From positions 1 through 32,080 of the forward strand of contig NZ_FQWV01000015.1 in the NCBI RefSeq assembly GCF_900129775.1: 32,080 nt of DNA, written 5' to 3'. The notes beneath the pieces are model-generated. The model was not told the origin of the DNA. It saw nothing but the letters and a program-made list of their open reading frames with translations, and searched no databases. Within the stretch, counting starts at the first letter, position 1; every line of letters starts with the position of its first letter. Positions 1 through 32,080 of this stretch are shown piece by piece. This DNA comes from Halobaculum gomorrense. Lineage in GTDB: Archaea > Halobacteriota > Halobacteria > Halobacteriales > Haloferacaceae. The position numbers and the translations under genes were made by a program.

Positions 1-87
1 GAAGCAGTCGCTACCTCCGTTGAGGCGGGCGATTTCGAGCATAGATCACTCAAAGATCGTTCCGCCTCACTCTTCATCCTTATCTGA
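1..87 (+). other. possible 3' end of an unidentified ORF (partial, weak)
   Basis: Reading frame 1 is open from the window edge to a TGA at 85-87, giving 28 residues that end in SASLFILI. I do not recognise them. The opposite strand is also open from an ATG at 42 back to the edge (MLEIARLNGGSDCF), so either strand could hold the end or start of a neighbouring gene, or neither. Nothing here is decisive. Confidence 0.15.
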
Positions 88-146
88 ACACCGCCGGAGC
101 GTGGAATATCCAGCCGTGCAATCGAACGGTGGATTGCATAGGAGTT

Positions 147-197
147 GTCGGATTCATCCCCGCCCTGAAGATCGGGGCTTTCTCCTCGTACTTTCGT
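147..197 (+). mobile_element. hairpin resembling the right end of an IS200/IS605 (TnpB/IS1341-type) element
   Basis: A ccccg/cgggg stem with a loop containing ccctgaagat is followed by ggctttctcctcgtacttt and then a TAA. Haloarchaeal IS1341/IS605 elements often end in a GC-rich hairpin followed by a similar pyrimidine-rich tail, where the guide-RNA scaffold of TnpB also lies. That resemblance is from memory, not alignment. No TnpB or TnpA coding sequence is visible here. This would be a remnant, or the right end of an element whose body lies left of the window. Confidence 0.3.
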
Positions 198-238
198 AAG
201 TGCCCGCGTCAGGCCCGCGTCCGGCCCGTGTCGCCACC

Positions 239-304
239 GCGGTTCGGCCGCGTCGTGCCTGCGGTTCGAACGCGTCGCGACCGCGGTTCGAACGCGTCGA
301 CCGC
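239..304. repeat. three tandem copies of a 22-bp GC-rich unit
   Basis: Units start at 239, 261 and 283. The second and third share the 17-mer gcggttcgaacgcgtcg, and the first has gcggttcggccgcgtcg. The core contains the palindrome TTCGAA. Copies are head-to-tail with no spacers. No function is evident. The rest of 1-579 is non-coding as far as I can see, and the short ORFs there are mutually antisense and Arg/Pro-rich. Confidence 0.75.
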
Positions 305-579
305 CCGGTTTCGTTCTCGATTCCAGCCGGCACCGGCAGCGCCTCCAGCGGCCGCGCCGCGACCGACGGCTCGCCGACCCAGGAGCCGTTGCAAGTACCA
401 CGGGCACCGCGCCGTGATAACATTTAACAATATCTCCGTCCAACTGGCAATCGATGGTCAAACGGTCATTCGTCTGTCGAGCGTGCGAAACGAGCGTCAG
501 CCCCCTCTCCTACCGGGCGACGTGTCCGGACTGCTCGGGTCCACTCGAACGGATCACGTATGCGGGGACGTAGGTTCGC

Positions 580-948
580 GTGCCCGGGTCCGACGACTCC
601 GGCCCCTCGGTTATTCGCCAGCTCTCGGTGACCACCGACGACATCCTCGCCGCGCTCGAAGCCCGAGACCGCGGGCGCCGCAAGGCGGTGCTCCGGATCA
701 CGCCGCCGTTCTCGGGCCGGATGCGCGCGCGGCTCCACGTCGCGGGCGCCGAAGGCGCGTACGACGGCGGCGCCGACGCCGAACCGATCCACGTCGAACC
801 GCGGGCGTTCCTCCCGGACGACTTCCCGCGGTTCCCGGGAACCGGCCCACAGCGCTGGTGCTCGGCGGTGCGCGACTCGCTGCAAGAACGGGTCGAACTG
901 AGTGGCTCCGACGGACCGCTAACGGTCCGGGTTCGATACCTCGACTAG
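580..948 (+). CDS. conserved haloarchaeal hypothetical protein (possibly DUF8009)
   Basis: The product has 122 residues and starts at a GTG. No enzyme motif is recognised. The N-terminal part (SVIRQLSVTTDDILAALEA) followed by a basic LRITPPFSGRMRARLHV segment resembles a small haloarchaeal family with the same 'TPPFSGRMRARLH' core. I associate it with DUF8009, without being able to check. There are no membrane segments and no signal peptide, so it is probably cytosolic. It is encoded convergently with the cold-shock gene, the two stops being only a few bases apart. The start is uncertain because there is no clear ribosome-binding site or well-placed TATA box. The long minus-strand ORF across the same bases has the Arg-rich composition of a shadow frame. 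Confidence 0.7.
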   Translation: MPGSDDSGPSVIRQLSVTTDDILAALEARDRGRRKAVLRITPPFSGRMRARLHVAGAEGAYDGGADAEPIHVEPRAFLPDDFPRFPGTGPQRWCSAVRDSLQERVELSGSDGPLTVRVRYLD

Positions 949-952
949 CCCC

Positions 953-1147
953 CTACAGCCGCTGGAGGTTCGTAGCTCTCGGGCCCTTCTCGGCCTCCTC
1001 GATGTCGAACTCGACTTCCTGTCCCTCTTCGAGGTCCGGGCCGCCGACATCTTCCATGTGGAAGAAGACGTCCTCGTCCGCGTCCTCGCTCTCGATGAAT
1101 CCGTACCCGCCGGTGTCGTTGAAGAATGCGACCGTGCCTTTCGCCAT
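953..1147 (-). CDS. cspA: CspA-type cold-shock domain protein
   Basis: The product has 64 residues, the normal length for a single cold-shock domain that binds single-stranded RNA or DNA. RNP1 appears as GGYGFIE near residues 13-19 and RNP2 as DVFFHM near 26-31; the start MAKGTVAFFN is typical. The protein is strongly acidic, as expected in a high-salt cytoplasm. The ATG at 1147 was chosen over an upstream start because it begins the conserved domain and lies about 20 nt after a CTTTATT box, consistent with a leaderless transcript. The family acts as RNA chaperones and translation modulators. It faces the preceding small gene tail to tail. Confidence 0.93.
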   Translation of the reverse strand: MAKGTVAFFNDTGGYGFIESEDADEDVFFHMEDVGGPDLEEGQEVEFDIEEAEKGPRATNLQRL

Positions 1148-1455
1148 TCGCGTGTACCTCGTCCGACAATAAAGAGATTCTAGTATGTATATCTGTGGGT
1201 CGACGTACCACGACACTCCCCGTGTGGTGTCGATCGGAGGGCTCCGATGGGTTGCGATTCAGTCGAACCCAGCCGTAACGCTGATAACCAAGAACGATAC
1301 TAGTGAAAACTGCCTGCGGACGGCCGTCCCGTCGTGTGCCTCTCTCATCCCCCCCAGGTACGACGTGGCCCCCGTGGGCACTTTTCACACCGACTCGAAG
1401 CCGAACGCCGAATTCACGCTCCCCACCGACCCCCGTTCTCGGAGGGGGCCGCTCG
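1148..1455. other. non-coding gap of 308 bp
   Basis: This gap lies between the 5' end of the cold-shock gene and the 3' end of the HMGCS-like/DUF35 gene, both on the minus strand. It holds the cold-shock promoter. It also holds a possible hairpin with ccccc/ggggg arms at 1431-1449, just past the stop of the minus-strand operon and without a T-run. An imperfect inverted repeat (cacgacac...gtgtggtg) lies near 1209-1229. I see no gene in it. Confidence 0.5.
1167..1173 (-). promoter_or_regulatory. TATA box of cspA
   Basis: On the minus strand CTTTATT lies about 20-26 nt before the ATG of the cold-shock gene, the spacing expected for a leaderless haloarchaeal transcript. Confidence 0.55.
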
Positions 1456-2964
1456 CTATCTGTCCCCGTCCTCGGCCGCGGGGAGCGCCTTCCGTCCGTA
1501 GCGGATCACGCCCTCCTGCACGTATATCCGCCTGAACACGGCTCGAACGAGGTCGCCGGAGGCGACGCTGTCCGGGTCGGCGTCGGCGACCTGCATCGGG
1601 GCGCTCACGCGCGCTCCTTCGCGCTCGAACCGGACGATGGCGACCGCGTAGTCGCCGCCGCGTTCGGCCTGTCGCGCGAACTCCGGCGGCGCCCCGCCCG
1701 GCGACACGCCGGTGACGGTCTCGACGACGCCCGCCGGCGGGAGTCGAACCGACTCGTAGTCGACGAGCGCGCGGCAGTCCGGACACGCGCCTTCCGGTGG
1801 AAACACGAGCGCGTCGCACGCCGGGCACCGACCGGCACGGAGGCGATACCGCGCAGGGATCGACCGTCGCCACGTCGGTGCGCTGACGGCCGCGCCGCCG
1901 CCCGCGGGCGGGTCGTCGCTCGCGATCTCACCGCGGCGTCGGAGCGCGGCCGTGTACGAGAGCTCTCGAGCGTCGCCGACGCCGTCTCCGACCTGGCCCT
2001 CGACTGGCGCGACTCCGTCGACGAGGAGCGCGTCCGCGCCAGCGCCGCTTCCCCACCCGACGACGAGCGTCCGGGCTACGCCGTCGTGAAGCGCCGCCGC
2101 GAGCCCGAGAAGCGGGGCGGCAGCCCCAACGTCGCCGAGCGCGTTCACGGGCGTCGAGACCGCCTCGGGCGCGATCCCGATCGCTCGCGCCGCATGCGCC
2201 GGGAGGTCCCCGTCGGGAGCCGTCACCGCGAGCGCGGCGGCCGACGCAGGATCGAATGCGTCAGCGTCGTCCCCGAGCACGCCGACGGCGGCGACGATCG
2301 GGCGCGTGAACGCCGTCCGGTCGTAAGCGGTGACGCCCAGCCTCTCGACCCCCCCGTCGTCGCCGCCCGCGCGTCGAAAGCGGGTCCCGGGGTAGTCGGC
2401 CGAGACCTCCGCGTCGCCGACGAGTGCCGCGCCGGTGCCGGATACCGGACCCAACACGACCGCGACCGCGCCCGCGCCCGCGCCGTGCCCCTCTGCGGAG
2501 TTCGGCGGCGCCCGCGGCGCGTCAGCGGCGACGACCAGCGCGGGGAACGCGCTCGCGTCGCGCGCGGCCCGCAGCGCGCGCGTCCCCGCCCGCGTGCTCC
2601 TCCCGGCGTAGTGGGTTCGTGCGTCCGCGGGCGCGCCGAGCGCGGCGCCGAGTCGGGGAAGTAGGTCCTCCTCGGCGAGCGGAGGGGTGGTCGTCCCGAA
2701 CGCGAGTCCAGCCAGGTCGGTCGCGTCGATCCCGGCGGCCGCGAGCGCGCGCTCGGCGGCGGCGACGCCCATCGTGAGCACGTCCTCGTCGGGCGCGGGA
2801 ACGGCGACGGCGTCGATCCCGCGGGCCCGCGAGCGGCCCCACGCCTCGACGACCGCCTCGCGGGGGAGCCGGGCGGCCGGCGCGTACGTCCCAGCGCCGA
2901 GGATCCGCGCGTCGGCGTCGTTGCGATCGTCGGCGTGCCCCGGCCCCGGTTCGGGGGCACTCAC
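1456..2964 (-). CDS. HMG-CoA synthase-like domain fused to a DUF35 zinc-ribbon/OB-fold domain, probably catalytically inactive
   Basis: The product has 502 residues. Residues about 18-340 follow the HMG-CoA synthase (thiolase superfamily) fold: ILGAGTYAP, then VPAPDEDVLTMGVAAAERAL (55-74), and LVVGWGSGAGADALLV near the end of the fold. Residues about 366-502 form a DUF35 domain with a zinc ribbon (Cys 380, 383, 394, 397) and an OB-fold that in known archaeal complexes binds the acyl-CoA. The catalytic Cys of HMGCS (in FACKAG) aligns with Thr124 in RSTRAG, the general-base Glu region reads TTTPP, and I find no counterpart of the catalytic His. The domain therefore looks like a pseudo-enzyme. 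The GTG start at 2964 overlaps the stop of the upstream thiolase gene as GTGA, so the two are translationally coupled. Most likely it is a scaffold or CoA-binding partner of that thiolase. Confidence 0.88.
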   Translation of the reverse strand: MSAPEPGPGHADDRNDADARILGAGTYAPAARLPREAVVEAWGRSRARGIDAVAVPAPDEDVLTMGVAAAERALAAAGIDATDLAGLAFGTTTPPLAEEDLLPRLGAALGAPADARTHYAGRSTRAGTRALRAARDASAFPALVVAADAPRAPPNSAEGHGAGAGAVAVVLGPVSGTGAALVGDAEVSADYPGTRFRRAGGDDGGVERLGVTAYDRTAFTRPIVAAVGVLGDDADAFDPASAAALAVTAPDGDLPAHAARAIGIAPEAVSTPVNALGDVGAAAPLLGLAAALHDGVARTLVVGWGSGAGADALLVDGVAPVEGQVGDGVGDARELSYTAALRRRGEIASDDPPAGGGAAVSAPTWRRSIPARYRLRAGRCPACDALVFPPEGACPDCRALVDYESVRLPPAGVVETVTGVSPGGAPPEFARQAERGGDYAVAIVRFEREGARVSAPMQVADADPDSVASGDLVRAVFRRIYVQEGVIRYGRKALPAAEDGDR

Positions 2965-4133
2965 GCGCCGGTCACCCCCTCGGCCTCGAACACGTGCACG
3001 ACGGCCGCGCCGCCGGAGCCGCCGACGCTGTGCGCCAGCCCGCGCTCGGGGTCGTCGAGCTGGCGCTCGCCCGCGCGGCCGGTCAGTTGGTCGAAGGCCT
3101 CGACGGCCTGCCCGGCGCCCGTCGCGCCGATCGGATGGCCCTTCGCCTTGAGGCCGCCGGAGGTGTTGATCGGGAGGTCGCCGTCGAGCGCCGTCGCTCC
3201 GTCGAGCGCGAGGTCGGCCGCCTCCCCCCGACCGCAGACGCCGAGGTCCTCGTAGGCGAGCAGTTCGGCGATCGCGAAGCAGTCGTGCACCTCCGCGAAG
3301 TCGAGGTCGGTCCGAGGGTCGGCGACGCCCGCGCGGTCGTACGCCGCCGCCGCCGCCGACTCGCTGGCGGGGATCGCCGTGTAGGTGTCGCGCTGGAACA
3401 GGCCCACGCGGTCGGAGGCGGCGCCGACGCCGGCGACTCTGACCCGGTCGTCGAACGACGTGGCGACCGACTCGCTGGCGACGAACGCGGCGGCGGCGCC
3501 GTCGCTCGTCGGGCAGCAGTGGTACAGCGTGAGCGGGTCTGCGACCACGTCGGCCGTCTCGGCGTCTTCGACGGAGCACTCGAAGCCGAGGTGGGCCTTC
3601 GGGTTGCGCGCGCCGTTCGCGTGGTTCTTCGCGGCGACCGCCGAGAGCGCGCGCCGCGGGGCGTCGTACTCGCGGAGGTACGCGTCGGCCATCTGGGCGT
3701 ACACGCCGGCGAAGGTGGTGCCGGCCATGCGCTCCCACTCCGTCTCGCCGGAGACGCCGAGCCAGTACTTCGTCGCGTCGGCGGAGGCGTCGGTCATGAC
3801 CTCGACGCCGCCCGCGAGCACGAGGTCGGCCATCCCGGACTCGACGGCCATCACGGCCTGCCGGAGCGCGTAGCCGGAGGCGGCACACGCGTTCTCGACG
3901 CGGGTGCAGGGGACGCCGTGGAGGCCGACGTGTTCGGTGACGGCGGGGCCGGCGAGCCCGATCTGGCGGCCGCCGACGCCGAGGGTGCCGACGAACGCCT
4001 CGTCGACCTCGTCTGGGTCGAGATCCGCGGGCGCGGCCGCCTCGTACGCCTCGCGAAAGAGGGTCCGGTACGTCTCCTCGGGGGAGGAGCCGAACGCCGA
4101 CTGGCCCGCGCCCACGATGTACGCGTCGCTCAT
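2961..4133 (-). CDS. thiolase (acetyl-CoA C-acyltransferase / SCP-x-type)
   Basis: The product has 390 residues, a full-length thiolase. The nucleophile is Cys83 in VENACAASG, His283 lies in EVHDCF (the form typical of SCP2/SCP-x-type thiolases), and His333 lies in the C-terminal GHPIGATG. All catalytic elements are therefore present. It should make or cleave 3-oxoacyl-CoA in the cytosol. The ATG at 4133 (MSDAYIVGAG) begins the conserved domain; a longer in-frame extension was rejected. It heads a two-gene minus-strand operon, its stop overlapping the GTG of the HMGCS-like/DUF35 gene by four bases. In archaea an acetoacetyl-CoA thiolase, HMG-CoA synthase and DUF35 protein form one mevalonate-pathway complex. 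Because the partner here looks inactive, a separate acyl-CoA degradative role is equally possible. Confidence 0.92.
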   Translation of the reverse strand: MSDAYIVGAGQSAFGSSPEETYRTLFREAYEAAAPADLDPDEVDEAFVGTLGVGGRQIGLAGPAVTEHVGLHGVPCTRVENACAASGYALRQAVMAVESGMADLVLAGGVEVMTDASADATKYWLGVSGETEWERMAGTTFAGVYAQMADAYLREYDAPRRALSAVAAKNHANGARNPKAHLGFECSVEDAETADVVADPLTLYHCCPTSDGAAAAFVASESVATSFDDRVRVAGVGAASDRVGLFQRDTYTAIPASESAAAAAYDRAGVADPRTDLDFAEVHDCFAIAELLAYEDLGVCGRGEAADLALDGATALDGDLPINTSGGLKAKGHPIGATGAGQAVEAFDQLTGRAGERQLDDPERGLAHSVGGSGGAAVVHVFEAEGVTGA

Positions 4134-4308
4134 AGCGGAGACGGGTCCGGGGAGCGTGGTAAGTGTTGCCGCTCGGGGCCCGACGCCGTCAGCCGGCGTG
4201 ACGCGAGACACCTCGGCGCGCCCGATCGGTTCGGCAGGACCCCGCCCATCCGACGTGCGGAAACCGCCGCACGTGGGACGGACTCCGGACGAATTTTGGA
4301 CTCAGTTC

Positions 4309-4325
4309 GGAAAATTTCCTTTAGC
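4309..4325 (+). promoter_or_regulatory. probable core promoter of the surface-protein gene, with a small palindrome
   Basis: The palindrome ggaaa-a-tttcc (4309-4319) runs into cctttagc. The AT-rich part is about 25 nt before the GTG at 4347, fitting a leaderless start. The palindrome could also serve as an operator. The divergent thiolase promoter should lie in the same 213-bp gap, but I cannot place it confidently. Confidence 0.35.
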
Positions 4326-4346
4326 TGACTCCGAGTCGACTGGGGT

Positions 4347-6398
4347 GTGCAGAGACCAGCAACACTCCTGATGGTCGCGGTCCTCGTGACCGCCGGCTTC
4401 GCCGGCGTCTCGACGGCCGCGGTCCCATCGGGGCAGATCGCAAAGCAGGAAGCCAGCGCGTCCGTCACATTCACCGCCCAGACGTCCGGCGGCACCACGA
4501 TGGTCGTCGACGAGGTGACGCTTCCCGAGGGCGGGTTCGTCACCATCCACGACGCCTCGCTCACCGAGGGCGACGCCCTCGGCAGCGTCGTGGGCACCTC
4601 CGGGTACCTGGCGGCCGGTACGCACCAGAACGTGGAAATCACCCTCTTAGCCCCCGTCGAGTCGGGCACGTTCGTCGCGATGCCCCACAGGGACACCGAC
4701 GGCGACCGAGCGTACGACTTCGTCACCACCGGCGGGCAGGCCGACGGTCCCTACACCGCCGACGGCGGCGCAGTGATCCAGTCTGCGAACGTCACCGTCT
4801 CCGCGACGGTGTCGATGAACGACCAGCCGACCGGTGGGGAGTACGTGGTCGTCGACCGCGTCGAGCTGTCCCAGCCCGGCTACGTCACGATTCACGACTC
4901 CAGCCTGCTGGACTCGGCGACGTTCGAGTCGATCCGGGGCACGAGCGATCTGCTCTCGGCGGGCGTCCACGAGGACGTGCGCATCCAGCTGGACGAGCCG
5001 CTCCAGAACGACGACACGCTGATCCCGATGGCGCACATGGAGACAAACGGAAACGGCGCATACGACTTCGAGAGCTCCGGAGGCCAGGCAGACGGCCCGT
5101 TCGTGACCGAACAGGGTGAAGCGGTCATTGACCAGGCGTCCGTCGAGCTCGCCTCGACGGCGACCGCGAACATCACGGCGACCGCGACCGGCGGCAACGC
5201 CGTCACCGTCGAGTCCGTGTTTCTGCCCGAGGGCGGGTTCGTCACCGTCCACGACGGTTCGCTCGTCTCCGACGGCGACGCGTTCGGGTCGGTCCGCGGC
5301 ACGAGCGAGTACCTCGCGCCCGGATACCACACGAACGTCCGCGTCATGCTCGACGGCGAGTTCAACGGCTCGACCGCAACGCTCGTCGCGATGCCCCACA
5401 AGGACACTGACGACGACCAAGAGTACGACTTCGTCACCTCCGAGGGCCAAGACGACGGGCCGTACACGAACGACAACGGCGCGGTCACCGACGCAACCGA
5501 GGCGGCCGTCTCCGCGACCGCGAGCCTCGACACCCAGCGGTCGGACGGGAAGACCGTCGTCGTCGAGTCGGTCGACCTGTCGGAGGGCGGCTTCGTCACC
5601 CTCCACGACTCGACGCTGTTCAACGGCGACGCCCTCGCCAGCGTCGTCGGCACCTCCGAGTACCTCGAAGCAGGGTATCATGAGAACGTCGAGGTGACCC
5701 TCTCCACCCACGTCGTCCAGCCCGAGACCCTCGTCGCGATGCCCCACAGAGACACCAACGACAACCGAATGTACGACTTCGTCGAGCAGGAGGGCGGCGC
5801 CGACGGCCCGTACACCGTCGACGGCAGCGCGGTCGTCGACGCCGGCAAGGTCCAGGTGCCGGCCTACGTCGAGTTCGCCGACCAAGACAGCGAGGGAGAC
5901 TCCCTGACCGTCGACCGCGTCGTCCTGCAGGACGGCGGCTTCGTCACCGTCCACGACTCGACGCTGTTCAACGGCGACGCCCTCGGCTCCGTCCGGGGCA
6001 CGAGCGAGTACCTCGGGCCGGGGTCCCACGAGACCATCGCGGTCAGTCTCGACAGCGGCGTCGAGGCCGACGGGACGTTCATCGCGATGCCCCACAGGGA
6101 TACCAACGCCAACCGAATGTACGACTTCGTCGAGCAGGAGGGCGCCGCCGACGGGCCGTACGTCTCCTCGCAGGGCGCCATCGTGGCCGCGGCGAACGTG
6201 ACGTACACCGGCGAGTCGATGGCGACCTCGACGCCGATGGACACCGAGAACGACGCGACGACTGAGACGGCGATGCAGACCGAGTCGGCGGGCGACGGCG
6301 AGAGCGAATCCACGGAGACGTCCGGTCCCGGCTTCGGCGCCGTCCTCGCGGTTCTCGCGCTCGTGGCCGCCGCGGCGCTCGCGACCCGGCGGAGCTAA
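4347..6398 (+). CDS. surface protein with five DUF7282-like repeats and a PGF-CTERM-like anchor
   Basis: The product has 683 residues. Residues 1-25 are a Sec-type signal peptide (hydrophobic core LLMVAVLVTAGFAGVSTAA). Five repeats of about 115 residues follow, at roughly 38-150, 151-268, 270-388, 390-505 and 507-620. Each carries FVT(I/V/L)HD, a GxH segment and M-x-H followed by an EF-hand-like acidic loop such as DTDGDRAYD, then DGP(Y/F). A Thr/Ser/Glu-rich stalk (621-658) leads to SGPGFG, a hydrophobic helix and ATRRS, the tripartite tail processed by archaeosortase (PGF-CTERM). It should be exported and lipid-anchored. The repeat resembles the haloarchaeal DUF7282 family, named from memory. 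The GTG at 4347 is the first start before the signal peptide. The DNA of repeats 4 and 5 is nearly identical over some stretches, pointing to recent internal duplication. Confidence 0.9.
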   Translation: MQRPATLLMVAVLVTAGFAGVSTAAVPSGQIAKQEASASVTFTAQTSGGTTMVVDEVTLPEGGFVTIHDASLTEGDALGSVVGTSGYLAAGTHQNVEITLLAPVESGTFVAMPHRDTDGDRAYDFVTTGGQADGPYTADGGAVIQSANVTVSATVSMNDQPTGGEYVVVDRVELSQPGYVTIHDSSLLDSATFESIRGTSDLLSAGVHEDVRIQLDEPLQNDDTLIPMAHMETNGNGAYDFESSGGQADGPFVTEQGEAVIDQASVELASTATANITATATGGNAVTVESVFLPEGGFVTVHDGSLVSDGDAFGSVRGTSEYLAPGYHTNVRVMLDGEFNGSTATLVAMPHKDTDDDQEYDFVTSEGQDDGPYTNDNGAVTDATEAAVSATASLDTQRSDGKTVVVESVDLSEGGFVTLHDSTLFNGDALASVVGTSEYLEAGYHENVEVTLSTHVVQPETLVAMPHRDTNDNRMYDFVEQEGGADGPYTVDGSAVVDAGKVQVPAYVEFADQDSEGDSLTVDRVVLQDGGFVTVHDSTLFNGDALGSVRGTSEYLGPGSHETIAVSLDSGVEADGTFIAMPHRDTNANRMYDFVEQEGAADGPYVSSQGAIVAAANVTYTGESMATSTPMDTENDATTETAMQTESAGDGESESTETSGPGFGAVLAVLALVAAAALATRRS

Positions 6399-6430
6399 TC
6401 CGCGGGCCGTCACCGAACCGCGATCGACTA

Positions 6431-6461
6431 CCGAACGATTTATATTGTAACGATCGTTCGG
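6431..6461. promoter_or_regulatory. TATA box inside a perfect 9-bp inverted repeat (candidate operator/promoter)
   Basis: The arms ccgaacgat (6431-6439) and atcgttcgg (6453-6461) are exact reverse complements around a 13-bp AT-rich centre containing TTTATATTGTAA. This looks like a TATA box covered by a dimeric regulator's site. It lies 32 bp after the surface-protein stop and about 200 bp before tfb. Confidence 0.55.
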
Positions 6462-6493
6462 ACTCTCCGAACCGAATACCTCCGAAAAGCCCG

Positions 6494-6499
6494 TTTTTT
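6494..6499 (+). terminator. T-run, possible terminator or attenuator
   Basis: A TTTTTT run sits in cccgttttttgggg, about 45 nt after the first TATA box and about 95 nt after the surface-protein stop. Archaeal termination often needs only a T-run. It could end the surface-protein transcript, or stop transcripts starting at the first TATA module. Confidence 0.4.
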
Positions 6500-6540
6500 G
6501 GGGTTTCAGGCCCATGTACGACCCCAGCACGTCCGAGAAA

Positions 6541-6553
6541 GATTTATATTGTA
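6541..6553 (+). promoter_or_regulatory. second copy of the TATA module, probable tfb promoter
   Basis: The 13-mer gatttatattgta is repeated exactly from 6437-6449, 104 bp downstream, with a purine-rich gagaaa (BRE-like) just before it. Transcription would start near 6570, giving tfb a leader of about 65 nt. Confidence 0.6.
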
Positions 6554-6634
6554 TCGGCGCTTAACTACTGGTAAGGACGACGAACGCTGGAGTCATTTTC
6601 ACCCTCCACAACGGCGTCGGTCCGGGAGCACACA

Positions 6635-7663
6635 ATGAGCGAGTCAGAAACCACCATCAGCAGGTACACGCAGCGAGCGAAGGAGTCGAAGGAACGATCC
6701 GACGAGCGTACCGAACAACAGGAGTCGGTCCGCGTCTGCCCCGAGTGCGGTGGCAGCGTCGTCGCCGACGAAGAGCACGGCGAGACGGTCTGCACCGACT
6801 GCGGGCTCGTCCTCGAGGAGGACGCGATCGACCGCGGGCCCGAGTGGCGGTCGTTCAACAGCGATAGCGAGAGCAAATCGCGGGTGGGTGCCCCGACGAC
6901 GAAAATGATGCACGACAAGGGGCTGTCGACCAACATCGGGTGGCAGAACAAGGACGCCTACGGAAAGACGCTCTCGACGGAGCGCCGCCAGCAGATGCAG
7001 CGGCTGCGCACCTGGCACGAGCGCTTCCGCACGCGCGACTCCAAGGAGCGCAACCTCAAGCAGGCGCTCGGCGAGATCGACCGCATGGCCAGCGCCCTCG
7101 GCCTCCCTGAGAACGTCCGTGAGACCGCCTCGGTCATCTACCGCCGCGCGCTCTCGGAGGATCTGCTCCCCGGTCGCTCCATCGAGGGCGTCGCCTCGGC
7201 GAGCCTGTACGCGGCCGCCCGGCAGGCGAACACTCCGCGGTCGCTCGACGAGCTGACCGCCGTGTCGCGCGTCGACCGAATGGAGCTCACGCGGACGTAC
7301 CGCTACGTCGTCCGCGAGCTGAAGCTGGAGGTCGCGCCGGCCGACCCAGCCCAGTACCTCGCGCGGTTCGCGTCGGAGCTCGACCTCTCCGACGAGGGCG
7401 AGTGGCGCGCCCGCGGTCTGCTGGAGACGGCACAGCAGGCGGGCGTCACCAGCGGGAAGTCGCCGGTGGGGCTCGCGGCCGCGGCCGTCTACGCCGCCGC
7501 CCTGCTGACCAACGAAGCGCTGACGCAAAGCGAAGTGAGCGAGGTGGCCGGTGTGAGTGAAGTGACCATCCGCAACCGCTACAAGGAGTTGCTCGACGCG
7601 GCAGAGAACGCCGATGGTGCTCCCGGCACCGGCGGCCCGGGGCGCGACCGCGCCAACGCCTAA
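6635..7663 (+). CDS. tfb: transcription initiation factor B (TFB)
   Basis: The product has 342 residues. The N-terminal zinc ribbon is VCPECGG...VCTDCGL (about residues 34-56), followed by the B-reader/linker region (DRGPEWRSFNSD). Two cyclin-like repeats come next, with conserved segments such as GRSIEGVASASLYAAARQ (first repeat) and GLAAAAVYAAALL plus a helix-turn-helix QSEVSEVAGVSEVTIRNRY (second repeat). TFB binds TBP-DNA and the BRE and recruits RNA polymerase. Haloarchaea carry several TFB paralogues with partly distinct promoter sets; I cannot tell which this is. The C-terminal tail (GAPGTGGPGRDRANA) is low-complexity. The promoter region upstream is unusual, with two identical TATA modules, one inside an inverted repeat, which could allow autoregulation. 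Confidence 0.97.
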   Translation: MSESETTISRYTQRAKESKERSDERTEQQESVRVCPECGGSVVADEEHGETVCTDCGLVLEEDAIDRGPEWRSFNSDSESKSRVGAPTTKMMHDKGLSTNIGWQNKDAYGKTLSTERRQQMQRLRTWHERFRTRDSKERNLKQALGEIDRMASALGLPENVRETASVIYRRALSEDLLPGRSIEGVASASLYAAARQANTPRSLDELTAVSRVDRMELTRTYRYVVRELKLEVAPADPAQYLARFASELDLSDEGEWRARGLLETAQQAGVTSGKSPVGLAAAAVYAAALLTNEALTQSEVSEVAGVSEVTIRNRYKELLDAAENADGAPGTGGPGRDRANA

Positions 7664-7824
7664 TCCCGCCGCTCCCGTCGACATCCGGTCCCCGATTTTC
7701 CGAGAGCCACGTTCGAGTGCCCTGTGAGCCCTTCGCTCAGTGACCGGCCAGTCTCGCGACTTCGGCCGGCCGAGGCACGACCGTCCGGCACTCGACAGCG
7801 GGCGGGCGAACTCGCCCGCAAGCC

Positions 7825-7830
7825 TTTATA
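7825..7830 (+). promoter_or_regulatory. TATA box of the 59-aa zinc-finger gene
   Basis: TTTATA ends 25 nt before the ATG at 7856, the leaderless spacing. Confidence 0.65.
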
Positions 7831-7855
7831 CGTCGGCCGAGCAACCGGTCCGCGT

Positions 7856-8035
7856 ATGGTGGAAGCCTTCGTTCGACTGCTGTGCCCCGAGTGTTCCAAA
7901 GATTGGGAGGAGGCACCCACTGACCTCCCGGGTCACCGGGAGAACTTCTCGTGTCCCGAGTGTCACGCGACGCGGCGGCTCGCGGAGTTCATGCGAACTG
8001 AGCGCGACCTCGACGCCCTGAAACAGTTCGAGTGA
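7856..8035 (+). CDS. small zinc-ribbon protein (59 aa), conserved in haloarchaea
   Basis: The product has 59 residues. Two CPxC-type pairs (LLCPECSKDW and FSCPECHAT) form one predicted zinc ribbon, followed by a short charged helix (RRLAEFMRTERDLDALKQFE). No further domain is present. The ATG was chosen because a TTTATA box lies 26 nt upstream; the longer in-frame extension reads as Arg-rich non-coding sequence. Zinc-finger microproteins of this size are common in haloarchaea (I think of DUF7836, unverified), and their roles are mostly regulatory or unknown. It is convergent with the aIF2-beta gene and shares with it a general translation/transcription neighbourhood. Confidence 0.85.
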   Translation: MVEAFVRLLCPECSKDWEEAPTDLPGHRENFSCPECHATRRLAEFMRTERDLDALKQFE

Positions 8036-8074
8036 CCGCGGCGCCGACGCCGCGGTCGACGAGCCGACGGCGGG

Positions 8075-8479
8075 CTACTCGCCGAGGCTGGTGATGGCGC
8101 CGCAGGCGTCGCACTTGAGCACGTCCGCGCCGCCCTGCTCGACGATACGTGTGTCCGGGAGCCCGCACTCCGAGCAGATGACGTATCCCTCGGTGTACCC
8201 CTCGACGGCGTCGGCGACGCGCCGCTGTTTGAACTCGCCGGTGAGCCGCGCGCGCCCGGACTCGTCGATGCGCGCGGCCGTCCCGAGTTCGTCCTGCAGG
8301 AACTTCAACAGCGCCGACTCCTCGCGGTTGAGCGTGTCGACCAGCTCCTGGAAGTTCTCGACGATGGTGACGTTCCCCTCCGGGCGCACAACCGGGTCGG
8401 GAACGGTAAAGCGCGACCCGCGCTCGTCGATGTCGGGCGTCTCCTCGATCGCGCGGTTTAGCATCTCGTCGTACTCCAT
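8075..8479 (-). CDS. eif2b: translation initiation factor aIF2 subunit beta
   Basis: The product has 134 residues, the normal length for archaeal aIF2-beta. The start MEYDEMLNRAIEETPD is followed by the central alpha-beta domain (FQELVDTLNREESALLKFLQDELGT, with TGEFKQRRV near residue 80). The C-terminal zinc ribbon is CSEC...CDAC (about residues 102-126). With the alpha and gamma subunits it delivers initiator Met-tRNA to the small ribosomal subunit. A T-rich stretch (gttttttgac) about 25 nt upstream on the minus strand could be its promoter. The neighbours are small conserved haloarchaeal genes rather than the other aIF2 subunits. Confidence 0.97.
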   Translation of the reverse strand: MEYDEMLNRAIEETPDIDERGSRFTVPDPVVRPEGNVTIVENFQELVDTLNREESALLKFLQDELGTAARIDESGRARLTGEFKQRRVADAVEGYTEGYVICSECGLPDTRIVEQGGADVLKCDACGAITSLGE

Positions 8480-8733
8480 ACGCGACAGTAGGCGCGCCGT
8501 GAGTCAAAAAACGTTCGTGGCCGGGCAACACCGGTTCGGCGAAACCGCTCGCCGCGCTCGCGGCGGGACCGGTGGCGGTGCGACCGCGACCGCGCGAGAC
8601 GGACGGAGGTGCCAAATACGCGTGTTTCCCGCCTCTTCTCGTGAAACAAAGCGGACGATCGCTCCGGGATCTGCGCTGCTTGCTCGATCCGGGTAAATGC
8701 ATTGAGGACCGTGCTAACGAGCCTCAAGATAAG

Positions 8734-8740
8734 TCTTTAA
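8734..8740 (+). promoter_or_regulatory. TATA box of the UPF0058 gene
   Basis: TCTTTAA lies about 28 nt before the ATG at 8768. Confidence 0.5.
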
Positions 8741-8767
8741 CCCTTGGGTCGCTACCCAATTTCGTTC

Positions 8768-9004
8768 ATGAAGAAGCAGGAGCTCATTCACCTGCACGGC
8801 CTTCTCAGCGAGGTACGCAGCGAGTACGAAGAGTGGGGTACAGAACTCGACCTGACCGAGTACAAAGATCTCGGTGTCAAGCCGACATCGATTCACCGAT
8901 CGAAGACCGACCACAAAGCGGCTGTGTTTAAGCTGGCATCCGGAATCACGTCGTCCGCCGAAGAGACGACCGAAGCCGAGCCCGTCGCGCCGCGCGCCGA
9001 CTGA
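8768..9004 (+). CDS. UPF0058 family protein
   Basis: The product has 78 residues. MKKQELIHLHGLLSEVRSEY and LGVKPTSIHRSKTDHKAAVF match the short archaeal UPF0058 family, whose biochemical role is unknown. The protein is helical and soluble with no membrane segment, and the C-terminal tail is acidic. The ATG at 8768 was chosen over an earlier in-frame start because it begins the conserved domain and a TCTTTAA box (8734-8740) lies about 28 nt upstream, giving a leaderless mRNA. It is convergent with the DUF555 gene. The 288 bp upstream of it hold only the divergent promoters. Confidence 0.9.
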   Translation: MKKQELIHLHGLLSEVRSEYEEWGTELDLTEYKDLGVKPTSIHRSKTDHKAAVFKLASGITSSAEETTEAEPVAPRAD

Positions 9005-9113
9005 ACGCAGACACTTACTCCCCACGCCGACCGATCGACGCTCCAGCGACGGCACCGTCGAACCCGCAAAGCGCACCCACCGAACCGCCCGCGAGCGACT
9101 CGGCGAACACGGC

Positions 9114-9647
9114 TCAGCGTTCGTCCTCGACCATCTCCTCGAACTCTGGGAGGAGATCACCACCGACGGCCGTTTCGTCGGCCCGTCCTCCGTCGCTTCG
9201 GCGGTCTCCGGTCGCATCGTCCGCGCCGTCAGCTTCGTCCGCGCCGTCAGCTTCGTCCGCATCGCTGCGGTCAGTCCGTTCGGATTCCGCGGTGTCGTTC
9301 TCGTCACCGTCGCTTTCCAGCGGGTCGACGCTGAGCAGCTTCAGCGGGATATTGTGGAGTCGCTGACCGATCTCTTTGCGGGCGATGCGGGCGGCGTGCT
9401 CTTCGCGTTCGACGTTGAACACGGACATCTCCAGTTCCAGCGCGACGAGCGCCTCGTCGGCGGCGACGAACGCCGGCGGTAGCTCCTCACCGTCCGGCGA
9501 CGTGCGACTCCCCATCGCGATCTCGACGTAGTTGAGGTCGGGGTTGAGCATCTCCCCCGTCTTCGAGATCGCGATACGGACCGCCTCGTCGGTCGTCTCG
9601 ACGTCGTACACCGGCACCGCGGCCTCGACGACGACCCTACAGTCCAT
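9114..9647 (-). CDS. DUF555 / UPF0212 family protein with an acidic repetitive tail
   Basis: The product has 177 residues from the ATG at 9647 (MDCRVVVEAAVPVYDV). An alternative ATG at 9674 adds nine residues and lies closer to the TATA box, so the start is uncertain. Residues about 1-115 match the archaeal DUF555/UPF0212 family: EAVRIAISKTGEMLNPDLNYVEI and EMSVFNVEREEHAARIARKEIGQRL. Other archaeal members that I remember carry a Cys-rich CPxCGE insert after the first segment; here that stretch is TSPDGEEL, without cysteines. The remaining 60 residues are an Asp/Glu/Ala-rich low-complexity tail encoded partly by an 18-bp tandem repeat. The function is unknown. Confidence 0.85.
   Translation of the reverse strand: MDCRVVVEAAVPVYDVETTDEAVRIAISKTGEMLNPDLNYVEIAMGSRTSPDGEELPPAFVAADEALVALELEMSVFNVEREEHAARIARKEIGQRLHNIPLKLLSVDPLESDGDENDTAESERTDRSDADEADGADEADGADDATGDRRSDGGRADETAVGGDLLPEFEEMVEDER
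9223..9258. repeat. two tandem 18-bp units inside the DUF555 tail
   Basis: gcgccgtcagcttcgtcc occurs twice head-to-tail and encodes a repeated acidic hexapeptide on the minus strand. It is in frame, so length changes would not disrupt the gene. Confidence 0.8.
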
Positions 9648-9700
9648 GATAGATCGTACCACGAGCGTCGGCATGAAACTTCGGCCGCCGCCGTGGTGAG

Positions 9701-9729
9701 AAACGATTAATAGCTAGTGGTATTACTAG
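9701..9729. promoter_or_regulatory. shared divergent promoter of thi4 and the DUF555 gene, with a candidate operator
   Basis: GATTAATA (9705-9712) ends 25 nt before the thi4 ATG at 9738, and its complement (TATTAATC) serves the opposite strand. Between TATA and ATG lies ctagt-ggtatt-actag (9714-9729), a perfect 5-bp inverted repeat where a regulator could block transcription. Its role in thiamine control is only a guess. Confidence 0.5.
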
Positions 9730-9737
9730 GTGTTCGC

Positions 9738-10667
9738 ATGAAGTTCGACGGCTTCACCGAGGCGGACGAGGCGAAGGTAACCCGTGCCATCGCGGACTCG
9801 TGGCACGGCGAGTTCATGGACGGGACGGAGACGGACGTGATCGTCGTCGGCGGCGGTCCCTCGGGGCTCACCGCCGCGACGGAGCTGGCCGAGCGCGGCG
9901 TCGACGTGACCGTGGTCGAGAAGAACAACTACCTCGGGGGCGGCTTCTGGCTCGGCGGCTTCCTGATGAACACGCTGACCGTGCGGGAGCCGGCACACCA
10001 CATGCTCGACGAGCTCGGTGTTCCCTACGAAGAGTCCGAGGAGACGCCGGGGCTCCACGTCGCGTCTGCGCCGCACTGCTCGTCGGCGTTGATCGAGGCG
10101 GCGTGTTCGGCCGGCGCGCGGATCCAGAACATGACGGAGTTCACGGACGTGGTCGTGCGAGAGAACCACCGCGTCGCCGGCGTCGTGATGAACTGGACGC
10201 CGGTCCACTCCCTCCCGCGGGAGCTGACCTGCGTCGACCCCGTCGCCGTCGAGTCCGATCTCGTGATCGACGCGACGGGCCACGAGGCGGTCGTGATCTC
10301 GAAGCTCCACGAGCGGGGGGTGATCGACGCGCCCGGCATCGCGCACGCCGCGGACAACGAGACGGGGATGGACACGACCGCCGACGGCGAGTACGGCGCG
10401 CCCGGGCACGACTCGCCCGGCCACGACTCGATGTGGGTCAACGACAGCGAAGACAGGGTGGTCGAGGAGACCGGTGTCCTCCACGACGGCCTGATCGCGA
10501 CGGGACTGGCGACGGCGACGGCCCACGGCCTCACCCGGATGGGGCCGACGTTCGGCGCGATGCTCGTCTCCGGCAAGCGCGCCGCTGAGGTCGCGCTCGA
10601 CGAACTCGGCGTCGATGCCCCGGCGGTCGAGCTGGGCGGCTCGGCGCCCGCGCCCGCCGACGACTGA
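9738..10667 (+). CDS. thi4: thiazole synthase Thi4 (thiamine biosynthesis)
   Basis: The product has 309 residues. The N-terminal dinucleotide-binding motif is [11 protein letters not shown] (34-44), followed by [14 protein letters not shown]. Thi4 converts NAD and glycine to the ADP-thiazole of thiamine in the cytosol. The sulfur-donor position is Cys165 in RELTCVDP, as in the yeast enzyme and, as I recall, as the essential Cys in Haloferax volcanii Thi4. Methanogen Thi4s instead have His and use free sulfide. The ATG at 9738 follows a TATA box at leaderless distance; the GTG a little upstream was rejected. An unusual Gly/Asp/His-rich loop ([16 protein letters not shown]) lies near residues 222-237. 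The neighbouring genes are not thiamine genes. Confidence 0.95.
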
Positions 10668-10675
10668 GCGGGCGG

Positions 10676-11587
10676 CTACTCCCCGCCGGCGCGCAGGTAG
10701 TAGAACACGTACGTCTGGGCGTACCCCGCGTACTCGCCCCCGAAGCGATCGCGGATAGCCCGGCTCGTCTCGGCGTAGCCGCCGGCGTCGCACTCGGGGT
10801 AGTAGTCCGCGATCGCCGTCTGAATCCACGTGTCGAGCGGAACCGCCTCCAGGAACTCCAGCGAGAACAGCAGGACGCAGTCGGCGACCTTGTCGCCGAC
10901 GCCGACGAACCGCGTCAGGTACTCGCGGGCGTCCTCGTACGCCATCCCGCGGACCGCCGCCGGATCGGCCTCCCCGTCGGCGACCATCTCGGCGGTCCGC
11001 TGCACGTACGGCGCGCGGTAGCCCAGCGAGAGGTCGCGCAGTTCGGCTTCGGTGCGAGCGGCCAACTGCTCGGGCGTCGGGAACGCGTGGTACGTCCGGC
11101 CGTCGAAGTCGACGGAGTCGCCGAACCGCTCAGCCATCGCCAGCTGCATCCCGTGGATCCGGCTGACGCGCATCTGCGCCGAGCAGATGAACGAGATCAG
11201 ACAGCCGAACGGCGGGTCGCGAACGAGCCGCATCCCGCGGTACTCGTCGTACGCGCGTTCGAGTAGCGGGAGGTCCGGCGTGGCTTCGAGAATGGCGTCC
11301 AAGTCGTCGTCCAACCGGAGCAGGTGGGTGAGGATCGGAACGGCGTCGGTGGTCGACTCCCACTCCAGTCGGTCGTCGACCTGGCGGACCCGAACGACGG
11401 CGCGCTCGTCGCTCACGCCCGCGAGCGGCGGGACGACCGTCTCGTACCAGTGTTCGCCGCCGTGGGCGGACATCGTCTCGTACATGTTCCCGTCGGCGCG
11501 GTCCCAGAGGTACGTCTGCCCGCTCTCGACAGTCGACTGGAGGTCGAACGGTCCGACCGAGTCGAGGGGGATGGCCCCGGTCTCCAT
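10676..11587 (-). CDS. OGG-type 8-oxoguanine DNA glycosylase / AP lyase
   Basis: The product has 303 residues from the ATG at 11587; a GTG at 11608 would add seven. An N-terminal OGG-like domain (SGQTYLWDR at 22-30) is followed by the helix-hairpin-helix-GPD fold: ICSAQMRVSRIHGMQ (134-148), then FVGVGDKVADCVLLFSLEFL with catalytic Lys233, and AVPLDTW with catalytic Asp252. These match OGG1/AlkA family glycosylases with lyase activity, which excise oxidised guanine in base-excision repair. The human enzyme's NNN motif reads AQM here, so substrate range may differ. It follows the APC permease on the same strand with a 32-nt gap and may be cotranscribed, without an obvious functional link. Confidence 0.92.
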   Translation of the reverse strand: METGAIPLDSVGPFDLQSTVESGQTYLWDRADGNMYETMSAHGGEHWYETVVPPLAGVSDERAVVRVRQVDDRLEWESTTDAVPILTHLLRLDDDLDAILEATPDLPLLERAYDEYRGMRLVRDPPFGCLISFICSAQMRVSRIHGMQLAMAERFGDSVDFDGRTYHAFPTPEQLAARTEAELRDLSLGYRAPYVQRTAEMVADGEADPAAVRGMAYEDAREYLTRFVGVGDKVADCVLLFSLEFLEAVPLDTWIQTAIADYYPECDAGGYAETSRAIRDRFGGEYAGYAQTYVFYYLRAGGE

Positions 11588-11619
11588 TGCAGGAGTCACG
11601 GGCGCCACGGGGTTGCGGG

Positions 11620-13224
11620 TTACGGTTCGATCGCGGGATCGGCGTCGCGTCCGGCGTCGTCGGCGTCGTCAGTGCTGTTGGCACTGTCGCCGTCGGATGC
11701 GGGGTCGCCGTTGAGCGGCGGGAGGTCGGCGCCGACCGTCTCGCGATAGTCCCGGAGCACGACGTAGAGGCCGGCGCCGAGCAACTCCCACGCGAGCAGC
11801 GCGGGGATGTGTCCGCCGAGCGGGGTCGACACCAGCTCGAACTCGAACACCGCGAGCGCCACGCGGTGAAGCGTCAGCCCGAGCGTCGACGCCGGGTCGC
11901 CGGCGAGGGCGATCCCCAGCAGCGAGGCGGCGACCGCCACCGCGGCGACGAGGATACCCCGACCGAGCGGTCCGGACGGTCGAACCGAACACGCGGTCCA
12001 CAGCTCCGGTCGGCGCGACGGCATCGCAAGCGCCGTGAGCGCGACCGCGAGATACGACAGTGCCAGCCCGGGGACGGCGACGTACAGCGTCGGCGCGACC
12101 AGATCCGCGACGGCGAGCGCCGCGGCGACGCCGTACACCGCGACGAGCGGTACCGCCGGCGGCTCGCTCGGACCGCGCGCCAGCGGCGGGAACAGCTCCG
12201 AGAGCCCCGCGAGCGTCCCCGCCGCAGGGACGCCCAGGGCGACGACAGCTGCGAGGCCGGCGACGACGGAGACGATCGCCGTCAACGCGACCGGATCGAC
12301 CGGCAGGTACGCCGCCAGCGCGTCGGCGGCGGGGATGTCGGCGAGGTTCAGTCTGATCCAATCGACGACGCCCAGTGCGACGAACGCGGTCAGTGCGAGC
12401 GTGACAGCCGCGACGGTTGCGGCCACCGCCGGCGCGATGCCGCTGTTCGGCGTGGCCCGACCGGACGCGTCCGATCGAGCGTCAACGGAGACGGCAGACG
12501 CGGCGGCCTCGACCCCAAGGAACGCGAACAGCGCGGCGCCAACGCCGCCGACGAGGCTCGCGATCGGCGCCCGTCGCAACCCTGGTGTCGGGTACAGCGG
12601 GTCGAAGTTGCCCGGAACGAACTCGCCGACGCCGGGGAGAAACGCGGCCAGCAGCATCGCGCCGACGGCGAGCACCACCGCCCACGCGGTCGTCGCGGCC
12701 GCGGTCGCCGCGCGTCGCGGACCGAGCAGGTGAAGTCCCAGCGCCCCCGCGCAGACGGCGACCGCGACGCCGTCGGCCACCAGCGGCGAGAGCGATCCAA
12801 CGCCGAGCACGGCCGCGAGCCCCGTCTGGGCCCCGAGCCTCCCCGTGACGTACGCGCCGGCACTCGCCGGGAGCGGGGCGAGTCGACCGAGCCACTCGGC
12901 GAGCAGCGCGAGCAGCGCGACGTACCCCGCCAGCGCCGGCCACGCCGCGAGCGCGCCGAGCGCGCGCGACTCCCACACCCGAGAGACCGACCCGTACACC
13001 GGACCACGACCGCCGAACGGGCCCGAGGCGACGACCGCGAACGCGACGGCGAGGCAGACCGCGCCGCCTCCCGCGAGAAGATACGACAGCGGCGCCTGCG
13101 GGCCCGCTCCCTGCGCGACCCCGCCGGGGACGTACAGCAGACCGCCGCCGAGCACCGCTGCGAGACCGACGCCGGCCGGCCGGGCCGTCCGGCGAACCGT
13201 CCGGAGGAGTCGCCCCGTGTCCAT
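11620..13224 (-). CDS. APC superfamily amino acid/polyamine permease
   Basis: The product has 534 residues. It is a polytopic membrane protein with about 12 hydrophobic segments. The first helix carries GLLYVPGGVAQGAG, the glycine-rich unwound TM1 typical of APC transporters. There is no second large domain, only a cytoplasmic acidic tail (STDDADDAGRDADPAIEP). It should import amino acids or related compounds by proton or sodium symport; the substrate cannot be read from the sequence. The ATG at 13224 (MDTGRLL) was chosen over an upstream start because it directly precedes the first membrane segment. It lies between MscS upstream (75-nt gap) and the DNA glycosylase downstream on the same strand. 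Confidence 0.88.
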   Translation of the reverse strand: MDTGRLLRTVRRTARPAGVGLAAVLGGGLLYVPGGVAQGAGPQAPLSYLLAGGGAVCLAVAFAVVASGPFGGRGPVYGSVSRVWESRALGALAAWPALAGYVALLALLAEWLGRLAPLPASAGAYVTGRLGAQTGLAAVLGVGSLSPLVADGVAVAVCAGALGLHLLGPRRAATAAATTAWAVVLAVGAMLLAAFLPGVGEFVPGNFDPLYPTPGLRRAPIASLVGGVGAALFAFLGVEAAASAVSVDARSDASGRATPNSGIAPAVAATVAAVTLALTAFVALGVVDWIRLNLADIPAADALAAYLPVDPVALTAIVSVVAGLAAVVALGVPAAGTLAGLSELFPPLARGPSEPPAVPLVAVYGVAAALAVADLVAPTLYVAVPGLALSYLAVALTALAMPSRRPELWTACSVRPSGPLGRGILVAAVAVAASLLGIALAGDPASTLGLTLHRVALAVFEFELVSTPLGGHIPALLAWELLGAGLYVVLRDYRETVGADLPPLNGDPASDGDSANSTDDADDAGRDADPAIEP

Positions 13225-13299
13225 GCCGAGCGTGTGTGACGGAGTAGCAAAAATCCGCTGGCGGGTGCGCATCCTTGGCTCACGCGAGCGGGTCCGCCT

Positions 13300-14301
13300 T
13301 CACCGGTTGCGGCCGACCGGGAACCCCACGCGGTCGGGCGCGTCGTTGAACGCGGCGAGCACGCGCTCGTAGAGGTCGTTTCGGACGCGAGTGGCGCGGC
13401 GGTGGTGGACGAGGTAGCGCAGCCGCAGCTCCACCCACGACTCTTGTTGAACGATGTTCACCGAGGGTCGCTCGGACACCTCCAGTTCGACGGCCGTCTC
13501 GGCGAGGCGGCCGCGGTAGCGCTCCACGGCGTCGGCCATCTCGTCGCCGAGGTAGTCGTCGGCGACGGCGGTCATGCGCTCGCGGGCGAACACCAGATCT
13601 GTCTCGTAGGCCACCTGTATCGTCAGTTCGTTCCAGACGTAGGGGAATCCGACGCCCGCGAAGTTCACCACCTCCGAGGAGAGCACCTGACTGTTGGGGA
13701 CGGTGACGACGCGACCCGAGGGCTGGTTCGAGGAGACGAGCGGACCGTTTATTTCCCACAGCGTCGTGACGAGGAAGTCAACCGCGATCACGTCGCCGTT
13801 CATCTCGCCCATCTGGACGCGGTCGCCGACCGCGTACGGCCGCTTGAGCATGACGTAGAACCACCCGACCAGCGAGAGCAGCGGCTGCTGGAGCGCGAAC
13901 GTGACGGCGAACCCGACCACGCCGAGCGATACCAGCACGCCGACCCACCGGTCGGTGACTACCCCGAGCACGCCGACGAGCGCGAGCGCGCCGAACGCCA
14001 GTCGAAGGACGTTGCGGAGGTCGTGCGCCCGACGCTTCGTCGCCCGTCGGATCGCGAACCCGTACACCACGAAGTACGCCCCGTTGGCGGCGAACAGGAC
14101 CGCCGCGGCCAGCAGCGCGGTCGCCGCCGCCTCGTCTGGGACCGCCGCACTCAGACCCGGCACGTCGAGGTCCGCCAGCGGCGTCGTCGCCCGAACGAGC
14201 GCGGCCGCGAGCGCAGACGCGAGCGCCGCACCGAGCGAGGCGTAGCCGATCGAACGTCGCACGGGCGGACGTGCCGGGGCGGGGTCAAAAACCGTTGGCA
14301 T
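13300..14301 (-). CDS. mscS: MscS-family small-conductance mechanosensitive channel
   Basis: The product has 333 residues. Three or four N-terminal membrane helices (about 17-40, 57-85, 95-115 and 118-150) end in a pore helix rich in Gly/Ala (VLVSLGVVGFAVTFALQQPLLSLVGW). The MscS beta-domain follows, with RPYAVGDRVQMGEMNGDVIAVDFLVTTLWE, then VVTVPNSQVLSSEVVNF and a C-terminal alpha/beta region. It opens under membrane tension to release solutes after hypo-osmotic shock, a plausible need for a halophile. The ATG at 14301 is preceded by a short A-rich stretch. It is divergent from the OFA-type transporter and is followed on the same strand by the APC permease. Confidence 0.93.
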   Translation of the reverse strand: MPTVFDPAPARPPVRRSIGYASLGAALASALAAALVRATTPLADLDVPGLSAAVPDEAAATALLAAAVLFAANGAYFVVYGFAIRRATKRRAHDLRNVLRLAFGALALVGVLGVVTDRWVGVLVSLGVVGFAVTFALQQPLLSLVGWFYVMLKRPYAVGDRVQMGEMNGDVIAVDFLVTTLWEINGPLVSSNQPSGRVVTVPNSQVLSSEVVNFAGVGFPYVWNELTIQVAYETDLVFARERMTAVADDYLGDEMADAVERYRGRLAETAVELEVSERPSVNIVQQESWVELRLRYLVHHRRATRVRNDLYERVLAAFNDAPDRVGFPVGRNR

Positions 14302-14407
14302 CCGAGCGGCCGGTCGACGGGCGACCGCCGATCAGCGCGTCGTCGTCTCTTCACCGAGTCGAACCGGAGAACGCAACGTTGAATCGCTGGGCTCCGAAGC
14401 GACGTGC

Positions 14408-15691
14408 ATGAAAAGCGAGAGCGCCGTAGATCACGCGGCGCGCGCCAGGGAGGAGTTGGGGTTCTCGCGGTGGTGGCAGGTCGTCGCCGCCGCGGTGATG
14501 ATGGCGCTGGTCAGCCCGTACCAGTACGTCTACTCGTCGATCCAGTCACCGGTCGCGCAGGGGCTCGGCGTCTCGCCGGAGGCGATCGGCTTGGTGTTCA
14601 CGCTGTTCGTGATCTTCCAGGCCGGGTCGCAGACGCCGATCGGGTGGATCCGCGACCGGCACGGACCGCGAGAACTGACGCTGGTGGCCGGCGTGCTCGC
14701 GGGCGGCGGCTACCTCGGCCTCGCGTACGCGACGGCGGTGTGGCACGTATACCTGCTGTACTCGGTCGGCGCCGTCGGCGTCGGGATCGTCTACACCGTC
14801 GCCGTCAACACGGCGCTGAAGTGGTTCCCCGACCGGCGCGGGCTCACCACCGGGGTCGGGACGATGGCGTTCGCCGGCGGATCGGCGATCGTCGTCCCGT
14901 ACGTCCGGGCGAACGCGACCGCCGCGGGCTACTCGCAGGTGCTCCGGAACCTCGGGCTCGTCATCGGGGCGGGGATCCTCGTCGGCGCGCTCGTGTTGCG
15001 CGACCCGCCGAGCGACTGGCTGGACGACCGGCCCGCCGCCGACGGCGGCGACGAGGCCGCAGGGAGCGAGTCGGAGGCCGACGCCGACGCCGCGCAGTCG
15101 ACGCACCGACGCCAGTTCACGTGGCGCGAGATGCTGGGCACCTGGCAGTTCTGGGTGATGTACGCGATGTTCGTCGGGGTGTCGGCGGCGGGGCTGATGC
15201 TCACCGCGCAGATCGTCGCGTTCGCCGACGCGCTCGACCTGACTCCGCTGACCGCGACCGCCTCCGCGACCGTCCTCCCGGTCGCAGGCGGGATCGGTCG
15301 ACTGGTCGTCGGCGACCTCTCGGACCGGGTCGACCGCGAGCGGGCGATGGCGGCCTCGTTCGTGCTGTGCGGGCTCGGCGTCCTCGGCGTCGTCCACTTC
15401 GCCCGACAGGGCGCCTCGGTGCCGTTCCTCGCGGCGGTCGTCGTCGCGACGTTCTTCTGGTCGCCCCAGTACACCCTGTTCCCGAGCGTCGTCGGCGACT
15501 ACTACGGTCGGGAGCACTCCTCGGCGAACTACGCGCTGCTGTACTCCGGGAAGATGTGGGGCGGCGTCTTCGGCGGCGCGGTCGTCGGCTGGCTCGTCGG
15601 CGTCGCCTCGTGGTCGACCGCGTTCGCCGTCGGCGGCGCGCTCGCGCTCGGCGCCGGCGTCGCAGCGCTCGCGCTCTCATCGCCGCGGTGA
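14408..15691 (+). CDS. MFS transporter, OFA (oxalate/formate antiporter) family
   Basis: The product has 427 residues and about 12 membrane helices. Signature segments of the OFA family are visible: RWWQVVAAAVMMALVSPYQYVYSSI in the first helix, the loop GWIRDRHGPREL (MFS motif A), YTVAVNTALKWFPDRRGLTTGV, and DLSDRVDRER in the second half. An acidic loop (about 205-235) separates the two six-helix bundles. Family members exchange or import small organic acids; the actual substrate is unknown and no oxalate or formate enzymes are nearby. The ATG at 14408 was chosen over an overlapping frame whose product is Arg-rich and has no membrane segments. It is divergent from mscS. Confidence 0.92.
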   Translation: MKSESAVDHAARAREELGFSRWWQVVAAAVMMALVSPYQYVYSSIQSPVAQGLGVSPEAIGLVFTLFVIFQAGSQTPIGWIRDRHGPRELTLVAGVLAGGGYLGLAYATAVWHVYLLYSVGAVGVGIVYTVAVNTALKWFPDRRGLTTGVGTMAFAGGSAIVVPYVRANATAAGYSQVLRNLGLVIGAGILVGALVLRDPPSDWLDDRPAADGGDEAAGSESEADADAAQSTHRRQFTWREMLGTWQFWVMYAMFVGVSAAGLMLTAQIVAFADALDLTPLTATASATVLPVAGGIGRLVVGDLSDRVDRERAMAASFVLCGLGVLGVVHFARQGASVPFLAAVVVATFFWSPQYTLFPSVVGDYYGREHSSANYALLYSGKMWGGVFGGAVVGWLVGVASWSTAFAVGGALALGAGVAALALSSPR

Positions 15692-15781
15692 TACGAACCG
15701 GCGGTGTCCGGACCGGGTCGAACGGAGACCGTGTTTTCGCCGATTGTACCAGGCAGAGCGGCTGAGGGGCAGATCTGCGTT

Positions 15782-15792
15782 CATAAGTTATG
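15782..15792. promoter_or_regulatory. AT-rich palindrome upstream of a small membrane gene
   Basis: cataa-g-ttatg is an odd-centred palindrome. A related catagttataattgag lies at 15861-15876, right before the ATG. The pair could be regulator sites; no factor is known to me. Confidence 0.3.
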
Positions 15793-15843
15793 AAAACTAT
15801 TTCTGTCGCCACTGCGTTGCCGATAGCGGAGGTATGGGAAACA

Positions 15844-15851
15844 CCTATATG
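15844..15851 (+). promoter_or_regulatory. TATA box of the small membrane protein gene
   Basis: CCTATATG lies 27 nt before the ATG at 15878, consistent with a leaderless mRNA. Confidence 0.5.
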
Positions 15852-15877
15852 ACCCCAGTTCATAGTTATAATTGAGT

Positions 15878-16129
15878 ATGACTGGCTACCATGACTACGT
15901 CCTCGGCCTCATCCCCGTCGCGCTGCTCGGAATCACGTTCGCGCTCGAGGGCCTGGGCTGGTCGATGCAGGTGGCCGTCCCCATCGGCGGCGCGGTCGCC
16001 GCCGGGCTCGTGGGTCACGCCATGTTCGTGCGCGGCCCGGTCTCGGACGCAGTGGTCCCCGACTCGCCGGCCCGGCCCACCGGTCCGGACGCCGGCGGCA
16101 GTCCCGGCGCCCCCCAGAACGCCGACTGA
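15878..16129 (+). CDS. small membrane protein (83 aa), function unknown
   Basis: The product has 83 residues. Two membrane helices (about residues 6-25, DYVLGLIPVALLGITFALEG, and 29-52, MQVAVPIGGAVAAGLVGHAMF) are joined by a short loop and followed by a Pro/Gly/Asp-rich soluble tail. I do not recognise a named family. Similar tiny two-helix proteins are widespread in haloarchaea and usually uncharacterised. The ATG at 15878 was taken because a TATA box lies at leaderless distance; an in-frame TTG six bases earlier was rejected. It sits alone, between the OFA-type carrier and the cyclodeaminase-family gene, with AT-rich palindromic sequence upstream. Confidence 0.75.
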   Translation: MTGYHDYVLGLIPVALLGITFALEGLGWSMQVAVPIGGAVAAGLVGHAMFVRGPVSDAVVPDSPARPTGPDAGGSPGAPQNAD

Positions 16130-16243
16130 ACCGACCCGCACCGCGTTCGAACCGTCTCGCTGACCGCTTTTGGCTGTCGCTCCCGCGTCCGTTCGCCGTC
16201 GCTGCCGACCACGCTTTTCACCACCGCGGCCCAATCGCCGCGC

Positions 16244-17242
16244 ATGACGGAGACGCTGTTCCTGACGAGCGAGGAGGTCGCTGGGCTCGCCGAGCCCGCC
16301 GAGTACGTCGCGGCGGTCCGCGACGCCTACCGCCAGATCGGTGAGGGCGCCCCCGCGGAGCCGCGAACGAAGCTCGTGAACGAGGAGCCGCCGGGCTTTC
16401 TCACCACCTACGCGGCGGTCCTCCCGGAGACGGGCGCGGTGGGCGGATACACCTACTCCGCCGGGTTCGGCGAGCGCGACGCGTGGTTCATGACCCCGCT
16501 GTTCGACGCGGAGTCCGGCGAGCCGCTGGCGCTGCTCGACGGCGCGTCGATGAACCCGTTCAAGACCGGGGCGGCTGGCGCCGTCGGCGTCGACGCGCTC
16601 GCGCGCGAGGACGCCCGCTCCGTCGCGGTGATCGGCTCCGGCGCGCAGGCGCGGGGCCAGCTCACGGCGACGGCGACGGTCCGCGAGGTGGAGACGGTGT
16701 GGGTGTACTCGCCGACGAAGGAGCACCGCGAGTCGTTCGCGGGCGACATGAACCAGGCGCTCGACGCGTCGGTCGCCGCCGTCGCGAGCGCGGCCGCCGC
16801 CGTCGAGGACGCCGACGTGGTGATCACCGCGACGAACGCCTCGGAGCCGGTGTTCGACGGCGCCGACCTCGAACCGGGAGCCCACGTCACCGCGATGGGG
16901 CAGTACGACCCGAGCAAGCGCGAGCTCGACCACGAGACGATCGAGCGCGCGACATACGTCCCGGACCTGCGCGCTCGCGCGCTGCACGACGCCGGGTCGT
17001 TCCTCTCGGCGCTGGATGCGGGAGTCGTCGACGAGGACCACGTCCACGCCGAGTTGGGCGAGGTCGTCGCCGGCGTCGAGCCAGGCCGCACGAGCGCCGA
17101 CGAGGTCACCGTCTTCGACTCCGGGGGCACGGGGATCGAGACGGTCGCGGCCGCGCACCTGCTGTACGAGAAGGCCGTCGACGCCGGGCTCGGCGAACCG
17201 ATCGAGTTCGCGCCGGCGAGCGAGGCGCTGACCGGCGAGTAA
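16244..17242 (+). CDS. ornithine cyclodeaminase / alanine dehydrogenase / mu-crystallin family enzyme
   Basis: The product has 332 residues, the normal family length. The substrate-binding Arg/Lys region is EPRTKLVN (R41, K43), followed by the Rossmann NAD(P)-binding motif VIGSGAQARGQL (129-140) and FDSGGTGIETVAAAHLLYEKA near the C-terminus. Family members reduce or oxidise imino/amino acids (alanine dehydrogenase, ornithine to proline, ketimine reduction) in the cytosol; I cannot assign the substrate. The family's conserved RTGAAS carries Lys107 in place of Arg here (NPFKTGAAG), at the position that binds the substrate carboxylate, so specificity may differ. It begins 114 bp after the small membrane gene and faces a minus-strand MFS gene. 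Confidence 0.9.
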   Translation: MTETLFLTSEEVAGLAEPAEYVAAVRDAYRQIGEGAPAEPRTKLVNEEPPGFLTTYAAVLPETGAVGGYTYSAGFGERDAWFMTPLFDAESGEPLALLDGASMNPFKTGAAGAVGVDALAREDARSVAVIGSGAQARGQLTATATVREVETVWVYSPTKEHRESFAGDMNQALDASVAAVASAAAAVEDADVVITATNASEPVFDGADLEPGAHVTAMGQYDPSKRELDHETIERATYVPDLRARALHDAGSFLSALDAGVVDEDHVHAELGEVVAGVEPGRTSADEVTVFDSGGTGIETVAAAHLLYEKAVDAGLGEPIEFAPASEALTGE

Positions 17243-17298
17243 GACGAACCCAGCGCCGACGCGCGAGCGCCGCGGTGTTCTGCCGTCCGTGACGGCCG

Positions 17299-18618
17299 TC
17301 AGTCGCCGCCGGAGGTCAAGGCCGTCCTCGGGTCCTCCGACAGCCGGGTCTCGCGCCGCCGCACGCGCACGTGGAGCGCGACGGCGCACGCAGTCGCGAC
17401 CAGCCCGCCGAGCACGACGATCCCGAACGCGACGCGGTAGCCCGTTGCGGAGTACGCCCGCGCGCCGTCGACGACGCGCCCGGTCCAGTAGGCGTCGAGC
17501 GCCGCGCCGAGCACGGCGGGGAACACCGCGGCGCCGAGGTACGCCATCCCGTTGACCGTCCCCGTGGCGGCGCCGCTGTCCGCGGCGTGGCGCTCTTTTG
17601 CGACGGTGTAGGCGACCGACACCCCGCCGGTTATCCCCATCCCCACGAACAGCGCAAGCGCGACGACGAACAGCGGCGGGGTCACGGTGACGAACACGAC
17701 GCCGTAGGCGATCACGAACGCGAGACACGAGCCGACGATCACCTCCGTCCGGCGACCGGTGCGGTCCGAGAGCGCGCCGAAGACGGGTGAGCCGACGGCG
17801 AAGCCGACGTTCGCCACCAGCACCGCCGACGCCGCCGTCGACACCGGTACGTCGTAGAGGTGGACGATGTACGGGACGCCCCACAGCCCGACGACGGTGA
17901 AGTTGATCCCGAAGATCAAAAACAGCGCCGTCCCTATCAGCCACGTGTTGAGGTCGCCGAGCACGCGCCGCGCGCCGGCGAACACCTCCCGCAGCGAGTC
18001 GGTGTCGGTGCCCGAGTCGGCCCCCTCCGGACGGTCCGCGGGGTCCGCCGGGCGGTCGCGGACGAAGCCGCCGACGGCCAGCCCCGCGAGCAGGACGCCC
18101 ACGGCGGCCGCGTACAGCACCGCGCGCCAGCCGGCGGCCTCGGCCGCCAGCGCCAGCGGCGTCGTCGCCAGCACGCCGCCGATCCCGGCGGCGGCGATGG
18201 TGAACCCCGTCATCGTCGCGAACTCCTCCGGGGCGTACCAGTTGGCGCAAAAGCGCAGGACGGTGACGTAGATGGACGCCCCGCTCAGCCCCGCCAAAAA
18301 GCGCGCGGCGAAGGCCACCGCAAAGGAGTCGGCCGCGGCGAACCCCGCGACGCCGACGGCCATGCCGACGAGGCCGACCGAGACGACACGCCGCGGCCCG
18401 TACCGGTCGACGAGCAGGCTCGAGGGGAGCTGCGCGGCCGCGTACACGTAGAAGAATGACGAGTGAAGCAGTCCCAGCTCCGCGGCGGTCGCGTCGAAGA
18501 CGGCCGCGAGATCGCCCGACAGCACCGCCGTCGAGTTCCGGAAGAAGTTGACGAAGAGGAAGCCGAACGCGAGCGTCGCCCACATCAGGTGGCGTCGATA
18601 CCGGCGCGCGGTCGCCAT
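17299..18618 (-). CDS. MFS transporter
   Basis: The product has 439 residues and about 12 membrane helices. MFS motif A appears as LLVDRYGPRRVV after helix 2 and again as ALSDRTGRRTEV in the second half. A charged loop (about 190-215, DRPADPADRPEGADSG) separates the two halves. Helix 1 (ATLAFGFLFVNFFRNSTAVL) resembles the anion:cation symporter/nitrate-nitrite porter side of the superfamily, but the substrate cannot be assigned. The ATG at 18618 (MATARRYRRH) is used because it directly precedes helix 1; the upstream extension contains no conserved sequence. It is the last gene of the long minus-strand block, 98 bp after the GNAT gene. Confidence 0.9.
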   Translation of the reverse strand: MATARRYRRHLMWATLAFGFLFVNFFRNSTAVLSGDLAAVFDATAAELGLLHSSFFYVYAAAQLPSSLLVDRYGPRRVVSVGLVGMAVGVAGFAAADSFAVAFAARFLAGLSGASIYVTVLRFCANWYAPEEFATMTGFTIAAAGIGGVLATTPLALAAEAAGWRAVLYAAAVGVLLAGLAVGGFVRDRPADPADRPEGADSGTDTDSLREVFAGARRVLGDLNTWLIGTALFLIFGINFTVVGLWGVPYIVHLYDVPVSTAASAVLVANVGFAVGSPVFGALSDRTGRRTEVIVGSCLAFVIAYGVVFVTVTPPLFVVALALFVGMGITGGVSVAYTVAKERHAADSGAATGTVNGMAYLGAAVFPAVLGAALDAYWTGRVVDGARAYSATGYRVAFGIVVLGGLVATACAVALHVRVRRRETRLSEDPRTALTSGGD

Positions 18619-18716
18619 TGTGTGCGCCTGTGTTTCACACCGCTGCTTGTACCTTCGGGCCACGGCGAACCGAGTCGGCAGGGGGAAACCCCCAGGAGCT
18701 CAGCGACCGATCGACC

Positions 18717-19268
18717 TCACAGCCGGCGGCGCATCCGGACGTGCTCGATGCCGTCCTCGTCGAAGGCGCCGACCGCGTCGTCGACGGCGTAGCCCAACCG
18801 CTCGTAGAAGCCAGCCGCGTGGGTCTGCGCGTGGAGCACCGCCTCCGGGAGGCCGCGCTCGCGGGCGCGGGACTCGACGGCACGCATCGCGCGCGCGCCC
18901 CAGCCCCCTCCCCGGCGGTGGCGGTCGACGGCGACCCGCTCGACCTTCGCGAGGCGGTCGGTCCCCGGCGCGAGGGCGCCGTACTCGCCGGCGTCGACCG
19001 CGCGGAGCCGGGCGACCGCGACGGCGTCCCCGTCGCGGTCCCGCACGAGGACGTGGTCGACGGCCGAGTCCAGCGGCTCCTCGTCGTGTTCGTCGAGTTC
19101 CAGTCCCTCGGGCACGCCCTGCTCGTCGACGAACACCGCCATCCGGAGGTCGACGGCGGCGTCCCAGTCGGCCGGCGTCGCGACGAGCGTCGCCCTCCAG
19201 TCGGCGTCGCCCGGGGCGAAATCGGCGCCGGCTGGGGTGTCGTCGGGAAGAGCGTCGTGCTCCGTCAT
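18717..19268 (-). CDS. GNAT family N-acetyltransferase
   Basis: The product has 183 residues. The GNAT fold is recognisable from RMAVFVDEQGVPEGLELDEHD (about 42-62), the acetyl-CoA-binding motif A VERVAVDRHRRGGGWGARAM (109-128), and motif B HAQTHAAGFYERLGY (146-160). It resembles ElaA-like enzymes, which acetylate small amines or protein N-termini; the acceptor is unknown. The first 25 residues are a poorly conserved acidic extension. Its ATG lies two bases after the pelota stop, so the two are almost certainly cotranscribed and coupled. That pairing could mean a role in translation or ribosome rescue, but it may be incidental. Confidence 0.9.
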   Translation of the reverse strand: MTEHDALPDDTPAGADFAPGDADWRATLVATPADWDAAVDLRMAVFVDEQGVPEGLELDEHDEEPLDSAVDHVLVRDRDGDAVAVARLRAVDAGEYGALAPGTDRLAKVERVAVDRHRRGGGWGARAMRAVESRARERGLPEAVLHAQTHAAGFYERLGYAVDDAVGAFDEDGIEHVRMRRRL

Positions 19269-19270
19269 CG

Positions 19271-20338
19271 TTACTGGAGCCGGTACCGCAGGAGTGCGGC
19301 GACGCCGCCGAGGTTCCGGAGCTGCTGGCCCGGCGCGAACTCCGAGGAGAACACGACCACGTCGCCGCCCTTCTGCTCGGCGGTCTCGACGAGGTCGTTC
19401 ACGTCGACATCCCAGTCTCCCTCACCCTGTCGCTCGGCCCGCAGGCGGTCATCGACGATGAGCAGCGTCTCGATCGCGCCGAACTCGGCGGCCTCCATCG
19501 TCTCGTTCACGCCGTAAGTCGCCTTGGCTCCCTCGGCGATGCGCTCGGTGAGTTCGTCGATCAGCTCCGCCTCCCGAGCGATGCGCGTCTCGCGTTGCAC
19601 CTCGTCGACGGCGCCGCGCTTGAGCACTTCGTGGACGCCACGGTCGCCGGCGGCGGAGGTGTTCACGACGGAGATCCGGTCGCTCAGGTCGCGGTACTCC
19701 TCGTCGATGTAGTCGTTGGCGTCGTTCTTGGTGAACCCCGGCCCGGCGAGGATGACCGCCTCGGGGTTGAGGTGCGACAGCGCCGACCCCAGCTCGTCGA
19801 ACAGCTCGTCGCGGGGGCGGGCGTACTCTCCCTTCCCGGTCGGCTTGGTGAAGCTGGCGTACTCCTCGGTGCCGTACTGCTGGACGGTGTGGATGTACGC
19901 CGCGCCCTCCTCGACGGTCGCGATCGCCACGTCGGGCGCGCCGGTGGCCTCCTCGGCCTCCTCGATGCGCTCGATCTGGTCGGGTTTGAAGCGCTTCTCG
20001 ACGGTGAGCTCCGACCGCTCCTCGACGTTGATCGTGTGGTGGTGACCGATCTCGTCCTCGCGTGAACACCCGACAATGAGGCCGCCGACCCGCAGGCGGT
20101 TGGCGAAGCGGGCGAACTCCACGTCCTCGACCTCGATGGTGACGCGCATGTGCTCGCGCTCACCGCCCGTGTCCCGGAGTTGGTCGTCGTCGCGGGTGAC
20201 CCGTCGGGTCGTGTCGGCCTCGACGAGGTCGCCCGGTTCGAGGACGTGCGAGAGGTGCCACAGGTCGTCGGTGGTCTCTGGGGTGACCGTCAGGCGCTCG
20301 CGCCCCTCCTCGCCGCGGCCGCGCGAGTCGATTCGCAT
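19271..20338 (-). CDS. pelA: pelota (aPelota/Dom34), ribosome rescue factor
   Basis: The product has 355 residues, the expected length. The N-terminal Sm-like domain ([39 protein letters not shown]) is followed by a central eRF1_2-like domain ([26 protein letters not shown]) and a C-terminal eRF1_3-like domain ([41 protein letters not shown]). Like Dom34 it lacks the GGQ motif of release factors. With aABCE1 it splits ribosomes stalled on mRNA. The ATG at 20338 lies about 25 nt after a CTTTGTAC box on the minus strand, so it may have its own promoter in addition to any read-through from the DUF4013 genes upstream. Confidence 0.95.
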
Positions 20339-20426
20339 GGCCGGTGATGCGGCGGGCGCGTACAAAGGCCCTCCGAGACGACGGGGGGACCGAGGCCACC
20401 GGCTCGCGTGTCGCGAGCACGGCGCC

Positions 20427-21197
20427 TCACAGGGTGTCGGTTCGTGTCGGGTCCGACGCATCCGGGTCTTCGGCAGCGTCGGCGTCCTCCGACGCATCCG
20501 GGTCTTCGGCAGCGTCGGTGTTCCCGTGCGGGCCGGGATCTTCGGCCACGGTGCCCACACCCGTCGCCTCCGCGACCCCGCGGCCGAAGCAGTAGTAGGC
20601 GACGACCTGTCCGTAGAACAGCGCGGGGATCCCGATCAGGATCAGCGCGAACGGGCTCGCAACGCTCCCGATCACGCCCGCGAGGACGACGCCGAAGAGG
20701 ACGCCTACAAGATACCGGCCGGAGAGGGCGGCCTCGCGCAGCGCCTTGGCGTCGAACGCGGCACCCACCTCGCCCGCGAGCGCGAAGTTCGTCATCGCTG
20801 CCGGCAGGACGTACGCGACGGCGACTGACAGCAGCGTCGCCAACAGGAGCAGCAGAAGGCTAACGGCTCCGAACGCCGCGATCCCCGCGTCGCTGCCCGT
20901 GGCGCCCCCGACGAGGAGGGCGACAACCGCCGCGACAACCGGGACCGCGATCACGACCCCGTAGACCGCCTGCACGACGACGAGCTTCAGCCCGTCGACG
21001 AACAGCTCACCCCAGTCGGTGAACGACGGAGCGGCCCGCTCGCCGGTCGCCGCCGAGCGGAGCACCCTGAGGAGGTACCCCTGAAGGACGAACGCCGGGA
21101 GGACGAACACGCTGGCGAGGATCAGCGCCCCGCCGACGATCAGCGTGGCGACGCGGTCGTCGGTTCGAAGCGGGTACGCCAAGGCGTCCTCCAACAT
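20427..21197 (-). CDS. DUF4013 membrane protein (second of two)
   Basis: The product has 256 residues. Five or six membrane helices (about 22-45, 72-100, 108-140 and 160-195) carry the DUF4013 pattern [14 protein letters not shown] at the start and [17 protein letters not shown] in the middle. The function is unknown; the family is found in archaea and bacteria, sometimes as tandem paralogues. The C-terminal 45 residues are acidic and repetitive ([10 protein letters not shown] units), encoded by a 36-bp-period repeat. The ATG at 21197 begins the conserved domain. It lies 25 nt after the stop of the first DUF4013 gene and 88 nt before pelota, so the membrane genes sit between aRqcH and pelota. 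Confidence 0.85.
20452..20518. repeat. 36-bp-period tandem repeat in the DUF4013 tail
   Basis: Two 31-bp blocks beginning tccgacgcatccgggtcttc at 20452 and 20488 are identical. The period is a multiple of three, so copy-number change keeps the frame. Confidence 0.8.
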
Positions 21198-21222
21198 ACT
21201 CGGTCGGTCGACAGCGCGGGGG

Positions 21223-21969
21223 TTAATCGTTTTCACCGAACCTCAGCCGAGTCCCGATCCCTCGGCTCCACGCCGCCGCGGCGGCGACCTCCAGGTAGAA
21301 CAGCCCGAAGAAGCCGAGCAGGCGGATCGGACGGGCGTCGGCCCCCGCCAGCGACGCGCCGAACCCGAGCAGCACCGCCCCCACGGTCCACGCGTAGAAG
21401 TACCGCCCGGACGCAACGAGCCGGCGGAGCCGCTCGGTGGCGACCGCGGCGCCGACGCGCTCGTGGAGCGTTCCCTCCGGGTCGCTCCGGGCGTACCCGG
21501 CGAGGATCGCGGGCAGCGGATACGCCAGCGCGACCGCGAGCAGCAGGCTCACTGTCCCGCCGACGAGCGTCACGCCGTACCCGAGCGGCGTCGTCGGATC
21601 GGTCGGGCCGCCCCCTCCCGCGCCCGACGCGGCGCCGCCGACCGTGACGACGAGCACGCCGACCGGAACGAGCAGGACCGCGACCGCGACCGCGCCGGCG
21701 ACGACCCCGTCGCGAAGCAGCGCGAACGGCCGTCGAAACGAGGGGAGCGAGCTCGGGTCGTCGGCGTCGCCGGCGGCGCCGAGCACCCGGACGTGGTACC
21801 CGACGACGAGCGCGGCCGCAAGCGGCGCGAGCAGCGAGAGCGGCCACAGCGGCGCGACGAGCGCAATGAGGAGGTGGATCCCACCCCCGGTCGCCAGCGC
21901 CTCCGCGGTCGCGCCGCGGTCGTCCACGGCCCCGAGCGGGTACCGCAGCGCCTCCCGGATCACGCTCAC
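21223..21969 (-). CDS. DUF4013 membrane protein (first of two)
   Basis: The product has 248 residues from a GTG at 21969 that overlaps the aRqcH stop codon as GTGA, which decides the start and implies translational coupling. The protein begins with IREALRYPLGAVDDRG and has about five hydrophobic helices (ALVAPLWPLSLLAPLAAALV, VAGAVAVAVLLVPVGVLVV and others), with RRLVASGRYFYAWTVGAVLL matching the same DUF4013 segment as the next gene. It and the following gene are diverged paralogues, probably from an old tandem duplication. Their function is unknown, but coupling to aRqcH and proximity to pelota make a link between membrane and stalled-ribosome handling conceivable. Confidence 0.85.
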   Translation of the reverse strand: MSVIREALRYPLGAVDDRGATAEALATGGGIHLLIALVAPLWPLSLLAPLAAALVVGYHVRVLGAAGDADDPSSLPSFRRPFALLRDGVVAGAVAVAVLLVPVGVLVVTVGGAASGAGGGGPTDPTTPLGYGVTLVGGTVSLLLAVALAYPLPAILAGYARSDPEGTLHERVGAAVATERLRRLVASGRYFYAWTVGAVLLGFGASLAGADARPIRLLGFFGLFYLEVAAAAAWSRGIGTRLRFGEND

Positions 21970-24077
21970 TCCCCGTGCACGTCGCTTTCGCCCGGCGGGA
22001 GGAACTCCTGGATCCGGTCGGCGGAGGCGACCTTGCGGACGAACCCCTGGTCGGCGAACCGCTCTTTGAGCTGGCGATAGCACTTCATCGCCGCGTCGTT
22101 CTGGGCGTATCGCCCGGGCGTGAGCCGGATCGTCGTCTCCGCGCGCGCCTCGATTGCGCTCGGGGGACCGCCGATCACCCGCGTCTCGGGCTCGACCTGG
22201 ACGCCGACGGCGACCTCGCAGGGCACGTCGCGGTAGTAGTCGCGCTCGCCGCGGATGACGAACCCGCCCTTCTCGATGTACTCGCCCGACTCGGGCGTCT
22301 TCGACACCTGATCGGGGGTGACGACGTACGCGTCGCCGGCGCCACGCCCGTCTTTCCACACCGAGGAGTGGGAGACGGCAAACTGCGCGGCCTCCCGGCG
22401 CGACTGCTCGGGGATCGTCACGTCGCGGGCGGCCTCGGAGGGGTCGGTCGCCTTGATGATCGTCACCGGGCCGCCGTGAGCCTGCGCGTGACAGAACAGG
22501 TCCCGGCCCTCCATGTAGTTCTTCACGAGCTCCTCGTTTTGGTCGGCGTTGCGCCCCCCGATGACGAGGAAGCCGTCGCTGGTCTCGAACCAGCGGAAGC
22601 GGTCGTACCAGTGGTCCTGCTTCCTGACGGGGATAGACGGTCGCGAGAGCCAGTCGACGGCTTCCCGATCGTCGTCCTCGTCGCCGTCGCTGGGTTCGTC
22701 GTCGTCCCCGTGGTCGTCATCGGCCTGCTCCCACTCCTCTCTACGCCGCTTGACAGCTTCCAGTTCCTCGCGCGTGTTCTCGATCGCCGCGAGCGCGCCC
22801 TTCTTCTTCTCTTCGATCCGCTTGGCCTCCGTGTACAGCCGGTCGGCGTTCTTCTCCGGTCCGGTGCCGGCGTCGAGGGTGACGACCGTGCCGTCGAGGT
22901 CGACGTCGACGGTCCCCTCGGAGCCGTCGACGCCGCGGACGGCCTCCGCCTCGGGGATGCCGCGGTCGGCCCCCTCGAGGAACGTCTCGTCGATCTCCTC
23001 CCAGCCTCGGCCCTCCTCACGGGCGGCCTGGATCGTCGAGAGCACGTCCGCAACGAGGTCGTAGTGGGCGTACACGGCCTCGGCCTTCTCGCGCTCGGCG
23101 GCCGCGCGCTCGTCGAAGTCGTCGATCGCGCCCTCCTGCTGGTCGATGATGCGCTGCTTTTTCGCGATCTCCGCCTCGAAGTCAGGTGCGTCGTCGACCT
23201 CCTCGTCCTCGGTGAGGTCGAGCCGGGTGAAGTACGCGTCCAAGGCGGCGTTGAAGTCGTCGTACGCCTCCGCCTCCATCCCCTCGCGCTCCGTCAGCGG
23301 GAACGGCGTCACGTCGACGACGGCGTCGTCCTCCAAGTAGACCCTGGGGTCCAGATCCCCGGCGTCGAGGCGCTCGCCCATCCGGGTGAGTGCGTCGTAG
23401 ATCGCGCGGTACTGCGCCTCGCCGGCGTCGGCGATGTCGAGCGTCTTCTCGATGCCCGCGCGGGTGCAGAACTCCTCGGCGTACAGCCCGCCCATGTTGA
23501 GTTGGGTCGCGAGCGTCCGGACCACGTCGGTGTCCGACTCCTCCATCCGCGCTTCGAACACCTCGTAGCGCACACCGAAGGGATCGATCCGCGACTGCGG
23601 ATACTCGTACTGGCTGCCCGGCGCGACGGTGCGCGACTTGAGCCGGACCGTCTCCAGGCTGCGCTGCACCTCGCCGGTTTCGTCGAGGACAGCGACGTTG
23701 CCCTCGCCGAACAGCTCGGCGACGACGCGCGTGTTCTCGTCGGGACGGTCGAAGTCAAACGAGAGGATGCGGTCGAACTCGTACTGCTCCACGTCGGCGA
23801 GTTCGCCGCCCGCGAGCCGCGAGCGGAGCGTCTTCGCGAACTCCGGGGGACGGCCCGGCGCGTCGGGGACGTGCGCGGGGTCGGCGACGTGACACCGCTT
23901 CACGTCGCCCGTCTCGACGAGGAGTTCGACCCGCCCGCGGTCGTAGTCACGGAGCTTGAATCGGACGAGGTCGTCGCCGTAGAGGTAGACCTTGTCCACC
24001 TTCGCGCCCTCGTACCGGGAGAGCTCCCCGGCAAGGGCGGCGAGGTCGACGCTCGTCATCTCGGTTTTCGGGTCCAT
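21966..24077 (-). CDS. rqcH: archaeal RqcH / NEMF / Tae2-type ribosome quality control protein (NFACT)
   Basis: The product has 703 residues. The NFACT-N domain comes first (MTSVDLAALAGELSRYEGAK, then D102-R103 in QYEFDRILSF, the Asp-Arg pair needed for tRNA use in bacterial RqcH and yeast Rqc2). A helix-hairpin-helix/middle region and a long coiled coil follow (about 310-380 and 440-490, including an Asp/Glu run DDDHGDDDEPSDGDEDDD). The NFACT-R (DUF814) domain is at about 505-640, with DRFRWFETSDGFLVIGGRNADQNE and FCHAQAHGGPV. The family binds large ribosomal subunits with a stuck nascent chain and, in bacteria, adds alanine tails; archaeal members are thought to act likewise. The ATG at 24077 begins the conserved sequence. 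Confidence 0.95.
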   Translation of the reverse strand: MDPKTEMTSVDLAALAGELSRYEGAKVDKVYLYGDDLVRFKLRDYDRGRVELLVETGDVKRCHVADPAHVPDAPGRPPEFAKTLRSRLAGGELADVEQYEFDRILSFDFDRPDENTRVVAELFGEGNVAVLDETGEVQRSLETVRLKSRTVAPGSQYEYPQSRIDPFGVRYEVFEARMEESDTDVVRTLATQLNMGGLYAEEFCTRAGIEKTLDIADAGEAQYRAIYDALTRMGERLDAGDLDPRVYLEDDAVVDVTPFPLTEREGMEAEAYDDFNAALDAYFTRLDLTEDEEVDDAPDFEAEIAKKQRIIDQQEGAIDDFDERAAAEREKAEAVYAHYDLVADVLSTIQAAREEGRGWEEIDETFLEGADRGIPEAEAVRGVDGSEGTVDVDLDGTVVTLDAGTGPEKNADRLYTEAKRIEEKKKGALAAIENTREELEAVKRRREEWEQADDDHGDDDEPSDGDEDDDREAVDWLSRPSIPVRKQDHWYDRFRWFETSDGFLVIGGRNADQNEELVKNYMEGRDLFCHAQAHGGPVTIIKATDPSEAARDVTIPEQSRREAAQFAVSHSSVWKDGRGAGDAYVVTPDQVSKTPESGEYIEKGGFVIRGERDYYRDVPCEVAVGVQVEPETRVIGGPPSAIEARAETTIRLTPGRYAQNDAAMKCYRQLKERFADQGFVRKVASADRIQEFLPPGESDVHGE

Positions 24078-24173
24078 CTGATCGCCCGTGACTACTTGCG
24101 GCGGGTGTTTGGGCGTTGCGGGACGCGGTGCCGCGCGGGCGGGAGCCACCGAGCTCGGCTGTCGGTGCGACGC

Positions 24174-25499
24174 TCACCGTCGCGCCAACACCAGCCCGGT
24201 CGCCGCTGCGACGAACCCGAAGACGGCGAGGACGCCGAACAGCACCGGCGGGGTCGCGTACGTCAGGACGGCGCCCGCGATGGCGCCGCCGAGGGCGCCG
24301 ACGCCGAACACGCCGAGGTAGGTGTAGCCGTATGAGAGCCCGCGCGTGCCCGCCGGAGTGTACTCCGCGACCGTCGCCTGGTAGAACGGCTGGACGACGA
24401 ACAGCGCGACGCCCAACACCGCCCCGAACGCGAGGAACGGGACGAGTCCGAGCGACGCAGCGGGGAGGAACAGCAGGGCGAGGACGCCGAGCACGCCGAA
24501 GCTCGCGGCGATCCCCCGCTCGACGGGGATGCGGTCAGTGAGCTTGCCGCCGACGTACTGCCCGACGACGCCGATCATGAGCAGCCCCGAGTAGACGTAG
24601 TTGGCCGGCGAGAGGGTCCGCCCCCCGTCACGGGCGACGCTGAGGACGTCTGCGATTCCGCCGGGCAACAGCGACGCGAGCGCGACCGGTTCGAAGCCGG
24701 AGAAGCCGCCGAGCAGTTCCGGCATGAACGTGAGGACGCCCCGGTAGTACAGCCCAGACAGCATCACGACGAGGAATACGAGCGCGAAGCTCCCCGTGAA
24801 AAGCACGCGCGACTCCGCGAGCAACTCCGAGAGCGAGCCGACGCCGGCGGCGGCCTTGGAGTCGGTCCCGCCCGCGTCGCCGCCCTCGCCGCCGTCGGTC
24901 GCGGGCTCGACTGCCGCGGTCTCGTCGAAGCTGGCGCGGAGCGCGTACAGCGCCGCGAGCAGCGCCGGCGCCGCGAGGATCGCTGCCACCGTTTGCCAGT
25001 CGAGAAACAGCAGCATGACCGTGGTGACGAGCGGACCGAGTCCGATGCCGAGGTTGCCCGCGATGCCGTGGTACGCGAAGCCGGTGCCCCGCTGCTCGAC
25101 GCCCTTCGAGAGCAGCGCCAGTCCGGCCGGGTGGTACACCGACGCGGAGACGCCCCACACGACCATCGCGAGCGTGACCGCAACGAGCCCGGGCGCCAGT
25201 CCCAACAGGAGGAACGAGGCCGACATGCCAACCAGGCACGCGGTGATGAGGCGGCGCGATCCGACCCGGTCGACCAGCACGCCGCCCGGGAGCGCCCCGA
25301 GACCGAACAGGCCGTAGCCGACCGTGACGAGGAGCCCCAGCGTCGCGGACGTGACCGCGAGCTCGACGGGCCCCAGCGACACCACGTCGAACCGCGCCAG
25401 CCAGATGGGGATGAAAATGGGGATGGACAGCTCGTAGGTATGGACCATCCCGTGGGCCAGCATCGTCAGCCCGACGATGGATCTGTCGTTCCGGTTCAC
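24174..25499 (-). CDS. MFS transporter (DHA/fosmidomycin-resistance-like)
   Basis: The product has 441 residues from a GTG at 25499 (VNRNDRSIVGL). About 12 helices are present. Helix 1 reads LTMLAHGMVHTYELSIPIF and motif A appears as GVLVDRVGSRRLI. ASVYHPAGLALLSKG, with H-P-A-G-L, is typical of the fosmidomycin-resistance/Fsr-like branch, and KLTDRIPVERGI lies in the second half. An acidic, Gly-rich linker (about 195-220) separates the halves. It probably exports or imports a small compound; the substrate is unknown. Its gene is first in the minus-strand block, 96 bp upstream of aRqcH, and divergent from the DUF5785 gene. The start codon is the least certain part. Confidence 0.88.
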   Translation of the reverse strand: MNRNDRSIVGLTMLAHGMVHTYELSIPIFIPIWLARFDVVSLGPVELAVTSATLGLLVTVGYGLFGLGALPGGVLVDRVGSRRLITACLVGMSASFLLLGLAPGLVAVTLAMVVWGVSASVYHPAGLALLSKGVEQRGTGFAYHGIAGNLGIGLGPLVTTVMLLFLDWQTVAAILAAPALLAALYALRASFDETAAVEPATDGGEGGDAGGTDSKAAAGVGSLSELLAESRVLFTGSFALVFLVVMLSGLYYRGVLTFMPELLGGFSGFEPVALASLLPGGIADVLSVARDGGRTLSPANYVYSGLLMIGVVGQYVGGKLTDRIPVERGIAASFGVLGVLALLFLPAASLGLVPFLAFGAVLGVALFVVQPFYQATVAEYTPAGTRGLSYGYTYLGVFGVGALGGAIAGAVLTYATPPVLFGVLAVFGFVAAATGLVLARR

Positions 25500-25661
25500 A
25501 CGCGACCCACTCGTCTCGGGCGTGATGTACGCGTCGGTGGCGGCACGGACGGCCGTGGAATCGGACGGGCCCGACCATCGACGAACCGGCGGGGCGTCAG
25601 TCGCCGCGGGCGGGTGCGTGGAACGAAACGACTAATCGCCCCCCGCGACAACCGCGGCGTA

Positions 25662-25991
25662 ATGAGCGCGCACGACTGGCCCCACGACCCAGACGGTGAG
25701 CAGGGCAGCGAGGGGCGCCGCAAGTACGGACACGCGGTGCTGGTGAAGAAGGTCGACGAGGACGAGGACTTCCCGCTTCGCGCGGGCGACTACCGCGAGG
25801 AGTTCGGGGACCACCCGATCCGCCTCGACGCGGACACGGTGGTCTCCGTCGACGATATCTTCGAACACATCGACGATGACACCGAGTTCAGTGACATCGT
25901 CGCTTTCCACAAGGCGATCGGTGAGACGATGCGCGACAACGGGTACTGGACGTACGAGGGGTCGGACGCGTTCACCCGCACGCGCGGGTGA
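25662..25991 (+). CDS. DUF5785 family haloarchaeal protein
   Basis: The product has 109 residues. It is a small, strongly acidic soluble protein beginning MSAHDWPHDPDGEQGSEGRR and containing KYGHAVLVKKVDEDEDFPL and HIDDDTEFSDIVAFHKAIGE. It matches what I remember as the haloarchaea-restricted DUF5785 family, of unknown function. There is no signal peptide, membrane segment or metal-binding cluster. The ATG at 25662 lies about 26 nt after an ACTAATC box, suggesting a leaderless mRNA; the longer in-frame extension is Arg-rich and has no conserved sequence. It is divergent from the MFS gene and convergent with the uridine kinase gene. Confidence 0.88.
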   Translation: MSAHDWPHDPDGEQGSEGRRKYGHAVLVKKVDEDEDFPLRAGDYREEFGDHPIRLDADTVVSVDDIFEHIDDDTEFSDIVAFHKAIGETMRDNGYWTYEGSDAFTRTRG

Positions 25992-26098
25992 CTCCGCTCG
26001 CGGTCCCGAGCGGTCCGTAGTACCGAGCGGCCCGCAGAACGGGTCCGAAGACGCCTCGGGTTTCGGCGCGGGAGTCGGAGCGGGCCGTCGGTCCGTAC

Positions 26099-26776
26099 TT
26101 AGCGCAACTGTCCACCGATCTCGCGCTCGAAGTCCTCGCGCTCCCAGGTGCGAGTTCCCTCGCCGTCGACCTCGTTTTGGAGCTTCTCTTCGAGGAGGTT
26201 GATCGCCATCCGGTTGGCGCCTTCGGGGATGATGAGGTCGGCGTGCTTCTTGCTCGGCTCGATGAACTGCTCGTGCATCGGCTTCACCGTCGAGAGATAC
26301 TGGTCGATCACGCCTTCGAGGTCGCGGCCGCGGTCGACCACGTCGCGCTCGATGCGCCGAAGGATCCGCACGTCGGCGTCGGTCTCGACGTACAGCCGCA
26401 GGTCGAGCATCCCGTTTATCTCCTCGTCGTACAGCGCGAGGATCCCCTCGACGACGATCACGTCGGTCGGCTCGACGGTCACCGTCTCGTCCTTGCGGTT
26501 GTGGATCTCGAAGTCGTACTGCGGCATCTCGACGCTGTTGCCCGACAGCAGCGCCTCGAGGTGCTCGCAGAGCAGGTCCCACTCGAACGCCTCCGGGTGG
26601 TCGTAGTTCACCTCCGCGCGCTCCTCCACGTCGAGATGTGAGAGGTCGCGGTAGTAGTTGTCCAGCGGAATGCGGGTGACCGAGTCGGCGACGCGCTGGG
26701 TGATCAGCCGCGAGACCGTCGTCTTCCCGGCGCCGGTCCCCCCGGCGATGCCGACGACAAACGAGGGGTACGTCAT
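26099..26776 (-). CDS. udk: uridine kinase (uridine/cytidine salvage)
   Basis: The product has 225 residues. The Walker A motif is GGTGAGKT (12-19), followed by the uridine-kinase segment RIPLDNYYRDLSHLDVEER, the base-binding region YDHPEAFEWDLL, PQYDFEIHNRKDETV, and VEGILALYDEEI. It phosphorylates uridine and cytidine to UMP and CMP with ATP or GTP in pyrimidine salvage. The length matches bacterial Udk (about 210-230 residues). The ATG at 26776 begins the domain; the in-frame upstream extension runs across the divergent promoter region and was rejected. It is divergent from the substrate-binding-protein gene and convergent with the DUF5785 gene. Confidence 0.95.
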   Translation of the reverse strand: MTYPSFVVGIAGGTGAGKTTVSRLITQRVADSVTRIPLDNYYRDLSHLDVEERAEVNYDHPEAFEWDLLCEHLEALLSGNSVEMPQYDFEIHNRKDETVTVEPTDVIVVEGILALYDEEINGMLDLRLYVETDADVRILRRIERDVVDRGRDLEGVIDQYLSTVKPMHEQFIEPSKKHADLIIPEGANRMAINLLEEKLQNEVDGEGTRTWEREDFEREIGGQLR

Positions 26777-26884
26777 CGCTCGCGGGTTGCCGGTGCGACG
26801 GCTTGGGCGTGTCGGTCCACAGAGCACCCCGACGAGCGCCGCCGGCTGGCGGCCACGTCGCCGTCCGACTGCGCGTTCGGTCAG

Positions 26885-26891
26885 CTTTATA
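26885..26891 (+). promoter_or_regulatory. TATA box of the substrate-binding lipoprotein gene
   Basis: CTTTATA in agctttataccaa ends about 25 nt before the ATG at 26916, the leaderless spacing. Confidence 0.65.
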
Positions 26892-26915
26892 CCAAATTGC
26901 GTCAATGGATCTCAC

Positions 26916-28253
26916 ATGGCACGTAAGATCGATCGCCGTGACGTACTGAAGGGCGCCGGGACGGCCGGCGTGGTCGGCCTCGCGGGATGCATCACGCAGA
27001 ACGGTTCGGGCGGCGACACCGGCGGCGGTGGCGGTGAAACCGGAGACACGACCGACTCCGGGATGGAGACCACCGAGGGCTCCGGCGGCTCGGAGTCGAT
27101 GCGCACCGTCATGCACTCGGTGCTGATGCCGGTCACGGGCGACCTCGCGTCGCTGGGGGGTCCGATCCGCGACGGCGGGACGCTCCCGGTGAAGCAGTTG
27201 CGGGCGGCCGGCGACATGCCCGTCGAGTTCGACCAGACCGTCGAGGACACCCAGACTGATCCACAAGCGGGGATCCAGGCGGCGAACGCGCTGGCGAACG
27301 CGGGCTATCCGACCGTGTGCGGTCCGGCATCCTCCGGAGTGAATCTCCAGGTGACACAGCAGGTGCTCATCCCCAACGGGATGGTCGGCTGTTCGCCCTC
27401 GTCGACCTCGCCGAACGTGACCACGCTCGACGACAACGACCTCATCTTCCGGACGGCCCCGTCGGACGCGCTCCAGGGGCAGGTGATGGCGCAAGTCTCC
27501 GACGAGAATCTGGGCCACACCAGCGCCGCGGTCATGTACGTCAACAACGACTACGGACAGGCGCTCGCGGACTCGTTCACCCAGTCGTTCGAGAACAACC
27601 ACGGCGGGACCGTCCAACAGCAGGTCGCGTTCACGAAGGAGAAGTCCAGCTACACCTCCGAGCTATCGACGGCGATGAACGGCTCGCCGGGCATGCTGGT
27701 CGTGATCGGCTACCCCGCATCCGGTATCCAGATCTTCCGCGACTACTACGCCAACTACAGCGACGACACGGACATCCTCGTGACCGACGGCTTAGTCGAT
27801 CCCACGCTCCCCGAGAACGTGGGCAACAACATGTCGAACGTCTACGCGACCACACCGCAGGCGACCGGGCCCGGACAAGAGGAGTTCGCCTCCCTGTACG
27901 AAGAGGAGTACGGCCGCGCGCCCGGCGTGTTCAACGCCCACGCGTACGACGCCTCGGCGGTGTGCCTGCTCGCCAACGTCAAGGCGGGGACGAACGACGG
28001 CAGCGTCATCAAAGAGGAGATGCGGCCCGTGGCCAACCCGAGCGACGGCGGAACCGAGATCACCCCCGGGAATCTCCCGAAAGGGCTCCGGATGGTCGCG
28101 AACGGCGAGGACGTCTACTACTCCGGGGCCTCCTCCTCGGTTAACTTCGACGAGAACGGGGATATGACCGCCGTCACCTACGCGTTCCTCCAGTACAACA
28201 CCGACATGGAGGGCAACATCGAGACGCTGTCCACGATCGACTTCCAGGCCTGA
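26916..28253 (+). CDS. ABC transporter substrate-binding lipoprotein, branched-chain amino acid/urea type
   Basis: The product has 445 residues. The N-terminal Tat signal DRRDVLKGAGTAGVVGL leads to the lipobox LAGC with Cys25 as the lipidated residue. A Gly/Thr/Glu-rich linker (26-65) follows, then a type I periplasmic-binding fold (LivJ/UrtA-like, Peripla_BP_6): LMPVTGDLASLGGPIRDGG, CGPASSGVNLQVTQQ and YVNNDYGQALADSFTQSFE. It should capture a small amino acid, amide or similar ligand at the outer face of the membrane. No permease (LivH/LivM) or ATPase (LivG/LivF) genes lie in the window. Downstream lie an amidohydrolase and an amidase. An 11-T run 45 nt after the stop probably ends the transcript. 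Confidence 0.92.
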   Translation: MARKIDRRDVLKGAGTAGVVGLAGCITQNGSGGDTGGGGGETGDTTDSGMETTEGSGGSESMRTVMHSVLMPVTGDLASLGGPIRDGGTLPVKQLRAAGDMPVEFDQTVEDTQTDPQAGIQAANALANAGYPTVCGPASSGVNLQVTQQVLIPNGMVGCSPSSTSPNVTTLDDNDLIFRTAPSDALQGQVMAQVSDENLGHTSAAVMYVNNDYGQALADSFTQSFENNHGGTVQQQVAFTKEKSSYTSELSTAMNGSPGMLVVIGYPASGIQIFRDYYANYSDDTDILVTDGLVDPTLPENVGNNMSNVYATTPQATGPGQEEFASLYEEEYGRAPGVFNAHAYDASAVCLLANVKAGTNDGSVIKEEMRPVANPSDGGTEITPGNLPKGLRMVANGEDVYYSGASSSVNFDENGDMTAVTYAFLQYNTDMEGNIETLSTIDFQA

Positions 28254-28297
28254 TCGCGCGGCGTCGAGCGCCGCCGGGCGCCGCCGCACCGTCGATC

Positions 28298-28308
28298 TTT
28301 TTTTTTTT
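28298..28308 (+). terminator. 11-nt T-run after the substrate-binding protein gene
   Basis: An uninterrupted run of 11 T follows the GC-rich ccgccgggcgccgccgc stretch, 45 nt past the stop codon. T-runs alone terminate archaeal transcription well. It makes cotranscription with the amidohydrolase gene unlikely. Confidence 0.75.
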
Positions 28309-28438
28309 CGCCGCAGTCGCGTCCACGAGCGACACGCTCCGCGGCAGAGTCACGGCTGCATTCGGGACCGCCTCTCCGAAGGCCGCGTCGACCGCCGCGA
28401 TCCACGCATTTACCCACTCCGCCAGCGATCGCTCGGTC

Positions 28439-29587
28439 ATGCACGTACTCACGAACGGGACCGTCGTCGACGCCGACGGCGTCCGAGAAGCCGACGTGGC
28501 GATCGAGGACGGGGAGATCGTCGCCGTCGGCGACACCGGACGCGGCGACACGACGACGGACGTGGGCGGGAAGTTTGTCGCGCCGGGGCTGGTCGACTCG
28601 CACGTCCACCTGATGATGGACGGCCGCCCCGACGTGTCGACCGCGCAAGGCGAAAGCGATTTTGACCACTCGTACATCGCCGCGGCGAACCTCCGGAAGG
28701 CGGTCGAGGCGGGCGTCACCACCGTCCGCGACCTAGGTGCCACCGGAACGCTGGCGCTCGACGCCGGCCGCGCGGTCGCCGAGGGGCGCCTCGACGGGCC
28801 GCGCGTGCTCGCGTGCGCGAAGAACGTAGTGATGACCGGCGGCCACGGTCACTGGTTCGGCCGCGAGGCCGACGGTCCCAACGAGGTCCGCAAGGCCGTG
28901 CGCGAGCAGCTCAAGCGCGGCGCCGACGTGGTCAAGTGCATGGCAACCGGCGGCGTGCTCACCGAAGGCGCCCAGACGGGCGCCCCGGAGTTGACGTACG
29001 AGGAGCTTGCAGCGCTCGTCGACGCCGCAGACGCGAAAGGCGTCCCGACCGCCGCACACGCCCACGGGAAGGATGGCCTGCTCAACGCGGTCGACGCCGG
29101 AATCACGAGCATCGAGCACGGCACCTTCATGGACCGCGAGGCAGCGGAGGCGATGGCCGCCGAGGGGACCTACTGGGTGCCGACCGCGGCCGCGCTGCGA
29201 AACATCGTTGAGAACCCGGACGCCGGGATCCCCAAGTCGGCCATGGAGAAGGCCGACGAGGCCGCCGAGGCGTTTGTCTCCTCGTTCGAGCACGCCGAAG
29301 CCGCGGGCGTCGACATCGCGATGGGCACCGACGCCGGCACGCCGTTCAATTACTTCGACAACATCGCCGACGAGCTGGCGTACATGGTCGAGTACGGGCT
29401 GAGCCCCGAGGCGGCCTTGGAGGCCGCGACGGTCACCGCCGCGGAGCTGTGTGGGCTCGACGACACCGGCAGAGTCGCGGAGGACTACCGCGCCGATCTG
29501 GTCGTCCTCGACGGGAATCCCGCCGAAGACGCCGACGCGTGGCAGCGTCCCGAAGCGGTGTTCGCCGCCGGCGACCGGGTCGTCTGA
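28439..29587 (+). CDS. metal-dependent amidohydrolase (imidazolonepropionase/prolidase-like)
   Basis: The product has 382 residues. It has the composite domain of amidohydrolases (GTVVDADGVREADVAIEDGEI at the start, DLVVLDGNPAED near the end) around a TIM barrel. Metal ligands are readable: HVH (His55, His57), Lys166 in VVKCMATGG (probably carboxylated), His207/209 in AAHAHG, His227 in IEHGT, and Asp298 in GTDAG. This pattern fits the subtype I binuclear enzymes that include Xaa-Pro dipeptidase-like amidohydrolases, imidazolonepropionase relatives and others, so the substrate is open. It has no signal peptide and acts in the cytosol. The ATG at 28439 starts the conserved sequence. The nearby binding protein and amidase suggest amide or peptide nitrogen use. 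Confidence 0.9.
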   Translation: MHVLTNGTVVDADGVREADVAIEDGEIVAVGDTGRGDTTTDVGGKFVAPGLVDSHVHLMMDGRPDVSTAQGESDFDHSYIAAANLRKAVEAGVTTVRDLGATGTLALDAGRAVAEGRLDGPRVLACAKNVVMTGGHGHWFGREADGPNEVRKAVREQLKRGADVVKCMATGGVLTEGAQTGAPELTYEELAALVDAADAKGVPTAAHAHGKDGLLNAVDAGITSIEHGTFMDREAAEAMAAEGTYWVPTAAALRNIVENPDAGIPKSAMEKADEAAEAFVSSFEHAEAAGVDIAMGTDAGTPFNYFDNIADELAYMVEYGLSPEAALEAATVTAAELCGLDDTGRVAEDYRADLVVLDGNPAEDADAWQRPEAVFAAGDRVV

Positions 29588-29644
29588 GCGGACGCTTCGC
29601 CGCCCGCGCTCGGCCGTGCCGAACGAGTGCCCTCCGGGGTGTGT

Positions 29645-29651
29645 CTTTTTA
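29645..29651 (+). promoter_or_regulatory. TATA box of the 51-aa zinc-finger gene
   Basis: CTTTTTA (29645-29651) ends 25 nt before the ATG at 29677, fitting a leaderless mRNA. Confidence 0.5.
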
Positions 29652-29676
29652 TCGATCAAACGAATGTGTCCGCCCG

Positions 29677-29832
29677 ATGCCGGAGTGTACCAACTGTGGC
29701 GGGTTCGTGACTGAACGGTACGTGCGGGTGTTCGCACCCGATGGGCTGGAGAACGTTCGAGTCTGCCCGAACTGTGAGGACAAACTGCGCGACGGTGCGG
29801 ACGTGCGCGAGGCGCGGTCGAAGCGGAGCTGA
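29677..29832 (+). CDS. small zinc-finger protein (51 aa), haloarchaeal type
   Basis: The product has 51 residues. Two Cys pairs (ECTNCGG at 3-9 and VCPNCED at 29-35) make one predicted zinc ribbon around FVTERYVRVFAPDGLENV, and a basic/acidic C-terminal helix follows (RDGADVREARSKRS). The order CxxC-x22-CxxC suits a DUF7563-like microprotein (name from memory). The longer in-frame ORF was cut to this ATG, which has a TATA box at leaderless distance. Such proteins probably regulate gene expression or bind RNA/DNA; nothing here shows which. It stands alone between the amidohydrolase and amidase genes. Confidence 0.85.
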   Translation: MPECTNCGGFVTERYVRVFAPDGLENVRVCPNCEDKLRDGADVREARSKRS

Positions 29833-29991
29833 TCGCCGCAAGACAGATCACCGCAAAGCCAGCCGCCACCGCACTGTTCACCGCGTGGAGCCGTCCACCG
29901 CTATCCGCGGCCTGTTTGTCCCCGTCGAGTGCGGAAGGCCCGTCCCCGCCCCCTCCGAAGAACTACTACCCGACCGACGGAACCGGTGTGT

Positions 29992-31332
29992 ATGGACACA
30001 GATCGAACCGGGGAGGCGCTCGCCGCGCTCGCTACCGAGCTTCGAGTCGGCGAGCGTACGCCCTCGGCGTACGCGACAACCGTTCGAGACCGGATCGACG
30101 AGCGCGACGACGACGTTCGAGCGTGGGTCGACGGAGGGAAATCCCGGGCGTGGCTGCGCGCCGAAGCCGACGCCCTCGGCGATCGATACCCCGACCCGGA
30201 CCCGTCGCAGGGTGCCGAACACGGCGGCGACCGCCCCTCGCTGTTCGGCGTCCCCGTGGGAGTGAAGGACATCTTTCACGTCGACGGGCTGGCGACCCGG
30301 GCGGGGTCGGAACTCCCGGTCGGTGCCCTCGCGGGCCCCGAGTCGACCGCAGTTCGGCGCCTCCGCGATGCCGGCGCGTACGTCGCCGGGAAGACCCACA
30401 CCACCGAGTTCGCGTACTTCGCCCCCGGACCGACGCGCAATCCGCACGATCTCGATCGGACGCCGGGCGGCTCCTCCAGCGGGTCCGCCGCCGCCGTCGC
30501 CAGCGGCACCGCACCGCTCGCGCTCGGGACTCAGACCGTGGGTTCGGTCATTCGGCCCGCGGCCTTCTGCGGGGTCGTCGGCTTCAAGCCGACCCGCGGC
30601 AGGATCCCGACGGACGGGGTGATCCCCCTCTCGAAGTCCCTCGATCACGTTGGGACGTTCACGCGGGACGCCGTCGGCGCGTCGCTCGCGGCGTCGGTCC
30701 TCCTCGACGGCTGGGACGACGAACGAGCGAGCGAACCGGACGAGGCGGCAACGCTCGGCGTCCCGGACGACCTGTATCTCGATCAGGCGTCCGACGCTGG
30801 GCGGAAGGCGTTCGAGCGGGCGTTGGACGCGCTCGCGAACGCCGGCTACGACCTCGCCCGCGTCGCGGCGATCCCCGATATCGACGACGTGAACGACCGC
30901 CACAACACCCTCGTTGCCGCCGAGGCCGCGCTCGCCCACGGCGAGTGGTACGACCGGTACGCCAGCCGATACGCCGACGCGACCCGCGAGTTGATCGAGG
31001 ACGGACGGTCCACACCTGTCTCGGCGCTCGTCCGCGGGCGACGCGGACGGAACGAACTACGCGACTCGCTGGCGGCGAGCGCGGCGGAACACGGTATCGA
31101 CGCGTGGGTCGCCCCCGCGGCTCCCGGTCCCGCGCCCGGAGGGATCGACGACACCGGGGACCCGATGATGAACCTCCCGTGGACGCACGCCGGACTCCCG
31201 ACGGTCAGCCTCCCCGCCGGCGACGTGGACGGCCTCCCCGTCGGCGTGCAGGTCGCCGCGGGCTTCGGCGAGGACGAACGGCTGTTGTCGCGGGCCGAGG
31301 CAATCGCCGACGCCGTCGCCGGTGCCGCGTAA
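29992..31332 (+). CDS. amidase signature family amidase
   Basis: The product has 446 residues. The amidase-signature core is clear: Lys92 in VGVKDIF, cis-Ser161 in PGGSSSGSAAAVASG, and nucleophile Ser185 in LGTQTVGSVIRPAAFCGVVGFKP, 24 residues after the cis-Ser as the family requires. The usual TGGS or TAGS before the nucleophile reads TVGS here. It hydrolyses a small amide to acid and ammonia; the substrate cannot be read. It resembles stand-alone amidases more than GatA, which would need gatC/gatB partners absent here. The ATG at 29992 is preferred to an upstream in-frame start because it begins the helical N-terminus. It follows the zinc-finger gene by 159 bp. Confidence 0.93.
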   Translation: MDTDRTGEALAALATELRVGERTPSAYATTVRDRIDERDDDVRAWVDGGKSRAWLRAEADALGDRYPDPDPSQGAEHGGDRPSLFGVPVGVKDIFHVDGLATRAGSELPVGALAGPESTAVRRLRDAGAYVAGKTHTTEFAYFAPGPTRNPHDLDRTPGGSSSGSAAAVASGTAPLALGTQTVGSVIRPAAFCGVVGFKPTRGRIPTDGVIPLSKSLDHVGTFTRDAVGASLAASVLLDGWDDERASEPDEAATLGVPDDLYLDQASDAGRKAFERALDALANAGYDLARVAAIPDIDDVNDRHNTLVAAEAALAHGEWYDRYASRYADATRELIEDGRSTPVSALVRGRRGRNELRDSLAASAAEHGIDAWVAPAAPGPAPGGIDDTGDPMMNLPWTHAGLPTVSLPAGDVDGLPVGVQVAAGFGEDERLLSRAEAIADAVAGAA

Positions 31333-31434
31333 CCCGCCAGCCGGCACGCCAAACCGACACACGGCAGGGGCGAACCGACACCGTTTTACAGGTCACAGGC
31401 GTACGCTCAGGTGCACACAGTAGTGCATTACCGC

Positions 31435-31509
31435 GCTCCGGTGGTGTAGTCCGGCCAATCATATTGCCCTCTCACGGCAATGACCAGGGTTCAAATCCCT
31501 GCCGGAGCA
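31435..31509 (+). tRNA. tRNA-Glu (anticodon CUC)
   Basis: The 75-nt gene folds fully: acceptor GCTCCGG (31435-31441) pairs with CCGGAGC (31502-31508), with discriminator A at 31509. The anticodon stem TTGCC/GGCAA encloses loop CTCTCAC with anticodon CTC at 31471-31473. The T stem is CAGGG/CCCTG with loop TTCAAAT. The D arm contains GTGTAGTCCGGCCAATCA, as in other haloarchaeal tRNA-Glu. CCA is not encoded and no intron is present. It reads GAG codons, among the commonest in this GC-rich, acidic proteome. A TTTTACA box at 31384-31390 could be its promoter. Confidence 0.95.
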
Positions 31510-31677
31510 CTTCTCTCTCGATTCTGCCGTTCAGTAGCTGATCCCTTCTACCGGATCCCGTCGGATCGCCAGCCAGTGCCCTCGTTCAGGCGTCAAGAGA
31601 CGACCGTTCGCGTCTGGAGAACGCGGAGCGTACGCACGTCGTAACTATCGGGCTGTGTGGTGAAAGTGGATACACAG

Positions 31678-31899
31678 ATGAGAACCACCGGTGCGATTGC
31701 CGAGCTCGGAGCGGTGTCGAATCCTGCCCCATTGCAGTTCTTCAGCGGTGAGTTCCTCTAGTACGCGATCGTCTTTTTCGTGCTGGCGCTCGTCGCGGCC
31801 GTCCTGGGTGCCCGGGGCGTCGCCGGGGTCAGTATGACGATCGCGAAGTGGCTCGTGATCGTCTTCCTCGTTCTCACGATCGTCACGCTGGTGCTGTGA
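31678..31899 (+). pseudogene. DUF1328-type small membrane protein interrupted by an in-frame TAG
   Basis: From the ATG at 31678 the frame reads MRTTGAIAELGAVSNPAP then LQFFSGEFL, meets TAG at 31759-31761 (codon 28), and continues in the same frame as [38 protein letters not shown] and TIVTLVL to TGA at 31897-31899. The second part has the two helices and G-A-x-G-V-A-G turn of the DUF1328/YtjA family of tiny membrane proteins, and the residues before the stop (SGEFL) fit its usual start. Everything except the one codon is intact, so this is a recent nonsense mutation, a sequencing error, or a stop that is read through. No good start codon lies just after the TAG. The upstream gap after tRNA-Glu (31510-31677) holds no other gene. 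Confidence 0.8.
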
Positions 31900-32022
31900 A
31901 CTGCGATTCGAGCAGGCGTCGCCCCGTCGGATCTCCCCGAGTGACCCGCGTTGCCACTGGTCAACACGAATTTGCGGACGGCGGTTGACGGAGCCGTCGC
32001 TGTCTGTGTGTCTGTGTATATG

Positions 32023-32055
32023 AAAAAAGCCCGCTGGCGTGGTGCCAGCGGGCTT
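32023..32055 (-). terminator. perfect hairpin with T-run, terminator of a gene beyond the right edge
   Basis: aagcccgctggc (32027-32038) and gccagcgggctt (32044-32055) are exact reverse complements around the loop gtggt. On the minus strand the stem is followed by a run of six T (32023-32028), the classic intrinsic-terminator form. It would serve a minus-strand gene entering from the right. GT-rich low-complexity sequence flanks it on both sides. Confidence 0.7.
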
Positions 32056-32080
32056 GAGTGTGTGTGTGTGGATGAGTGGT

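Follow-up and report, generated by a model that had tools for sequence, protein, structure and literature searches.

In Halobaculum gomorrense two genes for DUF4013 membrane proteins lie between the genes for RqcH and pelota, and this arrangement, with one to four DUF4013 genes, is widespread in haloarchaea, where the intervening genes form an array of paralogues. From this genomic context it is tentatively proposed that the DUF4013 proteins may act on the membrane side of ribosome rescue. Stalled ribosomes are the target of both pelota and RqcH, which act in succession: pelota splits them together with ABCE1, while members of the RqcH/NEMF family bind the 50S-peptidyl-tRNA complex and add C-terminal tails.

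The window, the whole stretch of 32,080 nucleotides that was analysed, is haloarchaeal DNA with a GC content of approximately 70%. In a contig scan the named sequences closest to its RqcH were from Halobaculum (three close relatives). The preliminary description had read a five-gene block, RqcH-DUF4013-DUF4013-pelota-GNAT, entirely on the minus strand, and profile scores confirmed these identities (Table 1). The interval given for the block, 19268-24077, holds for RqcH to pelota; the body of the GNAT gene falls outside it. The aRqcH protein scored 819.6 bits with NF041120 (cut-off 400), and its NFACT-N, middle and NFACT-R domains were all present. Pelota scored above the TIGR00111 cut-off of 177.65 and contained three eRF1-like domains; the GGQ catalytic motif was absent from its translation. 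Both DUF4013 proteins exceeded the PF13197 gathering cut-off of 26.9 bits. Specific curated cut-offs were exceeded by RqcH, pelota and both DUF4013 proteins, and the GNAT protein exceeded a general Pfam cut-off. The whole H. gomorrense genome gave three DUF4013 matches, two of which are those between RqcH and pelota. Haloferax volcanii, used as a control genome, contained DUF4013, RqcH and pelota.

Table 1. Genes and candidate promoter elements at the RqcH-pelota locus, numbered from the first nucleotide of the window.
Feature	Position	Strand	Remarks
Conserved upstream element of RqcH	24099..24115	-	Atypical version, in this genus, of the haloarchaeal BRE/TATA region
aRqcH (archaeal NEMF/Rqc2/RqcH homologue), 703 aa	21966..24077	-	NF041120, PF05833, PF05670
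DUF4013 no. 1, membrane protein, paralogue clade D	21223..21963	-	PF13197, 52.5 bits; start taken from relatives
Promoter-like AT-rich box of DUF4013 no. 2, gaaaacgattaac	21222..21234	-	Approximately -37 to -25 from ATG; predicted
DUF4013 no. 2, membrane protein, paralogue clade B, 256 aa	20427..21197	-	PF13197, 107 bits
Promoter-like TATA box of pelota (cctttgta)	20361..20368	-	At leaderless distance from ATG; conserved in the genus and relatives
Pelota (aPelota/Dom34)	19271..20338	-	TIGR00111, 287.8 bits; PF03463, PF03464, PF03465
GNAT acetyltransferase, lineage-specific neighbour	18717..19268	-	PF00583, 48.2 bits

A start-stop overlap (GTGA) had been noted between RqcH and DUF4013 no. 1. 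It can be read in the sequence, and the tight coupling is real, since the GTG start conserved among relatives, at 21963, lies only 2-3 bp past the RqcH stop; an alternative GTG at 21969 overlaps RqcH. The overlap itself is not conserved, because the RqcH stop is TAA in the relative loci L004 and L009. DUF4013 no. 2 starts 25 bp past DUF4013 no. 1 and is separated from pelota by 88 bp, within which a promoter-like box is located. The GNAT gene begins 2 bp past the pelota stop, as previously described.

Upstream of RqcH (59 haloarchaeal loci) and of pelota (63 loci) the AT content peaked at -39/-38, -28 to -24 and -10 from the start codon. We infer from these positions the BRE, TATA box and -10 element pattern of leaderless haloarchaeal genes. 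Of the protein-coding transcripts of Hfx. volcanii, 72% lack a leader, and CGAAA, TTWT and WW have been proposed as promoter motifs (PMC4983044). An AT-rich box at a suitable distance was found for 17 of 17 genes of DUF4013 clade B and for 10 of 12 of clade C. Clade A is probably co-transcribed with RqcH, because such a box precedes only 2 of its 13 genes. The suggestion of one transcript for all five genes was not supported, as promoter-like boxes precede RqcH and pelota across haloarchaea and also DUF4013 no. 2; with those of clades B and C in addition, a single RqcH-DUF4013-DUF4013-pelota-GNAT operon was dropped as the default, and the RqcH-DUF4013-pelota array is probably not one operon. 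The likely transcription units in the window, as predicted, are RqcH with DUF4013 no. 1, DUF4013 no. 2 by itself, and pelota with GNAT; read-through between them is possible.

Conservation was surveyed in 60 genomes of the family, representing 28 genera, using HMM matches with E values up to 0.001. A simple gene caller overlooked part of the DUF4013 genes; the family counts come from the HMM matches. DUF4013 was present in 59 of these genomes and RqcH and pelota in all 60 (pelota above its own cut-off in 59). Contiguous RqcH-DUF4013(1-4)-pelota on one strand occurred in 35 of the 60 genomes and in most of the 28 genera. Among the matches listed, and with copy numbers being lower bounds, two DUF4013 genes intervened in 20 genomes, one in 8, three in 6 and four in 1; RqcH and pelota were adjacent with no DUF4013 between them in 7. 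Where RqcH and pelota were separated, part of the cases being contig breaks in draft genomes, DUF4013 was found with pelota in 7 genomes, with RqcH in 3 and between them in 1, and no linkage was seen in 7. All linked RqcH, DUF4013 and pelota genes in the sample shared one strand. In 46 of 60 genomes a DUF4013 gene was located no more than 8 kb from RqcH or pelota, against approximately 2.4% per genome under a random placement model, although these are not 46 independent events and the true number is much smaller, because the genomes share ancestry.

Linked DUF4013 genes were also present in six further haloarchaeal families (f2, f3, f4, f23, f24 and f25), including 3 of 9 genomes of f2 and 6 of 10 of f3. 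In f4 there was one linked copy, on the far side of pelota, and the locus mostly had no DUF4013. The objection that the arrangement might not extend beyond near relatives is thus refuted for RqcH-DUF4013-pelota. DUF4013 was absent from several of the haloarchaeal genomes surveyed that have RqcH-pelota, some of them near-complete, which excludes it as a core rescue factor. RqcH and pelota were direct neighbours in methanogen-type families, often with a 4-bp overlap, and DUF4013, where present, was located elsewhere. It follows that the pairing of RqcH with pelota is old in the phylum and that the intervening DUF4013 is a haloarchaeal addition.

Within 5 kb of the anchor genes, DUF4013 was found in seven haloarchaeal families with 68 of 68 copies on the anchor strand, and Elp3 likewise in seven families (31 of 31 on the anchor strand). 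The neighbours ornithine cyclodeaminase (OCD), MFS, c8 and c10 were found only in the family of the window (f1). A metallo-beta-lactamase (MBL) gene on the opposite strand adjoined pelota in six families other than f1. Because this opposite-strand gene has also been kept, long retention alone is weak evidence of a functional link.

The GNAT gene did not prove to be a conserved member of the gene order. The same GNAT gene was found behind pelota only at L004, L005, L006, L009 and L040, that is, in the genus or its close relatives. It was absent from this position elsewhere in the family, and in some other genera related GNAT genes were divergent and upstream of RqcH; GNAT was accordingly rejected as a conserved part of the locus. 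A role in the rescue system, by acetylation of a rescue factor or ribosomal protein, might be suggested by its distance from pelota, which makes one transcript probable, and by a position common to the nearest relatives. Given its distribution in the family, such a role is very improbable.

In a tree of 145 DUF4013 domains, made by a quick method and with many weak branches, most methanogen copies were placed apart from the haloarchaeal ones. Four clades were recognized at the locus: clade A adjoins RqcH, clade C is long-tailed, clade D includes DUF4013 no. 1, and clade B adjoins pelota and includes DUF4013 no. 2. One locus, L011, has a member of each, arranged as RqcH-A-C-D-B-pelota. In the tree sample only linked copies made up clades B (19 rows) and C (15 rows); clade A and the neighbourhood of clade D contained some unlinked copies. 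Linked DUF4013 proteins of other families were placed near clades A, C and D. An old DUF4013 array with differential loss would fit this distribution, and repeated recruitment of DUF4013 to the locus is possible.

Many clade C proteins have an acidic low-complexity tail with the motif VQxGRxV and a near-terminal FxWG. In 30 DUF4013 tails of more than 50 residues, VQxGRxV occurred 12 times (0.03 expected from shuffled tails) and FxWG, counted as FxW, 10 times (0.63 expected). Neither motif was found in 71 unlinked DUF4013 copies, and among 863 other called genes one carried VQxGRxV. Both motifs were missing from the two DUF4013 proteins of the window.

DUF4013 no. 2 was predicted by AlphaFold2, using a six-sequence alignment, to be all-helical (pLDDT 80.3, pTM 0.73), with residues 216-256 forming a disordered tail (pLDDT below 50); this C-terminal tail is acidic. 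Lysine and arginine averaged 2.65 per sequence in loop 40-64, 3.04 in loop 136-162 and 1.17 at the end of the last helix, and 0.17 and 0.14 in loops 97-106 and 182-190. By the positive-inside rule this distribution predicts a cytosolic tail. Foldseek and PDB sequence searches gave no match of the predicted fold to any solved or viral structure. DUF4013 was also considered as an insertase of the Oxa1/EMC3/DUF106 type; this was rejected, no match being obtained in Pfam, PDB sequence or Foldseek searches.

A ribosome that stalls while inserting a membrane protein would leave a 50S-nascent chain complex plugged into the membrane. The larger loops and acidic C-terminal tail of DUF4013, if on the cytosolic face as predicted, could hold or recruit RqcH or pelota at that site; alternatively, DUF4013 might help by clearing the half-inserted chain. 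The VQxGRxV and FxWG motifs of clade C would then be docking-like elements. DUF4013 would thereby contact the ribosome, RqcH or pelota and affect rescue, as we infer from its genomic setting.

The main competing explanation is synteny: a DUF4013 gene may have come to lie between RqcH and pelota early in haloarchaeal history and duplicated locally, its products having an unrelated membrane function and its position persisting through slow decay of gene order. This is a serious possibility, and a rescue role at the membrane and a long-kept passenger are considered about equally likely. DUF4013 is a broad family, and the unlinked loci examined were varied in context and had no translation theme. 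Clades B and C have their own promoter-like boxes, the unrelated OCD, MFS and MBL neighbours have likewise been kept for long, and RqcH-pelota occurs with no intervening DUF4013 in methanogens and some haloarchaea. Against a passenger, and in favour of the membrane-side reading, DUF4013 usually stays with pelota or RqcH after these have separated; it persists in families where other neighbours have changed and OCD, MFS, c8 and c10 are gone; and the tail motifs are limited to linked copies, with clades B and C never unlinked in the sample. The membrane-side reading is in turn weakened by the varied unlinked copies, the likelihood of separate promoters, the absence of the tail motifs from both window proteins, the haloarchaea and most f4 loci that have RqcH-pelota and no DUF4013, and the lack of a solved structure resembling the predicted fold. 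Shared regulation offers another account, in which the conditions that call for rescue also call for the DUF4013 proteins, as envelope- or osmotic-stress factors having no contact with the pathway. The tight coupling of the first DUF4013 gene to RqcH and the scarcity of promoter boxes in clade A would agree with it, but the separate promoter-like boxes of pelota and of clades B and C argue against one regulatory unit, and this account is judged improbable.

The strongest reason to consider a membrane side of archaeal rescue is independent of DUF4013. ABCE1/RLI is the ATPase with which pelota splits ribosomes. In the first five methanogen-type families to be sampled, RqcH-pelota had as neighbours the genes for EMC6_arch (PF19094) and ABCE1/RLI. 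In a phylum-wide draw EMC6_arch was present in 70 of 70 genomes. At 39 of 46 loci examined the gene after EMC6_arch was ABCE1, in the same orientation, some of the remaining loci being cut by contig ends, and the gap was between -20 and +60 bp in 30 of the 39. In H. gomorrense itself (L147) EMC6_arch directly precedes ABCE1 with a gap of 0. At many methanogen-type loci the pair divergently adjoins RqcH-pelota. The link to EMC6 is by PF19094 match and Pfam name only; a profile search returned no EMC6 among solved chains, and EMC6_arch was not accepted as a confirmed EMC6. This pair provides an independent parallel for a connection between membranes and archaeal ribosome rescue. A dedicated membrane arm, made up of EMC6_arch with ABCE1 across the Halobacteriota and of haloarchaeal DUF4013 proteins of the RqcH-pelota locus whose cytosolic tails would dock rescue factors on membrane-stalled ribosomes, is plausible but judged somewhat unlikely.

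A literature search, a weak negative with subscription papers mostly outside its coverage, returned nothing on archaeal RqcH, nothing on DUF4013 except a cotton GWAS, and no paper on EMC6, ABCE1 and archaea together. The literature searched held no description of how archaea handle ribosomes stalled during membrane-protein insertion. If the membrane-side reading is true, DUF4013, an uncharacterised multi-span membrane family, would be assigned a function, and archaea would have a membrane-linked form of quality control similar to that of RQC at the ER of eukaryotes.

Among known systems, the flanking genes of the window are clear members of archaeal and eukaryotic rescue and RQC (Pelota/Dom34-ABCE1; RqcH/NEMF/Rqc2), although in the literature searched no DUF4013 membrane component is named for that system. 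In eukaryotes a minimal insertase is formed by EMC3-EMC6 (PMC8887752). The likeness to the EMC3-EMC6/Oxa1-superfamily insertases (PMC8887752) lies in the EMC6_arch membrane protein encoded before the ribosome-recycling ABCE1, whereas DUF4013 has neither sequence nor fold match to that group. Within DUF4013 (PF13197) itself, the locus is distinguished by most of the linked copies belonging to a few paralogue clades, one of which has a motif-bearing tail.

Clear BRE/TATA/-10 signatures at leaderless distance were located before both RqcH and pelota in the window and in loci L007–L072 of the compared genomes. In 14 Haloferacaceae loci pelota was followed downstream by a protein of approximately 148 aa with several hydrophobic stretches and without a Pfam match. 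Elp3, a tRNA modification protein, neighboured RqcH-pelota in seven haloarchaeal families.

Among the linked DUF4013 (PF13197) membrane proteins, many of those of clade C carried acidic C-terminal tails bearing two short motifs, VQxGRxV and FxWG, which were confined to locus-linked copies. DUF4013 no. 1 of Halobaculum litoreum was matched in two frames and appears to be frameshifted, through either decay or sequencing error. In methanogen-type genomes a putative purH, named from its sequence, was located upstream of unlinked DUF4013 genes.

Coordinates or loci (L numbers) of the features described
Feature	Location	Strand
~148-aa protein after pelota	L041:9958-10404 and 13 other loci	same as pelota
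Elp3	L048:11074-12771 and 30 other loci	same as RqcH-pelota
Clade-C DUF4013 with motif tails	L007, L013, L017, L018, L022-L025, L034, L038	
H. litoreum DUF4013 no. 1	L005:12101-12826	
Unlinked DUF4013 downstream of putative purH	L082, L083, L137-L140	
EMC6_arch-ABCE1, window's own genome	L147:7130-9298 (C5)	
EMC6_arch-ABCE1, further loci	L148-L186, L073, L078-L081	

ABCE1 is the ribosome-splitting ATPase. Across Halobacteriota its gene was found directly downstream of that for the membrane protein EMC6_arch (PF19094). RqcH-pelota was divergently adjacent to this pair in many genomes of methanogen type.
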